The notes under the pieces: model-generated
The model's database searches: none
Told to the model about the DNA's origin: nothing
Seen by the model: only the letters and a program-made list of their open reading frames with translations
Made by a program: the position numbers and the translations under genes
From: an uncultured Mediterraneibacter sp.
GTDB taxonomy: Bacteria; Bacillota; Clostridia; Lachnospirales; Lachnospiraceae
Direction: 5' to 3'
Length of the DNA: 64,000 nt
Assembly (NCBI RefSeq): GCF_944377805.1
Contig: NZ_CALWFZ010000002.1
Coordinates: 154,059 to 218,058, forward strand
In this document: positions 1-64,000 of the stretch, piece after piece
Layout of the letters: every line of letters begins with the position of its first letter
Numbering within the stretch: position 1 is the first letter of the stretch

Positions 1-1
1 A

Positions 2-253
2 GGAATCTGCGCCTCGAGCGGCTCGGCCTGTACTTCCGGTTCTCTTGATCCCTCCCATGTACTATTGGCTATCGGGCTTCCTCATGAGATTGCCCACGGA
101 TCGCTTCGCATCACACTGGGAGAGGAGACGACGAAAGAGGATCTGGACTATGTCGTAGATAACTTAAAAGACATCGTGGCGCAGCTTCGGAGCATGTCGC
201 CGCTGTATGAAGATTTTGTAAATAAACAGAAAAAAACACCAAAAGAAGCATAG
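2..253 (+). CDS. nifS: Cysteine desulfurase (NifS/IscS type), C-terminal part only
   Basis: The frame runs in from the left edge of the window, so only the last 83 residues are present. Codon 10 of the visible part (bases 29-31) is the Cys of the [10 protein letters not shown] loop, which in this family carries the persulfide sulfur. The residues that follow (LDPSHVL, then [10 protein letters not shown]) match the C-terminal fold of class I desulfurases. The enzyme takes sulfur from L-cysteine for Fe-S clusters and thiolated tRNA. The NifU-like scaffold and MnmA genes directly downstream are its expected sulfur acceptors. A possible TTG at 65 is not a start because the motif upstream of it is in frame. 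Confidence 0.93.
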
Positions 254-288
254 ATAATAACCGGAAAAGAAAAAAGGAGGAAACTAAT

Positions 289-726
289 ATGTACACTGAG
301 AAAGTAATGGATCATTTTCAGCATCCGAGAAATGTAGGGGAGATAGAAGACGCAAGCGGCGTGGGAACAGTAGGTAATGCAAAGTGCGGAGATATCATGA
401 GAATTTATCTTGATATTGACGAGAATCAGATCATCCGCGACGTGAAGTTTAAGACATTTGGCTGCGGAGCGGCAGTAGCTACGAGCAGCATGGCGACAGA
501 GCTGGTGAAAGGAAAGAACATTCAGGAGGCAATGAAGGTGACAAACAAAGCGGTTATGGAGGCTCTCGACGGACTTCCGCCGGTGAAGGTGCATTGTTCC
601 CTGCTCGCGGAAGAGGCGATTCACGCCGCTCTGTGGGATTATGCAGAAAAGAACGGGATTCAGATCGAGGGTCTTGAAAAACCGAAGAATGATATTCATG
701 AGGATGAGGAAGAAGAGGAGTATTGA
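289..726 (+). CDS. nifU: NifU/IscU-type Fe-S cluster scaffold protein
   Basis: A 145-residue cytoplasmic protein on which a desulfurase partner builds an Fe-S cluster before transfer to apoproteins. The three conserved ligands are visible as C33 (NAKCGD, with the Asp two residues later), C59 (FGCGAA) and C103 (VHCSLL). The length and single-domain form fit the short IscU/NifU N-domain type common in clostridia, and the tail is acidic (DEDEEEEEY). A strong AGGAGG lies just before the ATG. It sits 35 bp after the desulfurase gene, and its stop overlaps the mnmA start. Confidence 0.93.
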   Translation: MYTEKVMDHFQHPRNVGEIEDASGVGTVGNAKCGDIMRIYLDIDENQIIRDVKFKTFGCGAAVATSSMATELVKGKNIQEAMKVTNKAVMEALDGLPPVKVHCSLLAEEAIHAALWDYAEKNGIQIEGLEKPKNDIHEDEEEEEY

Positions 727-1796
727 TGAGCAAAGTTGTCGTGGGAATGTCAGGGGGCGTAGACTCTTCTGTGGCAGCGCATCTTCTGAAGCAGCAGGGG
801 CATGAAGTAATCGGAGTGACAATGCAGATCTGGCAGGATGAGGACATATGTTCTCTGGAGGAAAACGGCGGCTGCTGTGGTCAGAGCGCTGTAAATGACG
901 CCAGGAGAGTGGCGTCATCTCTGGAAATTCCATACTATGTCATGAACTTCAAAAAAGAGTTCAGGGAAAATGTGATCGACTATTTCACGGAAGAATACCT
1001 CTCCGGCAGGACGCCGAATCCATGTATTGCCTGTAACCGGTATGTGAAGTGGGAAGCCCTTCTCAATCGGAGTATGGCGATTGGAGCCGATTATATTGCC
1101 ACCGGACATTACGCGCGGGTAGAACAGCTTGAAAACGGCCGTTACGCTCTGCGGCGCTCTTCCACGCTGGCAAAAGATCAGACTTATGCGCTTTATAATC
1201 TGACTCAGGAGCAGCTCAAACGTACTCTGATGCCGGTGGGAGCCTACTCGAAAGATGAGATTCGCTCTATTGCGGCAGAGATCGGTCTTCTCGTGGCGGA
1301 CAAGCCGGACAGCCAGGACATCTGTTTTGTTCCCGACGGCGACTATGCCTCCTTTATAAAGGAAAATACGGATCAGCAGATCCGGCCGGGAAATTTCGTC
1401 TCGCCTGAGGGAAAGGTGCTGGGACAGCATAAGGGAATCATACATTATACCGTAGGACAGAGAAAAGGTCTCGGCCTGGCTCTGGGGTATCCGGCGTTCG
1501 TGCTTGAGATTCGACCGGAATCCAATGAGATTGTTGTCGGTACTTACGAGGAGTCTCTGACGAATGTTGTGCGCGCGGAGCATGTGAATTTCATGTCGGT
1601 TGAGACGCTCACGGAACCAAAGAGAGTTTTTGCGAAGATTCGTTATAATCATAAAGGCGCCTGGTGTACGGTAGAGAAAGACGGAAAAGACAGCATTGTC
1701 TGTTGTTTTGAAGAGCCTCAGCGGGCGGTGACACCGGGGCAGGCACTTGTACTCTATGACGGAGATTATGTACTGGGTGGAGGAACGATACGATGA
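726..1796 (+). CDS. mnmA: tRNA-uridine 2-sulfurtransferase MnmA
   Basis: A 356-residue enzyme that thiolates U34 of tRNA Lys, Glu and Gln using persulfide sulfur. The ATP PP-loop (GMSGGVDSS) lies at residues 7-15. The catalytic Cys pair is C100 or C103 (NPCIACNRY) with C200 (DSQDICFVPDG). A beta-barrel C-terminal region follows. ATG 726 was chosen over the in-frame TTG 723: it overlaps the nifU stop (TGATG) and gives the usual MSKVVVGMSGG start. Position after nifS-nifU suggests that the desulfurase supplies its sulfur. Confidence 0.95.
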   Translation: MSKVVVGMSGGVDSSVAAHLLKQQGHEVIGVTMQIWQDEDICSLEENGGCCGQSAVNDARRVASSLEIPYYVMNFKKEFRENVIDYFTEEYLSGRTPNPCIACNRYVKWEALLNRSMAIGADYIATGHYARVEQLENGRYALRRSSTLAKDQTYALYNLTQEQLKRTLMPVGAYSKDEIRSIAAEIGLLVADKPDSQDICFVPDGDYASFIKENTDQQIRPGNFVSPEGKVLGQHKGIIHYTVGQRKGLGLALGYPAFVLEIRPESNEIVVGTYEESLTNVVRAEHVNFMSVETLTEPKRVFAKIRYNHKGAWCTVEKDGKDSIVCCFEEPQRAVTPGQALVLYDGDYVLGGGTIR

Positions 1797-2629
1797 AACC
1801 GGATGGCGGGATGATACGCGGAGATTTTCATATGCATACGGAGTTTTCAACGGACAGTGAGGCTTCTGTCCGCTCAATGCTGGATTCGGCCGTTGAAAGA
1901 GGGCTTCTCACAGTCTGCGTCACAGATCATTTGGATAAAGATTATCCGCCGGATGAGGAACTGGGTCCAGATCCTTTTCAGCTGGAACTTGATCGGTATT
2001 TTGATATGCTGACCGGCCTTCGCGAAGAATACAGAGGAGAGCTGGATATAAGAATCGGCGTGGAGCTCGGGATGCAGCCTCATCTGGGAGCGGTATATGA
2101 GGAGCTTGTAGCAAATTATCCGTTTGACTTTGTCATTGGATCCCTCCATCTCATTCACGGGATGGATCCGTATTACGGCAGAATCTTTGAGGGGCGCTCT
2201 GATCAGGAGGTGTACCGGGAAGCATTCCGGGAGACGCTTGACTGCCTGGATCGAATACATTCTTTCGATGTCCTGGGGCATCTTGACTATGTGGTGCGTT
2301 ACGGGAGACATCAGGCCCTGGAGTACTCATACCGCAAATTTGCTGACGAGATCGACGAGATACTCAGGCCTCTGATCCGGCAGGGCAGAGGGCTGGAGAT
2401 GAATATGGGAGGGCTCAAATATGGTCTGGGATTCGCTAATCCTCATCCCGATGTGCTCAAAAGATACCGGGAGCTTGGCGGAGAGATCGTAACCATTGGA
2501 TCGGACGCACACAGACCGGAACATATTGCCTATGATTTTGAGCAGGCGGGAGATATTCTGAAAATGTGCGGATTTCGCTATTACGCGGAGTTCTCACAGA
2601 GAAAGCCTGATTTCAGACCGATTCCCTGA
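1793..2629 (+). CDS. hisJ: Histidinol-phosphatase of the PHP family (HisJ type)
   Basis: A 278-residue PHP-domain phosphoesterase. Metal-binding motifs are DFHMHTEFS near residue 11, VTDHLD near 43, a Glu in VELGMQ near 90, SLHLIHG near 116, HLDYVVRY near 164 and a late GSDAH near 240. These and the length fit the monofunctional HisJ that makes histidinol in Gram-positive bacteria. No other his gene is in the window, so the substrate is inferred from the family. The ATG overlaps the mnmA stop by four bases (ATGA), which implies translational coupling. Confidence 0.85.
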   Translation: MKPDGGMIRGDFHMHTEFSTDSEASVRSMLDSAVERGLLTVCVTDHLDKDYPPDEELGPDPFQLELDRYFDMLTGLREEYRGELDIRIGVELGMQPHLGAVYEELVANYPFDFVIGSLHLIHGMDPYYGRIFEGRSDQEVYREAFRETLDCLDRIHSFDVLGHLDYVVRYGRHQALEYSYRKFADEIDEILRPLIRQGRGLEMNMGGLKYGLGFANPHPDVLKRYRELGGEIVTIGSDAHRPEHIAYDFEQAGDILKMCGFRYYAEFSQRKPDFRPIP

Positions 2630-2692
2630 AGTTTTCCCGCTCCCCGGCAGAAACGCGCATGTTAAATATAACCATAAATTAATATTTAGGTC

Positions 2693-2721
2693 TTGAATTT
2701 TTGTTTTCGTTTTAGTACAAT
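2693..2721 (+). promoter_or_regulatory. Sigma-A promoter of gap
   Basis: TTGAAT (2693-2698), a 17-bp spacer and TACAAT (2716-2721) lie in the 194-bp AT-rich gap before gap. This leaves an untranslated leader of about 95 nt. No clear operator is seen. Confidence 0.8.
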
Positions 2722-2823
2722 ATTTCTAGTTGATGAGTCCTTAACAACTGCCGTGTTTTAAGGATTCATTGCCATGACTGGTACACAGTCAAATATTTTT
2801 TAAACTTTTAGGAGGAATTAATC

Positions 2824-3843
2824 ATGGCAGTAAAAGTAGCGATTAATGGATTTGGACGTATCGGACGTCTCGCTTTCAGACAGATGTTTGGAGCAGAAGG
2901 ATTTGAGATCGTGGCAATCAACGACCTTACATCCCCGAAAATGCTGGCTCACTTACTGAAATATGACTCAACACAGGGCAGATATGCACTGGCTGACAAA
3001 GTTGAGGCAGGAGAGGATTCCATCACTGTTGACGGAAAAGAGATCAAAATCTATGCTGAGGCTGATGCTAACAAACTTCCGTGGGGAGAGATCGGTGTTG
3101 ACGTAGTTCTTGAGTGTACAGGATTCTACACAAAGAAAGAGAAAGCTCAGGCACACATCAATGCAGGCGCTAAGAAAGTTATCATCTCCGCTCCGGCTGG
3201 AAATGACCTTCCGACAATCGTTTACAATGTAAACCACGAGACACTGACAAAGGATGACGACATCATTTCTGCAGCATCCTGTACAACAAACTGCCTCGCT
3301 CCGATGGCTAAGGCTCTGAACGACCTCGTACCGATCAAATCCGGTATCATGTGTACAATCCACGCTTACACAGGCGATCAGATGACACTTGACGGACCGC
3401 AGAGAAAAGGCGATCTGAGAAGATCCCGTGCGGCAGCAGTAAACATTGTGCCGAACAGCACAGGAGCAGCTAAGGCAATCGGCCTTGTTATTCCGGAACT
3501 GAACGGCAAACTGATCGGTTCTGCTCAGCGTGTTCCGACTCCGACCGGATCAACAACAATCCTGACAGCAGTTGTTGAGGGTGAAGTTACAGTTGATCAG
3601 ATCAATGCGGCTATGAAAGCAGCTGCTAACGAGTCTTACGGCTACAACGAGGATGAGATCGTATCCAGCGACATCGTTGGCATGACATACGGTTCTCTGT
3701 TCGACGCTACACAGACAATGGCTCTGCCGACAGGCGATGGAAATACAGAGGTTCAGGTTGTTTCATGGTATGACAACGAGAACTCTTACACAAGCCAGAT
3801 GGTAAGAACAATCAAATATTTCGGAAAACTGCTTGAGGCTTAA
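2824..3843 (+). CDS. gap: Glyceraldehyde-3-phosphate dehydrogenase, type I
   Basis: A 339-residue cytosolic NAD-dependent enzyme converting glyceraldehyde 3-phosphate to 1,3-bisphosphoglycerate. The Rossmann motif NGFGRIGR is at the N-terminus, the catalytic Cys is C153 in the SCTTNC loop, and the C-terminal WYDNENSY is present. AGGAGG lies seven bases before the ATG. The codon use is strongly biased, as expected for a highly expressed gene. It has its own promoter and a strong terminator, so it is probably transcribed alone although pgk and tpiA follow. Confidence 0.98.
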
Positions 3844-3904
3844 TTCATTCCAATTAATGAGGACAAGCTCTCAGAAGATTATTCTGAATCATTGACTCAC
3901 AATG

Positions 3905-3941
3905 GGGTCCGGTCTTATTGTAGGACCGGATCCTGTTTTTT
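3905..3941 (+). terminator. Rho-independent terminator of gap
   Basis: GGGTCCGGTC (3905-3914) pairs with GACCGGATCC (3924-3933) around a 9-nt loop, followed by a T-run to 3941. A dispersed repeat element begins directly after the T-run. Confidence 0.88.
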
Positions 3942-3985
3942 GTGAAGGCGATGAGCCAAGTCCGGACTTGCCCGAGATCTTGGCG
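3942..3985 (+). repeat. Dispersed intergenic repeat, copy A (left half only)
   Basis: This stretch shares its start with copies at 20483 and 48788. It has GTGA-GGCGA, then AGTCCGGACTTGCCC, with CCGAGA-CTTG shared with copy B. The core CAAGTCCGGACTTG is a perfect 14-bp palindrome, and outer arms GCCAAG and CTTGGC can enclose it. It starts at the first base after the gap terminator T-run and ends about 15 bases before the pgk ribosome binding site. The right half found in copies B, C and D is missing. Confidence 0.7.
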
Positions 3986-4013
3986 CACACTAATTATGTA
4001 GGAGGCTATTAAA

Positions 4014-5213
4014 ATGGCAGCACTTAACAAAAAATCAGTTGACGACATCAACGTAAAAGGTAAAAGAGTTCTTGTAAGATGTGACTTTAACGTACCGCTT
4101 CAGGACGGAAAGATCACTGATGAGAACCGTATCGTGGCAGCTCTGCCGACGATCAAGAAACTGATCGCTGACGGAGGAAAAGTCATCCTCTGCTCACATC
4201 TTGGAAAACCAAAGGGAGAGCCGAAGCCGGAGCTGTCTCTTGCACCGGTTGCTGTAAGGCTTTCCGAGCTGCTCGGACAGGAGGTTAAATTCGCGGCGGA
4301 TCCGGAAGTAGTAGGTCCGAACGCCAAGGCAGCTGTGGAAGCTATGAAGGACGGAGACGTTGTGCTTCTTGAAAATACACGTTACAGAGCCGAGGAGACA
4401 AAGAACGGAGAGGCGTTCTCCAAAGAACTGGCTTCTCTGTGCGATATATTTGTAAACGACGCGTTCGGTACGGCTCACAGAGCTCACTGCTCAAACGTAG
4501 GCGTTACTCAGTATGTGGATACAGCGGCAGTCGGATATCTGATGCAGAAAGAGATCGATTTCCTTGGCAACGCTGTGGAGAACCCGGAGAGACCGTTCGT
4601 GGCTATTCTCGGCGGTTCTAAAGTTTCCAGTAAGATTTCTGTTATTAACAATCTCCTTGAGAAAGTGGATACTCTGATCATCGGCGGCGGAATGTGCTAT
4701 ACATTCACAAAAGCTCAGGGAGGAAACGTAGGAACATCTCTTCTCGAGGAAGATTACCTCCAGTATGCTCTTGATATGATCAAGAAAGCGGAAGAGAAAG
4801 GCGTAAAACTTCTTCTTCCTGTAGACGCGGTTGCGGCGGACGCTTTTTCTAACGATGCGAATACAAAAGTAGTGGCTCAGGGAGAGATTCCGGAAGGCTG
4901 GATGGGACTGGATATCGGACCGAAGAGCGCAGAGATGTTTGCCGACGCTGTAAAATCTGCTAAGACAGTCGTATGGAACGGACCGATGGGATGCTTTGAG
5001 ATGTCCAAGTTCGCAGGAGGAACCAAGGCGGTTGCAGAGGCTCTGGCAAATACAGACGCAGTGACAATCATCGGAGGCGGTGACTCCGCAGCGGCAGTAA
5101 ACCAGCTTGGTTACGGAGATAAGATGACTCACATCTCAACAGGCGGCGGTGCTTCCCTTGAGTTCCTGGAAGGAAAGGAACTGCCGGGTGTAGCAGCAGC
5201 AAACGATAAGTAA
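4014..5213 (+). CDS. pgk: Phosphoglycerate kinase
   Basis: A 399-residue monomeric kinase forming ATP and 3-phosphoglycerate from 1,3-bisphosphoglycerate. The N-terminal substrate signature ([12 protein letters not shown] near residue 19), the lid-region NGPMGCFE (near 324) and the nucleotide-loop GGGDS (near 352) are present. The length is typical. TAGGAGG precedes the ATG. No consensus promoter was found between the gap terminator and the ATG, so expression may depend on read-through or on a weak promoter inside repeat copy A. Confidence 0.98.
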
Positions 5214-5235
5214 AAAGCCTGGTTCGGCGCACTTG

Positions 5236-5275
5236 GCGAGGTATTTTTGAGTTTGCTAAAGCGAATATACCCCGC
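5236..5275 (+). other. Intercistronic hairpin between pgk and tpiA
   Basis: GCGAGGTAT (5236-5244) pairs with ATACCCCGC (5267-5275) with one G-T type mismatch. A smaller TTTGCT/AGCGAA stem lies inside. There is no T-run, so it is not an intrinsic terminator. It could be an mRNA processing or stability element, which is inference only. Confidence 0.4.
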
Positions 5276-5305
5276 TGAAAGTTTAATGAATAGGAGATAA
5301 GAAAA

Positions 5306-6055
5306 ATGGCAAGAAAGAAAATCATTGCAGGCAACTGGAAAATGAACAAAACTCCGAGCGAGGCAGTTGCCCTTGTAGAAGAACTGAAACCGTTAGTGGC
5401 AAACGAAGAAGTTGACGTAGTATTCTGCGTGCCGGCTATTGACATTGTGCCGGTTGTTGAGGCGGTAAAGGGAACAAACATCCAGGTTGGCGCTGAGAAT
5501 ATGTACTTTGAGGAGAGCGGAGCTTACACAGGAGAGATCTCTCCGGCCATGCTCGTAGACGCGGGTGTGAAATATGTGGTTCTCGGTCACTCCGAGAGAA
5601 GAGATTACTTCGGCGAGACAAACGAGGATGTAAACAAGAAAGTTCTCAAAGCTCTTGAGCACGGTATCACTCCGATTATGTGCTGCGGCGAGACTCTTGA
5701 GCAGAGAGAGCAGGGCGTGACAATGGATTTCATTCGTCAGCAGGTGAAAGTCGGCCTTCAGAATGTAACGGCTGACCAGGCGAAAACAATGGTTATCGCT
5801 TACGAGCCGATCTGGGCGATCGGAACAGGAAAGACTGCTACTACAGAACAGGCTGAGGAAGTTTGCAAAGGTATCCGCGAGTGCGTTGCCGAGGTGTATG
5901 ATGAGGCTACAGCAGAGGAAATTCGCATCCAGTATGGCGGATCTGTAAATGCAGGAAATGCGGCGGAGCTGTTCGCGCAGGCTGACATCGACGGAGGACT
6001 TGTAGGAGGCGCTTCCCTTAAGGCTGACTTCGGTAAAATAGTCTGCTACAAATAA
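5306..6055 (+). CDS. tpiA: Triosephosphate isomerase
   Basis: A 249-residue TIM barrel that interconverts dihydroxyacetone phosphate and glyceraldehyde 3-phosphate. The N-terminal GNWKMN with its Lys, the electrophile H95 (LGHSERR), the catalytic Glu in [10 protein letters not shown] near residue 168 and the phosphate-binding GGSVN near 210 are all present. Length is standard. It is 92 bp from pgk with no terminator between them, so co-transcription is likely. Confidence 0.98.
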
Positions 6056-6100
6056 AATGTTCTGACTTGGTGAAATATAACAAGGGAGCATAAAATTTTA

Positions 6101-6134
6101 GGGTAGAGAACAAAATCTCTACCCTTTTGTTTTG
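6101..6134 (+). terminator. Rho-independent terminator of pgk-tpiA
   Basis: GGGTAGAG (6101-6108) and CTCTACCC (6117-6124) form a perfect 8-bp stem followed by TTTTGTTTTG. It closes the pgk-tpiA unit and separates it from gpmI. Confidence 0.9.
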
Positions 6135-6319
6135 TCCGTCGAAGGCAGGCGGTTATTCGTCGTCGACTGCGTCTGAGACGAACTCGTTGTAAGCGGCGGA
6201 ACTATCATTAATAGTGCGTTTTCATATTCCTTTTTCCAGCGTCCGTCCCGTTCTACAGATATATTGTATTTGCCTGTACTTCTGAGATTTTTGACTTCAA
6301 ATTTCTTTGTTTTTCTCAT
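6119..6319 (-). CDS. Small unidentified reading frame in decayed region
   Basis: A possible 66-residue basic protein on the minus strand. The first 40 residues (lysine-rich, with GKYNISVERDGRW) look protein-like, but the last 25 are low complexity (Ser/Thr/Gln-rich) and run into the tpiA terminator. AAAGGAG stands 13 bases before the ATG. I do not recognise a family. It may be the N-terminal stub of a gene cut off when foreign DNA was lost here. It could also be chance. Confidence 0.25.
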   Translation of the reverse strand: MRKTKKFEVKNLRSTGKYNISVERDGRWKKEYENALLMIVPPLTTSSSQTQSTTNNRLPSTDKTKG

Positions 6320-6665
6320 TCCTAATTCTACTCTCCTTTGTAACTGTATTTTCTTGATATATCATTTTGAACGGCGCATACGCGCCGCCGTTGACAGCCC
6401 CTCCCGCCTTTGCTGATAGGCAATCAAGGTGCGACGGCAAGGAGTGCTGCCACCCCACACTATTATTAGTCAGAAGGGTTTTTTGAGATTATTCATCAAA
6501 TTGCAAAAACAGAAAGAGAAAGATAATTTTCAGTTTATTGGTTCAAAAGATTAACACGAATAGCGGATTTGATACATATTCTCATGAATCCGCTGGAGTG
6601 GTTTTCTCTTGCGGTAATCTATATGACGGACGTAAAACAGGAGAACAGGATTGCCGTTCAGTATC
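6135..6665. other. Foreign-looking, decayed spacer between tpiA and gpmI
   Basis: About 530 bp with no intact gene in a region where glycolytic genes are usually close together. It holds the weak minus-strand frame ending at 6119, a dyad AACGGCG/CGCCGTT (6370-6376 and 6386-6392) with a second GGCGC/GCGCC pairing inside, a GC-rich patch (6370-6460) and then an AT-rich patch. It ends in the gene fragment listed at 6527-6700. The shifts in composition suggest the scar of an inserted element. No terminal inverted repeats or target duplication could be found by eye. Confidence 0.5.
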
Positions 6666-6700
6666 TTGCAAAATCTGTAAAAAGCGGGTACAATAAATAG
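6527..6700 (+). pseudogene. C-terminal gene fragment of unknown family
   Basis: An open frame from a stop at 6524 to TAG at 6698-6700 encodes about 57 residues. The last 45 look like a real protein end (ADLIHILMNPLEWFSLAV, then a Lys-rich tail [13 protein letters not shown]). No plausible start or binding site precedes it apart from an internal ATG at 6584. It is best read as the tail of a gene whose 5' part was deleted. The gpmI promoter lies inside this tail. Confidence 0.4.
6666..6694 (+). promoter_or_regulatory. Sigma-A promoter of gpmI
   Basis: TTGCAA (6666-6671), 17 bp, TACAAT (6689-6694). Transcription would start near 6701, giving a leader of about 40 nt. It lies within the last codons of the fragment ending at 6700. 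Confidence 0.7.
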
Positions 6701-6741
6701 CGGGCGAAAATCCCCAAATGTACAATAAAGGAGATATGGAA

Positions 6742-8280
6742 ATGAGCAAGAAACCAACCGTATTGATGATATTAGATGGATATGGCTTAAGAGATGATGA
6801 TCATGGCAACGCAGTTGCAGAAGCAGCAACACCGGTTATGGATAAGCTGATGGCAGAGTGCCCGTTTGTAAAGGGAAACGCAAGCGGCATGTCAGTAGGA
6901 CTTCCGGAGGGACAGATGGGAAACTCTGAGGTCGGACATCTGAATATGGGAGCCGGCCGCATTGTATATCAGGATCTCACAAAGATCACAAAATCCATTC
7001 AGGATGGAGATTTCTTTGAGAATAAAGCTCTTGTGGCAGCGTGTGAAAATGTGAAGAAAAACGATTCCGCCCTTCATCTGATGGGACTCGTATCTGACGG
7101 CGGCGTACACAGCCACAATACACATATCTACGGACTTCTTGAACTGGCAAAGAGACAGGGCATTGAGAACGTCTATGTACACTGCTTCCTGGACGGGCGA
7201 GACACTCCTCCGGCTTCCGGAAAAGAGTATGTAGAAGAGCTGGAAGCAAAGATGAAGGAGATTGGCGTCGGCGAAGTTGCAACCGTGTCAGGACGGTACT
7301 ACGCGATGGATCGCGACAACCGCTGGGACCGTGTGGAGAAAGCGTACAGAGCACTCGTAAAGGGAGAAGGCATTGAGGCTTCTTCGGCAATGGAGGGAAT
7401 TCAGGCTTCCTACGATGAAGATAAGACAGATGAGTTTGTTGTGCCGATGGTAATTATGAAAGACGGAGCTCCGACGGCAACAGTAAAAGACGGGGATTCG
7501 GTCGTCTTCTTTAACTTCCGTCCGGATCGTGCCAGAGAGATCACAAGGACATTCTGTGACGACGACTTTACAGGCTTTGACAGGGGAGTCAGAGTGAAGA
7601 CTGCCTATGTGTGCTTCACAGAGTACGATGTCACGATCCCGAATAAGACGGTGGCGTTTGTCAAAGAGGAGATTACGAATACGTTCGGGGAATTCCTGGC
7701 GGCACACAATATGAAACAGGCGCGTATCGCTGAGACAGAAAAATATGCCCATGTTACATTCTTCTTTAACGGGGGAGTGGAAGAGCCGAATCCGGGAGAG
7801 GACCGCATTCTTGTAAAATCTCCGAAAGTAGCGACATATGACTTAAAGCCGGAGATGAGCGCGTATGAAGTGTGCGACAAGCTGGTCGAGGCTATTAAAT
7901 CAGAAAAGTACGATGTGATTATTATAAATTTTGCCAATCCGGATATGGTCGGCCATACCGGCGTGGAACCTGCGGCAGTCAAAGCAATCGAGGCGGTGGA
8001 TCAGTGTGTTGGAAAAGCGGTTGACGCGATCAGAGAGGTGAACGGGCAGATGTTCATCTGCGCGGATCATGGAAATGCCGAGCAGCTGATCGATGAAGAG
8101 ACAGGCGAGCCGTTTACGGCCCACACGACAAATCAGGTTCCGTTCATTCTCGTAAATGCCGATCCGGCATATAAACTCAGAGAGGGAGGATGCCTGGCGG
8201 ATATTGCTCCGACTCTGATCGAGATGATGGGCATGGAACAGCCCAGGGAGATGACCGGAAAGTCACTGCTGATCAAATAG
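6742..8280 (+). CDS. gpmI: Phosphoglycerate mutase, 2,3-bisphosphoglycerate-independent
   Basis: A 512-residue, metal-dependent enzyme of the alkaline phosphatase superfamily that converts 3- to 2-phosphoglycerate. ATG 6742 was chosen over ATGs at 6718 and 6736. AAAGGAG ends eight bases before it, and it places the phospho-acceptor Ser at residue 62 ([10 protein letters not shown]), the classical number. Metal ligands are seen in LDGYG near residue 13 and in the late ADHGNAE and HTTNQVPF motifs. It is transcribed separately from gap and pgk-tpiA. Confidence 0.97.
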
Positions 8281-8296
8281 ACTGAATTAGAATGAT

Positions 8297-8329
8297 ACAG
8301 AGGCACGGCAAAACCAGCCGGGCCTCTGT
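8297..8329 (+). terminator. Hairpin after gpmI, possible weak terminator
   Basis: ACAGAGGC (8297-8304) pairs with GCCTCTGT (8322-8329), with a further CGGC/GCCG inside. Only CTGTATGTT follows instead of a T-run, so termination would be partial and the greA-like gene may be reached by read-through. Confidence 0.45.
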
Positions 8330-8356
8330 CTGTATGTTGAAAAGAAGGATGGAAAG

Positions 8357-8860
8357 ATGAGGGAAAAACTGACAAAGAGCGATGTGGAGAAGATCCGCTC
8401 AGAGATCGAGCACCGGAAACTGGTGGAGCGCAAAGAACTGATCGAGGCCGTGAAGGAAGCGCGCTCCCACGGCGATCTGAGCGAGAACTTTGAGTATCAT
8501 GCGGCCAAGAAAGAGAAAAACCGCAATGAGAGCCGGATCCGCTACCTTGAGCGGATGTTAAAGACGGCGGTTATTGTGGAAGACCATTCCAAGGCAGATG
8601 AAGTCGGTCTGAACAATACGGTGGAGATTTACTGTGAGGATGATGATGAGGTAGAGACATACCGGATCGTGACTTCTGTGCGCGGCAGCTCTCTGAACGG
8701 GCTTGTGAGTATCGAATCTCCGATCGGGAAAGCGCTTCTCGGACACAGAGAAGGAGACCGCGTCTATGTGAAAGTAAACGATGAATACGGGTATTATGTG
8801 GTGATTCGCAAAGTGATTAAGACAGAGAGTGAAGAAGGAGATCAGATCAGGAGCTTCTGA
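8357..8860 (+). CDS. greA: GreA/GreB-family transcript cleavage factor
   Basis: A 167-residue protein. The N-terminal half is a coiled coil with the hallmark HGDLSENFEYHAAK near residue 35, whose acidic tip enters the RNA polymerase secondary channel. The C-terminal half is the FKBP-like domain ending in the SPIGKALLG signature near residue 120. It rescues arrested polymerase by stimulating RNA cleavage. The N-terminal start is slightly shorter than in canonical GreA, and a second greA elsewhere in the genome is possible, so the symbol is a family label. Confidence 0.85.
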   Translation: MREKLTKSDVEKIRSEIEHRKLVERKELIEAVKEARSHGDLSENFEYHAAKKEKNRNESRIRYLERMLKTAVIVEDHSKADEVGLNNTVEIYCEDDDEVETYRIVTSVRGSSLNGLVSIESPIGKALLGHREGDRVYVKVNDEYGYYVVIRKVIKTESEEGDQIRSF

Positions 8861-8886
8861 CTCCCTATGGAAGGAGGGCGGAAAAG

Positions 8887-9549
8887 ATGTCAAATAAATA
8901 CGAGACTGCCATTTTTGATCTGGACGGAACGATCACTGATTCCGGTCCGGGAATCATGAACTCCATCCGGTATGCTCTTAAAAAAAGCGGAATTGCCGAG
9001 CCGACGGAGGAAGTGCTCCGCACATTTATCGGACCGCCGCTTCACCGGCAGTTCCAGGATGTATTTCACTTATCGGAAGAAGAGGGCGATATGATGGTAT
9101 CGATGTACCGGGAGTACTACAGTGAGAAAGGTATCTTTGAAAACAGTGTATATAAGGGCATACCTGAAACACTGAAACAGCTGAAACGGACCGGTATAAA
9201 GATTTTGATGGCGACGTCAAAACCGGAGGAATTCGCCAAGAGAATTGCTGAACATTTCGACTTCGGCAAATATTTTGACTTTATCGGCGGCGCATGTATG
9301 GACGGAAGCCGGACAGACAAGTATGAGGTGATCGAGTATGTGATGGAGTCCTGTAATATCTCGGAATCCGGACGGAAAAGAGCAATTATGATCGGAGACC
9401 GAAAGCATGATATTCTGGGGGCAAAAAAGGCCGGTATCCGCAGTATAGGAGTTCTTTATGGATACGGAAGCCGGGAAGAACTGGAAAGCGCAGGCGCGAA
9501 TGTCATTGCCGCAACGCCGAAAGAAATTTGTGAATACTTTGTACAATAA
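8887..9549 (+). CDS. HAD-superfamily phosphatase (PGP/Gph-like)
   Basis: A 220-residue hydrolase of HAD subfamily I. Motif I is FDLDGTITDS (residues 10-19) with the nucleophile Asp. A helical cap follows, then motif II ATSK near 103, motif III Lys and motif IV MIGDRKHDILGAKKAG near 168. Closest in style to phosphoglycolate phosphatase or PpaX-like proteins, but the substrate cannot be read from sequence. GGAGG precedes the ATG, 26 bp after greA. Confidence 0.88.
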   Translation: MSNKYETAIFDLDGTITDSGPGIMNSIRYALKKSGIAEPTEEVLRTFIGPPLHRQFQDVFHLSEEEGDMMVSMYREYYSEKGIFENSVYKGIPETLKQLKRTGIKILMATSKPEEFAKRIAEHFDFGKYFDFIGGACMDGSRTDKYEVIEYVMESCNISESGRKRAIMIGDRKHDILGAKKAGIRSIGVLYGYGSREELESAGANVIAATPKEICEYFVQ

Positions 9550-9562
9550 AAGAGGTTAAAAG

Positions 9563-9600
9563 AAAATTCCCTGCCGGGTTTGAGCCGGCGGGGAATTTTT
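9563..9600. terminator. Bidirectional terminator between convergent genes
   Basis: AAAATTCCCTGCCGG (9563-9577) pairs with CCGGCGGGGAATTTT with one mismatch. There is a T-run on the plus strand and A-tract symmetry, so it can also serve the minus-strand activase gene that ends at 9610. Confidence 0.85.
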
Positions 9601-9609
9601 ATGTATCCG

Positions 9610-12600
9610 TTACATTGAGGACTGTTTTTCAAGATTTTTAAACGCTGTCGAGAGCATCAGTTTAATTCTGTTGAGCTGGTTGACTTCGCTTGCGCCCGGG
9701 TCGAAATCGATGGCCACGACGTTGGATTCCGGGTGTTTTCTTCTTAACTCTTTGATGACACCCTTACCTACTACATGGTTTGGCAGGCAGGCGAATGGCT
9801 GCGTGCAGACGATATTTCCTGCGCCGCTGTGAATCAGCTCCAGCATTTCTCCTGTGAGGAACCAGCCCTCTCCGGTCTGATTTCCAATAGATACGATCTC
9901 AGACGCCATCTTTGCAAGATCCTGAATCTTAGCCGGCGGATCGAAATGCTTGCTTCTGGCAAAAGCTTTTGAGGCCGGTGAGCGGAGCCACTCGACAGCC
10001 CGGATGCCAAGATTGCCGATAAAGGCTTTCGACTTCTTGAATCCGAGGTGGGATACTTTGAAGTTCTGATTGTAGAAGCAGTACTGCATAAAGTCGATCA
10101 GATCCGGGACTACCGCTTCGGCGCCTTCGGCCTCCAGCAGATCTACCAGGTGATTATTCGCGGCCGGGAGGAACTTGACAAGGATCTCGCCGACGACTCC
10201 GACTCTCGGTTTTTTGATATTCAGCGTCTCAATATTGTCGAAGTCATTGATAATATCACGGCACAGCTTCTTGAACTTCCTTCTGGAGGGGTATCCTTCG
10301 GATACAAACTTCTGAACAATTTCCACCCATTTGCGGTGAAGGGCGTTTGTGGTGCCCGGAACAGCCTCATAAGGACGCATCCGGTAGACGCATTTCATGA
10401 ATATATCTCCAAATACAGCAGCATATGCCAGACGCACGGCCAGCGGAAGGGTGATCTTGAATCCCGGGTTTGCCTCCAGACCACTTAAGTTGATGGAGAT
10501 AACCGGAATATGTCCGAATCCGGCTTTCTTCAGAGCACGGCGTATGAAGCCGATGTAGTTGGACGCCCGGCATCCTCCTCCGGTCTGGCTGATGATGACT
10601 GCCAGATGGTCTGTGTCGTAATCACCGGAGAGAATAGCGTCCATGATCTGTCCGACTACGATCAGCGACGGATAACATGCGTCGTTGTTGACGTATTTCA
10701 ACCCCATGTCCACTGCCTGTCTGTTGTCGTTGGGAAGAACTTCGATCTTGTAGCCCGCCGCTTTAAAAGCCGGCTCAAGAAGCTCAAAGTGGATAGGCGA
10801 CATCTGCGGACAGAGGATAGTGTGAGTCTTGCGCATTTCCTTTGTGAAAGGCACTTTTTCGATGGAAGCGGGACGTACGGTACGCTCTGATTTCTTCTGC
10901 TCGCGTACGCGGATAGCGGCCAGGAGAGAGCGCACGCGGATACGGGCTGCTCCCAGGTTGTTGACTTCATCGATCTTCAATGTCGTATAGATTTTGTCTG
11001 AATCAGTCAGAATGTCGGCGACCTGGTCGGTTGTGACCGCGTCCAGCCCGCACCCGAAGGAGTTAAGCTGAATCAGATCCAGATTATCTGTTGTTTTCAC
11101 ATAGTTTGCGGCAGCGTAGAGTCTGGAGTGGTACATCCACTGGTCCATGACGTTCAAGGGCCGCTCCACCTGGTGTAAGTGAGATACGGAATCCTCTGTC
11201 AGTACGGCGATATTGTAGGATGTGATCATTTCCGGAAGTCCGTGGTTGACCTCAGGATCGACGTGGTAGGGGCGTCCGGCAAGGACGATGCCCCGTCCGC
11301 CTGTCTCGTTGAGGAATCTGATCGTCTCTTCGCCCTTTCTTCGTATATCTTCACGGCAGGACGCCAGTTCGTTCCAGGCCTCGTGTACAGCATTTCGGAT
11401 CTCGCTTTCACTAAGTGAAAATTTCTCGCCCAGTTCCTCGACAAGACGATATGAGATCGTCTCCTCGCTCTGGAGAGAGAGGAAAGGATGGATAAAGTCT
11501 ATCTCTCCGTTCACGATAGGATCCATATTGTTTTTGATGTTCTCCGGATAGGATGTTACGATCGGGCAGTTATAGTGGTTGTTGGCATCTTCAAACTCAT
11601 TCCGCTCATAGGGAACGGACGGATAGAAGATATGTTTGATTCCGTTGTTGATCAGCCACTGCACATGCCCGTGAGCCAGCTTTGCCGGATAACATTCGGA
11701 CTCGCTTGGGATGGACTCGATCCCCAGTTCGTAGATATTTCTCGTCGAGGACGGGGAGAGTACAACCCGGAAGCCGACTTTTGTAAAAAATGTAAACCAG
11801 AATGGATAGTTCTCGTATATGTTCAGTACGCGTGGAATACCGATGACACCCCGCTTTGCCTCGGATTCCTCCAACGGCGTGTAGTCGAAATACCGGTGCA
11901 GCTTGTAGTCAAACAGATTCGGCACTGTATTCTTTGACTTTTCTTTGCCAAGACCTCTTTCACACCGATTGCCGGTGATGAACTTGCGGCCCCCGCTGAA
12001 ATGGTTGACTGTCAGGCGGCAGGTGTTGGTACATTTGCGGCATTTCGCCATAGTTGTAGAGTACTCCATAGAAGTAATCTCGTCGATGGAGAGCATTGTA
12101 GTACCTTCGCATTCTGTATATCTCTCCCGGGCGATCAGCGCGGCTCCGAAGGCACCCATAATACCGGCAATATCCGGCCGGATTGCTTCGCAGTCGGCAA
12201 TTTTCTCAAAACTTCTGAGGACGGCATTGTTATAGAATGTACCGCCCTGAACTACGATATGGTTTCCAAGTTCCGACGCGCTGGATACTTTGATTACCTT
12301 AAAAAGTGCATTCTTAATAACAGAGTAGGCCAGTCCGGCAGATATATCCGCAACGGCGGCACCCTCTTTCTGGGCCTGCTTTACCTTGGAGTTCATAAAT
12401 ACAGTACAGCGCGTCCCCAGATCAATGGGGTTCTGCGCGTAAAGCGCCTCATGGGCGAAGTCTTCTACTGTATAGTTGAGCGATTTCGCAAAGGTCTCGA
12501 TAAAAGAGCCGCAGCCAGAAGAACATGCCTCATTGAGCTGTACGCTGTCCACAGTCTGATTCTTGATCTTGATGCACTTCATATCCTGGCCTCCGATATC

Positions 12601-13863
12601 GAGGATACAGTCTACATCAGGCTCAAAGAAAGCAGCGGCATAATAGTGGGCAACTGTTTCCACTTCCCCTTCATCCAGCATCAGGGCAGCCTTAATCAAA
12701 GCCTCCCCGTAACCTGTAGAACAGGAGTGGACGATTTCAACCCCCTCAGGGAGCTGGCTGTATATATCTTTGATGGCGGAAATTGTTGTACCAAGAGGAT
12801 CTCCGTCGTTATTGTGATAGAAAGAGTAGAGCAGTGTGCCGTCTTCTCCTACCAGAGCGGCTTTTGTTGTAGTAGATCCGGCGTCAATTCCGAGAAACGC
12901 CTTGCCTTGGTATGTTGCCAGATCCTTGACCGGTACCTGATGTCTGGCGTGGCGCGCGCTGAACTCCTCATACTCGGCATTCGTGGAGAACAGAGGCTCC
13001 AGACGTTCAACTTCGATCTCCATTTTGATCTTTTTTTCCAGACGGTTCTGAATTTCTCTCAGAGCGACCGGCGTATCTTTCTTTGAGTTAAGGGCTGAAC
13101 CGATTGCCGCAAAAAGATGGGAATGGTTCGGAGCAATAATGTGTTCGTCGTCCAGTTTCAGTGTACGGATGAATGCGGCGCGTAGTTCAGAGAGGAAGTG
13201 AAGAGGTCCTCCCAGAAATGCCACATGGCCGCGGATAGGCTTTCCGCATGCAAGTCCGCTGATCGTCTGGTTGACGACTGCCTGAAAAATGGAAGCGGCA
13301 AGGTCTTCTTTTGACGCTCCGTCATTAATCAGCGGTTGTATATCAGATTTGGCGAAAACACCACAGCGCGCGGCGATAGAGTAGAGAGCTTTGTAATTTT
13401 TTGCATAATCATTCAGACCGGAAGCATCTGTCTGAAGAAGAGATGCCATCTGGTCTATAAAGGAACCGGTACCGCCGGCACAGACGCCGTTCATTCGCTG
13501 TTCTACATTGCCGCCTTCAAAATAGATGATCTTAGCGTCTTCACCGCCAAGCTCAATGGCTACGTCAGTCTGGGGCGCATAGTCCTGAAGTGCTGTGGAT
13601 ACAGCGATAACTTCCTGGACAAAAGGCACTCCAAGATTTGTGGCAAGAGTCAGTCCGCCGCTTCCGGTGATGACCGGAGAGACCTGAATCGGCCCGAGTT
13701 TGTAGAGGGCGCGTCCAAGCAGGTCTGAAAGAGTTTCCTGAATATTTGCAAAATGTCTTTCGTAGTCGGAGAAGAGAACTTCGTTTTCTTCATCCAGAAC
13801 CGCAATTTTAACGGTTGTGGAACCTATATCGATTCCCAGCGTATGTAATTCTTTCGGATTCAT
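9610..13863 (-). CDS. 2-hydroxyacyl-CoA dehydratase activase, double-activase fusion
   Basis: A 1417-residue cytoplasmic protein. Two ASKHA/BadF-type ATPase domains come first. Domain 1 has [10 protein letters not shown] at residue 10 and Cys 128 in CAGGTGSF. Domain 2 has [10 protein letters not shown] near 324 and Cys 447 in CSSGCGSF. Each also has the second cluster Cys ([18 protein letters not shown]). Then come a Cys-rich DUF2229-type region and a C-terminal part resembling the dehydratase D component ([17 protein letters not shown]). In the family, such activases hydrolyse ATP to fire one electron into a dehydratase. No separate dehydratase subunits are adjacent, so the substrate is unknown. 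The gene is read towards its convergent terminator at 9563-9600. Confidence 0.88.
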
Positions 13864-14069
13864 TTTAGTAATTCTCCATTTCTTCTGTATAATTTATATG
13901 AGTTGTTTCCTATTAAATGAGATTATGCATTTTACAGCAATATACATTATACGCCATAAAAATAAAAAAGACAATTGTTATTATTATGCGGTATTACAAA
14001 ATAATTCCTTGGCTTATGGGTAAATTATATAAAGATCACGTTAAAGTCAAGAAAAGGGATAACTACTGT

Positions 14070-14098
14070 TTGACAAACCCAGGGCCGGAAGTTACAAT
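14070..14098 (+). promoter_or_regulatory. Sigma-A promoter of the rhomboid-like gene (and probably pyk)
   Basis: TTGACA (14070-14075), 17 bp, TACAAT (14093-14098), within the 283-bp divergent gap between the activase and the rhomboid-like gene. The rest of the gap is AT-rich and must also hold the activase promoter, for which no clear consensus was found. Confidence 0.85.
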
Positions 14099-14146
14099 TG
14101 TATAGGATTAAGAACAAAATTATCAAATTATAAGGAGTAGGTATAT

Positions 14147-14992
14147 TTGAACTGGCTTGACAAACTGGAAAGAAAATTAGGGCGTTTTGCAATTCCGAAT
14201 CTGACAGTCTATCTTCTGGTCGCGTATGTGATCGGATTCGGAATCGTGCGTCTGATGCCGGAAATGATCGTGTATCTCACCCTGGAGCCGTCGCTGATTC
14301 TGCGGGGGCAGGTATGGAGACTCATATCATGGATACTGATTCCTCCCACGACAAATGTGATCTCGCTTGTATTCCTTGTGTTGCTGTATTATTCACTGGG
14401 AACTGCACTGGAGAGAACATGGGGAAGCTTCCGGTATAATGTGTATATTTTTTCGGGGCTTCTGTTTACCGTAATTGCGGTGTTTCTTCTGTATGCCTTC
14501 TATTTCTTCAGGTATGGAGTCGAGGTGCCGCTGTCTATGGTTGGAATGATCGGGACGAATTACATTACGATGTCGATCTTTCTGGCATTCGCGGCGATCT
14601 ATCCGGATATGGAAGTGATGCTTTACTTTATCCTTCCGATCAAGATGAAATGGATGGCGCTTGTCTATGTGGTGCTTGCGGCATTTTATTTTATTGACGG
14701 CAGTCTCGGAGAACGGGTGGCGATCGGGGCGTCCCTTCTGAACTTTATAATCTTCTTTGTGTCAAGCCGCAATCTGCGCAGGTTCGGACCGAGAGAGCAG
14801 GTGAGAAAAGCGCGTTTTAAGCGGCAGGCAGCGCCTCATATGAAATACGCGAACGGCGCGAAACACCGATGCGCGGTCTGCGGCAGGACAGAGCTGGATG
14901 ATCCGTGTCTGGAGTTCCGGTTCTGCTCGAAGTGTAACGGCAATTATGAATACTGCCAGGATCACTTGTTTACACACGAACATGTAAAATAG
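14147..14992 (+). CDS. Rhomboid-fold membrane protein, catalytically dead, with zinc-binding tail
   Basis: A 281-residue protein with about six membrane segments (residues 18-205) and a basic linker. The C-terminal cytoplasmic tail has C242-x2-C245 and C260-x2-C263 plus C254, C270, H273 and H277. Rhomboid landmarks are visible: GQVWRLISW near 54 and the LGTALERTWG loop near 84. However, the position of the GxSG nucleophile reads GTNY (136-139), and the last segment (VAIGASLLNF) has no His. It therefore looks like a pseudoprotease. The TTG start is set by AAGGAG nine bases upstream. It lies 50 bp before pyk. Confidence 0.7.
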   Translation: MNWLDKLERKLGRFAIPNLTVYLLVAYVIGFGIVRLMPEMIVYLTLEPSLILRGQVWRLISWILIPPTTNVISLVFLVLLYYSLGTALERTWGSFRYNVYIFSGLLFTVIAVFLLYAFYFFRYGVEVPLSMVGMIGTNYITMSIFLAFAAIYPDMEVMLYFILPIKMKWMALVYVVLAAFYFIDGSLGERVAIGASLLNFIIFFVSSRNLRRFGPREQVRKARFKRQAAPHMKYANGAKHRCAVCGRTELDDPCLEFRFCSKCNGNYEYCQDHLFTHEHVK

Positions 14993-15042
14993 CAGATAAC
15001 TATCAAAAGGCAGCAAAGTATTACAGAATAAGGAGAGTATTT

Positions 15043-16479
15043 ATGAAAAAGACAAAAGTAGTATGCACAATGGGGCCGAATACAAATAACAGAGAGCTGA
15101 TGAAGAATCTGATTCTGAATGGAATGGATGTGGCCCGTTTTAATTTCTCGCATGGGGATCACGAAGAGCAGAAAGGCAGAATGGATATGCTCAAAGAGCT
15201 TCGTGAAGAACTTCATACGAATACGGCGATCCTCCTCGATACGAAGGGACCGGAGATCCGTACCGGACAGCTCAAAGACGGCAAAAAAGTCACTCTGGAA
15301 AACGGAGCGGTATTTACCCTGACTACAAAAGAGGTTGAGGGTGACCAGTCAAGAGTGTCTATCACATATGAGGGGCTTCCGGATGATGTCGAGAAGGGAA
15401 GCACTATCCTGATCGACGACGGACTGATCGGGTTGAAAGTGACGAAAAAGACAGATACAGATATTATCTGTGAAGTGGTTAACGGAGGAGAGCTGGGCGA
15501 AAAGAAGGGCGTCAATGTGCCGAATGTGGCTGTACGTCTGCCGGCGCTTACCGAGAAAGATAAAGACGATTTGAGATTCGGTGTGGAACAGGGCGTTGAC
15601 TTTATCGCGGCTTCATTTGTAAGAAACGCGGAATGCGTCCTGACTATCAAAGCTTTCCTGAAAGAACTGGGAGCTCCGTACATTCCGATTATCGCAAAGA
15701 TCGAAAACGCAGAGGGAATCCTCAATATCGACGAGATCATTCGCGCTGCGGATGGAATCATGGTAGCCAGAGGAGATCTGGGCGTGGAAATACCGGCAGA
15801 GGAAGTTCCGTATCTTCAGAAGGTCATGATCCAGAAGTGTAACGATAACTTCAAGCCTGTTATTACGGCAACTCAGATGCTGGATTCCATGATCCGTAAT
15901 CCCCGTCCAACCCGCGCCGAGGTGACGGATGTGGCGAACGCGGTATATGACGGCACAGACGCGGTGATGCTCTCAGGGGAGACTGCTCAGGGCAAATACC
16001 CGCTTGAGGCGCTTCAGATGATGGTTCATATTATCGAGAATACAGAGCAGCATCTGAACTATGACATGATGCTCAACAATGCAGGGGAACATTTAAAGAG
16101 CGGGCTTTCCAGCGCCATCGGATATTCTTCCGTTCTGGCCGCGGCAAACCTGAACGCGAAATGCATTATCACGCCTTCTGTGTCGGGGGCCACGACAAGA
16201 GTTGTATCCAAAATGCGCCCGAGACAGGAGATTCTCGGAATCACTCCTAATGAACGTACGCTCAGGAGAATGTCGATTTACTGGGGGGTTCGTCCTCTGA
16301 AGTCGATTCAGTTCAATACAACAGATGATATTTGCAACGGAGCGATTGAGCTGGCGACGGTTAAGGAGTATATTGAGCCGGGCGACGTGGTCGTGCTGAC
16401 GGCGGGCATTCCTTCCCGGAATATCACGCAGGAGCACACGGCAAACAGCAATATGATGCGTATTGCCACAGTGGAATAA
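15043..16479 (+). CDS. pyk: Pyruvate kinase
   Basis: A 478-residue enzyme transferring phosphate from phosphoenolpyruvate to ADP. The N-terminal TKVVCTMGPN, the active-site signature IIAKIENAEGI near residue 214, the metal/phosphate loop MVARGDLGVE near 237 and the TATQMLDSM stretch near 278 are present. It is the short form without the extra C-terminal PEP-utiliser-like domain of bacilli. A good GGAG precedes the ATG. It is probably co-transcribed from the promoter at 14070. Confidence 0.97.
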   Translation: MKKTKVVCTMGPNTNNRELMKNLILNGMDVARFNFSHGDHEEQKGRMDMLKELREELHTNTAILLDTKGPEIRTGQLKDGKKVTLENGAVFTLTTKEVEGDQSRVSITYEGLPDDVEKGSTILIDDGLIGLKVTKKTDTDIICEVVNGGELGEKKGVNVPNVAVRLPALTEKDKDDLRFGVEQGVDFIAASFVRNAECVLTIKAFLKELGAPYIPIIAKIENAEGILNIDEIIRAADGIMVARGDLGVEIPAEEVPYLQKVMIQKCNDNFKPVITATQMLDSMIRNPRPTRAEVTDVANAVYDGTDAVMLSGETAQGKYPLEALQMMVHIIENTEQHLNYDMMLNNAGEHLKSGLSSAIGYSSVLAAANLNAKCIITPSVSGATTRVVSKMRPRQEILGITPNERTLRRMSIYWGVRPLKSIQFNTTDDICNGAIELATVKEYIEPGDVVVLTAGIPSRNITQEHTANSNMMRIATVE

Positions 16480-16515
16480 TAATTACAAAAACGGAAAAGT
16501 CAGGAGACAGAACAG

Positions 16516-17790
16516 ATGACAAAGAAACCATTCGTGACGAAAGAACAGATTGAAGAGATCGTCAAAACTTATCCGACGCCTTTTCACCTTTATGATGAGA
16601 AGGGAATCAGAGAGAATGCGAAAGCCTTAAAGGAAGCGTTCTCCTGGAATCCGGGGTACAAAGAGTACTTTGCAGTAAAGGCTACTCCAAATCCTTTTTT
16701 GATTGATATATTGAAGGAGTACGGCTGCGGCTGTGACTGTTCCTCTTATACGGAACTCCTTCTTTCAGACGCGCTTGACATCAGGGGAGAGGACATTATG
16801 TTCTCATCAAATGACACGCCGGCGGAAGACTTCATTCTGGCGGACAAACTGGGCGCTATTATCAACCTGGATGATATTACTCATATTGAGTACCTTGAAA
16901 AAGCGATCGGACATATACCGGAGACGATCAGCTGCCGTTACAATCCAGGCGGACTGTTCAAGATCAGTAATGATATTATGGACAATCCGGGAGATGCCAA
17001 ATACGGAATGACGACAGATCAGATTCTCGAAGCGTTTAAGACATTAAAGGAAAAGGGAGCGAAAGAATTCGGAATTCACGCTTTCCTTGCGAGCAATACA
17101 GTTACAAATGACTATTACCCGATGCTTGCCAAGATTTTATTTGAACAGGCGGTGAGACTGTCAAAAGAGGCCGGAGTTCATATCAAGTTCATTAATCTAT
17201 CAGGCGGAATAGGCATACCGTACACACCGGATCAGGAGCCCAATGATATATACGCCATAGGAGAGGGCGTCCGCAAAGTGTATGAGGAAGTTCTTATCCC
17301 GGCAGGAATGGGCGATGTGGCGATTTATACGGAACTGGGCCGTTATATGATGGCTCCGTACGGCTGCCTTGTGACAAAAGCCATCCATGAGAAACACACA
17401 TATAAGGAGTATATCGGTGTGGACGCGTGTGCGGTTAACCTGATGCGCCCCGCAATGTACGGAGCATACCATCATATTACGGTGCTGGGAAAAGAAGACG
17501 CTCCGTGCGATCACAAATATGATGTGACCGGATCTCTGTGTGAGAACAACGACAAATTTGCCATAGACCGTATGCTTCCTCAGATTGATACCGGGGATTA
17601 TCTCGTGCTCCACGATACCGGAGCTCACGGATTTTCTATGGGATATAACTATAATGGAAAACTTAAATCAGCAGAGTTGCTTCTCAAAGAGGATGGAACG
17701 GTTCAGATTATAAGACGCGCTGAGACGCCGGCAGACTATTTCGCGACATTTGACTGCTTTGATATTGGCAGGAAACTGCTTGAAAAATAA
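16516..17790 (+). CDS. lysA: Diaminopimelate decarboxylase-like PLP enzyme
   Basis: A 424-residue alanine-racemase-fold decarboxylase. The PLP Lys is K55 in YFAVKATPNP. HAFLASNT near residue 198, the LSGGIG phosphate loop near 226 and CENNDKF near 343 follow the family pattern, the last supplying the Cys of the partner subunit active site. The pathway would be meso-diaminopimelate to lysine. Related enzymes act on carboxynorspermidine or ornithine. No other lysine genes are near, so the exact substrate is probable, not proven. It is 36 bp after pyk. Confidence 0.8.
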   Translation: MTKKPFVTKEQIEEIVKTYPTPFHLYDEKGIRENAKALKEAFSWNPGYKEYFAVKATPNPFLIDILKEYGCGCDCSSYTELLLSDALDIRGEDIMFSSNDTPAEDFILADKLGAIINLDDITHIEYLEKAIGHIPETISCRYNPGGLFKISNDIMDNPGDAKYGMTTDQILEAFKTLKEKGAKEFGIHAFLASNTVTNDYYPMLAKILFEQAVRLSKEAGVHIKFINLSGGIGIPYTPDQEPNDIYAIGEGVRKVYEEVLIPAGMGDVAIYTELGRYMMAPYGCLVTKAIHEKHTYKEYIGVDACAVNLMRPAMYGAYHHITVLGKEDAPCDHKYDVTGSLCENNDKFAIDRMLPQIDTGDYLVLHDTGAHGFSMGYNYNGKLKSAELLLKEDGTVQIIRRAETPADYFATFDCFDIGRKLLEK

Positions 17791-17793
17791 TAG

Positions 17794-17822
17794 TTGCGCA
17801 GAGTGTCTGCGGATGGTATAAT
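17794..17822 (+). promoter_or_regulatory. Promoter of tRNA-Leu(CAA)
   Basis: TTGCGC (17794-17799), 17 bp, TATAAT (17817-17822). It is followed at 17827-17848 by a perfect 9-bp inverted repeat (CGTGGCTTC/GAAGCCACG, 4-nt loop) that would form a hairpin in the 5' leader of the precursor tRNA. Confidence 0.75.
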
Positions 17823-17852
17823 TGTTCGTGGCTTCAAGCGAAGCCACGTTGA

Positions 17853-17935
17853 GCGGATGTGGCGGAATGGCAGACGCACAAGACTCAAAATCTTGCGTAG
17901 GTGACTACGTGTGGGTTCAAGTCCCACCATCCGCA
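17853..17935 (+). tRNA. tRNA-Leu, anticodon CAA
   Basis: An 83-nt class II tRNA. The acceptor GCGGATG pairs fully with CATCCGC, with discriminator A at 17935. The anticodon stem CAAGA/TCTTG surrounds loop CTCAAAA, giving CAA at 17886-17888, which reads UUG. There is a long variable arm. The T arm is GTGGG-TTCAAGT-CCCAC. CCA is not encoded. It has its own promoter and terminator. Confidence 0.97.
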
Positions 17936-17942
17936 TTGAACA

Positions 17943-17992
17943 AAATCCCGAAAGTATCGGAAATCACGATACTTTCGGGATTTTTCTTTTTG
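17943..17992 (+). terminator. Terminator of tRNA-Leu(CAA)
   Basis: A 15-bp perfect stem, ATCCCGAAAGTATCG with CGATACTTTCGGGAT around a 7-nt loop, followed by TTTTCTTTTT. Confidence 0.93.
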
Positions 17993-18035
17993 GCATTTCT
18001 GACGATTGCTGGGAAAATCCGCAGAAAACGACAAA

Positions 18036-18045
18036 TTGTATACAA
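18036..18045. promoter_or_regulatory. Palindromic TTGTATACAA site upstream of the glucosaminidase gene
   Basis: A perfect 10-bp palindrome at 18036-18045, extended as AATTGTATACAA. It matches 11 of 12 bases of the core of the palindrome in the gntR promoter (AATCGTATACAA). A related half site (GCATACAAC) follows. It lies about 110 bp before the gene at 18155. Role as an operator is inferred. Confidence 0.35.
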
Positions 18046-18154
18046 GCATACAACATATTTTAACTTTTACTTGCACTATTTGACATATAATGTTAATCTG
18101 AAACTGTATCAGTATCTATAAATAATTAATAAGGATAAGGAGGGAAGTATACAA

Positions 18155-20359
18155 TTGATAAGGAAAACCAAATTACTGATATGTATGCTTTGCATGTCGA
18201 TGATCCTGACGGTCTTACCGGGCATGGAAAGTTACGCGGCAGGAGAGGGGGAGACATCGGCCGCGGCATCAGAACTTCAGGATGAAAACAGCCAGCGTCT
18301 CGAAGAGACTACCGCAATTGATGAGAACGGCAGTATCTATGAGATCAGCGGCGGCGAGGGTACGGTCGGAGGCGATGACACCGCCGAAAGTACAGACGCG
18401 GAAAATACGGAAACAGAAGAACAGACAGAGGCAAAAGACAGCGGAATTGCTCTTTTTTCGGCACGTTCTGCAAGTGCTGTCAGTTTACAGGTGGTTAATT
18501 TTAATACGAAGGGGAACGCTGTAACTTATTATAACGGACAGGAAGGTTATACAAACGGGGCTTATGGCGCTGACGCAGCTTATCTGGGGAAAGATTCCAG
18601 CGGCAATATCCGCTTTATGCTGGCGGGTGAGACCGGAACGGTAAAGGCGACAGATGTTGAGCTTGTAAACTATTCGTCCGTTGCGAATAACGTCAGCTAT
18701 TACACAGTTTCAGGTGGAAAACTGATTCATAAAGTCTCTCAGAATCTGACCAAAGCGCCGTCATCTTCAATTAATAACGGGCCGGCGCCGTCCTATCTGA
18801 GTGAAGGCGGAAAATATTACAGCTATGACGGGCATTATTTCTACACAGACTACAGTAAGATGCTCAGCGATTATCAGAATAACTCTGTGGGAAAATCCGC
18901 AGTAAACGCGGGAAATGCATTTTATAATTATTTCCAGTTCCTTGATATGAATGATTCTACCGGCTACAGCGGTGCTGAACTGGAGAATATTCTTCAGACT
19001 GCGATGAAAAATGCCGGGAAATCATCATCTTCTTCCAAACTGACGGGGACGGGCACGATTTTCGTAAAGTATCAGAATACATACAGTGTCAACGCCCTTC
19101 TGTCTCTGAGCATTGCTATTAATGAGAGCGCATGGGGAACGAGCTCGATTAGTGTAAATAAGAATAATATATTCGGGTTGAACGCAGTTGACAGTTCTCC
19201 TGGACAGAGCGCGAATTATTTTGCCAGCGTGGACGACTGTATCCGTGAGTTTATGTCACACTGGATGGCAAACGGATACTTAAAAGACGGAAACTGGAAG
19301 AACTATGGTGAATATCTGGGTAATAAAGACGGTGGCATTAACGTAAAATATGCGTCAGATCCTTACTGGGGAGAGAAAGCTGCCGCGTTGGCATGGAGCC
19401 TGGATACAGCCGGAGGTAACCGGGACTACCTGGGGACGGGTTCTGATGACGGTGCAAGCGGCGACACACCTTCCACAGATGAGGGTGTTACTCCGCCGAC
19501 AGCAGATAAACCAACGGGAAGCGACGAGCCGACTGTGGACAATGAGCCTGCGGGAAGCGACGAACCGACTGTGGACAATGAGCCTGCGGGAAGCGACGAG
19601 CCGACTGTGGACAATGAGCCTGCGGGAAGCGACGAACCGACTGTGGACAATGAGCCTGCGGGAAGCGACGAGCCGACTGTGGACAATGAGCCTGCGGGAA
19701 GCGACGAACCGACTGTGGACAATGAGTCTTCAGGAAGCAGCGAACCGACCGTGGACAATGAGCCGACAGGAAGCAGCGAGCCGGCGGTTGAACTTAAGCC
19801 GAGCGTGCAGGAGCAGGGTTCTCTTAACAACCCGACGGTAGAAGTGACACCTGTTAAATCATCGAGCAGAGAACTCACTGATTCGGACAGAGGGATCACG
19901 GTTTCCGGTCAGTTGTCTGGTGACGCTGTGTTAAGCGTTAAGACAGTTGAGCCAAATACGGAAGAATATACGAAATATGTCTCGGCGGATCCGGTAAAAG
20001 GCAAAGTGATCCTTGGAGTGTATGACATTACTTTGACAGGAACTGCGGAGGGCGAGATACAGCTGACCTTCCAGGTGAATTCGGAATTCAACGGCAAGAA
20101 TGTAATTATTCTTCATTATCTGGATGACGGCAGCTATGAGACGTATAAAGGTACTGTAAAGGACGGGCGTGTGACAATCAGCGTGAAAGGATTTTCCCCC
20201 TATGTGATCGCGCTGGATGAAGCTTCCTCAGACAGCAGTACGGCAAACAGAGCACCGCAGACCGGCGATACATCTGACTTTGGCATCTGGATTGCCATGA
20301 TGGGTGTTTCGGTGTCGATCGGACTGGCGGCAGTGTTAAAGAGAAGAGCTCTGAGATAG
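18155..20359 (+). CDS. Secreted, wall-anchored N-acetylglucosaminidase with 12-residue repeats
   Basis: A 734-residue exported protein. A signal peptide (residues 1 to about 29, KTKLLICMLCMSMILTVL, then a YAAG region) precedes an acidic linker and an unassigned region. A GH73-type glucosaminidase core follows at about 310-420 with the catalytic Glu 324 in NESAWGTS and NNIFGLNA. Residues 455-550 are eight copies of GSDEPTVDNEPA-like repeats, then comes a beta-rich domain. The tail APQTGD (700-705), a hydrophobic segment and KRRALR fit a sortase sorting signal with Ala in place of Leu. It probably trims peptidoglycan at the cell surface. No sortase is in the window. TTG start with AAGGAGG ten bases upstream. 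Confidence 0.82.
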   Translation: MIRKTKLLICMLCMSMILTVLPGMESYAAGEGETSAAASELQDENSQRLEETTAIDENGSIYEISGGEGTVGGDDTAESTDAENTETEEQTEAKDSGIALFSARSASAVSLQVVNFNTKGNAVTYYNGQEGYTNGAYGADAAYLGKDSSGNIRFMLAGETGTVKATDVELVNYSSVANNVSYYTVSGGKLIHKVSQNLTKAPSSSINNGPAPSYLSEGGKYYSYDGHYFYTDYSKMLSDYQNNSVGKSAVNAGNAFYNYFQFLDMNDSTGYSGAELENILQTAMKNAGKSSSSSKLTGTGTIFVKYQNTYSVNALLSLSIAINESAWGTSSISVNKNNIFGLNAVDSSPGQSANYFASVDDCIREFMSHWMANGYLKDGNWKNYGEYLGNKDGGINVKYASDPYWGEKAAALAWSLDTAGGNRDYLGTGSDDGASGDTPSTDEGVTPPTADKPTGSDEPTVDNEPAGSDEPTVDNEPAGSDEPTVDNEPAGSDEPTVDNEPAGSDEPTVDNEPAGSDEPTVDNESSGSSEPTVDNEPTGSSEPAVELKPSVQEQGSLNNPTVEVTPVKSSSRELTDSDRGITVSGQLSGDAVLSVKTVEPNTEEYTKYVSADPVKGKVILGVYDITLTGTAEGEIQLTFQVNSEFNGKNVIILHYLDDGSYETYKGTVKDGRVTISVKGFSPYVIALDEASSDSSTANRAPQTGDTSDFGIWIAMMGVSVSIGLAAVLKRRALR
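19517..19804 (+). repeat. 36-bp in-frame tandem repeat, eight units
   Basis: Units begin at 19517, 19553, 19589, 19625, 19661, 19697, 19733 and 19769. Units 1-5 are identical except for one base: the fourth codon alternates GAG, GAA, GAG, GAA, GAG. Unit 6 starts as GAA and ends in Ser-Ser. Units 7 and 8 are diverged. The strict alternation shows that the recent amplification copied a 72-bp double unit. The array keeps frame and encodes a Pro/Glu/Asp-rich spacer. Confidence 0.95.
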
Positions 20360-20406
20360 CTACAAGATAACAGATACATGATACAGATACATAATTAGAA
20401 AAACAG

Positions 20407-20480
20407 GAAAAGACCGGAACTGTGACTGGCAGGTACTGGGGAAAACCCGGATACCATCCAGACCGCAGGCCGGTCTTTTC
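20407..20480 (+). terminator. Terminator of the glucosaminidase gene
   Basis: GAAAAGACCGG (20407-20417) pairs with CCGGTCTTTTC (20470-20480) around a long, partly structured loop. The T-rich 3' arm abuts dispersed repeat copy B. Confidence 0.7.
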
Positions 20481-20482
20481 TT

Positions 20483-20568
20483 GTGACGGCGACAAGCCAG
20501 AGTCCGGGCTTGCCCGAGACCTTGAAGATCGCTTGCAATTCCGAAATGTGCCTTCCGGCGATAATTTT
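20483..20568 (+). repeat. Dispersed intergenic repeat, copy B
   Basis: Starts GTGACGGCGACAAGCC, continues with AGTCCGGGCTTGCCCGAGA and a right half GCTTGCAATTCCGAAATGTG, then CCGGCGATAATTTT. Compared with copies C and D it lacks about nine bases before CCGGCGAT. It lies between convergent genes, ending five bases short of the stop codon of the HAD gene on the minus strand. Confidence 0.75.
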
Positions 20569-20572
20569 ACTT

Positions 20573-21190
20573 CTACAGAATCTTAATAAGTTCAGAAAAG
20601 TTCTGAATGCGTACAGATGCATCAGGAACGCTGCCAAATCCATACTCAGCGAAAATGAAAGGAATATCAGCTCTCTTACAGGAATCGGCGTCTCCCTGTG
20701 TGTCCCCTACATATACGGGGGATGAAAGCCGGTTTTTCTCCATAAGCATTCGGATTGTATCACCTTTGCAAAGCCGGGTTTCCCCATAGCAGAGATGGTC
20801 CTTTATATAGGGGGCCAGCCCTGTGGTCTTCAGCATGATCTCGATATATCCACACTGGCAGTTGCTCACAATATAAAGAGGGTAGCGGAGTGAAAGCTCC
20901 TTGATCGTATCCGCCACGCCCTCATAGAGAGCGCCCGGATGATCTTCCAGATAGGCGTTCTCTGTCTCAAAGCACAGATCAAGAAGCCTCATACGGTCAT
21001 CTTCGGGCAGCATGGGGAATATCGCATCGGCGATTTCGGTCATTGTTTTGCCAAAGTGGCTGCTTAAAGATACAGGATCTAAGATCAGATCAAGGTCCGT
21101 GTTTTCCTGGATTGCTTTATTCCAGGACTTTGCCACTGATTCGGTGGAATCCCAGATTGTACCGTCAACATCAAAAATGATACTGTCCAT
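20573..21190 (-). CDS. HAD-superfamily phosphatase
   Basis: A 205-residue HAD hydrolase. Motif I is FDVDGTIWDS (residues 6-15). A small helical cap, motif II IVSNCQCG near 107, a motif III Lys near 142 and motif IV YVGDTQGDADSCKRA near 160 follow. The substrate is unknown. Only about 31% of residues could align by eye with the HAD at 8887, mainly in the motifs, so it is not a recent duplicate. It is divergent from polA, with about 110 bp of shared promoter region. Confidence 0.85.
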   Translation of the reverse strand: MDSIIFDVDGTIWDSTESVAKSWNKAIQENTDLDLILDPVSLSSHFGKTMTEIADAIFPMLPEDDRMRLLDLCFETENAYLEDHPGALYEGVADTIKELSLRYPLYIVSNCQCGYIEIMLKTTGLAPYIKDHLCYGETRLCKGDTIRMLMEKNRLSSPVYVGDTQGDADSCKRADIPFIFAEYGFGSVPDASVRIQNFSELIKIL

Positions 21191-21301
21191 TTTGTATTCT
21201 CCTTATGTGTAATATGTCATTTATAATACCACAAAAACAGCCTTTAAAAAAGATAATTTTTAGTGTATACTTTAGTAATGATTATTGGACGGAGGCAGTG
21301 A

Positions 21302-23920
21302 TTGGTGAGAGAAAAAATCGTATTAATCGACGGACACAGCATTTTGAACAGAGCTTTTTACGGCGTGCCTGATCTGACAAATTCAGAGGGGCTGCATACG
21401 AACGCGATCTATGGATTTTTAAATATTATGTTTAAGGTTCTGGATGAGGAGCAGCCGGAATATCTCACGGTTACATTTGATGTGCACGCGCCTACATTCC
21501 GGCATAAGATGTACGCGGATTATAAGGGGACGAGAAAGCCTATGGCCGAAGAGCTGCGCCAGCAGGTGCCGGTGCTCAAGGAAGTGCTTCAGGCGATGGA
21601 TATTGAGATCATAGAGAAAGAAGGGCTGGAAGCGGATGACCTGCTCGGCACCATTTCCCGAATGTGCGAGGAGAAGGGGATGGATGTATCGATTATCTCG
21701 GGAGACCGGGATACGCTGCAGCTTGCAACAGAACATGTCAAGATTCGCATACCCAAGACAAAGCAGGGCAGGACCGAGGTGGAAGACTACAACGCGCCTG
21801 AGGTTGTTGAGAGGTATGGAGTGACGCCCCGGGAGTTTATTGACGTGAAGGCGCTGATGGGAGATGCCTCGGATAATATACCAGGAGTTCCGGGGGTGGG
21901 AGAGAAGACGGCCACAAAGATTATACAGGAATATAAATGTATCGAGAACGCGTATGAGCATGTAGATGAGCTAAAGCCTCCCCGCGCCAGCAAGAACTTA
22001 AAGGAATACTGGGAGCAGGCTCAGATGAGCAAGACACTTGCGACGATTGACACTCACGCGCAGATTGATTTTGATCTGAATAAAGCCAGATACGGGAATC
22101 CGTATACAAGGGCGGCCCACGAGATGTTCCAGCGCCTTCAGTTTAAAAATATGCTCGGCAGATTTGACGTGGATGTTTCTGTGAATGCTGTGGAAGATGC
22201 GTTCCGGGAAGTGACAGATCCGGAAGAAATTAATGCGGTGTTCGCTGAAGCAGAAAAATCTTCCTGTGTGGGAGCGGCGTTTTCCAGAGATGAGGGGAAT
22301 GTGCTTCCCCTGTTTGCACATTCTTCCGGATATGGGAGGATCGCGCTTGCGTGGGGAAAGGACAAGATCGTGTCGATCCCGTGTGATATGGAGATGAATC
22401 TGGAGGAACTTTCACACCGTCTGTCTCATCTGGCGGGTACAGTTAAGTGCTTCTCCATGTGCGGCCTTAAGGAGTATCTCTCATTGCTTCCTGAGTCGAA
22501 AGCAGAGAACTGTTTTGACGTCATTGTGGCAGCGTACCTTCTTAACCCTCTGAAGAGCGATTATAATTACGAGGATGTGGCGAGGGAACAGCTGGGGATT
22601 CTGATTGACGAGAAAAAGGATGATGCGGCAAAAGCCTGCTATGAGGCGTATACTGCTTATGCCTCTGCGCCTCTTCTCAGTGAAAAACTGGAGCAGCAAG
22701 GAATGGACAGGCTGTTTTATGAGATTGAAATGCCCCTGTTGTTTACACTGTTTGATATGGAGCAGGCGGGAGTCAGGATAGAGGCAGAAGCACTGAAAGT
22801 CTACGGCGATCAGCTCGGAGAGAGGATTGCAGAGCTGGAACGTGAGATTTATGAAATGGCGGGAGAGGAGTTTAATATCAATTCCCCTAAACAACTGGGA
22901 GTGATTCTGTTCGAGAAACTTGGCATGCCTCATGCGAAAAAGACGAAGACGGGATATTCCACGGCGGCTGATGTGCTTGATAAACTGGCGCCGGAATATC
23001 CGGTTGTGGCAAAGATTCTGGAATACCGCCAGCTTGCGAAACTGAAATCAACTTATGCGGACGGTCTGGCCGCTTTTATCGGAGCGGACGGGCGCATCCA
23101 CGGGAAGTTCAACCAGACCGTGACGGCTACAGGGAGGCTCAGCAGTACAGAGCCGAACTTACAGAACATTCCGGTTCGGATGGAACTGGGTCGGCTGATT
23201 CGGAAGGTGTTTGTGCCAAAAGAAGGATATGTCTTTGTAGATGCTGACTATTCTCAGATTGAACTTAGAATACTGGCGCATTGTTCCGGTGACGAGCAGC
23301 TGATCCAGGCGTACAGAGAGGCGAAAGATATTCACAGAATGACGGCAGCTCAGGTGTTCCATACTCCTTTTGACGAGGTGACGGATCTCCAGCGGCGCAA
23401 TGCCAAAGCGGTAAATTTCGGGATTGTGTATGGAATCAGTTCCTTTGGTCTAAGCCAGGATCTGAGCATTACAAGAAAAGAAGCATCTGAGTATATTGAA
23501 CACTACTTTGAGACTTATCCGGGAGTTAAAAAGTTTCTGGATGATTCAGTTGCCCATGCCAGAGAGAAAGGATATGCCGTAACGCTTTTCGGCCGCAGGC
23601 GCCCGGTGCCGGAGCTGAAATCCAGCAATTTTATGCAGAGGAGTTTCGGGGAACGGGTGGCCATGAACGCTCCGATTCAGGGAACTGCCGCAGATATTAT
23701 CAAGATTGCGATGATTGGCGTAGGGGAAGAACTGAAGAAGAGAAACCTGAAGTCCAGGCTGATCCTTCAGGTGCACGATGAACTCCTGATTGAGGCCGAA
23801 GAGTCAGAAGTGGAGGAAGTGAAGTCCATTCTGAGAGATAAAATGGAGAATGCTGCCGGGCTTTCTGTGCCTCTGATCGCGGATATGCATACGGGAAAGA
23901 CATGGTATGAGGCGAAATAG
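21302..23920 (+). CDS. polA: DNA polymerase I
   Basis: An 872-residue repair and replication polymerase. Residues 1 to about 290 are the 5'-3' exonuclease (LIDGHSILNRAFYG, then EADDLLGTI, then GDASDNIPGVPG). The middle domain lacks the DxE, NxxxD and YxxxD residues of a 3'-5' proofreading exonuclease (VGAAFSRDEG stands at Exo I). The C-terminal polymerase has motif A DADYSQIELRILAH, the O-helix RRNAKAVNFGIVYG and motif C QVHDELLIE. GGAGG allows either TTG 21302 or GTG 21305 as start. coaE follows. Confidence 0.96.
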   Translation: MVREKIVLIDGHSILNRAFYGVPDLTNSEGLHTNAIYGFLNIMFKVLDEEQPEYLTVTFDVHAPTFRHKMYADYKGTRKPMAEELRQQVPVLKEVLQAMDIEIIEKEGLEADDLLGTISRMCEEKGMDVSIISGDRDTLQLATEHVKIRIPKTKQGRTEVEDYNAPEVVERYGVTPREFIDVKALMGDASDNIPGVPGVGEKTATKIIQEYKCIENAYEHVDELKPPRASKNLKEYWEQAQMSKTLATIDTHAQIDFDLNKARYGNPYTRAAHEMFQRLQFKNMLGRFDVDVSVNAVEDAFREVTDPEEINAVFAEAEKSSCVGAAFSRDEGNVLPLFAHSSGYGRIALAWGKDKIVSIPCDMEMNLEELSHRLSHLAGTVKCFSMCGLKEYLSLLPESKAENCFDVIVAAYLLNPLKSDYNYEDVAREQLGILIDEKKDDAAKACYEAYTAYASAPLLSEKLEQQGMDRLFYEIEMPLLFTLFDMEQAGVRIEAEALKVYGDQLGERIAELEREIYEMAGEEFNINSPKQLGVILFEKLGMPHAKKTKTGYSTAADVLDKLAPEYPVVAKILEYRQLAKLKSTYADGLAAFIGADGRIHGKFNQTVTATGRLSSTEPNLQNIPVRMELGRLIRKVFVPKEGYVFVDADYSQIELRILAHCSGDEQLIQAYREAKDIHRMTAAQVFHTPFDEVTDLQRRNAKAVNFGIVYGISSFGLSQDLSITRKEASEYIEHYFETYPGVKKFLDDSVAHAREKGYAVTLFGRRRPVPELKSSNFMQRSFGERVAMNAPIQGTAADIIKIAMIGVGEELKKRNLKSRLILQVHDELLIEAEESEVEEVKSILRDKMENAAGLSVPLIADMHTGKTWYEAK

Positions 23921-23947
23921 CGAAGTGCGGAAAGGATGGCATTATAT

Positions 23948-24532
23948 ATGAAAGTCCTGGGAATTACAGGGGGCGTGGGTTCCGGAAAGAGCGAAATCCT
24001 GAAATATCTTAAAAGTGCGTACGGCGCCCGGATCTGCCAGATGGATGAAAAGGCAAGGGAGCTTCAGAAAAAGGGGACGGACTGCTTTAAAAAGATCGTC
24101 ATGGCGTTCGGCCCTTCTGTCGTAGCTGCGGACGGGGAACTGGACCGGCGCAGGCTGGGAGAAATTGTATTTCAGGACAGGGAAAAACTGGCCGTGCTAA
24201 ACGGGATTGTTCATCCGGAGGTGATCCGCTGTGTAAACTTTGAGATTGAACAGAAGAGAAAAGAGAATATTTCCCTCTATGTGGTGGAGGCGGCGCTGCT
24301 TCCGGATGTGGGAAAACAGTTGTGTGACGAACTATGGTACATTTATGCGGAAGAGCATATTCGCCGGAGCCGTCTGAAAGCTTCCCGGGGATATACAGAT
24401 GAACAGATCAGCAGAATGATCGCGTCGCAGCCCGGCGAAGAAGACTTCCGGGCGGTCAGCAGCGCGGTGATTGACAACAGCGGTTCGTTTGAAGATACAA
24501 AAAGACAAATAGGAGAGAGATTAAAATTATGA
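23948..24532 (+). CDS. coaE: Dephospho-CoA kinase
   Basis: A 194-residue P-loop kinase for the last step of CoA synthesis. GGVGSGKS is at residues 8-15. The CoA-binding region (MDEKARELQKKG) and the lid with conserved Arg (RRSRLKASRGYT) are present. An earlier ATG at 23936 directly abuts the AAAGG. ATG 23948 gives the family-typical MKVLGITGG and a workable spacing of 12, so it is preferred. It is 27 bp after polA, and its stop overlaps the next ATG (ATGA). Confidence 0.93.
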   Translation: MKVLGITGGVGSGKSEILKYLKSAYGARICQMDEKARELQKKGTDCFKKIVMAFGPSVVAADGELDRRRLGEIVFQDREKLAVLNGIVHPEVIRCVNFEIEQKRKENISLYVVEAALLPDVGKQLCDELWYIYAEEHIRRSRLKASRGYTDEQISRMIASQPGEEDFRAVSSAVIDNSGSFEDTKRQIGERLKL

Positions 24533-25326
24533 GAATGTGCAGCATAGCGAGCGGCAGCAGTGGAAACTGTATCTATGTGGGAAGTGATGACACACATCTT
24601 ATCATTGATACGGGAATCAGTAAAAAACGAATCGAAGAAGGATTGAAAGAACTGGAAATTAAAGGGGATGAACTGAACGGGATCCTGATTACCCATGAAC
24701 ATTCAGACCATATTCAGGGGCTGGGAGTATTCAGCAGAAAGTATGAGATCCCGATCTATGCTACCCCCGGCACGATTGAAGGAATTTTAAGTTATTCGGG
24801 TCTGGGCCGTATGCCGGAAGGCCTGCTTAGACCGATTTGTACTGACACTCCTTTTGTGCTTGGCGATGTAACGGTGAATCCTTTTGCCATATCCCATGAT
24901 GCGAACGAGCCCTCGGGCTACCGGCTGGAGTGCGGCGGAAAAGCCGTTGCCGTGGCTACTGATCTGGGAAAATATGACGATTATACAGTGAAACATCTGA
25001 CGAACCTTGACGCAGTGCTTTTAGAGGCAAATCACGACATACATATGCTGGAAGTAGGAGGGTATCCCTACTATTTAAAACAGCGTATTCTCGGCGATAA
25101 GGGGCACCTGTCAAATGAATTGTCAGGGCGTTTGCTTTGTGATATACTACATGATAATCTGAAACATATCATGCTCGGGCATCTGAGCAGAGAAAATAAC
25201 TATGCCAGGCTTGCATATGAGACGGTGAAACTGGAAGTGACGCTTGCCGATAACAATTACCGGGGGGATGACCTTGATATGTTTGTGGCAAACAGGGATA
25301 CTGTTTCAGATATTATTACGGTCTGA
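24529..25326 (+). CDS. walJ: Metallo-beta-lactamase-fold hydrolase, YycJ/WalJ type
   Basis: A 265-residue MBL-fold protein. It starts with CSIASGSSGNC and has the metal motif THEHSDH (residues 55-61), a later His in SHDANEPSGY, the Asp in TDLG and a final GHLS. This pattern is typical of YycJ/WalJ, a 5'-3' double-strand exonuclease linked in other Firmicutes to DNA repair and the WalKR region. Here it is coupled to polA-coaE, not to walKR. The DNase role is by family, and the symbol is tentative. Confidence 0.82.
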   Translation: MRMCSIASGSSGNCIYVGSDDTHLIIDTGISKKRIEEGLKELEIKGDELNGILITHEHSDHIQGLGVFSRKYEIPIYATPGTIEGILSYSGLGRMPEGLLRPICTDTPFVLGDVTVNPFAISHDANEPSGYRLECGGKAVAVATDLGKYDDYTVKHLTNLDAVLLEANHDIHMLEVGGYPYYLKQRILGDKGHLSNELSGRLLCDILHDNLKHIMLGHLSRENNYARLAYETVKLEVTLADNNYRGDDLDMFVANRDTVSDIITV

Positions 25327-25345
25327 TCGAGGAGGAACTATAATT

Positions 25346-25618
25346 ATGAAGAAATGCATTGTCACAGTACTGGGAAAAGATACCGTGGGAATTGTCGCGA
25401 AAGTATGTACCTATCTTGCGGAGAATAAAATCAATATTCTTGACATTTCCCAGACGATTGTCCAGGGATATTTTAACATGATGGTGATCGCCGATGTGAA
25501 TGGCCTGGAGAAAGATTTCACCGTTCTCTGCGATGAGATGGAAAAACTGGGTCAGGAGATCGGCGTAAGTATTCACTGCCAGCGAGAAGATATATTTGAG
25601 AAAATGCACAGATTATAA
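25346..25618 (+). CDS. ACT-domain protein, UPF0237 type
   Basis: A 90-residue protein made of one ACT domain (CIVTVLGKDTVGIVAKV at residues 4-20, then ILDISQTI) with a basic tail. The ATG at 25346 follows GGAGG with correct spacing; the open frame upstream is only overlap with the previous gene. ACT domains bind small ligands such as amino acids. It is a family of unknown ligand that is regularly paired with the UPF0210 gene that follows 45 bp downstream. Confidence 0.88.
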   Translation: MKKCIVTVLGKDTVGIVAKVCTYLAENKINILDISQTIVQGYFNMMVIADVNGLEKDFTVLCDEMEKLGQEIGVSIHCQREDIFEKMHRL

Positions 25619-25663
25619 CGGCGCCGAAAAATATCCAGATAGAAGATTGCGAGGACAAACACT

Positions 25664-27028
25664 ATGATCAACATGTACGAAGTGTCAGAGACAAATAAAA
25701 TGATTGAGCATGAGAACCTGGATGTGAGGACGATCACACTTGGGATCAGCCTTCTGGACTGTGTGGACTCTGACCTGGCTGAGTTAAACCGTAAAATATA
25801 TGATAAGATAACAGAAACCGCGAAAGATCTTGTCTCTGCGGGGCAGGACATTGAGAAGGAGTTCGGTATACCAATTGTAAATAAGAGGATTTCTGTCACT
25901 CCGATTGCTCTTGTGGGCGCTGCGGCATGCAAAACCCCGGAAGATTTTGTTGAGATTGCAAGAACTCTGGATCGTGCGGCACAGACCGTGGGCGTCAATT
26001 TTATCGGGGGATATTCCGCCCTTGTATCGAAAGGAATGACAAAAAGCGATGAAAATCTGATCCGCTCGATTCCTCAGGCTCTGTCCGTGACAGAACGGAT
26101 CTGCAGTTCTGTGAATGTGGGATCCACAAAGACAGGCATCAACATGGACGCAGTGCGCTTAAGCGGGGAGGTTGTAAAGGCCGCGGCCGAGGCTACAAAA
26201 GAGAGAGATTCCCTGGGCTGTGCGAAACTGGTGATCTTCTGTAACGCTCCGGATGACAACCCGTTTATGGCCGGCGCGTTCCTCGGCGTCACAGAAGCAG
26301 ATGCGGTGATCAATGTGGGAGTCAGCGGACCCGGCGTGGTGAAAAAAGCGCTGGAGAAAGTGCGCGGAAAGGGCTTTGAGGAACTGTGTGAGACGATCAA
26401 AAAGACAGCTTTCAAAGTAACCCGGGTAGGCCAGCTTGTGGCTGGAGAGGCGTCAAAGCGACTCGGAATTCCTTTTGGAATCGTGGATCTTTCTCTTGCC
26501 CCGACTCCGGCTGTCGGAGACAGTGTGGCTGAGATTCTGGAGGAGATCGGCCTGGAACGTGTTGGCGCGCCTGGAACAACGGCGGCACTGGCTCTTCTCA
26601 ATGACCAGGTGAAAAAAGGCGGTGTAATGGCGTCCTCCTATGTGGGGGGATTGAGCGGCGCATTTATTCCGGTCAGTGAAGATCAGGGGATGATCGATGC
26701 GGTTCACGCGGGATCTCTCACTCTTGAGAAGCTGGAAGCCATGACCTGCGTGTGTTCTGTAGGACTGGATATGATCGCGGTACCGGGAAAGACTTCTGCG
26801 GCAACGATTGCCGGTATCATTGCGGATGAGATGGCGATCGGTATGGTCAATCAGAAGACGACGGCAGTCCGTCTCATACCTGTCATTGGAAAAGATGTGG
26901 GAGATACCGCTCAGTTTGGCGGGCTTCTCGGATATGCGCCGATCATGCCGGTCAATGAGTTCGGATGTGAAGCATTCATCAGCAGGCGGGGAAGGATACC
27001 GGCGCCGATTCACAGTTTTAAAAACTAG
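25664..27028 (+). CDS. UPF0210/DUF711 family protein, PFL-like
   Basis: A 454-residue cytoplasmic protein with long conserved stretches: [12 protein letters not shown] near residue 23, [10 protein letters not shown] near 112, [18 protein letters not shown] near 147, VGVSGPGVV near 223 and [18 protein letters not shown] near 369. This matches UPF0210, whose fold resembles pyruvate formate-lyase-type barrels. Its function is not known. No Gly-radical loop (RVxGY) is visible. The ACT partner directly upstream suggests ligand-controlled activity. Confidence 0.88.
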
Positions 27029-27074
27029 AGTTTGAACCCGGGATTTTGATTCGATTAGAACAAGGAGAACAGAT

Positions 27075-27932
27075 ATGAGTAATGTCGCTATCGTAACGGA
27101 CAGCAACAGTGGAATTACACAGAAACGGGGCAGAGAACTTGGGATTTTCGTGCTTCCGATGCCCTTCTTTATTGACGGCGAGTTATACTATGAGGATATT
27201 ACTTTAAGTCAGGAAGAATTCTACGGGAAACTGGGAGCTGATTCCGACATTTCTACTTCCCAGCCTTCTCCTGCGAGTGTGATGGAGCTGTGGGAGAACG
27301 TGTTAAAGGATTATGATGAAATCGTGTGCATTCCCATGTCAAGCGGGCTGAGCAGCACATGTTCCACAGCGATGTCCATAGCTGAGGAGTACAATGGAAG
27401 AGTCCAGGTTGTAAATAACCAGAGAATCTCTGTGACTCAGGAACAGTCAGTGTATGATGCCATGACGCTCAGGAGTAAGGGGGTGTCAGCGGCTCAGATC
27501 AGGGAAACTCTGGAAGAGGAAAAGATGATGGCAAGCATCTACATTACCGTGGATACGCTGAAATATCTTAAAAAGGGCGGAAGGGTAACCCCGGCCGCAG
27601 CTGCCATCGGCACAGTGCTTAACCTGAAACCTGTTCTTCAGATCCAGGGAGATAAGCTGGACGCTTTTGCTAAGGTGCGCGGTTGGAAGGCAGCAAAAAA
27701 GACAATGTTAAATGCGGTCGAGAAAGATCTAAGCGGGCGTTTCCGGGATGAGAAAGATAAGATGATGCTGGGAATGGCATACACCTGCTCAAAAGAAGAA
27801 GCAAAAGAGTGGAAGCGGGAGATTGCGGAACGTTTTCCTGGGTATGACATTATAGAAGCTCCTCTCTCCCTGAGCGTAGCCTGCCACATTGGTCCCAGGG
27901 CAATGGCAGTGACATGTATGAAGCGGGTGTGA
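27075..27932 (+). CDS. DegV family fatty-acid-binding protein
   Basis: A 285-residue DegV protein. It begins AIVTDSNSGI and has the conserved TSQPSPAS loop near residue 59 and MSSGLSSTCS near 92, the two segments that hold the fatty-acid carboxylate in this family. A C-terminal GPRAMAV-type motif is present. In other Firmicutes these are the FakB partners of the fatty-acid kinase FakA. No fakA is near. GGAG stands before the ATG. Confidence 0.88.
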   Translation: MSNVAIVTDSNSGITQKRGRELGIFVLPMPFFIDGELYYEDITLSQEEFYGKLGADSDISTSQPSPASVMELWENVLKDYDEIVCIPMSSGLSSTCSTAMSIAEEYNGRVQVVNNQRISVTQEQSVYDAMTLRSKGVSAAQIRETLEEEKMMASIYITVDTLKYLKKGGRVTPAAAAIGTVLNLKPVLQIQGDKLDAFAKVRGWKAAKKTMLNAVEKDLSGRFRDEKDKMMLGMAYTCSKEEAKEWKREIAERFPGYDIIEAPLSLSVACHIGPRAMAVTCMKRV

Positions 27933-27943
27933 TATGTTTAATC

Positions 27944-29281
27944 TCACCCGATTCCCCCGTAGAAGATTCCCAGTATATAGACGAGCAGAGCTACGCCGCA
28001 GAAGATATATTTTGTCATGGGTTTGAACCATCGTCCGAGGGTGCGGACACGTCCGAGCTGAACAGCGTTTCTCGCGAAAGTGTCTCCGCACACCCAGAAC
28101 ATAGTGATGCCGGCGAGCAGCGCCCCGAGAGGAATGACATAGATGGATATGCTGTCCATCCAGGGACTTAAAATATCGCCCTCCACGAACAGGCCCGCAG
28201 CAGCAGTTACTGTTCCGACCAGAAGCAGGGAGGCCCTTCTGGACCAGCCGAAATTGGACTGGAGCGCTTCCACCGGGCTTTCCAGAAGATTGACAAGAGA
28301 GGTGGCTCCGGCAAACAGTACGGCAAGGAAGAAAATGAAAGCAAATACCTGTCCGAAAGGTATGCTTCTGACTACAGCCGGTATTGTGATAAAGAGCAGA
28401 CCCGGGCCGGAGTTCGGCTCCATACCGTAAGCAAAGACAGCAGGAATGATGACAAGACCGGACAGCAGGGCAGCCATTGTGTCGAAGAACGCCACATATT
28501 TGGCGCTGCTGACAACGTCCACATCAGACTTAAGATAGCTGCCGTACACGACAGTGCCGCTTCCGGCAACAGACAGGGAGAAAAAGGCCTGTCCCATAGC
28601 ATATACCCAGGTTTGTGGATTGGCCATTGCGGACCAGTCCGGTTTGAACATGTAAGCGTATCCGTCGAAGGCGCCGTCAAGGAATGCGACGCGCACAGCG
28701 AGAAAGAGGAAGAGAACATAAAACGCGGGCATCATGAATTTGTTGATGTTCTCGATTCCCCGGGAGATTCCAAAAGACATACAGATCAATACAAGAACCA
28801 GACCTGACAGATGCCAGGGAATACTTCCGAAATCACGGGCCAGCGCAGAAAATGCCTCTGCCGGTTCTGCGGTGGATACGATGTTTCCGGTAACAGAATC
28901 TGCGAGATATTTTAAGATCCATCCGATGATAACACTGTAGCCGATGGCGATACCAAGGGAGCCAATCACCGGGATCAGCCCGATAAAGCGGCCCAGACGG
29001 GAGTTTTTCATCTCAGAGGCTTTTTTGAATGCTCCGAGAGGACCGGAATGCATGGCGCGCCCGAAAGCCATTTCTCCGATCACGCCGGAGAATCCGATCA
29101 GCACGACAAATATAATGTAAGGAATCAGAAACGCGGAACCGCCGAACTCGCCGATCCGATAGGGAAACATCCATATATTGGCCATGCCGACGGCGCTTCC
29201 GATACAGGAAACTACGAAGCCCTATTTGCTTCTGAATTTGTCTTTGTTGTCAGGAATGTTAGCAGTAGTTTTTGGTGACAT
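27944..29281 (-). pseudogene. Sodium:neurotransmitter-symporter-family transporter with an amber stop
   Basis: The full frame would be 445 residues from ATG 29281 to the stop at 27944, with about eleven membrane segments and NSS landmarks (NIWMFPY, GxxFLIPY, the GISRGIEN loop). Codon 20, in FRSK-stop-GFVVSCIGSAVG, is TAG at 29222-29224, where relatives have Trp (TGG). An internal ATG at 29185 opens a 413-residue frame. That product would lose half of membrane segment 1, including the GSAVG sodium-site residues, and has only a weak binding site. The rest is intact, so the damage is recent, or it is a sequencing error or an amber read-through case. Confidence 0.8.
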
Positions 29282-29368
29282 TGTTTGAACTCTCTTTCCT
29301 TTTTATTTTGCAGCAATAACAGTATATCATGTTTTGCGCCATGTGATAATAAAAATATTTAAAAACAG

Positions 29369-29397
29369 TTGACAATACCCGATTGATGTGATAGATT
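29369..29397 (+). promoter_or_regulatory. Sigma-A promoter of the infC operon
   Basis: TTGACA (29369-29374), 17 bp, TAGATT (29392-29397), directly before the L20 leader. Confidence 0.75.
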
Positions 29398-29399
29398 AA

Positions 29400-29555
29400 A
29401 CCTTGCGTTAAGCAAAAAACAAAGTAGAGTATCCACTCTCACCATAGCACAATCGGGTGACTATTGGTCTGATATTGAGGTAGGAACTTCCGGGGCGTAT
29501 GCCGGAATGGTTTTATTGATTGTCGGGTGGATATGATATTCACTCGTTTTTTTGT
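29400..29555 (+). ncRNA. L20 leader: autoregulatory mRNA element with terminator
   Basis: The leader contains the block AAAGTAGAGTATCC followed by ACTCTCACC (29421-29444), typical of the Firmicute L20 leader. It ends in a terminator stem CGGGTG (29524-29529)/CACTCG (29541-29546) with seven Ts. In known cases ribosomal protein L20 binds a pseudoknot that mimics its 23S site and favours termination, so the operon is shut when L20 is in excess. rplT is the third gene here, as the model needs. The assignment is by motif memory, not by covariance search. Confidence 0.82.
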
Positions 29556-29605
29556 GTTTTCGCATAGGAAACCTGAAGGAATTCATGTGACGGAGGTATA
29601 CGACA

Positions 29606-30112
29606 ATTAGCGATTTAATGATTAACGAGCAGATCAGAGACAGAGAGGTAAGACTGGTCAGCGAGGATGGGGAACAGTTAGGCATCATGTCAGCCCGCGA
29701 GGCTATGAAAATCGCACAGGAAGCAGAGCTTGACCTGGTAAAGATTGCGCCAATGGCAAAACCGCCGGTCTGCAAGATTATTGACTATGGGAAATATAAG
29801 TATGAGCAGGCGAGGAAGGAAAAAGAGGCGAGAAAGAAACAGAAAACCGTAGAAATCAAAGAGGTTCGTCTTTCTCCCAACATTGACACCAATGACCTGA
29901 ATACAAAGATAAACAATGCGAAGAAGTTTATCTCTAAAGGCAATAAAGTCAAGGTAACCCTTCGTTTTCGCGGCCGAGAGATGGCGCATGTTCAGCAGAG
30001 CAGGCACATTCTTGATGATTTCGCAGAGACTCTTGCCGACATTGCGGTGGTTGAGAAACCGGCCAAGATGGAAGGAAGAGCTATGAGCATGGTTTTAACT
30101 GAAAAACGTTAA
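29606..30112 (+). CDS. infC: Translation initiation factor IF-3, AUU start
   Basis: A 168-residue factor that keeps 30S free and checks initiator pairing. The N-domain ([13 protein letters not shown]) and the C-domain with the [13 protein letters not shown] signature near residue 116 are visible. The ATG at 29618 is 21 bases from GGAGG (29592-29596), which is too far. ATT 29606 has a 9-base spacing and adds ISDL, which relatives share. AUU is the classical infC start that lets IF-3 discriminate against its own mRNA. Confidence 0.93.
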
Positions 30113-30171
30113 AAAGATATGTCCGGGATGAATATCCGGTAAGGCAGCACACAATAAAGGAGGAAATTATC

Positions 30172-30369
30172 ATGCCAAAAATCAAAACAAATAGAGCGGC
30201 GGCAAAGCGCTTCAAAAAAACAGGTACAGGAAAGCTGAAAAGAAACAAAGCTTATAAGAGCCATATCTTAACAAAGAAGTCGACAAAGAGAAAGAGAAAT
30301 CTCAGACAGTCAACAATTACAGATGCAACGAATGTAAAGAACATGAAAAAGGTATTGCCTTATCTGTAA
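30172..30369 (+). CDS. rpmI: 50S ribosomal protein L35
   Basis: 65 residues, very basic, beginning [16 protein letters not shown] with the conserved [16 protein letters not shown] stretch. It lies between infC and rplT as in most bacteria. AAAGGAGG precedes the ATG. Confidence 0.97.
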
Positions 30370-30466
30370 AATGCAGTTCGGACGCGGCAACCTCAGGGCA
30401 GTGACCCGGGGAGCAGTGCGGCCAGACGGTAAAAACAGTGGTTTGTATTAATAGGAGGATTAAGAA

Positions 30467-30823
30467 ATGGCAAGAATCAAAGGCGGAATGAACGCTAAGA
30501 AGAAACATAATAGAACATTAAAACTGGCAAAGGGATACAGAGGAGCACGTTCTAAACAGTACAGAGTTGCAAAACAGTCTGTTATGAGAGCGCTTACAAC
30601 TGCTTACGCCGGCAGAAAGCAGCGCAAACGTCAGATGAGACAGCTCTGGATCGCCCGTATCAACGCAGCTGCGAGAATGAACGGTCTGTCATACAGCAAG
30701 TTTATGCACGGCCTGAAGCTTGCGAATGTTGATATGAACAGAAAGATGCTGGCTGACCTTGCTGTTAATGATAAAGAAGGTTTCGCAACACTTGCTGCTA
30801 TTGCAAAAGAGAAAGTTGCGTAG
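30467..30823 (+). CDS. rplT: 50S ribosomal protein L20
   Basis: 118 residues with the long basic N-terminal helix ([13 protein letters not shown], then [17 protein letters not shown]) and the globular end that binds 23S rRNA domain II and, by family knowledge, the L20 leader upstream of infC. A 97-nt spacer from rpmI holds no recognisable gene or terminator. Confidence 0.98.
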
Positions 30824-30837
30824 TAAAATAGAGACAG

Positions 30838-30875
30838 AAGCCCGGTCCCATTTGGGATTCGGGTTTTTTCTTTTT
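30838..30875 (+). terminator. Terminator of infC-rpmI-rplT
   Basis: AAGCCCGGTCCC (30839-30850) pairs with GGGATTCGGG and the following T-run (30854-30869). Confidence 0.88.
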
Positions 30876-30953
30876 CAGGATGATCCAGGTAAGTGCTGGG
30901 GAGAATAACAGTGGCGGGAATTGTATCCGCCTCAGACGGGGAGTGATACAGCT

Positions 30954-31973
30954 ATGAGAAATCATGAAGTTACGAAAATGCAGCCTCTGCTGGGAGGAGA
31001 CGGAAAGATCTCAGAACCCGGCTGGGCGAGAGGCCAGGTGTGGGAATATGACAGGAGCAAGATACAGTCTTCTGCGCTTCGGATCAAAGAGAGGGATCAC
31101 TACCTGGTGATGAATGAAGAGTACGGCGCGGCTTTTACAGTATCTGACAACGGGTATGTCGGGGCCGGATCTGTCTCTCTTTTTCATTTCAGGGAGAGAT
31201 GGGAATATGTGGAGACCGTGTTCATTCCGTTCCCGATGGGAAAACTGAAGATGCCGTCCACTTCCAACGGGGGAGATGTGGTATATCGGGATAAAAGACT
31301 CAGACTGGAATTTCGTTCTGATGTGGAGCGCCGTATGATCTCGTGTGATTTTAAAGATTTCCATGAGGGAAAACCGTTCTACTGTGAGATTACGCTGGAG
31401 CAGCCTGAGACAGATACCATATGCTCTGCCATACCAGGTGAGGGAAAGAAGACTTTTGGATACAGTCAGAAGATAAACTGCATGCCGGCGGAGGGCTATA
31501 TGTCTTTTGACGGAAAGACATACTGGTTTAACCCGGAAGAAGATTATGGCACGCTCAACTGGTGCCGCGGAGTCTGGCCTTATGACAATACATTGTACTG
31601 GAGTTCCGGAAACGGCAAGGTGGGAGGAAAACCTTTTGGATTCAATATTGGTTACGGCTTTGGGAACACCTCGGCGGCTACGGAAAACATTCTGTTTTAT
31701 GATGGAAAAGGGCATAAGCTGGACGATGTGATGTTTCATATACCAGAGCATGACGATGGAAAGCCCTGGGTGTTTGCTTCCAGCGACGGGCGGTTTGAGA
31801 TGGAGTTTTACCCGGTGCTCGATCGGAACTCGGTTTTTTCGGCATTTCTCGCCTCATTTGAGCGGCGCCGGGCGTTTGGGAAAATGAGTGGAAAAGCTCT
31901 GCTGGATGACGGAAGGTTCATAGAGCTGAAGGACTTTATGTGCTTTGCGGAAAAGGTACACAATCGGTATTGA
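30954..31973 (+). CDS. DUF2804 domain protein
   Basis: A 339-residue cytoplasmic protein without signal peptide or membrane segment. It starts near MRNHEVTKMQPLL and carries the family's aromatic-rich beta repeats: SLFHFRERWEYVE near 75, GYSQKINCMPA near 165, the DYGTLNWCRGVWPY block near 200 and GFNIGYGFGN near 230. This matches DUF2804, of unknown function. The ATG at 30954 has GGGGAG ten bases upstream, unlike the earlier in-frame TTG. It is about 100 bp upstream of trpB2. Confidence 0.75.
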   Translation: MRNHEVTKMQPLLGGDGKISEPGWARGQVWEYDRSKIQSSALRIKERDHYLVMNEEYGAAFTVSDNGYVGAGSVSLFHFRERWEYVETVFIPFPMGKLKMPSTSNGGDVVYRDKRLRLEFRSDVERRMISCDFKDFHEGKPFYCEITLEQPETDTICSAIPGEGKKTFGYSQKINCMPAEGYMSFDGKTYWFNPEEDYGTLNWCRGVWPYDNTLYWSSGNGKVGGKPFGFNIGYGFGNTSAATENILFYDGKGHKLDDVMFHIPEHDDGKPWVFASSDGRFEMEFYPVLDRNSVFSAFLASFERRRAFGKMSGKALLDDGRFIELKDFMCFAEKVHNRY

Positions 31974-32072
31974 CATCCGCGTTGTAACGTGATAAAGTTT
32001 TGCCCAGCAATATTTCCGTTGCGTGGGATGAGGATTTTTCATTGCCGTGAGCGGCTGAGAGGAGAAAGAAAG

Positions 32073-33458
32073 ATGAGTGAAAACAAAATTCCTTACAAGA
32101 TCTATCTCGAGGAGAGTGAGATGCCCAAAGAATGGTACAATGTCCGCGCTGATATGAAAAACAAACCGGCGCCGCTTCTGAATCCGGGTACATTAAAGCC
32201 AATGACAGAAGAAGAGCTGGGCGCTGTATTCTGTGAGGAACTGGTAAAGCAGGAACTGGACAATGACAACCGCTATATCGAAATCCCGAAGAAGATACGT
32301 GATTTTTATAAGATGTACCGTCCGTCGCCGCTTGTAAGGGCATACTGTCTTGAGGAAAAGCTTCAGACGCCGGCTAAGATCTATTACAAGTTTGAGGGTA
32401 ATAATACATCGGGCAGTCATAAGCTGAACTCAGCGATTGCCCAGGCATACTACGCGCAGGAGCAGGGGCTGAAGGGAGTGACGACCGAGACCGGCGCGGG
32501 GCAGTGGGGAACCGCCCTGTCTATGGCGTGCGCCTACCTTGACCTCGACTGTAAGGTTTTTATGGTAAAGTGTTCCTATGAGCAGAAACCGTTTCGCCGC
32601 GAAGTGATGAGAACGTACGGTGCAAGTGTGACGCCATCCCCTTCTGATACGACAGAGATCGGAAGAAAGATTCTTGCGGAGCACCCGGGAACAACGGGCA
32701 GTCTGGGATGTGCAATCTCTGAAGCGGTTGAGGTTGCAACTCACACAGAAGGATACCGGTATGTTCTCGGCAGTGTGCTCAACCAGGTTCTTCTCCACCA
32801 GTCTGTGATCGGTGTGGAGGCAAAGGCTGCTATGGATAAATACGGTATTAAACCGGATATTATCATCGGGTGTGCCGGCGGCGGCTCGAATCTGGGCGGA
32901 CTGATCTCTCCGTTTATGGGAGAGAAGCTCAGAGGAGAAGCAGATTACCAGTTTATCGCTGTTGAGCCCGCATCCTGCCCGAGTCTGACAAGAGGTGTTT
33001 ACGCTTATGATTTCTGTGATACAGGTATGGTATGCCCTCTGGCTAAAATGTACACGCTGGGCAGCGGCTTTATCCCTTCCGCGAACCATGCGGGAGGACT
33101 CCGGTATCACGGTATGAGTTCCGTGCTGTCTCAGCTTTATCATGACGGGTATATGGAAGCGCGCTCGGTAGAGCAGACGGCAGTGTTTGAGGCGGCGGAG
33201 CAGTTCGCCCGCGTCGAAGGTATTCTGCCGGCGCCGGAGAGCAGCCACGCCATCAGAGCAGCTATTGATGAGGCTCTCAAATGCAAAGAGACGGGCGAAG
33301 AAAAGACGATTCTTTTCGGACTTACGGGTACGGGATATTTCGATATGGTTGCATATGAGAAGTATAATAATGGCGAGATGTCAGACTATATCCCGACCGA
33401 TGAAGATCTGCAGGTCGGTTTTGACGGAATACCGAAATTCCCGGGAAATATGGAATAG
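32073..33458 (+). CDS. trpB2: Tryptophan synthase beta chain, TrpB2 type
   Basis: A 461-residue PLP enzyme joining indole and serine to tryptophan. The PLP Lys is K117 in NNTSGSHKLNSA. ETGAGQWG near residue 140 and the phosphate cradle CAGGGSNLGG near 265 are present. The longer N-terminus and the standalone position (no trpA) mark the TrpB2 branch, which may salvage free indole. AGGAG precedes the ATG; the frame open upstream to 31989 lacks any binding site. No tryptophan-sensing leader was recognised upstream. Confidence 0.92.
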   Translation: MSENKIPYKIYLEESEMPKEWYNVRADMKNKPAPLLNPGTLKPMTEEELGAVFCEELVKQELDNDNRYIEIPKKIRDFYKMYRPSPLVRAYCLEEKLQTPAKIYYKFEGNNTSGSHKLNSAIAQAYYAQEQGLKGVTTETGAGQWGTALSMACAYLDLDCKVFMVKCSYEQKPFRREVMRTYGASVTPSPSDTTEIGRKILAEHPGTTGSLGCAISEAVEVATHTEGYRYVLGSVLNQVLLHQSVIGVEAKAAMDKYGIKPDIIIGCAGGGSNLGGLISPFMGEKLRGEADYQFIAVEPASCPSLTRGVYAYDFCDTGMVCPLAKMYTLGSGFIPSANHAGGLRYHGMSSVLSQLYHDGYMEARSVEQTAVFEAAEQFARVEGILPAPESSHAIRAAIDEALKCKETGEEKTILFGLTGTGYFDMVAYEKYNNGEMSDYIPTDEDLQVGFDGIPKFPGNME

Positions 33459-33487
33459 TGAAATTATCAAAATTGTAGAAAAAACTG

Positions 33488-33516
33488 TTGACATTTTCTG
33501 TATGCCATAGTATTAT
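33488..33516 (+). promoter_or_regulatory. Promoter of tRNA-Leu(AAG)
   Basis: TTGACA (33488-33493), 17 bp, TATTAT (33511-33516). Strong consensus; transcription would begin near 33523, about 45 nt before the tRNA. Confidence 0.85.
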
Positions 33517-33568
33517 ATCACTTGTGGTCAGCACCAAGAAGGTGTAAAGATCACATCTAATATGGAAT

Positions 33569-33652
33569 GCGGAAGTGTCGGAACTGGCAGACGAGCAAGA
33601 CTAAGGATCTTGTGATAGCAATATCGTGTGGGTTCAAGTCCCATCTTCCGCA
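33569..33652 (+). tRNA. tRNA-Leu, anticodon AAG (A34)
   Basis: An 84-nt class II tRNA. The acceptor GCGGAAG pairs fully with CTTCCGC, discriminator A at 33652. Stem CAAGA/TCTTG encloses loop CTAAGGA, so the anticodon is AAG (33603-33605) with U33 and purine 37 in place. The variable arm stem is GATA/TATC. The wobble base is encoded as A, whereas most bacteria use GAG for this box. A34 would need deamination to inosine to read CUU, CUC and CUA. CCA is not encoded. Confidence 0.95.
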
Positions 33653-33661
33653 CGCGAGAGG

Positions 33662-33692
33662 AAAGGCCTTGAATATTCAAGGCTTTTCTGTT
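33662..33692 (+). terminator. Terminator of tRNA-Leu(AAG)
   Basis: The perfect palindrome GCCTTGAATATTCAAGGC with flanking AAAG/CTTTT, followed by TTTTCTGTTTT. Confidence 0.88.
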
Positions 33693-33725
33693 TTATAAAT
33701 AAAATTATTCTGGGGTATGATAAGT

Positions 33726-34448
33726 ATGAAAAAGAGAATTCTGATGTTGTTAGCCGTGGCTGCGATATGCTTTGTTTCCGGATGCAGTGAAGAGAAAAAG
33801 GCGGGAGAGTCTACTACAGATGAGGTGGATCAGTTCGCGAGTTCGGTGCAGAACTCCGGGGGCGAAGGGATCCTCCTGCCAAGTGAATCAGTGACAAAAG
33901 TTCTTTCTGACACATGGGTTGTCTCTGGCAGTGATGAGATTTATGTGTTTGAGGAGGACGGAACAGGGGCGAAAGACGGGGGCTCGTTCACATTTGAATG
34001 CGGATTTGACGATGAAAAAAATATCACTCTGAAAATCGTAATGGACGATACAAAAGAGGAAAGTCTCTATGCTATCTCCTCCGATGATACGGGATATGGC
34101 ATCGACCTTACATCTCTGGATGAGGGAGAGAACTTAAAACTCCTTCCGGAGAATCTGGAATTTATGGAAAACAGTGATGAGCGGGTACAAGGACTGCTCG
34201 GTACATGGTCCGACGGGAGCGGCAATCAGTATACTTTTGAAGAGGACGGGAAAGTGACGATTGAGAGTTCTGACAGTGAAACGGAAGGAACCTTTAACGC
34301 TGTGGCAGATGAAAACGGGAATCTGTTCTTCAGGCTCAGGGTTGAGGGGGGATCGCTTGAGTTTGAATATAAACTGAGCGAGGACGGAAACAGTGTAGAC
34401 CTTGTAAGTCCCGGCACAGATACGATTCATACATGGACAAAAGAATAA
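33726..34448 (+). CDS. Lipoprotein with two related beta-sheet repeats
   Basis: A 240-residue exported lipoprotein. It has a basic start, a hydrophobic core and lipobox VSGC with the lipidated Cys near residue 20. After an acidic linker come two related domains, each opening L-x-G/D-TW followed by an Y-x-FEEDG strand (residues about 57-125 and 155-240). This resembles small calycin-like repeats seen in gut Firmicute lipoproteins, but I cannot name the family. ATG 33726 is preferred to ATG 33717 for spacing from GGGG. It is isolated between tRNA and regulators. Confidence 0.6.
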   Translation: MKKRILMLLAVAAICFVSGCSEEKKAGESTTDEVDQFASSVQNSGGEGILLPSESVTKVLSDTWVVSGSDEIYVFEEDGTGAKDGGSFTFECGFDDEKNITLKIVMDDTKEESLYAISSDDTGYGIDLTSLDEGENLKLLPENLEFMENSDERVQGLLGTWSDGSGNQYTFEEDGKVTIESSDSETEGTFNAVADENGNLFFRLRVEGGSLEFEYKLSEDGNSVDLVSPGTDTIHTWTKE

Positions 34449-34458
34449 TAAACTTCAG

Positions 34459-34479
34459 GAGGCTCCGGGCGGGAGCCTC
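34459..34479. terminator. Hairpin between convergent lipoprotein and XRE genes
   Basis: GAGGCTCC and GGAGCCTC with a short GGGC-type loop. No clear T-run on either strand, so the terminator call is tentative. Confidence 0.45.
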
Positions 34480-34480
34480 T

Positions 34481-34702
34481 TCAGATCTCATCTCTGCCCG
34501 TCAGTTCATCCAGTGATATTCTGAAATAGTCTGCGATCCGTATCAGGCTGTATATATCGGGCAGAGTGATTCCGCGCTCATAGGCAGAAATAGTCTGCCT
34601 GCTGATGTTCAGTTCATCAGCGAGCGCGTTCTGCTTCATATCTTTTTGCATTCGCAGATTGCGAATATTTTCCCCGATAATGTTTTCGATGCGCCTTTTC
34701 AT
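34481..34702 (-). CDS. XRE-family HTH regulator, short form
   Basis: A 73-residue protein consisting almost only of a Cro/C1 helix-turn-helix (LRMQKDMKQNALADELNIS, then RQTISAYERG, then PDIYSLIRIADYF). The recognition helix is SRQTISAYE. ATG 34702 has AGGGA at good spacing; ATG 34717 upstream does not. No ligand domain is present. Divergent from the second XRE gene at 34870, sharing a 167-bp regulatory gap. Confidence 0.85.
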   Translation of the reverse strand: MKRRIENIIGENIRNLRMQKDMKQNALADELNISRQTISAYERGITLPDIYSLIRIADYFRISLDELTGRDEI

Positions 34703-34768
34703 ATTTATCCCTGCCATGATCGCGTATTTTGTCTTATTTTATCATTGTTTGGTATATTCAGGCGACGA

Positions 34769-34810
34769 ATATCCTAAATATGAGTGCAACGATACATTGC
34801 ATTTGGATAT
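34769..34810. promoter_or_regulatory. Nested dyads between divergent XRE genes
   Basis: ATATCC (34769-34774) with GGATAT (34805-34810), and inside them TGCAA (34785-34789) with TTGCA (34797-34801). A plausible operator for one or both XRE proteins. The arms are not exactly concentric, so this is uncertain. Confidence 0.35.
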
Positions 34811-34869
34811 ATCTTCCTGTTTTATCAGCTAAAATAAGGGTAAAATACAAAAGGGTGTGAGGACATACA

Positions 34870-35217
34870 TTGGATAACCGGATCAAAGAGCTGCGAAACG
34901 AAAAAGGGCTTAGACAGGAAGATCTGGCAGGAATCATTAATGTTTCCCAACAGACGATCAGCCGCATTGAAAATGGTGAGAATTCGCTGCCGGCAGATAT
35001 ATTAATTGCTCTGTCAAAGTTTTTCCATGTATCAGCTGATTACATATTAAAACTGTCAGATAGCAGAATGACGAGAGAATATCAGATTGAAGCTGAGAAA
35101 AGACTTGAGAAACGAATAGATTTTTACCGTGTATATGAACGTCTGAGTCGAACGAACCAGGAATTCATCGATTTGATCATGCTTCGCCTGGAAGAATGTC
35201 AGAAAGAAAATAGATAA
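34870..35217 (+). CDS. XRE-family HTH regulator with helical tail
   Basis: 115 residues: an N-terminal HTH (IKELRNEKGLRQEDLAGIIN, then SQQTISRIENG) and a C-terminal charged helical region (about 65-115) that could drive dimerisation. TTG start with GAGG nine bases upstream. No ligand-binding domain recognised. A short AT-rich stem (35226-35263) ending in a T-run may terminate it. Confidence 0.83.
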   Translation: MDNRIKELRNEKGLRQEDLAGIINVSQQTISRIENGENSLPADILIALSKFFHVSADYILKLSDSRMTREYQIEAEKRLEKRIDFYRVYERLSRTNQEFIDLIMLRLEECQKENR

Positions 35218-35338
35218 AAAACGTAGAAAAGAAAGAATCTTATGTGGATTTTTTCTTTTTTTGTATATTATATGATATAATTACAGTAATTTATTTTTGA
35301 CGGTTTAAAATATCAGAAAATAAGGCGGAGGAAGGACT

Positions 35339-36892
35339 ATGTTAGAAAAAGTGGATTTGACCAAAAAAATTTCAAAAGAAGAATACAAAGAAAAAATGCC
35401 GCAGCTTGAAATAAAACTGGGCAGACTGCAAAGGGAGTGCAAAGCGCTGGGAATCCCTGTTCTGATCGTATTTGAGGGATTTGGAGCTGCGGGAAAGGGG
35501 CTGCAGATAGGCCGTCTGATTCAGAGTATGGATCCGAGAGGTTTTGAGGTTCACACAGTGAAAAACGAGACGGAAGAAGAACGAATGCACCCCTTTATGT
35601 GGCGGTTCTGGACGAAAACTCCGTCGAGAGGCAGGATCGCTGTTTTTGACGGAAGCTGGTACAGGCGGGTGCTGATTGACCGGTTCGAGAAGCGAACAAA
35701 AAATAAGGAGCTTCCGCTGGCATTTCATTCGATCAACTCTTTTGAGGAGCAGCTCTCCGAGGACGGCAGTCTGATTATTAAACTGTTTCTTGATATTGAC
35801 AGGAAAGAACAGAAAAAACGATTTGATAAACTGGCGAAGAACAAAGAGACGGCGTGGCGTGTCAGCCAGGGGGACAGGGAGCGGAACGCGCATTACGATG
35901 AGTATGCGGCCATGATGGAGGACATGCTCTTTAAGACGGATACAGATTATGCGCCCTGGACGATCATTGAGTCGATGGATCGCAGATTTGCCACGGTTAA
36001 GATCTATACGACAGTGATCAAAGCGATGGCCGATCAGATAGAAAAAGTACGGCGCCATAATGCTGTGAAAGCGAAGGAAAAGGCGCCCGGTCAGATGGAA
36101 GAGACGGCTAACCGGAAAAGTGAGATCGGGGAGATTGCGGAGGAAGCGGGCAATGAAATGAGGGATCTTCAGGTGTCGATCCTGTCAAAGGCAGATCTGA
36201 CTTTGAGTTACACCCGAGAAGAATATAAGGAGAAGCTTGATAAGCTGCAGTCAAAACTGGAAAAACTGCATGGAGAGCTGTACCGAAGAAGGATTCCGGT
36301 TGTCCTGGGATTTGAGGGATGGGATGCCGGAGGTAAGGGCGGAGCGATCAAACGTCTGACGGCAAGAATGGATGCCAGGGGTTATGTGGTGAATCCGACA
36401 GCTTCGCCCAATGATATTGAAAAAGCGCATCATTACCTGTGGCGCTTCTGGAGAGCGATGCCAAAAGACGGACATGTGGCGATTTTTGACCGCACATGGT
36501 ACGGGCGCGTGATGGTGGAACGAATCGAAGGTTTTTGTACTACAGAAGAGTGGAAGAGGGCTTATAAAGAGATAAATGATATGGAAAAGGACCTCTATGA
36601 CGCAGGAGCGATTGTGATTAAGTTCTGGATGCACATTGATAAGGATGAGCAGGAAAGACGATTTCGAGAACGCCAGGAGAACCCGGAGAAGCAGTGGAAG
36701 ATCACGGATGAGGACTGGAGAAACCGTGAGAAATGGGATCAGTACGAGAATGCGGTAAACGAGATGCTGATGAGAACATCGACAGACTATGCGCCCTGGG
36801 TTGTTGTGGAGGGAAACAGCAAGTATTATGCCCGGGTGAAGGTGCTTCAGACAGTAGTTGACGCTATTGAAAAACGCTTGAAGGAGAAATGA
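35339..36892 (+). CDS. pap: Polyphosphate:AMP phosphotransferase, double PPK2
   Basis: A 517-residue protein with two PPK2 domains, residues about 10-235 and 285-515, joined by a charged linker. Domain 1 has Walker A GFGAAGKG (47-54) and a Walker B-like FDGSWYRRV near 103. Domain 2 has GWDAGGKG (327-334) and FDRTWYGRV near 383. The two-domain class transfers phosphate from polyphosphate to AMP, giving ADP. Domain 1 keeps the Walker Lys but has Gly where the FDRxWY Arg should be, so the C-terminal half is probably the active one. dgt starts 4 bp downstream. Confidence 0.88.
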   Translation: MLEKVDLTKKISKEEYKEKMPQLEIKLGRLQRECKALGIPVLIVFEGFGAAGKGLQIGRLIQSMDPRGFEVHTVKNETEEERMHPFMWRFWTKTPSRGRIAVFDGSWYRRVLIDRFEKRTKNKELPLAFHSINSFEEQLSEDGSLIIKLFLDIDRKEQKKRFDKLAKNKETAWRVSQGDRERNAHYDEYAAMMEDMLFKTDTDYAPWTIIESMDRRFATVKIYTTVIKAMADQIEKVRRHNAVKAKEKAPGQMEETANRKSEIGEIAEEAGNEMRDLQVSILSKADLTLSYTREEYKEKLDKLQSKLEKLHGELYRRRIPVVLGFEGWDAGGKGGAIKRLTARMDARGYVVNPTASPNDIEKAHHYLWRFWRAMPKDGHVAIFDRTWYGRVMVERIEGFCTTEEWKRAYKEINDMEKDLYDAGAIVIKFWMHIDKDEQERRFRERQENPEKQWKITDEDWRNREKWDQYENAVNEMLMRTSTDYAPWVVVEGNSKYYARVKVLQTVVDAIEKRLKEK

Positions 36893-36896
36893 CAGT

Positions 36897-37898
36897 ATGA
36901 CGATCAGGGAACAGATGGAAGAGCGAGAAGTAAAATATTTAAGTAAGTATGCGACGCTCAGCCGCAATTCAAAGGGGCGGCTTAAGGAGGAAGCACAGTG
37001 CGACATCCGCCCGGTCTTTCAAAGAGACCGGGACAGGATTCTGCACTGTAAAGCGTTCCGCAGATTAAAGCAGAAGACGCAGGTATTCCTGCTTCCGAGC
37101 GGAGATCATTACAGGACAAGACTTACCCACACTCTGGAGGTGTCTCAGAATGCCAGAACGATTGCCAAAGCGCTGAGGCTGAATGAAGATCTTGTGGAGG
37201 CCATTGCTCTGGGACATGATCTGGGGCACACGCCCTTCGGACATGCGGGGGAGAGAGCGCTCAACGCGGTCTATCATTTTTCTCATCAGAAGCAGAGCCT
37301 GCGGGTGGTAGACTGCATCGAGAAAGAGGGGAAAGGACTCAATCTGACCTGGGAGGTGCGGGATGGTATTCTGAACCACCAGACAGCAGGGCATCCCCAT
37401 ACTCTGGAAGGGCAGGTTATGAGAATCTCTGACAAACTGGCATATATCTATCATGATATGGATGACGCAATCAGGGGCGGGATTCTGACGGAAGATGATA
37501 TCCCCGCGGATATAAGGGAGGTATTGGGGAATTCCTGTAAGGCGAGACTGAACAAACTGATCCATGATGTGATTATAAACAGTATGGATCGGCCGGAAAT
37601 CAAAATGTCTCCGGCAGTGGAAAAAGCGATGGCGGATCTTAGAGCTTTTATGTTTGAGAACGTCTACCTAAATCCGAAGGCGAAAGGTGAGGAGGACAAA
37701 GCGGTACATATGATCAAACAGCTGTTTGAGTACTATATGAAGCATCCTGATGCGCTGCCGGATCAGTTTAAAAAAGTTCTGGAAAATACGGATGTCAGCA
37801 GAGAGCAGGTCGTGTGCGACCATATAGCAGGAATGACGGACTCTTACGCTGTGAAGAAATTTCAGGACTATTTTGTGCCGGAATCATGGAAAATTTAA
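36897..37898 (+). CDS. dgt: Deoxyguanosinetriphosphate triphosphohydrolase-like HD protein
   Basis: A 333-residue HD-domain enzyme that splits dNTPs into nucleoside and triphosphate. The N-terminal DRDRILHCKAFRRLKQKTQV, metal motif RLTHTLEVSQ near residue 77, HDLGHTPFGHAGE near 109 and a late Asp in RISDKLAYIYHD near 180 are present. The length is that of the short dGTPase class. Four bases separate it from the PPK2 gene, implying one transcript. It might balance nucleotide pools with its neighbour. Confidence 0.92.
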   Translation: MTIREQMEEREVKYLSKYATLSRNSKGRLKEEAQCDIRPVFQRDRDRILHCKAFRRLKQKTQVFLLPSGDHYRTRLTHTLEVSQNARTIAKALRLNEDLVEAIALGHDLGHTPFGHAGERALNAVYHFSHQKQSLRVVDCIEKEGKGLNLTWEVRDGILNHQTAGHPHTLEGQVMRISDKLAYIYHDMDDAIRGGILTEDDIPADIREVLGNSCKARLNKLIHDVIINSMDRPEIKMSPAVEKAMADLRAFMFENVYLNPKAKGEEDKAVHMIKQLFEYYMKHPDALPDQFKKVLENTDVSREQVVCDHIAGMTDSYAVKKFQDYFVPESWKI

Positions 37899-37965
37899 AA
37901 AAATAAAGGAAACCATAAAGTTTTGTCGAATATATATTATAGGGTAATCTTTATGGAGGCAGAAC

Positions 37966-39747
37966 ATGTACTATCCAGATGAACTGATTGAAGAGATAAG
38001 GGCGAGAAATGATATAGTAGATGTAATATCCGGGTACGTCAGACTGCAGAAAAAGGGCAGCTCCTACTTTGGACTCTGCCCTTTTCATAATGAGAAATCT
38101 CCTTCCTTTTCTGTAAGCAGACAGAAGCAGATGTATTACTGCTTCGGATGTGGGACAGGAGGAAATGTCTATACGTTTCTGATGGAATATGAGAATTTCA
38201 CTTTTCTGGAAGCAGTCAGGTTCCTTGCGGACCGGGCGGGGATCAAGCTTCCGGAACCGGAATATTCCAGGGAGGCGAAAGAGAAAGCTTCCCGTAAGTC
38301 GATGATACTGGAGATTAATAAAAAAGCCGCAAAATATTACTATGTACAGATGAAATCAGAGCGTGGAGCAAGAGCCTATACATATTTGAAAGACAGAGGG
38401 TTATCAGACGATACGATCAAGGCCTTCGGACTGGGATACTCTAACGTATTCAGCGATGATCTGTATCAATATCTCCGCCGTGAGGGGTACAGTGAAGATC
38501 TCATCCGGCAGGCGGGACTGATCAATACTGATGAAAAGAAGGGAGTTTATGACAAGTTCTGGAACCGGGTGATCTTTCCGATTATGGACGTCAACAGTCG
38601 TGTGATTGGTTTCGGCGGAAGAGTGATGGGAGACGGAAAACCAAAATATCTGAATTCTCCTGAGACTGAAGTGTTCGATAAGAGCAGGAACCTTTACGGA
38701 CTGAACCGGGCAAGAACATCGAGAAAACCGTATTTCCTTCTCTGCGAGGGATATATGGATGTTATCTCTCTTCATCAGGCGGGATTTACCAATGCCGTGG
38801 CTTCTCTGGGAACCGCGCTGACGCCGGGACATGCGGCTTTGATCAAGCGATATGTACAGGAAGTCTATCTGACATATGACAGCGACGATGCGGGAACAAG
38901 AGCTGCCCTCCGGGCAGTGCCGATTCTGAGGGATGCCGGAATTTCAGCTAAGGTAGTCCGTATGGATCCATATAAAGACCCCGACGAATTTATTAAAAAT
39001 CTGGGGGCTGATGAATATGAAAAACGGATTCAGAATGCCCGCAACGGGTTTATGTTTGGCCTTGAGATGTTGGAAAAAGAGTATGATATGGCCTCTCCGG
39101 AAGGAAAGACAGCCTTTTTCAGAGAAGTAGCAGGACGTCTGCTTGCATTTGAAGATGAGCTGGAGAGGAATAACTATATCGAAGCAGTGGCGAATGCGTA
39201 CCGGATCGGCCGGGAAAGTCTGGAAAAGCTGGTGGCCAGGACAGCTGTCGGCGCCGGTATGGCAAGACCGGTCACAAGACCGAAAAGAGCAGACGGGAAT
39301 GCTAAAGATAAAACGAAAGAAGACGGCATTCTAACGTCTCAGAAAGCGCTTCTGACCTGGATGATTGAGGACAGAACTTTATATGACAAAATCAGCAGTT
39401 ACATACATCCGGAGGACTTTACTGGAGAGATTTACCGAAAGGTTGCGAAGCTTCTCTATGAGCAGCATGAAAACGGAGAGCTGAACCCGGCAAAGATTCT
39501 GAATTATTTTACTGAGGAAGAAGAACACAGGGAAGCAGCTTCTCTGTTTAATACAAAGATCCGTCAGTTAAAGACGAAAGAGGAAGAAGAACAGGCGCTC
39601 AAGGATACGATCCTGCGCGTGAAGAGTCACAGCATTGATGAACGTACGATGAACTTGGACCCTGCCGATATGGCGGGACTTCAGCGGTTGATGGAAGAAA
39701 AGCGGAAGTTGGAAGACCTGAGGGCACTGCATATTTCTATTGATTAA
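37966..39747 (+). CDS. dnaG: DNA primase
   Basis: A 593-residue primase that makes RNA primers at the replication fork. The zinc site is C38, H41, C59 and C62 (CPFH, then YYCFGCG). The RNA polymerase core has the TOPRIM signature [16 protein letters not shown] near 260 and the metal Asp pair TYDSDDAG near 305. The C-terminal helicase-binding region follows from about 440. It is followed by rpoD, as in the conserved macromolecular synthesis operon. Confidence 0.96.
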
Positions 39748-39805
39748 GGATAAAATAAAACAAGATAGCCCGCGCCATGCGCGCAGGCGAAGGAAGGATG
39801 GACAC

Positions 39806-40924
39806 ATGGAAGAGAACACACAGAAGTTTCTGGAAAGACTGAATGAACTGGTAGCGCTTGGGAAAAAGAAAAAAAGCATACTTGATGTTCAGGAGATCAA
39901 TGATTTCTTTACAGACCTGGAACTGAACACTGAACAGATGGAAAAGGTATTTGATTTTCTGGAGGCGAATAATATTGACGTTCTGCGCATCAGTGATGAT
40001 TCGGATGACGATGCGGATGTAGAACTTGACGATATTATAGCCGATGAGGAAGAAGTCGATATGGAAAATATCGATCTTTCAGTTCCGGAAGGTGTAAGTA
40101 TCGAAGATCCCGTCCGCATGTATCTTAAAGAAATCGGAAAAGTCCCCCTTCTGAGCGCCGAGCGCGAGATCGAGCTGGCGAAGAGGATGGAAGAAGGAGA
40201 CGAGGATGCCAAAAAAGAACTGGCCGAGGCGAATCTTCGTCTTGTCGTGAGTATTGCAAAGCGCTATGTGGGTCGCGGAATGCTGTTTCTTGATCTGATC
40301 CAGGAGGGGAACCTGGGGCTGATTAAAGCCGTGGAAAAATTCGACTATCACAAGGGATATAAGTTCAGTACCTATGCCACATGGTGGATTCGTCAGGCTA
40401 TCACAAGAGCCATTGCGGATCAGGCGAGAACAATCCGTATTCCGGTTCATATGGTGGAAACGATCAACAAGCTGATCCGTGTATCACGGCAGCTGTTACA
40501 GGAACTTGGCAGGGAGCCTCTGCCGGAGGAGATCGCCAAAGAACTGGACATGCCTGTAGAGAGAGTGCGGGAGATCCTTAAAATTTCTCAGGAGCCGGTT
40601 TCTCTTGAAACTCCGATCGGTGAAGAGGAAGACAGCCATTTGGGTGACTTCATTCAGGATGATAATGTGCCGGTTCCGGCTGAGGCGGCTGCTCAGACTT
40701 TATTGAAAGAACAGCTCGATGAAGTGCTGGATACGCTTACTGAGAGAGAACAGAAAGTGCTCCGCTTGAGGTTTGGAATGAACGACGGGCGCGCGCGTAC
40801 TCTGGAGGAAGTGGGAAAAGAGTTTGATGTGACGAGAGAACGCATCCGGCAGATAGAGGCAAAGGCACTGAGAAAGCTGAGACATCCGAGCAGAAGCCGC
40901 AAACTGCGGGATTATCTGGACTGA
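39806..40924 (+). CDS. rpoD: Primary sigma factor, sigma-70/sigma-A
   Basis: A 372-residue principal sigma factor. Region 1.1 is short and acidic. Region 1.2 begins [17 protein letters not shown] near 100, and region 2 carries the -10-reading stretch [20 protein letters not shown] near 190. Region 4 has the -35 helix ([20 protein letters not shown] near 330). ATG 39806 follows AAGGA; the frame open to 39740 only overlaps the dnaG end. The promoters listed for this window fit its expected specificity. Confidence 0.97.
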
Positions 40925-40928
40925 TCTT

Positions 40929-41666
40929 ATGGAGCTGTCAAAGAGATTAAGTGCGGTTGCCGGTCTGGTGACCACAGGATACAGGCTTGCGGACATTGGA
41001 ACGGATCATGCGTATATTCCGATTTATCTTGTCAGGAAGGGACGGGTGCCTTTAGCAGTGGCAATGGATATTAACCGGGGGCCTTTGCTCAGAGCAAAAG
41101 AGAATATCAGGGCGTGGGGATATGAGGACAGAATAGCGACAAGAATTTCCAACGGGTTTGAGGCGCTTGGAGAGGAAGAAGCCGACGCGGCGGTGATTGC
41201 CGGGATGGGCGGCGGCCTCATGACCCGGATTCTGAAGGATGGAAGCAGAGTGGTCCGGTCTTTGAAGGAGTGCGTCCTTCAACCGCAGTCGGAGACAGAA
41301 AAAGTGAGAACCTTTCTTTTGGAGGAAGGTTTTTGCTTTACGGAGGAAACTATGGTGGAAGAAGACGGGAAATACTATCCGGTTATGAAAGTAACTCCGC
41401 CTCCTGCCGGAAACGGAGAAGACGCGGAAAGCCGCCCGGGAGGGAAATCAGAATGGACAGAGACGGAGAAACGGTACGGAAAGCTTCTGCTGTGCGGCAG
41501 GAATCCGGTGCTAAAGGAATATCTGGAGCGTGAGATCCGTATCAGGAAGAGAATTCTAAAGGAACTGGAAAAAGAGAATTCTCGTAGGACGGTACAGCGA
41601 ATGCGGGAACTTAGAGACGAGATGGAACATGCCAGGAAAGGATTGGAATATTATGTTGTGCAGTGA
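40929..41666 (+). CDS. trmK: tRNA (adenine(22)-N1)-methyltransferase
   Basis: A 245-residue class I SAM methyltransferase. The SAM site is ADIGTDHAYIP (residues 21-31), acidic AMDINRGPL near 47 and the catalytic-region VIAGMGGGLM near 88. A C-terminal coiled-coil (RIRKRILKELEKEN) is typical of TrmK, which methylates A22 in the D loop of tRNAs. It follows rpoD by 4 bp and precedes the NIF3 gene, the usual Firmicute order. Confidence 0.93.
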   Translation: MELSKRLSAVAGLVTTGYRLADIGTDHAYIPIYLVRKGRVPLAVAMDINRGPLLRAKENIRAWGYEDRIATRISNGFEALGEEEADAAVIAGMGGGLMTRILKDGSRVVRSLKECVLQPQSETEKVRTFLLEEGFCFTEETMVEEDGKYYPVMKVTPPPAGNGEDAESRPGGKSEWTETEKRYGKLLLCGRNPVLKEYLEREIRIRKRILKELEKENSRRTVQRMRELRDEMEHARKGLEYYVVQ

Positions 41667-42435
41667 GATTATACAGGTGATAGAGGCGACGTATCCGAAA
41701 GATGCGGCGCTGGACTTTGACAATGTCGGTCTGCTTGCGGGAAGAGCGGGAAAGGAAGTAAACAGAGTATATCTGGCGCTTGACGCGACGGATGTTGTGA
41801 TTGATCACGCGATTTCAAGCGGCGCCGATATGCTGATCACCCATCATCCGCTTATATTTTCTCCGCTGAAGAGTGTGACAGATAAAGATTTTATCGGTAA
41901 AAGAGTTGTAAAACTGATACAAAACGATCTCTCATATTACGCTATGCATACAAATTATGATGTACTTGGCATGGCGGATCTGGCTGAAAAGATTCTGGAT
42001 TTGAAGGATTCGGAAGTGCTGGACGTCACTATGGAGACGGAAGACGGAGAAGAAGGCATCGGAAGAGTGGGTAATCTGGAAAAAGAGATGACCCTGGAAG
42101 AATGCTGTCTTTATATAAAGCATAAACTGAATCTGGGAAGCCTGAAAGTCTTCGGAGATATGAAACAGATCGTATCACGTCTGGCAGTTTCACCGGGATC
42201 GGGGAAAACTTCCATTGTTCCTGCAATTGCGAAGGGGGCTGATGTTCTTGTGGCGGGAGATATAGGACATCATGACGGTCTCGACGCCGTGGAACAGGGA
42301 TTGGCAGTCATTAATGCGGGACACTATGGCACAGAATATATTTTTATCGAAGACATGAAACAGTTTTTTGAGAGAAAAATGCCGGGAGTGAAGGCGATTG
42401 CCGCTCCGACGGCGCATCCGTTTCAGGTGATTTGA
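41653..42435 (+). CDS. NIF3/YqfO-family dinuclear-metal protein
   Basis: A 260-residue protein with the family metal residues in THHPLIF near residue 66, HTNYD near 99 and the late AGHYGTEYIF near 225, and the substrate-region ALDFDN near 17. The family has been linked to GTP cyclohydrolase-like chemistry, but its function is not settled. ATG 41653 sits inside the end of trmK (14-bp overlap) with AAAGG upstream, so translation is coupled. It is the short form without the PII-like insert. Confidence 0.9.
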   Translation: MLCSEIIQVIEATYPKDAALDFDNVGLLAGRAGKEVNRVYLALDATDVVIDHAISSGADMLITHHPLIFSPLKSVTDKDFIGKRVVKLIQNDLSYYAMHTNYDVLGMADLAEKILDLKDSEVLDVTMETEDGEEGIGRVGNLEKEMTLEECCLYIKHKLNLGSLKVFGDMKQIVSRLAVSPGSGKTSIVPAIAKGADVLVAGDIGHHDGLDAVEQGLAVINAGHYGTEYIFIEDMKQFFERKMPGVKAIAAPTAHPFQVI

Positions 42436-42455
42436 TTTCTCAGGGAGGGAAGAAA

Positions 42456-44132
42456 TTGACAGAACGAGTATGCCGGGTCAAAGCAGACGGTGAGATCAGG
42501 GAATACAGAGCAGGCACCACATATCAGGAGATTGCAGGGGAATATCAGTCGCGCTATGAGCATCAGATCGTGCTCGTATTTGTTTATGCCGGCAGGTGGA
42601 GACTCAGAGAACTTGGCAAGACAGTCGAGGGAGACTGTGAGCTTAAGTTTGTGACAACTGCTGACAGTATCGGACACAGCACATATAAGAGAAGCATGTG
42701 CTTCCTTTTGGTGAAAGCGGTCCATGACACGGCCGGGCATGATAAGATCAACAGAGTGAGAGTTCATTTCTCTGTAGATAAAGGGTATTACTGTACGGTT
42801 GAGGGAAAAGTGGAGTTAAACGAAGCATTTCTTGCCCGGACTGCGGACCGTATGAGGGAGCTGGCAAAAAGAAAAACACCGATCAGGAAACGGTCGATCC
42901 ATACGGAGGATGCGGTTGCTCTGTTTCACAGACACGGGATGTATGACAAAGAGCGTCTGTTTGAGTACCGAAGGGTTTCAAAAGTAAATATTTACAGTAT
43001 CAATGAGTTTGAGGACTATTATTATGGCTACATGGTGCCGGACGCCGGCTACCTCCGGTATTTCTCCCTTCATCTGTATGATGAGGGCTTTGTACTGCAG
43101 ATGCCGACAAAAGAACGCCCTGAGGAAGTGCCGGAATTTCATCCGAGTCCTAAACTGTTCCATGTTCTGAAAGAGTCCGTACGCTGGGGGGACTGTCAGG
43201 ACATCGAAACAGTTGGAGCCCTCAATGATATGATTACCAAGAACGATATGAGAGAAGTTGTGTTGGTACAGGAAGCGCATCAGGAACGCCAGATCGGAGA
43301 GATCGCGCGTGAGATCTCCGAGAGAAAAGATGCCAGGTTTGTGCTGACGGCCGGACCATCTTCATCCGGTAAGACAACATTTTCCCACAGATTATCTATT
43401 CAGCTTCGTGCAAATGGTCTGAAACCTCATCCTATAGCAGTGGATAATTACTTTGTGGACAGGGAATATACTCCCAGAGATAAGGATGGGAACTATAATT
43501 TTGAATGTCTTGAAGCCATTGATATTGATAAATTCAATACAGACATGAAAGATCTTATATCAGGAAAAGAGGTATATCTTCCGGTATTTGATTTCCAGAC
43601 AGGGAAGAGAAAGTACGAGAACAGCCCGAAGAGATTGGGTGCGGATGATATTCTTGTCATCGAGGGTATTCATTGCCTGAATCCGAAACTGACGGAGTCG
43701 TTGCGAGATGACCAGAAGTTCAGAATTTACATCAGTGCGCTGACTCAGATCAATATTGACGAACACAACCGGATCCCCTCGACGGACGGACGGCTGATCC
43801 GCAGGCTGGTCAGGGATGCCAGGACAAGAGGGGCCTCCGCCGTGAGGACGATCTCCATGTGGCCGTCGGTCAGACGGGGGGAAGAGGAGAACATTTTCCC
43901 GTTTCAGGAACAGGCGGATGTTATGTTTAATTCTTCTCTTCTCTATGAACTGGCCGTGCTCAAACAGTATGTGGAACCGCTTTTGTTCGGAGTCAGCAAG
44001 GAGTCAGAGGAATATCTTGAGGCCAAACGTCTTCTGAAATTTTTTGATTACTTTGTGGGAATTGGAAGTGAATATGTGCCAACGAATTCTCTTTTGCGTG
44101 AATTTATCGGAGGAGGATGTTTTCGTGTATAG
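42456..44132 (+). CDS. Nucleoside/uridine kinase with TGS and ThrRS-like domains
   Basis: A 558-residue cytoplasmic protein. The N-terminus (residues 1-60) resembles a TGS domain. Residues 60-230 resemble the second additional domain of threonyl-tRNA synthetase. A phosphoribulokinase/uridine kinase domain follows with P-loop GPSSSGKT (300-307) and DNYFVDRE near 331. In databases such fusions are called nucleoside kinases, and the substrate is unproven. The TTG start is fixed by AGGGAGGG seven bases upstream; the earlier TTG 42432 has none. Confidence 0.85.
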   Translation: MTERVCRVKADGEIREYRAGTTYQEIAGEYQSRYEHQIVLVFVYAGRWRLRELGKTVEGDCELKFVTTADSIGHSTYKRSMCFLLVKAVHDTAGHDKINRVRVHFSVDKGYYCTVEGKVELNEAFLARTADRMRELAKRKTPIRKRSIHTEDAVALFHRHGMYDKERLFEYRRVSKVNIYSINEFEDYYYGYMVPDAGYLRYFSLHLYDEGFVLQMPTKERPEEVPEFHPSPKLFHVLKESVRWGDCQDIETVGALNDMITKNDMREVVLVQEAHQERQIGEIAREISERKDARFVLTAGPSSSGKTTFSHRLSIQLRANGLKPHPIAVDNYFVDREYTPRDKDGNYNFECLEAIDIDKFNTDMKDLISGKEVYLPVFDFQTGKRKYENSPKRLGADDILVIEGIHCLNPKLTESLRDDQKFRIYISALTQINIDEHNRIPSTDGRLIRRLVRDARTRGASAVRTISMWPSVRRGEEENIFPFQEQADVMFNSSLLYELAVLKQYVEPLLFGVSKESEEYLEAKRLLKFFDYFVGIGSEYVPTNSLLREFIGGGCFRV

Positions 44133-44142
44133 AGATGTAAGA

Positions 44143-44168
44143 CGCCGGCTGCCAGAAGGCAGCCGGCG
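44143..44168. terminator. Strong hairpin between convergent nucleoside kinase and aroC
   Basis: CGCCGGCTGCC and GGCAGCCGGCG form a perfect 11-bp GC-rich stem with an AGAA loop. There is no T-run on either side, so it may stop both transcripts only partly. Confidence 0.6.
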
Positions 44169-44176
44169 ATTCTGCA

Positions 44177-45280
44177 TTATTTTCTGCGATAGACTGTTCG
44201 GATGTTTTCTATATTAGCTGTCATATTCTGAAGAAGCAGATCTGCCAGAGTGACTGCTGTCATGGATTCTACGACGACTACTGCTCTCGGAACGATGACG
44301 GGATCGTGTCTTCCGAGCACTGTGATCTCTGTATTTTCCCCGTCAGTATTAACGGTCTGCTGAGTTCTCGCAATGGAGGAGGTGGGTTTGACGGCTGCCC
44401 GGAGAATGAGCTCAGATCCGTCGCTTAAGCCTCCGAGAGAACCTCCCGCGTGGTTGGTCTTCTTGGAGATTGTGCCATTTTCTGAGAAAAACGGATCGTT
44501 GTTCCTGCTTCCGGTGGAGGCGGAAGCGGCAAAACCATCTCCAAGCTCCACGCCCTTTACAGCGCCTATGGACATAACTGCCTGGGCCAGCAGGGCATCT
44601 AATTTGTCAAAGACCGGCTCGCCTAATCCTGCCGGAAGTCCGTCCGCTACACACTCGATAACACCTCCGCAGGAATCTTTTTCCGACATCAACTGGGAAA
44701 TGTACTCACCGGCGCGCTGTGCCGTTTCGTTACTGGGCATATAGAGACTGTTCTCTTCGATCTCCGAGAACTTATAATTTTCGGAGGAGATTGAGTATGG
44801 ACCGATCGCTTTTGTGTAGGCTCTGACGGTAATTCCCAGTTCTTTTAACAAAAGAGAGGCGATGGCGCCCGCCGCCACGCGCCCGATGGTTTCGCGGCCC
44901 GAAGAACGGCCGCCGCCCCGGTAGTCCCGGATGCCGTACTTTTCAGTAAACGGATAATCCGCATGCCCCGGGCGGAATAAGGATGCAATATTACCGTAAT
45001 CTCTGGACCTCTGGTCCTGGTTTCGTACGAGTAAAGAGATCGGAGTACCTGTAGTCTTTCCCTCGAATACTCCTGAGAGGATTTCGACGGAATCCGCTTC
45101 GTTTCGTTTTGTTGTATATTTGCTCTGTCCGGGTTTTCTCCGATCCAGAAAAGCCTGTATATATGCCTCACTTAAGGGGAGGCCGGCGGGGCAGCCATCC
45201 ACTACGACTCCAATTCCCGGGCCGTGGGATTCCCCCCATGTGGTGATACGAAATATTCTGCCAAATGTTGAACCGCTCAT
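44177..45280 (-). CDS. aroC: Chorismate synthase
   Basis: A 367-residue FMN-dependent enzyme making chorismate from EPSP. Family signatures are GESHGPGIG (residues 16-24), RPGHADYPFTEKYG near 104 with the catalytic His, GGGRSSGRET near 122 and the late SIARTQQTVN/GRHDP block near 320. ATG 45280 has AAAGGAG ten bases upstream; a longer frame to 45331 has no binding site. It stands alone here, without other aro genes. Confidence 0.96.
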   Translation of the reverse strand: MSGSTFGRIFRITTWGESHGPGIGVVVDGCPAGLPLSEAYIQAFLDRRKPGQSKYTTKRNEADSVEILSGVFEGKTTGTPISLLVRNQDQRSRDYGNIASLFRPGHADYPFTEKYGIRDYRGGGRSSGRETIGRVAAGAIASLLLKELGITVRAYTKAIGPYSISSENYKFSEIEENSLYMPSNETAQRAGEYISQLMSEKDSCGGVIECVADGLPAGLGEPVFDKLDALLAQAVMSIGAVKGVELGDGFAASASTGSRNNDPFFSENGTISKKTNHAGGSLGGLSDGSELILRAAVKPTSSIARTQQTVNTDGENTEITVLGRHDPVIVPRAVVVVESMTAVTLADLLLQNMTANIENIRTVYRRK

Positions 45281-45374
45281 GCTGGTTGTTCTCCTTTCCG
45301 GGCGCGGGCAATTGTTGGTGCTATGCTGCATTTCTCCCGCACATATTGATTATTATATAGGAAGAGAGGCCTTC

Positions 45375-45403
45375 TTGACAAGTGTCAGTGGTGCCTTTAT
45401 AAT
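45375..45403 (+). promoter_or_regulatory. Full-consensus sigma-A promoter of the L,D-transpeptidase gene
   Basis: TTGACA (45375-45380), 17 bp, TATAAT (45398-45403): a perfect match in the divergent gap between aroC and the transpeptidase gene. Confidence 0.9.
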
Positions 45404-45441
45404 ATTTCAGAGACTGTGAATGAAGGAGAGAAGACTGACTG

Positions 45442-47157
45442 ATGAGGAGAAAAAGAAGACGCAGATCTGGACATCAGGATAATATAGAATCTCGGGAAAA
45501 TAAGAACTTGACAGAAGAAACAGGGGAGGTTACCCTAAGCGAGTCTGCGGATGATGAGGCGGAAGATACTCTGACAGCTCAGATGCCCGAACCTGACGCC
45601 GACTCCGGGGAAGAGACTCGTGGGGAAGACGGGGAGGACCGGCGGGACGAAGAGGAAGACGCAGCCGGAACTGACGAAGTTTCGGAGGATGAAAAGCGGT
45701 CCCCAAAATCTCTCAGAAGGCGCCGCAGAGGCAGAAGAAGGAAGGGCAGGAAAAAAGAGAAAAAGAAGCTGGGAAAGAAACCGTTTATTATAGCCGGGGG
45801 CATAGTGGGCGGTCTTGTTGTGATTTATCTGGGCGTAGCGGCCTTCTTTCTCAGTCATTTCCTGGTGAATACGACGATCAACGGCAAGGACTTTTCAGGA
45901 AAGACGGTTGCTGATGTGGAAGCGTACCTGGAGGAACAGGTCGAGGGATATCAGCTGACGCTGATCGAGCAGAATAATACGACGGATACGATCAGTGGTT
46001 CGGACATCTCACTGATATATAAAAAAGGCGCCGCTGTAGAGAATGCGCTCAAAGAACAGAGACAGCTTCTCTGGATCGTCTCCCTGTTTTCCAAATCAGC
46101 GGCAGACGTGACAGTCGATGTGGAATATGATGAAGCGGCGCTTGATGAGAAAATACAGAATATCCAGGCAGTGACAGCAGAGCAGACACAGCCTGTTTCC
46201 GCTCACCCGGAATTTGACGGCAATTCTTTTGTCGTGACAGCAGAAACGCTCGGAACGGCGGTGGATATGGATGCTCTTACGTCCAAGATTAAGGAGTATA
46301 TTTCAGCTTTTGAACCGAGGCTTGACCTGATCGAAGAGGGATGTTATGTGATGCCCCAGTACACATCCGAATCACCGGAAGTACAGGCGGCCTGTGACAC
46401 GATGAATCAATATCTGACGGCAAGTATCACATATACGATGACAGAGAACGTGGTGGTAGACAAAGCGCTGATCTCCACATGGCTGTCCTATGATGAAAAC
46501 ATGCAGGTTACGTTTAATGAGGACGCTGTCAGAGCATGGATGAGAGAATTTGGATCCAAGTACGATACAAAAGGAACCGCCAGGTCTATTACATCTCCTT
46601 ATGGGGAGACGACAGAAGTATCCGGAGGAACATACGGATGGATTGTTGATGAAGATACTGAGGCGACAAATCTGATCAACAGTATCAAAAACGGCGAAGT
46701 GGTTACGAGGGAGCCGGCCTATAAGCAGACAGCGGCATCACGTTCCGCGCAGGACTGGGGAAGTACATACGTTGAGGTGGATATTTCCGCGCAGCATATG
46801 TGGTATATTGTGGACGGTTCTGTCGCTATGGAATCAGATGTGGTGACGGGACTTCCAAATGGAGAACGGGATACGCCGACAGGAGTATATTCTATCCTGT
46901 ATACTCAGAGAGACCGGGTGCTCCAGGGTGAGAAAGATCCGGTGACAGGAGAACCAAGTTATCGGACTCCTGTGGCGTTCTGGATGCCGTTTACCAATCA
47001 GGGGCACGGATTCCATGACGCGACGTGGCAGTCTTCTTTTGGCGGTTCACGGTACAAGACAAGAGGATCGCATGGATGCGTGAATATGCCTTATGACAAG
47101 GCGTCTCAGCTGTTCGGCATGCTGAGCTCGGGAACTCCTGTCATTGTACACAACTGA
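45442..47157 (+). CDS. L,D-transpeptidase with long charged cytoplasmic tail
   Basis: A 571-residue membrane-anchored enzyme forming 3-3 crosslinks or attachments in peptidoglycan. Residues 1-112 form a disordered tail: a basic start, an acidic stretch (about 20-85), then a very basic block (RRRRRGRRRKGRKKEKKK). A single membrane helix lies at about 115-138. Residues 140-420 contain paired PG_binding_4-like domains. The YkuD catalytic domain has H522, H525, H544 and the nucleophile C546 in SHGCVNM. Own strong promoter. It may lead the transcript with tgt. Confidence 0.9.
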   Translation: MRRKRRRRSGHQDNIESRENKNLTEETGEVTLSESADDEAEDTLTAQMPEPDADSGEETRGEDGEDRRDEEEDAAGTDEVSEDEKRSPKSLRRRRRGRRRKGRKKEKKKLGKKPFIIAGGIVGGLVVIYLGVAAFFLSHFLVNTTINGKDFSGKTVADVEAYLEEQVEGYQLTLIEQNNTTDTISGSDISLIYKKGAAVENALKEQRQLLWIVSLFSKSAADVTVDVEYDEAALDEKIQNIQAVTAEQTQPVSAHPEFDGNSFVVTAETLGTAVDMDALTSKIKEYISAFEPRLDLIEEGCYVMPQYTSESPEVQAACDTMNQYLTASITYTMTENVVVDKALISTWLSYDENMQVTFNEDAVRAWMREFGSKYDTKGTARSITSPYGETTEVSGGTYGWIVDEDTEATNLINSIKNGEVVTREPAYKQTAASRSAQDWGSTYVEVDISAQHMWYIVDGSVAMESDVVTGLPNGERDTPTGVYSILYTQRDRVLQGEKDPVTGEPSYRTPVAFWMPFTNQGHGFHDATWQSSFGGSRYKTRGSHGCVNMPYDKASQLFGMLSSGTPVIVHN

Positions 47158-47220
47158 TCCGGAAGATGAAAGAATGATTATAAAAGAATGATTATAGCAG
47201 AAGAAAAAGGTTGAATCAAT

Positions 47221-48354
47221 ATGTATGAATTGCTCAAGAAAGACGGAATGGCGAAACGAGGACGCTTTCACACTGTTCACGGGATCATAGAGACCCCGGT
47301 TTTCATGAATGTGGGAACTGCTGCGGCGATAAAAGGAGCGGTTTCAACAGATGATCTGAGGGAGATCAAGACGCAGGTGGAACTCTCCAACACATACCAC
47401 CTGCATGTCAGACCAGGAGATGAAATCGTGAAGAAACTGGGCGGTCTGCACCGTTTCATGAACTGGGATCGTCCGATCCTGACGGACTCAGGAGGCTTTC
47501 AGGTATTTTCTCTGGCGTCTCTAAGGAAGATAAAGGAAGAAGGCGTTCACTTTCATTCCCATATTGACGGGCACAAGATCTTTATGGGACCGGAGGAGAG
47601 TATGCAGATCCAGTCCAACCTTGCATCTACGATTGCTATGGCTTTTGACGAGTGCCCTCCAAGTACGGCTGACAGGAAATACATCGGCAATTCTGTGGAA
47701 CGCACGACGAGATGGTTAAAGCGGTGCAGGGATGAGATGGGGAGACTCAACTCTCTTCCGGACACGATCAATCCGCATCAGATGCTGTTTGGCATCAATC
47801 AGGGCGGAATCTATGAGGACATCAGAATTGAACATGCACAGCAGATCACAGAACTTGATCTGGACGGATATGCTGTTGGAGGCCTTGCGGTAGGTGAGAG
47901 CCATGAAGAGATGTACCGGATCCTTGACGCGGTGGTGCCTCATCTTCCCGAGAATAAACCGACTTATCTGATGGGCGTCGGAACCCCGGCGAATATACTT
48001 GAAAGTGTGGAGCGCGGCGTTGATTTCTTTGACTGCGTGTACCCGACGAGGAACGGAAGACACGGCCATGTATATACGAATTACGGCAAACTGAATCTGT
48101 TCAACGCGAAGTATGAGCTGGACGAGCGTCCCATAGAGGAGGGGTGTACATGTCCGGCATGCAGAAGCTACAGCCGCGCGTATATCCGCCATCTGCTCAA
48201 AGCGAAAGAGATGCTGGGGATGCGTCTGTGCGTACTCCACAATCTCTATTTCTATAATACGATGATGGAGGAGATCAGGGCTGCGATCGAGGCTGGAGAG
48301 TTCCAGACTTACAAGAAGAACAAACTGGAAAAAATGGCGCAGGGACAGCGGTAA
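47221..48354 (+). CDS. tgt: Queuine/preQ1 tRNA-guanine transglycosylase
   Basis: A 377-residue TIM-barrel enzyme exchanging G34 for preQ1 in tRNAs with GUN anticodons. ILTDSGGFQVFSL near residue 87 holds the catalytic base Asp. The nucleophile Asp is in FFDCVYPTRNGRHGH near 264. The zinc site is C-x-C-x2-C (CTCPAC) near 302 with a later His. Length is typical. queA and the preQ1 genes are not in the window, so the base must come from elsewhere or by uptake. Confidence 0.97.
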   Translation: MYELLKKDGMAKRGRFHTVHGIIETPVFMNVGTAAAIKGAVSTDDLREIKTQVELSNTYHLHVRPGDEIVKKLGGLHRFMNWDRPILTDSGGFQVFSLASLRKIKEEGVHFHSHIDGHKIFMGPEESMQIQSNLASTIAMAFDECPPSTADRKYIGNSVERTTRWLKRCRDEMGRLNSLPDTINPHQMLFGINQGGIYEDIRIEHAQQITELDLDGYAVGGLAVGESHEEMYRILDAVVPHLPENKPTYLMGVGTPANILESVERGVDFFDCVYPTRNGRHGHVYTNYGKLNLFNAKYELDERPIEEGCTCPACRSYSRAYIRHLLKAKEMLGMRLCVLHNLYFYNTMMEEIRAAIEAGEFQTYKKNKLEKMAQGQR

Positions 48355-48368
48355 TTTGCAAAAGATAC

Positions 48369-48397
48369 TTGAAGAAACAGCTGTTTTTGTGTATAGT
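48369..48397 (+). promoter_or_regulatory. Promoter of yajC
   Basis: TTGAAG (48369-48374), 17 bp, TATAGT (48392-48397), between tgt and yajC. Confidence 0.65.
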
Positions 48398-48437
48398 AAA
48401 CTTATTGCCGGATAGAAAGTTAGGAGGAAATACAATT

Positions 48438-48716
48438 ATGGGTGAACTTGGTAGTATGCTGATTCTCTGGGTTGTGGTGCTCGGACTGATGTGGTTTTTG
48501 CTTATGCGTCCTCAGAAGAAAGAGCAGAAAAGAGTGCAGGCAATGCTGGCATCGATGGAAGTCGGAGATACCGCGTTGACGACAAGCGGGTTCTACGGAG
48601 TGATTATCGATATTACAGACGAGGATGTAATCGTAGAATTCGGGAACAATAAAAACTGCCGCATACCGATGCAGAAGGCGGCGATTGCTCAGATTGAGAA
48701 ACCGAATGCAGAGTAG
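48438..48716 (+). CDS. yajC: Preprotein translocase accessory subunit YajC
   Basis: 92 residues. One N-terminal membrane helix (MLILWVVVLGLMWFLLM) is followed by the hallmark RPQKKEQKR at its cytoplasmic end. A small beta domain (GDTALTTSGFYGVI, then DVIVEF) follows. It assists SecDF with SecYEG. The ATG at 48438 follows AGGAGG; codons upstream to 48369 are chance. tgt-yajC is a widely conserved pair. Confidence 0.93.
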   Translation: MGELGSMLILWVVVLGLMWFLLMRPQKKEQKRVQAMLASMEVGDTALTTSGFYGVIIDITDEDVIVEFGNNKNCRIPMQKAAIAQIEKPNAE

Positions 48717-48736
48717 TGCAATATATTAAAATCAGG

Positions 48737-48787
48737 ACCGGAGAGGAGCTGGATCGAGAGAACAGTTTCTCTCCGGTTTTGTTTTTT
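48737..48787 (+). terminator. Terminator of yajC
   Basis: ACCGGAGAG (48737-48745) pairs with CTCTCCGGT (48769-48777) and is followed by TTTTGTTTTTT. Repeat copy C begins at the next base. Confidence 0.88.
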
Positions 48788-48884
48788 GTAACGGCGACAA
48801 ACAAAAGTCCGGACTTGCCCAGCCTCCGGCGACCGCTTACAATCCCCGAATGTGACTTCTGGTATTTCCGGTGATTTACAATTT
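48788..48884 (+). repeat. Dispersed intergenic repeat, copy C (most complete)
   Basis: GTAACGGCGACAAACAA, then AGTCCGGACTTGCCC, a CCGGCGACCGCTTACAATCC block, CGAATGTGACTTCTGG, and CCGGTGATTTACAATTT. It carries both the left half (shared with A and B) and the right half (shared with B and D), about 97 bp. It lies between the yajC terminator and the leuB promoter. Confidence 0.78.
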
Positions 48885-48915
48885 CAGAGTGCCCTCTATT
48901 TTTTGCCCATACTAC

Positions 48916-48944
48916 TTGAAACACTTTTGGAAATGCGGTATGAT
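48916..48944 (+). promoter_or_regulatory. Promoter of leuB-ilvD-ilvB(-serC-serA)
   Basis: TTGAAA (48916-48921), 17 bp, TATGAT (48939-48944). The leader is only about 30 nt, so there is no room for a T-box or a leader peptide. Confidence 0.75.
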
Positions 48945-48981
48945 AAACAGTGATATTTTATATTTGGAAGGATGAGCGGTT

Positions 48982-50067
48982 ATGGAGATGAAGATCGGAG
49001 TGATAAAAGGAGACGGCATCGGCCCGGAGATCGTGGATGAGGCTATGAAAGTTCTGGACAGGATCGCCCTGGTGTACGGCCATTCTCTTTCATATACGCA
49101 GCTTTTGATGGGAGGCGCTTCCATTGACGCAAATGGAGTTCCCCTGACAGAGGAGACGCTGGAGAAAGCGAAGAGCAGCGACGCGGTGCTCATGGGATCG
49201 ATCGGCGGAGACGCCAGGACATCGCCCTGGTATAAACTGGAACCGTCCAAACGCCCGGAAGCCGGCCTGCTTCAGTTAAGAAAAGGGCTGAATCTGTTCG
49301 CGAATCTGCGCCCTGCTGTTCTCTATCCGGAACTCAAAGGAGCGTGCCCGCTCAGGGAAGAGATTGCGGATCGTGGATTTGACATGATGATTATGCGGGA
49401 ACTGACTGGGGGATTATATTTCGGAAAGCGCAGTACAGAAAAGGAAAACGGAATTCTCGTCGCAAGAGACGAACTTACATACAGTGAGACCGAAATCAGA
49501 AGAATCGCTAAACGTGGTTTTGACATCGCCATGAAGCGCGGAAAAAAAGTGACAAGCGTCGACAAGGCGAATGTGCTGGACTCCTCCAGGCTGTGGAGAA
49601 AAGTAGTGGACGAAGTCTCCGCCGGGTATCCGGAAGTGACTCTGGAACATATGCTGGTTGACAACTGCGCGATGCAGCTGGTGAAAGATCCGGCTCAGTT
49701 CGATGTTATCCTGACAGAGAATATGTTCGGCGATATTCTCTCTGACGAAGCGAGTATGGTGACCGGCTCTATCGGAATGCTTGCCAGTGCCAGCTTAAAC
49801 GAGACGAAATTCGGTCTCTATGAGCCAAGCGGAGGTTCCGCGCCGGATATTGCGGGGCAAGGCATTGCGAATCCTATCGCAACGATTCTGTCAGCCTCCA
49901 TGATGCTGAAGTATTCTTTTGATCTGGATCAGGAGGCGGCAGCGATTGAGGAAGCGGTATCTTCTGTTCTCAGGGACGGGTATCGCACTATTGATATTAT
50001 GTCAGAAGGAATGAAGCAGATCGGTACAAAAGAGATGGGAGACCGGATCTGTGCATATATCAGATAA
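48982..50067 (+). CDS. leuB: 3-isopropylmalate dehydrogenase
   Basis: A 361-residue NAD-dependent enzyme of leucine synthesis, of the isocitrate dehydrogenase family. GDGIGPEIV (residues 10-18), LLQLRKGLNLFANLRPA near 93, catalytic Tyr in ELTGGLYFG near 140, Lys in DKANVL near 193, metal Asp in LSDEASM near 250 and GSAPDIAGQGIANP near 280 are all present. First gene of the branched-chain cluster. leuA, leuC and leuD are not in the window. Confidence 0.96.
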   Translation: MEMKIGVIKGDGIGPEIVDEAMKVLDRIALVYGHSLSYTQLLMGGASIDANGVPLTEETLEKAKSSDAVLMGSIGGDARTSPWYKLEPSKRPEAGLLQLRKGLNLFANLRPAVLYPELKGACPLREEIADRGFDMMIMRELTGGLYFGKRSTEKENGILVARDELTYSETEIRRIAKRGFDIAMKRGKKVTSVDKANVLDSSRLWRKVVDEVSAGYPEVTLEHMLVDNCAMQLVKDPAQFDVILTENMFGDILSDEASMVTGSIGMLASASLNETKFGLYEPSGGSAPDIAGQGIANPIATILSASMMLKYSFDLDQEAAAIEEAVSSVLRDGYRTIDIMSEGMKQIGTKEMGDRICAYIR

Positions 50068-50086
50068 GAAAGAGAGGAATTGACAG

Positions 50087-51760
50087 ATGAGAAGTGACAG
50101 AGTAACAAAAGGCGTACAGCAGGCGCCTCATCGTTCATTGTTTAACGCGCTGGGGATGACACAGGAGGAACTGGACAGACCGCTGATCGGAGTAGTCAGT
50201 TCTTACAATGAGATTGTACCCGGACATATGAATCTCGATAAAATTACAGAGGCAGTCAAGATGGGAGTGGCTATGGCAGGGGGAACTCCGGTCGTTGTTC
50301 CCGCTATTGCCGTGTGCGACGGCATTGCAATGGGGCATGTCGGAATGAAATACTCCCTTGTGACAAGAGATCTGATTGCGGATTCTACAGAGGCGCTGGC
50401 AATGGCTCATCAGTTTGACGGTCTTGTAATGATTCCAAACTGTGATAAAAACGTGCCGGGTCTTCTCATGGCGGCAGCCCGCGTCAATATCCCGACGATC
50501 TTTGTCAGCGGGGGCCCGATGCTGGCAGGTCATGTAAAAGGGGAGAAAACAAGTCTCTCCAGCATGTTTGAGGCCGTGGGCGCGCATGCGGCAGGGAAGA
50601 TTACGGACGAGGATCTGTCTGAGTTTGAAAATAAGGCATGTCCTACCTGCGGATCCTGCTCCGGCATGTATACAGCGAACAGTATGAATTGCCTGACGGA
50701 AGCACTTGGCATGGGACTTAAAGGAAACGGTACGATACCGGCGGTATATTCGGCAAGACTTCAGCTGGCGAAACATGCCGGCATGCAGGTGATGGAGCTG
50801 GTTAGGAAGAATATCAGGCCGAGGGACATTATGACAGAGAAGGCGGTTCTGAACGCTCTGACTGTAGATATGGCACTTGGCTGCTCCACAAACAGTATGC
50901 TTCATCTTCCCGCGATCGCCCATGAGATCGGAATGGACTTTGAGATTGACTTTGCCAACAGCATCAGCGAGAAGACACCGAATCTCTGTCATCTTGCGCC
51001 GGCGGGGCATACTTATATTGAGGACCTCAATGAGGCGGGCGGCGTATATGCCGTGATGAATGAACTGAATAAAAAAGGACTTTTACACACGGACTGCATG
51101 ACCGTTACAGGCAGGACAGTCGGTGAAAATATTGAGGGGTGTGAGAATCTCAATCCGGAAGTCATCCGCCCGATTGACCATCCTTACAGCGAGACAGGCG
51201 GATTGGCGGTACTCAAGGGAAATCTTGCCCCGGACGGAAGTGTTGTAAAGCGCTCCGCTGTCTGTGACGAGATGCTTGTTCACGAAGGTCCGGCCCGTAT
51301 ATTCGAGAGCGATGAGGAGGCGACAGAGGCGATCAAAAACGGCAGAATCAATCCCGGAGATGTGATTGTGATACGATATGAAGGTCCAAAAGGCGGCCCC
51401 GGCATGAGAGAAATGCTCAATCCGACCTCTGCGATCGCCGGATATGGCCTGGGATCGACCGTTGCGCTGATTACAGACGGAAGATTCAGCGGCGCGTCAA
51501 GAGGCGCTTCTATCGGCCATGTATCCCCTGAGGCAGCCGTAGGCGGCCCGATTGCCCTTGTGGAAGAAGGGGATATCATTAAAATCAATATACCGGAACT
51601 GAAACTGGAGCTGGATATATCTGATGAAGAGATGGCGCAGAGAAAAGCAAAATGGCAGCCGCGCGAGCCTAAGGTGAAGACGGGCTACCTTGCGAGATAC
51701 GCGTCTATGGTGACTTCCGGCAACCGGGGAGCGATTCTTGAAGTGCCCGGTGAAAAATAA
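50087..51760 (+). CDS. ilvD: Dihydroxy-acid dehydratase
   Basis: A 557-residue Fe-S enzyme making the 2-oxo acids of valine and isoleucine. Cluster Cys residues are in PNCDKNVPG near residue 121 and [17 protein letters not shown] near 193. The C-terminal swivel domain with GRFSGASRG (base Ser) near 470 is complete. It starts 19 bp after leuB with GAGAGGAA upstream of the ATG. Confidence 0.97.
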
Positions 51761-51814
51761 GACGCAAAAGAGAAAACAGTGTACAGAGAGATTGGAAGGA
51801 GCAGAGCGAGAAGC

Positions 51815-53494
51815 ATGCAGTTAAATGGATCAGAAATAGTGATAGAGTGCCTGAAAGAGCAAGGGGTGGACACCGTATTCGGATACCCGGGCGGCGCCAT
51901 TCTTAACGTTTACGATGAATTGTATAAGCACAGGAACGAGATACGCCACATTCTGACTTCCCATGAGCAGGGAGCATCCCACGCAGCTGACGGATATGCC
52001 AGAGCCACGGGAAAGGTAGGCGTGTGCCTTGCCACAAGCGGACCGGGAGCGACAAATCTTGTAACCGGTATTGCCACGGCGTATATGGATTCCATTCCGA
52101 TCGTGGCGATCACGTGTAATGTGGGCGTATCTCTCCTTGGCAAAGACAGTTTCCAGGAAATTGATATTACAGGCATTACGATGCCGATTACGAAATACAG
52201 TTTTATCGTAAAAGACGTAAACAAGCTGGCGGATACGATCAGGAAAGCTTTCCGCATTGCGAAAGCGGGACGTCCCGGTCCGGTTCTGATCGATATTCCA
52301 AAAGACGTTACCGCGGCAACGGCGGAGTATGAACGTCAGGAGCTGGGCAAATATGTGCCGGATCACTCTCATATCAGTGAGAAGGACATCGCCGACGCCA
52401 TAGCTATGCTGGAAGAGGCGAAAAAGCCGTATGTGTTTGTGGGAGGCGGAGCCGTCCTCTCAGAAGCCAGCGATGAAGTCAAAGAATTTGTGGACAAATT
52501 GGACGCTCCGGTTGCCGACACTCTGATGGGAAAAGGAGCGTTTCCGGGAACGGACCCGCGCTATACGGGAATGCTCGGGATGCACGGAACCAAAACGTCT
52601 AATTACGGTGTCAGCGAGTGCGATCTTCTCGTTGTTCTGGGCGCCCGTTTCAGCGACCGTGTGACGGGAAACACAGAGACATTTGCGAAAAACGCAAAGA
52701 TCCTTCAGATTGATATTGATCCGGCGGAAATTAATAAAAATATTCTTGTGTCAGCAGAACTCATCGGGGATATTAAAGAAGTGCTTAGAATACTGAACCG
52801 GCATTTAAAGCAGCAGGATCATAAAGCGTGGCTTGAGAAGATTGAGTCCTACAAGGAAAAATACCCATTAAAATATCATCCTGACGTGCTTACCGGTCCG
52901 TTTATTATCGAGGAGATCTACCGGCAGACAAAGGGAGATGCTCTTATCGTGACAGAGGTGGGACAGCACCAGATGTGGGCGGCTCAGTACTATAAATATA
53001 CGAAGCCCCGGACACTTCTCACTTCGGGAGGGCTTGGAACAATGGGGTACGGGCTGGGAGCCTCTATGGGCGCGAAGGTCGGATGCCCCCAAAAGACGGT
53101 AGTCAATATCGCGGGGGACGGATGTTTCCGCATGAATATGAATGAGATCGCGACAGCGGTCCGGCATAATATCCCGATTATCGAGGTTGTTGTAAATAAT
53201 CATGTGCTCGGCATGGTGCGCCAGTGGCAGGATCTTTTCTATGATGAGCGCTATTCCGCTACTGTACTGCGGGATGCCGTGGATTTTGCCAGAGTGGCTG
53301 AAGCTATGGGAGCCGTTGGCATTCATGTGGAGTCCCAGGAAGAATTTAAAGAAGCATTCGCAAAAGCGATGTCAATGAACCGTCCGGTTGTGATCGACTG
53401 TCAGATCGGTTCCGATGATAAAGTGTGGCCTATGGTAGCCCCGGGGGCGGATATTAAAGAGGCCTTTGATGAGGACGACATGGCGGAACACTGA
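51815..53494 (+). CDS. ilvB: Acetolactate synthase, large subunit
   Basis: A 559-residue ThDP enzyme condensing pyruvate to acetolactate. The catalytic Glu is in SHEQGASHAADGYAR near residue 48. FAD-region RFSDRVTGN near 285 and the ThDP/Mg motif GDGCFRMN...NNHVLGMVRQWQ (about 440-475) mark the biosynthetic, FAD-binding form. ATG 51815 fits the family start; the GTG at 51779 would add an unusual Arg-rich tail. No ilvN regulatory-subunit gene follows, which is unusual for an ilvB operon. Confidence 0.95.
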   Translation: MQLNGSEIVIECLKEQGVDTVFGYPGGAILNVYDELYKHRNEIRHILTSHEQGASHAADGYARATGKVGVCLATSGPGATNLVTGIATAYMDSIPIVAITCNVGVSLLGKDSFQEIDITGITMPITKYSFIVKDVNKLADTIRKAFRIAKAGRPGPVLIDIPKDVTAATAEYERQELGKYVPDHSHISEKDIADAIAMLEEAKKPYVFVGGGAVLSEASDEVKEFVDKLDAPVADTLMGKGAFPGTDPRYTGMLGMHGTKTSNYGVSECDLLVVLGARFSDRVTGNTETFAKNAKILQIDIDPAEINKNILVSAELIGDIKEVLRILNRHLKQQDHKAWLEKIESYKEKYPLKYHPDVLTGPFIIEEIYRQTKGDALIVTEVGQHQMWAAQYYKYTKPRTLLTSGGLGTMGYGLGASMGAKVGCPQKTVVNIAGDGCFRMNMNEIATAVRHNIPIIEVVVNNHVLGMVRQWQDLFYDERYSATVLRDAVDFARVAEAMGAVGIHVESQEEFKEAFAKAMSMNRPVVIDCQIGSDDKVWPMVAPGADIKEAFDEDDMAEH

Positions 53495-53542
53495 TGATTT
53501 TTTATCATAATATGTAGAATAGGAAAACAGGAGGTATGGAAC

Positions 53543-54625
53543 ATGGGCAGAGTATATAACTTCTCGGCCGGCCCGGCAGTGCTGCCGGAAGAAGTGTTAA
53601 AAGAAGCGGCGGATGAAATGCTGGACTACAGGGGAACCGGGATGTCGGTGATGGAGATGAGCCACCGGTCAAAACCATTTGAGCAGATTATAACGGAGGC
53701 GGAGCAGGATCTTAGGGATCTGATGAATATTCCGGATAATTATAAAGTACTGTTTCTCCAGGGAGGAGCGTCTCAGCAGTTTGCCATGATCCCCATGAAT
53801 CTGATGAAAAACAGAGTCGCGGATTATATTGTTACAGGACAGTGGGCAAAGAAAGCCGCAAAGGAAGCGGAGAAATACGGGAAAGTGAACAGGATCGCCT
53901 CCTCCGAAGATCAGACATTTTCCTACATACCGGACTGTTCGGATCTTCCGGTATCAGAGGATGCGGACTATGTGTATATCTGTGAAAATAATACGATCTA
54001 CGGAACAAAGTTTAAGGAACTGCCGAACACAAAAGGAAAGACGCTTGTCGCGGATGTTTCTTCCTGTTTCCTGTCCGAGCCTGTTGATGTGACGAAATAC
54101 GGCATTATTTATGGCGGAGTACAGAAAAACATCGGACCGGCCGGGGTAGTCATTGTGATTATCCGAGAGGATCTGATTACGGAGGATGTGCTTCCAGGGA
54201 CTCCTACGATGCTCGCTTACAAGACACATGCGGATGCGAAGTCTCTTTACAATACTCCACCGGCGTATGGGATCTATATCTGCGGTAAGGTGTTCAAGTG
54301 GATCAAGTCCCAGGGCGGTTTGGAGGCTATGAAGGAGAAAAATGAGAAGAAGGCGAAAGTGCTCTATGACTTTCTTGACCAGAGCAGACTCTTTAAAGGC
54401 ACGGTAGTGCCTAAAGACCGTTCCCTTATGAATGTGCCGTTTGTTACCGGTGACGCTGATCTGGACGCCAAATTTGTAAAAGAAGCAAAAGAGGCGGGAC
54501 TGGAGAATCTGAAAGGACACCGTACGGTAGGCGGCATGAGGGCCAGCATTTACAATGCGATGCCCGCCGAAGGCGTTGTGGCACTTGTAGACTTTATGAA
54601 AAGGTTTGAAGAGGAGAATCTGTAA
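53543..54625 (+). CDS. serC: Phosphoserine aminotransferase
   Basis: A 360-residue PLP enzyme forming 3-phosphoserine from 3-phosphohydroxypyruvate. It begins RVYNFSAGPAVLPEEVL, has GGASQQFAMIPMNL near residue 75, the PLP Asp in VADVSSC near 170, and PLP Lys in GGVQKNIGPAG near 195. The C-terminal VGGMRASIYNA holds the phosphate-binding Arg. Linked to serA by 1 bp, and 48 bp after ilvB with no terminator between, so it may extend the ilv transcript. Confidence 0.96.
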   Translation: MGRVYNFSAGPAVLPEEVLKEAADEMLDYRGTGMSVMEMSHRSKPFEQIITEAEQDLRDLMNIPDNYKVLFLQGGASQQFAMIPMNLMKNRVADYIVTGQWAKKAAKEAEKYGKVNRIASSEDQTFSYIPDCSDLPVSEDADYVYICENNTIYGTKFKELPNTKGKTLVADVSSCFLSEPVDVTKYGIIYGGVQKNIGPAGVVIVIIREDLITEDVLPGTPTMLAYKTHADAKSLYNTPPAYGIYICGKVFKWIKSQGGLEAMKEKNEKKAKVLYDFLDQSRLFKGTVVPKDRSLMNVPFVTGDADLDAKFVKEAKEAGLENLKGHRTVGGMRASIYNAMPAEGVVALVDFMKRFEEENL

Positions 54626-54626
54626 G

Positions 54627-55790
54627 ATGTATAAATATCATTGCCTGAATCCCATCTCCCAGGTGGGTCTGGAACAGCTGGATGAGAACTATGGGTATAC
54701 TGAAAATGCTGATGAGGCGGACGCGATCCTTGTGCGAAGCGCCAAGATGCACGATATGGCATTTGGATCAAATCTGAAAGTAATCGCCCGCGCGGGGGCG
54801 GGAGTCAATAATATCCCCCTTGACCGGTGTTCAGAAGAGGGAATCGTAGTTTTTAACACACCTGGAGCCAATGCCAACGGAGTGAAAGAACTGGTGATTG
54901 CCGGGATGCTTCTGGCAGCCCGTGACATCATCGGCGGCATCAACTGGGTGCAGGAATATGAGGAAGACGGCGATATAGCCAAGATTACGGAGAAAAAGAA
55001 GAAAGCCTTTGCGGGTACAGAGATCCAGGGCAAAAAGCTGGGTGTGATCGGTCTCGGGGCTATCGGTGTGCAGGTGGCGAACGCCGCGTTACATCTTGGA
55101 ATGGAAGTTTACGGTTATGACCCCTATGTATCGGTTGCCGCTGCCTGGAATCTGTCCAGGAACATTCATCATGCGGAAACGGTAGACGAACTCTATAAAG
55201 AGTGCGACTACATTACAATCCATGTTCCGGCGCTGGACGATACAAAAGGAATGATTGACAAACACGCCATCAGCCTGATGAAAGAGGGCGTGGTAATTCT
55301 TAATCTGTCAAGAGATGTTCTTGTCAACCAGGAGGACATTGTGGACGCTCTCGTATCGGAAAAAGTGCGCTGCTATGTGACGGATTTCCCGACAAAAGAG
55401 ATCGTAGGCGTGAAAGGTGCGATCGTAATTCCACATCTGGGGGCTTCCACAGAGGAGTCTGAGGATAACTGCGCGCGCATGGCGGTGGATGAAGTCAGAG
55501 ATTATCTTGAGAATGGAAATATCGCCCATTCAGTGAACTTCCCGGACTGCAATATGGGAGAGAAGGAAGCGGGATCGAGAATTACAGTCCTTCATAAGAA
55601 TATTCCCAATATGCTCGGACAGCTCACCCGTATCCTTGCGGAGAAAAATATGAATATTGCTCTTATGACGAACAAAAGCAGAAAAGAATATGCATATACA
55701 ATGATTGACGTAGATTCCGAGGTTGCGGCGGATCTGGAGGAGGAACTCTCAGCAGTTCAGGGTGTGCTGAAAGTGAGAGTAATTCGATAG
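54627..55790 (+). CDS. serA: D-3-phosphoglycerate dehydrogenase
   Basis: A 387-residue NAD-dependent dehydrogenase opening serine synthesis. The Rossmann site is GVIGLGAIGVQVAN near residue 143. The catalytic Arg is in ILNLSRDVLVN near 234 and the His in IPHLGASTEES near 278. A C-terminal ACT domain (about 315-387, NIPNMLGQLTRILAEKNMN) probably binds serine for feedback. It is the short form without the intervening domain. GAGGAG before ATG 54627. Confidence 0.94.
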   Translation: MYKYHCLNPISQVGLEQLDENYGYTENADEADAILVRSAKMHDMAFGSNLKVIARAGAGVNNIPLDRCSEEGIVVFNTPGANANGVKELVIAGMLLAARDIIGGINWVQEYEEDGDIAKITEKKKKAFAGTEIQGKKLGVIGLGAIGVQVANAALHLGMEVYGYDPYVSVAAAWNLSRNIHHAETVDELYKECDYITIHVPALDDTKGMIDKHAISLMKEGVVILNLSRDVLVNQEDIVDALVSEKVRCYVTDFPTKEIVGVKGAIVIPHLGASTEESEDNCARMAVDEVRDYLENGNIAHSVNFPDCNMGEKEAGSRITVLHKNIPNMLGQLTRILAEKNMNIALMTNKSRKEYAYTMIDVDSEVAADLEEELSAVQGVLKVRVIR

Positions 55791-55802
55791 AAAGAGACTG
55801 TG

Positions 55803-55843
55803 ACGGTGCAGAATATGAGTTTTCATATCCTGTACCGTTTTTT
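55803..55843 (+). terminator. Terminator of the leuB-serA region
   Basis: ACGGTGCAG (55803-55811) pairs with CTGTACCGT (55830-55838), with ATATG/CATAT inside and TTTT loop, then a T-run to 55843. Repeat copy D begins at the next base. Confidence 0.88.
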
Positions 55844-55895
55844 GCGGCTTACAATCCCGGAATGTACCTTTTGGAGTCTCCGGTGATTATGATTT
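55844..55895 (+). repeat. Dispersed intergenic repeat, copy D (right half only)
   Basis: GCGGCTTACAATCCCGGAATG, split here as GCGGCTTACAATCC and CGGAATGTACCTT, followed by TTGG and CCGGTGATTATGATTTG. It aligns with the right halves of B and C. The left half is absent. It ends four bases before the -35 box of gntR. Confidence 0.72.
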
Positions 55896-55898
55896 GGA

Positions 55899-55927
55899 TT
55901 GACAATATTTGTATAATCGTATACAAT
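55899..55927 (+). promoter_or_regulatory. Sigma-A promoter of gntR-icd
   Basis: TTGACA (55899-55904), 17 bp, TACAAT (55922-55927). The -10 box lies inside a 22-bp palindrome, so a bound repressor would block polymerase. Confidence 0.88.
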
Positions 55928-55932
55928 TATAC
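55911..55932. promoter_or_regulatory. Palindromic operator overlapping the gntR -10 box
   Basis: GTATAAT-C-GTATAC-A-ATTATAC reads nearly the same on both strands (22 bp, one C/A asymmetry). The GTATAC centre is a common GntR-family operator core. Autoregulation by the adjacent GntR protein is inferred. Confidence 0.7.
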
Positions 55933-55951
55933 GGGTAAAAAGAGAAACATG

Positions 55952-55970
55952 AGTATTGGTACACAATACT
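55952..55970. promoter_or_regulatory. Second dyad in the gntR leader
   Basis: AGTATTG (55952-55958) and CAATACT (55964-55970) flank GTACA. It lies 20 bp downstream of the first palindrome, before the ribosome binding site, and could be a second operator for the same regulator or an mRNA stem. Confidence 0.5.
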
Positions 55971-55992
55971 GCAGCCGGGAGGTGTGAGTGAG

Positions 55993-56649
55993 ATGGACGA
56001 ATATCAAGATCATTCCCTGGGCGGAAAAGTGTTTCAAAAAATCCGCTCGGATATTTTGAATGGAAGGTATAAGGAGAATGACGAGCTGCGCGAAAATACA
56101 ATCGGCAAAGAGCTCGGAGTGAGCAGAACTCCTGTGAGGGAAGCGCTTCGGCAGCTGGAACTTGAAGGTCTTGTTTCGATTTTTCCAAACAGGGGCGCCT
56201 ATGTGACGGGTATTTCAAATAAGGACGTCTGGGATATTTATGTGATCCGTTCTTTTCTGGAAGGGTTGTGCGCGCGCTGGGCGTCGGAACATATTACAGA
56301 GGAGCAGCTCGTGGAACTGGAAGAGACAATCGTTCTTTCGGAATTTCAGATTAATCGTGAGAGTGGAGGCAGCCCGGATCAGATCACCGCGCTGGACGGA
56401 AGATTTCATGCGGCGCTTTACGAGGCCTCCGGAAGCAGGATCCTCTGTAAGGTTCTGACGGATTTTCACAATTATGTCAAAGCGGCGAGAAAATCTTCGG
56501 TCGACTCGGAGGAGAGGGCCAGAAGGTCTATCCGTGAACACAGACAGATTCTAAGGGCCATCCGGGAGAGAGACGGCGAGATGGCGGAACAGCTGGCTAA
56601 CGAGCATATCATGCATGTGATGCAGAATCTGAAAAAGCAGGGTTATTAG
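55993..56649 (+). CDS. GntR-family regulator, FadR/FCD subfamily
   Basis: A 218-residue transcription factor. The winged HTH covers residues about 8-72 ([21 protein letters not shown]). The FCD effector domain (about 78-210) has metal-type residues in [15 protein letters not shown] (D and H near 134-138) and HRQILRAI...NEHIMHV. The ATG at 55993 has GGGAGG ten bases upstream; GTG 55984 is too near. It is 37 bp upstream of icd, so a TCA-type acid is a reasonable guess for its ligand. Confidence 0.9.
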
Positions 56650-56686
56650 AAAAACAATACATTATAGAAGCAGGAGGACAACTAAG

Positions 56687-57883
56687 ATGGAAAAAATTAA
56701 GATGACAACCCCCCTTGTGGAGATGGACGGAGATGAGATGACAAGGATTCTCTGGCAGATGATCAAAGATGAACTGCTCCTTCCGTACATTGACTTAAAG
56801 ACAGAATACTATGATCTGGGACTTGAGCACAGAAATGAGACGAATGATCAGGTGACAGTGGACTCGGCGATGGCGACAAAGAAATATAAAGTTGCGGTAA
56901 AATGCGCTACCATCACTCCGAATGCCGCCCGAATGGATGAATATGATCTGAAGGAGATGTGGAAGAGCCCGAACGGCACAATTCGTGCGATTCTGGACGG
57001 TACAGTGTTCCGGGCGCCGATTGTAGTCAAAGGAATCGATCCGTGTGTCAGAAACTGGAAGAAACCGATCACCATTGCAAGACATGCCTACGGTGATGTG
57101 TACAAAGGTTCTGAGATGAAGATACCGGCAGAGGGAAAAGTGGAACTTGTGTATACCGCAAAGGATGGCACGCAGACGAAAGAACTTGTGCATGAGTTTG
57201 ATGGTCCGGGAATCGTCCAGGGAATGCACAACTTAAATAAATCCATCGAGAGTTTTGCAAGAAGCTGTTTCTCCTATGCGCTTGACACAAAACAGGATCT
57301 GTGGTTCGCGACAAAGGATACGATTTCCAAAAAGTATGATCACACATTCAAAGATATTTTCCAGGAAATCTACGACGCGGAGTTTGATGAGAAGTTCAAG
57401 GCTGCGGGAATCGAGTATTTCTATACACTGATTGACGACGCTGTAGCCCGTGTCATGAAGTCGGAAGGTGGATATATCTGGGCGTGCAAGAACTATGACG
57501 GAGATGTGATGAGCGATATGGTATCCTCTGCCTTTGGTTCTCTGGCAATGATGACATCCGTGCTCGTGTCACCGGAGGGATATTATGAGTATGAAGCGGC
57601 TCACGGAACTGTACAGCGCCATTATTACAAGCATCTCAAAGGCGAGGAGACATCGACCAATTCTGTGGCTACTATCTTTGCGTGGACCGGCGCGCTCAGA
57701 AAACGCGGAGAACTGGACGGCATTGATGAGCTTGCCGCGTTCGCGGACCGTCTTGAAAAAGCTACGATCGATACGATCGAGGCGGGAGAGATGACAAAAG
57801 ATCTGGCTCTGATCACGACAATCGAGAACCCGACTGTGTTAAACAGCGAGCAGTTTATAAAGGCGATTGCAAAGAGGCTGTAG
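56687..57883 (+). CDS. icd: NADP-dependent isocitrate dehydrogenase, eukaryote-like dimer type
   Basis: A 398-residue enzyme oxidising isocitrate to 2-oxoglutarate. It starts with [14 protein letters not shown] and has [14 protein letters not shown] near residue 70, ISGT-like [14 protein letters not shown] near 96, catalytic Tyr and Lys regions, and the NADP loop [14 protein letters not shown] near 300. These are features of subfamily II, shared with mitochondrial enzymes, rather than the E. coli type. No citrate synthase or aconitase gene is near. Probably co-transcribed with the gntR gene. Confidence 0.95.
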
Positions 57884-57895
57884 CCTCTGTTTTCC

Positions 57896-59185
57896 TCACA
57901 CTTTTATGACTGCCTGCTTATATTCGTTTTGAAATGCGGTCTTATATTTGTCTGTCACAACAGACATATACAGATTAGAAGCAAGTATATCGTTTTGCAG
58001 CATTTTGCGGGCGGGCTGAGAAAGGCTCGCGCTGTCTGACAGACGTGCCAGCAGCGTGAGCTGACTTTCTTTTGCAATCCTGCGCAGCAGTTTCTCCTGA
58101 TCTTTGCGGCAGCCCAGGAGCCGGGCATAAAAGTGAAAACCATTCTTTTTGTATTCTTCCACGCTTTCTTTTTTTATTCCCAGCATGATATGCAGCAGAG
58201 CCCGGTTGATTCTGGTCTGTGTCATCTCGCGTGTCTTTAATAATTCACAGAATTGTTTATAATTAAAAAAGTTATCAAGCCGGATGCTGATCCTGCGGGC
58301 GAGATCTTCGGAGACATCCTCGTAGCGGAGAAGACTGGCGGGATGCTTGTTGAGAAGTTTATATTTCAGAATGATGGAAAAGTCATTCTGGTAAACCGGA
58401 TAGAGCACGCGGTGATAATCTTTGAGCAGTTCCAGGCATTTTATCGGCACCTGATCTTCCAGTTCATTCAATATACTGGAAAAGTCTGTGTTGTCAAATG
58501 TGCCTCCCAGACGTTCTGTGCGAAGGGATGAGCTGGAATAAGCCAGAAGGGAGCGTATGGCAGAGGCCGAACTGTAATGGCCGGGGGAGAGTTCCCGGTC
58601 GTGATAATGCGCGCCTTCCCGGCGGATCGTATAGGGCTTCATCTGGCTGCCCAGTTTTTTTAATGCCTTTAAATATTCGATTCCAAGGATGTTATTGGGA
58701 TCCTCCAGCACGGAGATATATTCTTTGGGGAGCAGGCAGCCTGAGAGCGCCTTCTGGCGGGCGGCGGGATAGGAGGCTCCCTCCTTCAGACTGTTTCGCA
58801 GAACCGTCCGGAACTCCTGGGGTTCCTCGATCAGGACATCCGCGATCAGGTTCAGTGCTTTCAGATCATTGCACTCACTGCCAAAGCAGATAGCGTCTAC
58901 GATTCCAAGACGATCCAGTAATGAAACGGCTCCCATAGCAAACAGTTCGGCGCTGCCGGATGCATAGCAGACCGGCAGCTCAAAAACAGCGGATGCGCCG
59001 CATTTTAATGCCATCTCAGCGCGCAGGCGCTTGGGCATAATGGCGGGAACGCCCCGCTGAACGTAATCGCCGCTCATAACGACGACTGCGGCGTCCGCCC
59101 CGGTGATCCGCTTTGCCTCCTCTATGTGATAGAGGTGTCCGTTGTGAAAAGGGTTATATTCAGTAATCAGTCCTACGATTTTCAT
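57896..59185 (-). CDS. tmcAL: tRNA(Met) cytidine acetate ligase TmcAL
   Basis: A 429-residue ATP-using ligase that acetylates the wobble C34 of elongator tRNA-Met. The nucleotidyltransferase motif HNGH is at residues 14-17 in GLITEYNPFHNGHLYH. SGDYVQRGVPA near 39, a FGSE motif near 99 and EDPNNILGIEYLKAL near 160 match the family. ATG 59185 with AAGGAG six bases upstream. It is convergent with icd (12 bp between stops, no terminator seen). Confidence 0.92.
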   Translation of the reverse strand: MKIVGLITEYNPFHNGHLYHIEEAKRITGADAAVVVMSGDYVQRGVPAIMPKRLRAEMALKCGASAVFELPVCYASGSAELFAMGAVSLLDRLGIVDAICFGSECNDLKALNLIADVLIEEPQEFRTVLRNSLKEGASYPAARQKALSGCLLPKEYISVLEDPNNILGIEYLKALKKLGSQMKPYTIRREGAHYHDRELSPGHYSSASAIRSLLAYSSSSLRTERLGGTFDNTDFSSILNELEDQVPIKCLELLKDYHRVLYPVYQNDFSIILKYKLLNKHPASLLRYEDVSEDLARRISIRLDNFFNYKQFCELLKTREMTQTRINRALLHIMLGIKKESVEEYKKNGFHFYARLLGCRKDQEKLLRRIAKESQLTLLARLSDSASLSQPARKMLQNDILASNLYMSVVTDKYKTAFQNEYKQAVIKV

Positions 59186-59324
59186 GAGAATCTCCTTGTA
59201 TATCAATTTCTACCATATTATACTATAAAAAGATGAGTTCAGACAGGGCTAATATCGAATTCTTCCGCGGATCATTCAGATAAGGCGGGTTCTGACGGAA
59301 ATAAATGAGAAAAGGGTGAGTGGA

Positions 59325-60677
59325 ATGGAGAATAATCAGGAAATGCGGGTCCTTCGCATAACAGAACTGTTGGAAGGGCATGATTTTAAAACATTGAAAG
59401 AAGAGCTGGAGTCCATGCACCCGGTTGACATTGTGGATGCTTTTGAAGATCTGGATAAGAAGCAGAGAACGCTTGTGTTCCGTCTTCTGGCAAAGGAGGA
59501 GGCGGCGGAAGTATTCACGGATATGAACAGCGATATGCGTGAAGATCTGATCAATGCCCTTACAGATTCTGAGCTGGAAGAGGTCATGGACGAGATGTAT
59601 GTCGACGACACGGTGGACGTCTTAGAAGAGATGCCGGCCAATGTGGTGGACCGCCTGATTATGGTGACGGACGAGGAGACAAGACAGAAGATCAACGCGC
59701 TGCTTCAGTATCCGGAAGACAGCGCGGGAAGCATTATGAATGTGGAGTACATCAGCCTGCGAAAGGAAATGACAGTTTCGGAGGCGATTCTCAAAATCCG
59801 CCAGGTGGGTATTAATAAGGAAACAATTTATACCTGCTATGTCACGGAGAAAAAGAAACTGATCGGCATGGTGGATGTAAAAGATCTCCTGACAGCCGGA
59901 GAGTCCAGAAAGATTGAGGAAATCATGGATGAGAACGTGCTTTTTGCCCGCACATTGGACGACCAGGAATATGTGGCGAACATGATTAATAAATACGGTC
60001 TTGTGGCAATCCCCATTATCGATCATGAAAACTGTCTTGTCGGAATCGTAACGGTCGATGACGCGATGCTTGTTCTGCAGGATGAGACGACGGAAGACAT
60101 CAGCATGATGGCGGGTGTCAGCCCCAATGAGGACTCCTATTTTGAAACTTCTGTATTCCAGCAGGCCAAAAACCGCACGCCCTGGCTTATGCTCATGATG
60201 CTCTCCGCAACTGTTACGGGGGAAATTCTGGGATATTACGAAAATGCGATGGCAGTGATGCCGGTTCTCATTACATTTATCCCCATGCTTATGGGGACAG
60301 GCGGAAACTGCGGTTCTCAGAGCTCGACGCTGATGATACGAGGCCTGGCGGTAGGAGAGATTGAATTCCGGGATATTTTCAAAGTTATATTTAAAGAGAT
60401 CCGCGTGGCTCTGATCGTTGGGGCTCTGCTAGCCGTTGTCAATGGTCTTAGGATCTGTCTGATGTACGACTGGAATGTAATGCTTGCCGCGGCCCTTGGA
60501 ATTACTATGATCGCAGTAGTTATTATGGCCAAGTGCATCGGATGTGTGCTGCCGCTGCTTGCGAGAAAGATCGGTCTTGACCCGGCGATTATGGCTGCTC
60601 CGCTGATTACCACTGTATTGGATACTTGTACGATTCTCGTCTATTTTAATATTGTGACGGCCTTTTTCAGAATATAG
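59325..60677 (+). CDS. mgtE: Magnesium transporter MgtE
   Basis: A 450-residue inner-membrane Mg2+ channel. The N-domain (residues 1-125, acidic helical repeats) and paired CBS domains (about 135-260) form the Mg-sensing cytoplasmic gate. Five membrane segments fill 285-450, with the pore signature MGTGGNCGSQSSTL near 328 and the late PAIMAAPLITTVLD near 425. ATG 59325 has AAAGG nine bases upstream. No M-box riboswitch is recognisable in the 140-bp gap. Confidence 0.95.
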   Translation: MENNQEMRVLRITELLEGHDFKTLKEELESMHPVDIVDAFEDLDKKQRTLVFRLLAKEEAAEVFTDMNSDMREDLINALTDSELEEVMDEMYVDDTVDVLEEMPANVVDRLIMVTDEETRQKINALLQYPEDSAGSIMNVEYISLRKEMTVSEAILKIRQVGINKETIYTCYVTEKKKLIGMVDVKDLLTAGESRKIEEIMDENVLFARTLDDQEYVANMINKYGLVAIPIIDHENCLVGIVTVDDAMLVLQDETTEDISMMAGVSPNEDSYFETSVFQQAKNRTPWLMLMMLSATVTGEILGYYENAMAVMPVLITFIPMLMGTGGNCGSQSSTLMIRGLAVGEIEFRDIFKVIFKEIRVALIVGALLAVVNGLRICLMYDWNVMLAAALGITMIAVVIMAKCIGCVLPLLARKIGLDPAIMAAPLITTVLDTCTILVYFNIVTAFFRI

Positions 60678-60685
60678 AAAGGAGA

Positions 60686-60715
60686 ATGGGATTGTTATTT
60701 TTGTAACAATCCCAT
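60686..60715. other. Perfect inverted repeat after mgtE
   Basis: ATGGGATTGTTA and TAACAATCCCAT form a 12-bp stem around TTTTTG. It lacks a T-run, being followed by AAAAG. It may be an inefficient terminator or a stability stem. Confidence 0.5.
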
Positions 60716-60779
60716 AAAAGACAGAATAAAACGCGGGGAATTGTACTCAAAAATGCACATAAAAATGCCTGGGAATCCC

Positions 60780-60808
60780 TTGTACACCCCAGAAAATTCC
60801 TATATAAT
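60780..60808 (+). promoter_or_regulatory. Promoter of pta-ackA
   Basis: TTGTAC (60780-60785), 17 bp, TATAAT (60803-60808), about 43 bases before the pta ATG. Confidence 0.75.
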
Positions 60809-60850
60809 AGTAATATCATGCGATTAAGAATGAAAGGTGGCTGAACTGAA

Positions 60851-61846
60851 ATGGGATTTATTGATGAAATCAAGGCAAGGGCAAAGGCTGATAAAAAGAC
60901 AATTGTTCTTCCCGAGACAGAGGACGAAAGAACTTACAAAGCTGCGGAGGCAGTACTCAGAGAGGGGATCGCGGATCTGATCCTTGTAGGCAGCGAAGAA
61001 GAGATTGAGAAGAACAAAGGTACATATGATATTTCCGGAGCTGTAATTGTAGATCCGGCCAGAAGTGAGAAAACAGAGAATTATATTGCCAAACTTGTGG
61101 AGCTCAGACAGAAAAAGGGGATGACAGAAGACCAGGCAAGAGAACTGCTTCTGAATAACTACCTGTATTATGGCGTTATGATGGTGAAGATGGGAGACGC
61201 CGACGGCATGGTATCCGGTGCGTGTCACTCCACAGCGGACACACTTCGCCCGTGTCTTCAGATTCTGAAGACAAAACCGGGCACAAAACTTGTGTCAGCA
61301 TTCTTCCTTATGGTTGTTCCCGACTGTGATATGGGAGATCACGGAACGTTTGTCTTTGGCGACGCGGGACTGGAGCAGAATCCGGATCCGGAGAAACTGG
61401 CGAACATTGCGATTTCTTCCGCAGAGTCTTTCCGTACTCTGACAGGAAAGGAACCTATTGTTGCGATGCTTTCCCATTCGACAAAAGGAAGTGCCAAGCA
61501 TGCTGATGTGGACAAGGTAGTGGAGGCAACAAAACGCGCTCACGAACTTGCCCCGGATCTGAAACTGGACGGGGAATTGCAGCTTGACGCGGCCATTGTG
61601 CCGGAGGTCGGAGAGTCCAAAGCTCCGGGAAGCGAAGTGGCAGGACATGCCAATGTGCTGATATTCCCGGATCTGGACGCGGGGAATATCGGATACAAGC
61701 TGGTACAAAGACTTGGAAAGGCCGAGGCTTACGGACCACTGACTCAGGGAATAGCCGCTCCGGTAAACGATCTGTCAAGAGGATGCAGCGCGGAAGATAT
61801 TGTAGGAGTGGTGGCGATCACTTCAGTTCAGGCACAGGCACAATAA
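60851..61846 (+). CDS. pta: Phosphate acetyltransferase
   Basis: A 331-residue enzyme converting acetyl-CoA to acetyl phosphate. It begins IDEIKARAKADKKTIVLPETEDERT and contains GDADGMVSGACHSTADTLRP near residue 116 and the late ANVLIFPDLDAGNIGYKLVQR near 265. It is the short, clostridial form with the PTA_PTB domain only. ackA follows by 39 bp, together generating acetate and ATP. Confidence 0.97.
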   Translation: MGFIDEIKARAKADKKTIVLPETEDERTYKAAEAVLREGIADLILVGSEEEIEKNKGTYDISGAVIVDPARSEKTENYIAKLVELRQKKGMTEDQARELLLNNYLYYGVMMVKMGDADGMVSGACHSTADTLRPCLQILKTKPGTKLVSAFFLMVVPDCDMGDHGTFVFGDAGLEQNPDPEKLANIAISSAESFRTLTGKEPIVAMLSHSTKGSAKHADVDKVVEATKRAHELAPDLKLDGELQLDAAIVPEVGESKAPGSEVAGHANVLIFPDLDAGNIGYKLVQRLGKAEAYGPLTQGIAAPVNDLSRGCSAEDIVGVVAITSVQAQAQ

Positions 61847-61885
61847 AAATATTAAATATAAAAAGAAAGTGTTGGAGGAAAGGAC

Positions 61886-63082
61886 ATGAATGTATTAGTA
61901 ATCAACTGTGGAAGCTCTTCTCTGAAATTTCAGCTCATTGATGCTGTGTCAGAAGAAGTGCTCGCAAAAGGAATCTGTGAGAGAATCGGAATCGACGGAA
62001 GACTCACTTATCAGCCGGAGGGCGGGGAGAAAGAAAAATCAGACAGACCAATGCCCACCCATACAGAGGCTATCCAGTTTGTCATTGAAGCTTTGACAAA
62101 CCCTGAGACAGGCGTTGTAAAGAGCCTGGATGAGATTGGGGCAGTCGGACACCGCATGGTACACGGCGGCGAGAAATTCGCGTCATCTGTAATTATCACA
62201 GAGGAAGTGAAAAAGGCAGTTGAAGAGTGCAACGAGCTTGCCCCGCTTCATAACCCGGCCAACCTGATCGGTGTTGCGGCCTGCGAGAAGCTGATGCCGA
62301 ACACGCCTATGGTTGCCGTGTTTGATACCGCTTTCCACCAGACGATGCCGGAGAAGGCGTATATGTACGGCCTTCCCTATGAGTATTATGAGAAATATAA
62401 AGTAAGACGTTACGGCTTCCACGGAACAAGCCACAGCTATGTGTCCAAGAAGGCGGCCGAGGTTATGGGAAGACCGTATGAGGATTTAAAGACGATCGTG
62501 TGCCATCTCGGAAACGGTTCCAGTGTGACCGCTGTTCTGAATGGAAAATCCGTTGACACTTCTATGGGACTGACGCCTCTTGAGGGTCTTGTAATGGGAA
62601 CGCGCTCGGGAGACATTGATCCGGCCATCATGGAGTTCATCGCGCAGAAAGAGAACATGAGCATCTCTGAAGTGATGGATATACTCAACAAAAAATCGGG
62701 AGTATTTGGACTTTCCGGCGAACTCTCCAGTGATTTCAGGGATCTGACGGATGCTATGAATGCCGGGGATAAAAAGGCAAAGATTGCTATGGATGTGTTC
62801 TCTTACCGGGTTGCAAAATATATCGGTTCATATGTGGCTGCCATGAACGGCGTAGATGATATCGTATTTACTGCGGGCATTGGCGAAAATGACGATTATG
62901 TAAGAGAGCAGGTGTGCAGTTATCTGGGGTATCTTGGTGTTATTTTTGATAAGGAACTCAACGCAGGACTCAGAGGGCGCCAGGTAGAATTGTCCAAGCC
63001 GGGTTCAAAGGTCAGAGTATTTGTAATTCCGACGAACGAGGAGCTTGCAATCGCAAGAGAGACACTGGCGCTTGTGAAATAG
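61886..63082 (+). CDS. ackA: Acetate kinase
   Basis: A 398-residue ASKHA-fold kinase. N-terminal VINCGSSSLKFQL, HRMVHGGEKF near residue 90, the catalytic-loop FDTAFHQTMP near 148, HLGNGSSV near 208 and the late FTAGIGEN near 330 are all in place. GGAGG precedes the ATG. It forms ATP from acetyl phosphate as the last step of acetate fermentation. Confidence 0.98.
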   Translation: MNVLVINCGSSSLKFQLIDAVSEEVLAKGICERIGIDGRLTYQPEGGEKEKSDRPMPTHTEAIQFVIEALTNPETGVVKSLDEIGAVGHRMVHGGEKFASSVIITEEVKKAVEECNELAPLHNPANLIGVAACEKLMPNTPMVAVFDTAFHQTMPEKAYMYGLPYEYYEKYKVRRYGFHGTSHSYVSKKAAEVMGRPYEDLKTIVCHLGNGSSVTAVLNGKSVDTSMGLTPLEGLVMGTRSGDIDPAIMEFIAQKENMSISEVMDILNKKSGVFGLSGELSSDFRDLTDAMNAGDKKAKIAMDVFSYRVAKYIGSYVAAMNGVDDIVFTAGIGENDDYVREQVCSYLGYLGVIFDKELNAGLRGRQVELSKPGSKVRVFVIPTNEELAIARETLALVK

Positions 63083-63113
63083 TCTGTCTCCGGGAAAAGG
63101 GAAAATATTCTGG

Positions 63114-63141
63114 TTGACAAACACATTTTACATGATATAAT
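63114..63141 (+). promoter_or_regulatory. Promoter of DUF177-rpmF
   Basis: TTGACA (63114-63119), 16 bp, TATAAT (63136-63141). Both boxes are consensus. Confidence 0.88.
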
Positions 63142-63169
63142 AATGTAGGCGTGAATAGGAGTAGTAACT

Positions 63170-63697
63170 ATGTTAATCAACCTATCAGACGTTATATCAG
63201 ACCAGCATAAGACAGTGGAAGAGACTGTGCCGCTTACGATGAAGACGATCCGGCTGAAGTCCGGGAATTATCCGATCATCAGCAGTGAGCCGGTTCATAT
63301 CCGGGTGGAGCATGTCAAAGGGAAAGAACTGCTCATACAGGCTGAAACCAGACTGACAGCAGTGATACCGTGTGACAGATGCCTGACGGATGTGAGTCAT
63401 GAATTTGTCATTAACAGTACAAAACATGTGGACTTAGGTCTCTCCGACGCAGAACTGACAGAGGAGCTGGATGAATCAAACTTTATTGACGGATACCATC
63501 TCGACGTGGACAAATTACTCTTTACGGAGATTTTGTCAGGATGGCCGGAGAAGGTGCTCTGCAAAGAGGACTGCAAAGGTCTGTGCGGAGTGTGCGGTCA
63601 GAATTTGAACGCGGGGTCCTGTGACTGTGAGGAACCGGGACTTGATCCCAGAATGTCAGTTGTCCGTGACTTATTTAAGAACTTTAAGGAGGTGTAA
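63170..63697 (+). CDS. DUF177/YceD family protein
   Basis: A 175-residue protein with the family pattern: the middle strand VIPCDRCLTDV near residue 66 and the Cys-rich end LCKEDCKGLCGVCGQNLNAGSC near 130. YceD-type proteins are linked to 23S rRNA or L32 accumulation and nearly always sit just before rpmF, as here (3 bp between stop and ATG). A zinc-binding role for the four or more Cys is likely. The exact job is not settled. Confidence 0.9.
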   Translation: MLINLSDVISDQHKTVEETVPLTMKTIRLKSGNYPIISSEPVHIRVEHVKGKELLIQAETRLTAVIPCDRCLTDVSHEFVINSTKHVDLGLSDAELTEELDESNFIDGYHLDVDKLLFTEILSGWPEKVLCKEDCKGLCGVCGQNLNAGSCDCEEPGLDPRMSVVRDLFKNFKEV

Positions 63698-63700
63698 CCT

Positions 63701-63880
63701 ATGTCAATCTGTCCAAAGAATAAATCTTCAAAAGCAAGAAGAGATAAGAGAAGAGCGAACTGGAAGATGAGCGCTCCGAATCTTGTAAAATGCAGCAAGT
63801 GCGGCGAACTTATGATGCCTCACCGTGTATGCAAAGCCTGCGGCGCTTACAATAAACGTGAAATTATTTCCGTTGACTAA
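63701..63880 (+). CDS. rpmF: 50S ribosomal protein L32, zinc-binding form
   Basis: 59 residues, too short for many gene finders. Basic N-terminus (CPKNKSSKARRDKRRANWKM) and the zinc ribbon C31-x2-C34 ... C44-x2-C47 of the C+ form. AAGGAGG lies nine bases upstream of the ATG. The intact Cys set suggests a Zn-replete paralogue; a Cys-less copy elsewhere in the genome would be the zinc-starvation version. Confidence 0.96.
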   Translation: MSICPKNKSSKARRDKRRANWKMSAPNLVKCSKCGELMMPHRVCKACGAYNKREIISVD

Positions 63881-63897
63881 TGAAAGCACAGGGAAAA

Positions 63898-63923
63898 GGC
63901 GTAAAAACTTTATGTTTTACGCC
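63898..63923. other. Hairpin after rpmF
   Basis: GGCGTAAAAAC (63898-63908) pairs with GTTTTACGCC (63914-63923). No T-run follows, so the stem at 63943 is the more likely terminator. Confidence 0.45.
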
Positions 63924-63942
63924 TCAGACTGTAGACAAAGTT

Positions 63943-63976
63943 GGTGTTGGAGCCTAGCTCCAGCACCACTCTTTTT
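63943..63976 (+). terminator. Terminator of DUF177-rpmF
   Basis: GGTGTTGGAGC (63943-63953) and GCTCCAGCACC (63957-63967) form an 11-bp stem with one G-T-type pair, then ACTCTTTTT. The last 24 bases of the window hold nothing recognisable. Confidence 0.75.
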
Positions 63977-64000
63977 GCCAAAATACAAACACCCATATTT

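Follow-up and report, generated by a model that had tools for sequence, protein, structure and literature searches.

The closest described systems are the ends of IS200/IS605 elements together with the palindrome-associated elements (PATEs), the REPs with their TnpAREP (RAYT) enzymes, and the group IIC introns. In IS608, the left site TTAC goes with the guide AAAG and the right site TCAA with the guide GAAT, the guides lying 5′ of hairpins, as given in PMC5934647. For REPs, PMC8266576 assigns the motif GTAG a part in recognition and, probably, in the choice of the cleavage site.

The terminator-associated repeat considered here belongs to a dispersed family of elements of about 90 nt. Like IS200/IS605 ends and PATEs, it has a hairpin near each end and no visible target duplication, and as in IS200/IS605 a short motif at the left junction has a complementary guide, the left motif of the Blautia/Roseburia type being TTAC, the same as in IS608 (PMC5934647). 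Unlike IS200/IS605 elements and PATEs, it has no known parent sharing its ends, it strongly prefers terminators, and it carries different right hairpins under one left module; moreover, what its guide matches is the left end, although the guide itself is situated 5′ of the right hairpin. Since the searches found no parent sharing these ends, the repeat is not classed as a PATE. With REPs and TnpAREP it shares the character of short extragenic palindromic repeats, possibly mobilised in trans by a Y1 enzyme, with a guide 5′ of a hairpin (PMC8266576), but ACAATC or ATAACT rather than GTAG precedes its palindrome, its two hairpins are dissimilar, it lies directly behind terminators and its presence does not track that of a RAYT-like gene. 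Since both GTAG and the RAYT link are missing, it is not classed as a REP either. The landing site after a terminator stem and T-run recalls group IIC introns, for which PMC7923331 gives TTGT in attC cases, although the repeat is only about 90 nt long and has no detected ribozyme domains or reverse transcriptase. Finally, an IS200 resident in Mediterraneibacter (locus L257 and others) also targets a hairpin with a T-tail and has similar first bases (TTTTTGTAC/GTAT), but it carries tnpA and different hairpin sequences. No Rfam family matched the repeat at gathering score (one chance row fell below it, E 0.84), the group II intron models of Rfam gave no match, and no description of the family was found in the open-licence literature. 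As far as searched, this is a real and previously undescribed family of terminator-associated mobile repeats.

Copies in the window and in other genomes

The window, the whole 64,000-nt stretch of Mediterraneibacter DNA that was analysed, contains four copies, all on the plus strand and each starting at the first base directly after a T-run, as the initial annotation had proposed; reading of the sequence confirms this and the Pfam neighbours agree. The main copy, with both modules (48788..48876, from sequence reading, BLAST and a covariance-model search), lies between genes for YajC and an isopropylmalate-type dehydrogenase (Iso_dh), and its landing site is the intrinsic terminator of yajC (48737..48787, plus strand; gene assigned by Pfam), which consists of the stem ACCGGAGAG/CTCTCCGGT and a T-run. 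Together with the five preceding T bases (48783-48876) it scores 77.1 bits. Its start had been placed correctly, whereas its end, first put at 48884, is at 48876. According to the family structure, this copy comprises a decayed left hairpin module (48801..48830, plus strand) and a right hairpin module (48841..48876, plus strand), the latter overlapping a segment ACAATC (48839..48844, plus strand) whose role as a guide is suggested by complementarity and by comparison of guide pairs across copies: ACAA is complementary to the left end TTGT and AATC to the right end GATT. In our reading, the palindrome AGTCCGGACT of the initial annotation is a decayed form of the family left hairpin GTCCGGGCTTGCCCGAGAC. 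A promoter-like pair (TTGCCC, 17 nt, TACAAT) also lies inside this copy at 48815-48843, and some copies could serve as portable promoters.

The other copies in the window are less complete. The copy behind the glucosaminidase terminator (20483..20566, plus strand; covariance-model row 20478-20566, 65.4 bits), followed by a HAD hydrolase gene, has both modules, with a right hairpin shortened by a deletion and an uncertain exact 3′ end. The copy between the gap terminator and pgk (3942..3991, plus strand), both genes recognised by Pfam, has the left module only, its right part being replaced by other sequence, and that after the terminator of a serA-like 2-hydroxyacid dehydrogenase gene (55844..55888, plus strand), with a GntR gene as its other neighbour, has the right module only; both were delimited by sequence reading and the covariance model. 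Allowing up to three mismatches, the right-module pattern has three matches in the window against 0.02 expected. A possible fifth copy (17890-17982, E = 0.118 by covariance model) overlaps a tRNA gene and was dropped.

Genome-wide, many more copies exist. Loci in genomes G034 and G012 of the same genus are identical to records named [Ruminococcus] torques and Candidatus Mediterraneibacter pullistercoris, in keeping with Mediterraneibacter as the probable genus of the window. In the window's own assembly (2.28 Mb, 45 contigs, 92.6% complete) the covariance model gives 56 matches at E < 1e-3 and 63 rows at E ≤ 1, the E-values being rough and the 23 own copies from which the model was built matching by construction, and BLAST with 100 bases of the main copy gives 37 rows at E ≤ 10. 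The same model, under stricter filters that lose weak matches, finds the repeat in 24 of 37 genomes of the genus, with 1-56 copies each where present, but in none of 24 genomes belonging to the order's other families. Of 299 Lachnospiraceae genus representatives, 10 contain an exact core, the own genus included, compared with 0 for the reversed control, and a left-core pattern occurs in at least 117 stretches of named genomes; among the matches listed are Mediterraneibacter, Mordavella, Oliverpabstia, Coprococcus catus, Blautia, Lachnospira, Anaerobutyricum, a Roseburia MAG and others. The search among relatives of genome G192 gave no additional copies. Viral contigs contain no exact core and plasmids no match, and five unannotated gut contigs of a phage collection match the repeat, two of them carrying the full query at 95.8%.

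Hairpins, putative guide segment and boundaries

The consensus begins with the T-run, followed by G, Y, R, N, N and then GGCGACGAGCCAAAGTCCGGGCTTGCCCGAGACCTTGGCGACCGCTTACAATCCCGGAATGTGCCTTTTGGCACTTCCGGTGATT, and the element is laid out as a left hairpin, a guide segment and a right hairpin ending in GATT. The family form of the left hairpin is GCCAA.GTC.CGGG CTTG CCCG.A.GAC.C.TTGGC, and the predicted single-stranded DNA fold contains both hairpins, with a z of about −5 relative to shuffled sequences. Subterminal hairpins near both ends of one strand are indicated by the predicted folds, and by covariation. An RNAalifold consensus that paired the left with the right module was replaced by this two-hairpin structure. 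Neither terminal inverted repeats in the consensus nor a coding frame shared among copies could be seen.

The left hairpin covaries across genera. In 44 of 115 distinct left modules, hand-chosen for diversity across genera, 96.2% of the paired cells are paired and 24 cells are changed on both sides, compared with 8.1 ± 1.9 after shuffling (0 of 500 shuffles reached this number), although related copies inflate such counts; the covariation score is 0.170 against 0.088 for shuffled alignments and at most 0.060 for slid controls. Distinct changes of the stem include CGGG/CCCG to CGTG/CACG, CGAG/CTCG and CGCG/TGCG. The 23 copies of the own genome showed no covariation above shuffles, from which it follows that decay dominates in this genome and that the claim of structure rests on the cross-genus alignment.

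A second pairing involves the guide, defined as the four bases at the foot of the right hairpin. Of 139 copies, 117 could be parsed and 22 could not; in 109 of the parsed ones, the base after the last T of the T-run complements the guide's second base, so that the guide is complementary to the putative cleavage site at its third position, in a geometry that differs from that of IS608. The Mediterraneibacter type combines G after the T-run with the guide ACAA (64 of 72) and the Blautia-like type A with ATAA (42 of 45), and the three Blautia-like exceptions are all compensated (T with AAAG, T with AAAA and G with ACAG). The eight parsed copies without a Watson-Crick guide pair are all of the Mediterraneibacter type, two of them being G-T, and a decayed copy (L188) departs from the pairing as well. 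Independent switches of the guide are perhaps few, about four. Some of the left-end motif, which is ATTTAC in the Blautia type, may belong to the element itself, so that the pairing could close a stem within the element just as well as guide it to a target.

At the right end, each base of GATT is found in 129-131 of 136 distinct full copies, while the base that follows is unconstrained (T 43, G 41, A 26, C 26 of 136); this points to GATT as the right boundary and to no duplication of the T-run. TTGY or TTAC is found at the left end of most parsed copies, and there is no excess of T to the right of GATT. The cross-pattern of IS608 was also considered for the right end and fits neither GATT nor AGTT; only the plain complementarity of the terminal arms holds, AATC with GATT and AACT with AGTT in the two right-hairpin types, and in both types a single unpaired T is predicted at exactly four bases from the 3′ end.

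These two types of right hairpin are wholly unlike in sequence. Another right hairpin, CCGCGATAACTTGAGAAACTCGCGGAGCGTGTTTCTCATAGTT, stands behind the same left module in Blautia, [R.] faecis, C. catus and others, and such copies also lie mostly behind terminators. Left-only and right-only copies both occur, and several of the latter appear to have arisen by deletion between the GGCGAC repeats on either side of the left hairpin. The two separable parts described in the initial annotation are thus borne out by the joining of one left module to different right hairpins in other genera and by the single-module copies.

Placement behind terminators, mobility and the resident IS200

A sequence was scored as terminator-like if the 45 bases ending at the T-run could form a hairpin at −6 kcal/mol or below and had four or more T among their last eight. 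By this rule, terminator-like sequence is found upstream of 33 of the 37 distinct copies with a 5′ end in 1.25 Mb of the own assembly, and of 120 of 146 distinct copies from other genomes, the latter being partly drawn from the exact left-core search and so biased to well-preserved copies. Among the controls, the rule is passed by 33 of 1500 positions drawn at random, by 330 of 1500 randomly drawn TTTTT|G sites and by 5 of 37 copies when the flank beyond the opposite end is scored on the complementary strand. With genes called roughly from open reading frames (ORFs), 47 of 208 intergenic TTTTTG sites and 45 of 207 sampled genic sites pass; the comparison of own copies with the intergenic sites gives a Fisher p of about 1e-14. 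Some copies that fail the rule still look, by reading, like terminators that it missed. Orientation tracks the upstream gene, with a same-strand ORF upstream of 37 of the 46 matches in the 1.25 Mb; by the same rough call, the downstream ORF is on the same strand in 31 and on the opposite strand in 14 of 46, and in 11 of 46 a putative ORF of 100 codons or longer spans over half of the match. A replication-strand bias was considered and is uninformative, since the 38 of 46 matches that share the majority gene direction of their contig (hand tally) show about the same bias as genes.

At loci L094, L087, L152 and L066, second, partial copies lie directly or shortly behind a first copy or another terminator, as if the right hairpin had served as a new landing site. 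An isolated right-module-like hairpin followed by T bases (L105:981-1013), between what we take to be ribosomal-protein genes, is possibly used as a terminator. In the gap-pgk regions of genomes G063 and G032 (L126, L127), two species that lack the element, what comes after the gap terminator is another short sequence, TTTTGCGTGA.GG.ACAAGCCAG, possibly a further terminator-following repeat.

Comparison of orthologous sites points to mobility. The gap-pgk region was matched in 36 of 41 genomes, and of 30 loci compared, all of which keep a similar stem-loop behind gap, only that of the own genome carries the element. At a second site, the own genome has a terminator and T-run with TTGT and no element, where locus L164 carries a copy. 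The unoccupied sites compared are distant ones only, extra pairs from 0.8 Mb of genome G034 being too diverged to fix boundaries. Other sites are common to several species (L155/L105; L359, L077, L157, L203), and therefore some insertions are old or recurrent. Sampled copies, picked by the exact core, share 96.1% identity among 15 from M. glycyrrhizinilyticus and 96.6% among 8 from Mordavella, compared with a mean identity of full copies of 77.1% for 24 of the own genome and 71.9% for 11 of genome G034, a contrast from which bursts seem to be species-specific and, in the window's genome, old. Patchy copy number, the single occupied gap-pgk locus of 30, terminator enrichment and near-identical sampled copies in some species all favour the small mobile or REP-like element aimed at terminator ends that had been suggested from the window.

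The resident IS200 shares the target. A search with its left end gave matches in 4 of 41 genus genomes (20 rows). In three copies of the repeat (L062, L089, L090), an end of this type comes immediately after the right end (GATT, once GGTT), and another IS200 sits behind a Blautia-type copy at L286 (the same site as L310). The exact left hairpin is kept at 17 loci with 16 distinct left flanks (L257, L258, L261-L266, L269-L272 and L274 in genomes G034, G016 and G002; L256, L259, L260). All 16 flanks consist of a stable predicted hairpin (−11.8 to −24.5 kcal/mol) and a tail with 4-9 T in 10 bases, under a rule slightly wider than that for the repeat and without a control of its own; by reading, eleven look like gene terminators, three are the right hairpin of the repeat and two look like coding sequence, so that any hairpin with a T-run, and not specifically a terminator, may be the target. 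The first bases of the IS200 (TTTTT|GTAC, GTAT, TATA) resemble those of the repeat (TTTTT|GTAC, GTAT), and its TnpA matches transpos_IS200 at 154 bits. From the shared target and the IS200 ends behind copies it follows that a Y1 transposon with the same target taste exists in the genus, and that the right end of the repeat is a landing site.

A transposon with the repeat's own ends was sought among 72 loci from Y1/IS200 searches, a subset of the matches in draft assemblies; there was none, and only one site (L286/L310) has the element nearby. Y1_Tnp gave no match in the own assembly or in genomes G065 and G072, all with multiple copies of the repeat, but assemblies can lose multi-copy insertion sequences, genome G016 having six IS200 left ends and no Y1 gene. 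Genome G306, a single contig with one exact core, gave no IS200 hit. High-scoring Y1 genes occur in 10 of 24 positive and 7 of 13 negative genus genomes (hand tally, Fisher p 0.51), and across genera IS200 shows no co-occurrence, exceeding the cut-off in 6 of 9 repeat-positive and 10 of 20 negative genomes.

Proposed mechanism and alternative explanations

The repeat is dispersed, placed behind terminators and missing from conserved terminators at orthologous sites; hairpins are predicted in it, its left hairpin and its left-end/guide pair covary, and a resident IS200 has the same target. Together these observations lead to the reading that the repeat is probably a non-autonomous mobile element that moves as single-stranded DNA, as do IS200/IS605 ends (palindrome-associated elements) and REPs. 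An IS200/IS605-like mechanism is proposed with moderate confidence. A putative Y1 (HUH) transposase acting in trans would recognise the hairpins, and the short guide 5′ of the right hairpin (ACAATC in the main copy) would pair with the left cleavage or target sequence TTGY at the end of the T-run and, during movement, also with the right end GATT. Intrinsic terminators would be preferred since their hairpin and T-run, when exposed as a single strand, offer the target, and the right hairpin with its T bases, resembling a terminator, could become a landing pad for further elements. We infer the cleavage positions, the single-strand intermediate and transposition itself from these features of sequence. 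The wholly different right hairpins of the two main types would be odd for one transposase and count against this reading.

A different Y1 enzyme has been considered, namely a domesticated REP-type transposase (RAYT/TnpAREP) in place of IS200 TnpA, which would place the repeat among the REPs, as a Firmicutes family. Many genus genomes contain RAYT-like Y1 genes of about 260-300 aa, of which the one tested matches NF047646 at 68 bits, under the 80-bit cut-off; in 9 of 10 loci (L294, L296-L302, L304, L305) these genes presumably lie between a glycyl-tRNA synthetase-like and an M18 aminopeptidase-like ORF. One guide serving both ends would also resemble the GTAG logic of REPs (PMC8266576). Nevertheless, the guide of the repeat contains no GTAG, one RAYT-like gene adjoins a different palindrome, GGGACGTAGTAAAATT (L296), and the genes do not track the repeat in the 37 genus genomes, being present in 16 of 24 positive and 8 of 13 negative ones (16 both, 8 element only, 8 RAYT only, 5 neither; hand tally, Fisher p = 1.0), which leaves this explanation unlikely. 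A palindrome similar to GGGACGTAGTAAAATT forms the terminator in front of the copies at L408 and L415. It is somewhat harder still to credit the copies with a regulatory function, in which each would act between a terminator and the following gene as a 3′ RNA, a back-up terminator or a portable promoter. The same-strand downstream ORF in 31 of 46 matches, the sites common to different species and the −35/−10-like pair (TTGCCC, 17 nt, TACAAT; a score of at least 9 of 12 is reached by 71 of 136 full copies, but by only 9 of the 24 from the own genome) would fit such a role, whereas occupancy is patchy, 14 of 46 matches are directed into an ORF on the opposite strand, no Rfam family is matched at gathering score, and own full copies are on average 77% identical and show no covariation above shuffling. 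The conserved 3′ RNA, anti-terminator or processing module offered as the other option in the initial annotation is disfavoured on these grounds, an RNA role for individual copies being possible.

Terminators are also the landing sites of group IIC introns, from which the repeat might descend or by which it might be mobilised. The sequence immediately upstream of one copy (L165, CALWFV010000080.1, near a contig end) looks, as we take it, like a group II intron 3′ end, which suggests that several mobile elements use the same landing spot. These introns sit behind terminators or attC, many at TTGT/T (PMC7923331), and reverse transcriptases (PF00078) are present in 7 of 8 element-rich genomes tested. 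However, they are also present in 3 of 4 genomes without a model match and absent from genome G012 with its 40 copies, and an element of only about 90 nt with no Rfam intron match makes an intron origin quite improbable. An ordinary DDE-transposase MITE merely preferring T-runs would likewise be small, dispersed and without a noticeable common coding frame; given the covarying hairpin, the orientation fixed relative to the terminator, the lack of T excess right of GATT and the absence of visible terminal inverted repeats in the consensus, it can be given hardly any weight.

Returning to the single-strand mobile element, a more specific and tentative proposal, which we hold to be possible rather than probable, is that in these Lachnospiraceae repeats a DNA guide programmes landing on the T-runs of terminators, that targets have been switched by compensatory guide changes (TTG/ACAA, TTA/ATAA, TTT/AAAA), that right hairpins have been swapped under one left module, and that a terminator-like landing pad is rebuilt at the 3′ end of the element for itself and for IS200. 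If right, this would be a natural example of guide-directed insertion of single-stranded DNA aimed at transcription terminators and would leave a readable record of natural retargeting through guide changes. It would also provide a testable link between terminator hairpins and Y1 transposition, a name for an apparently undescribed repeat of several gut Lachnospiraceae, and a safe-harbour rule by which mobile repeats settle behind a gene and outside its coding sequence.
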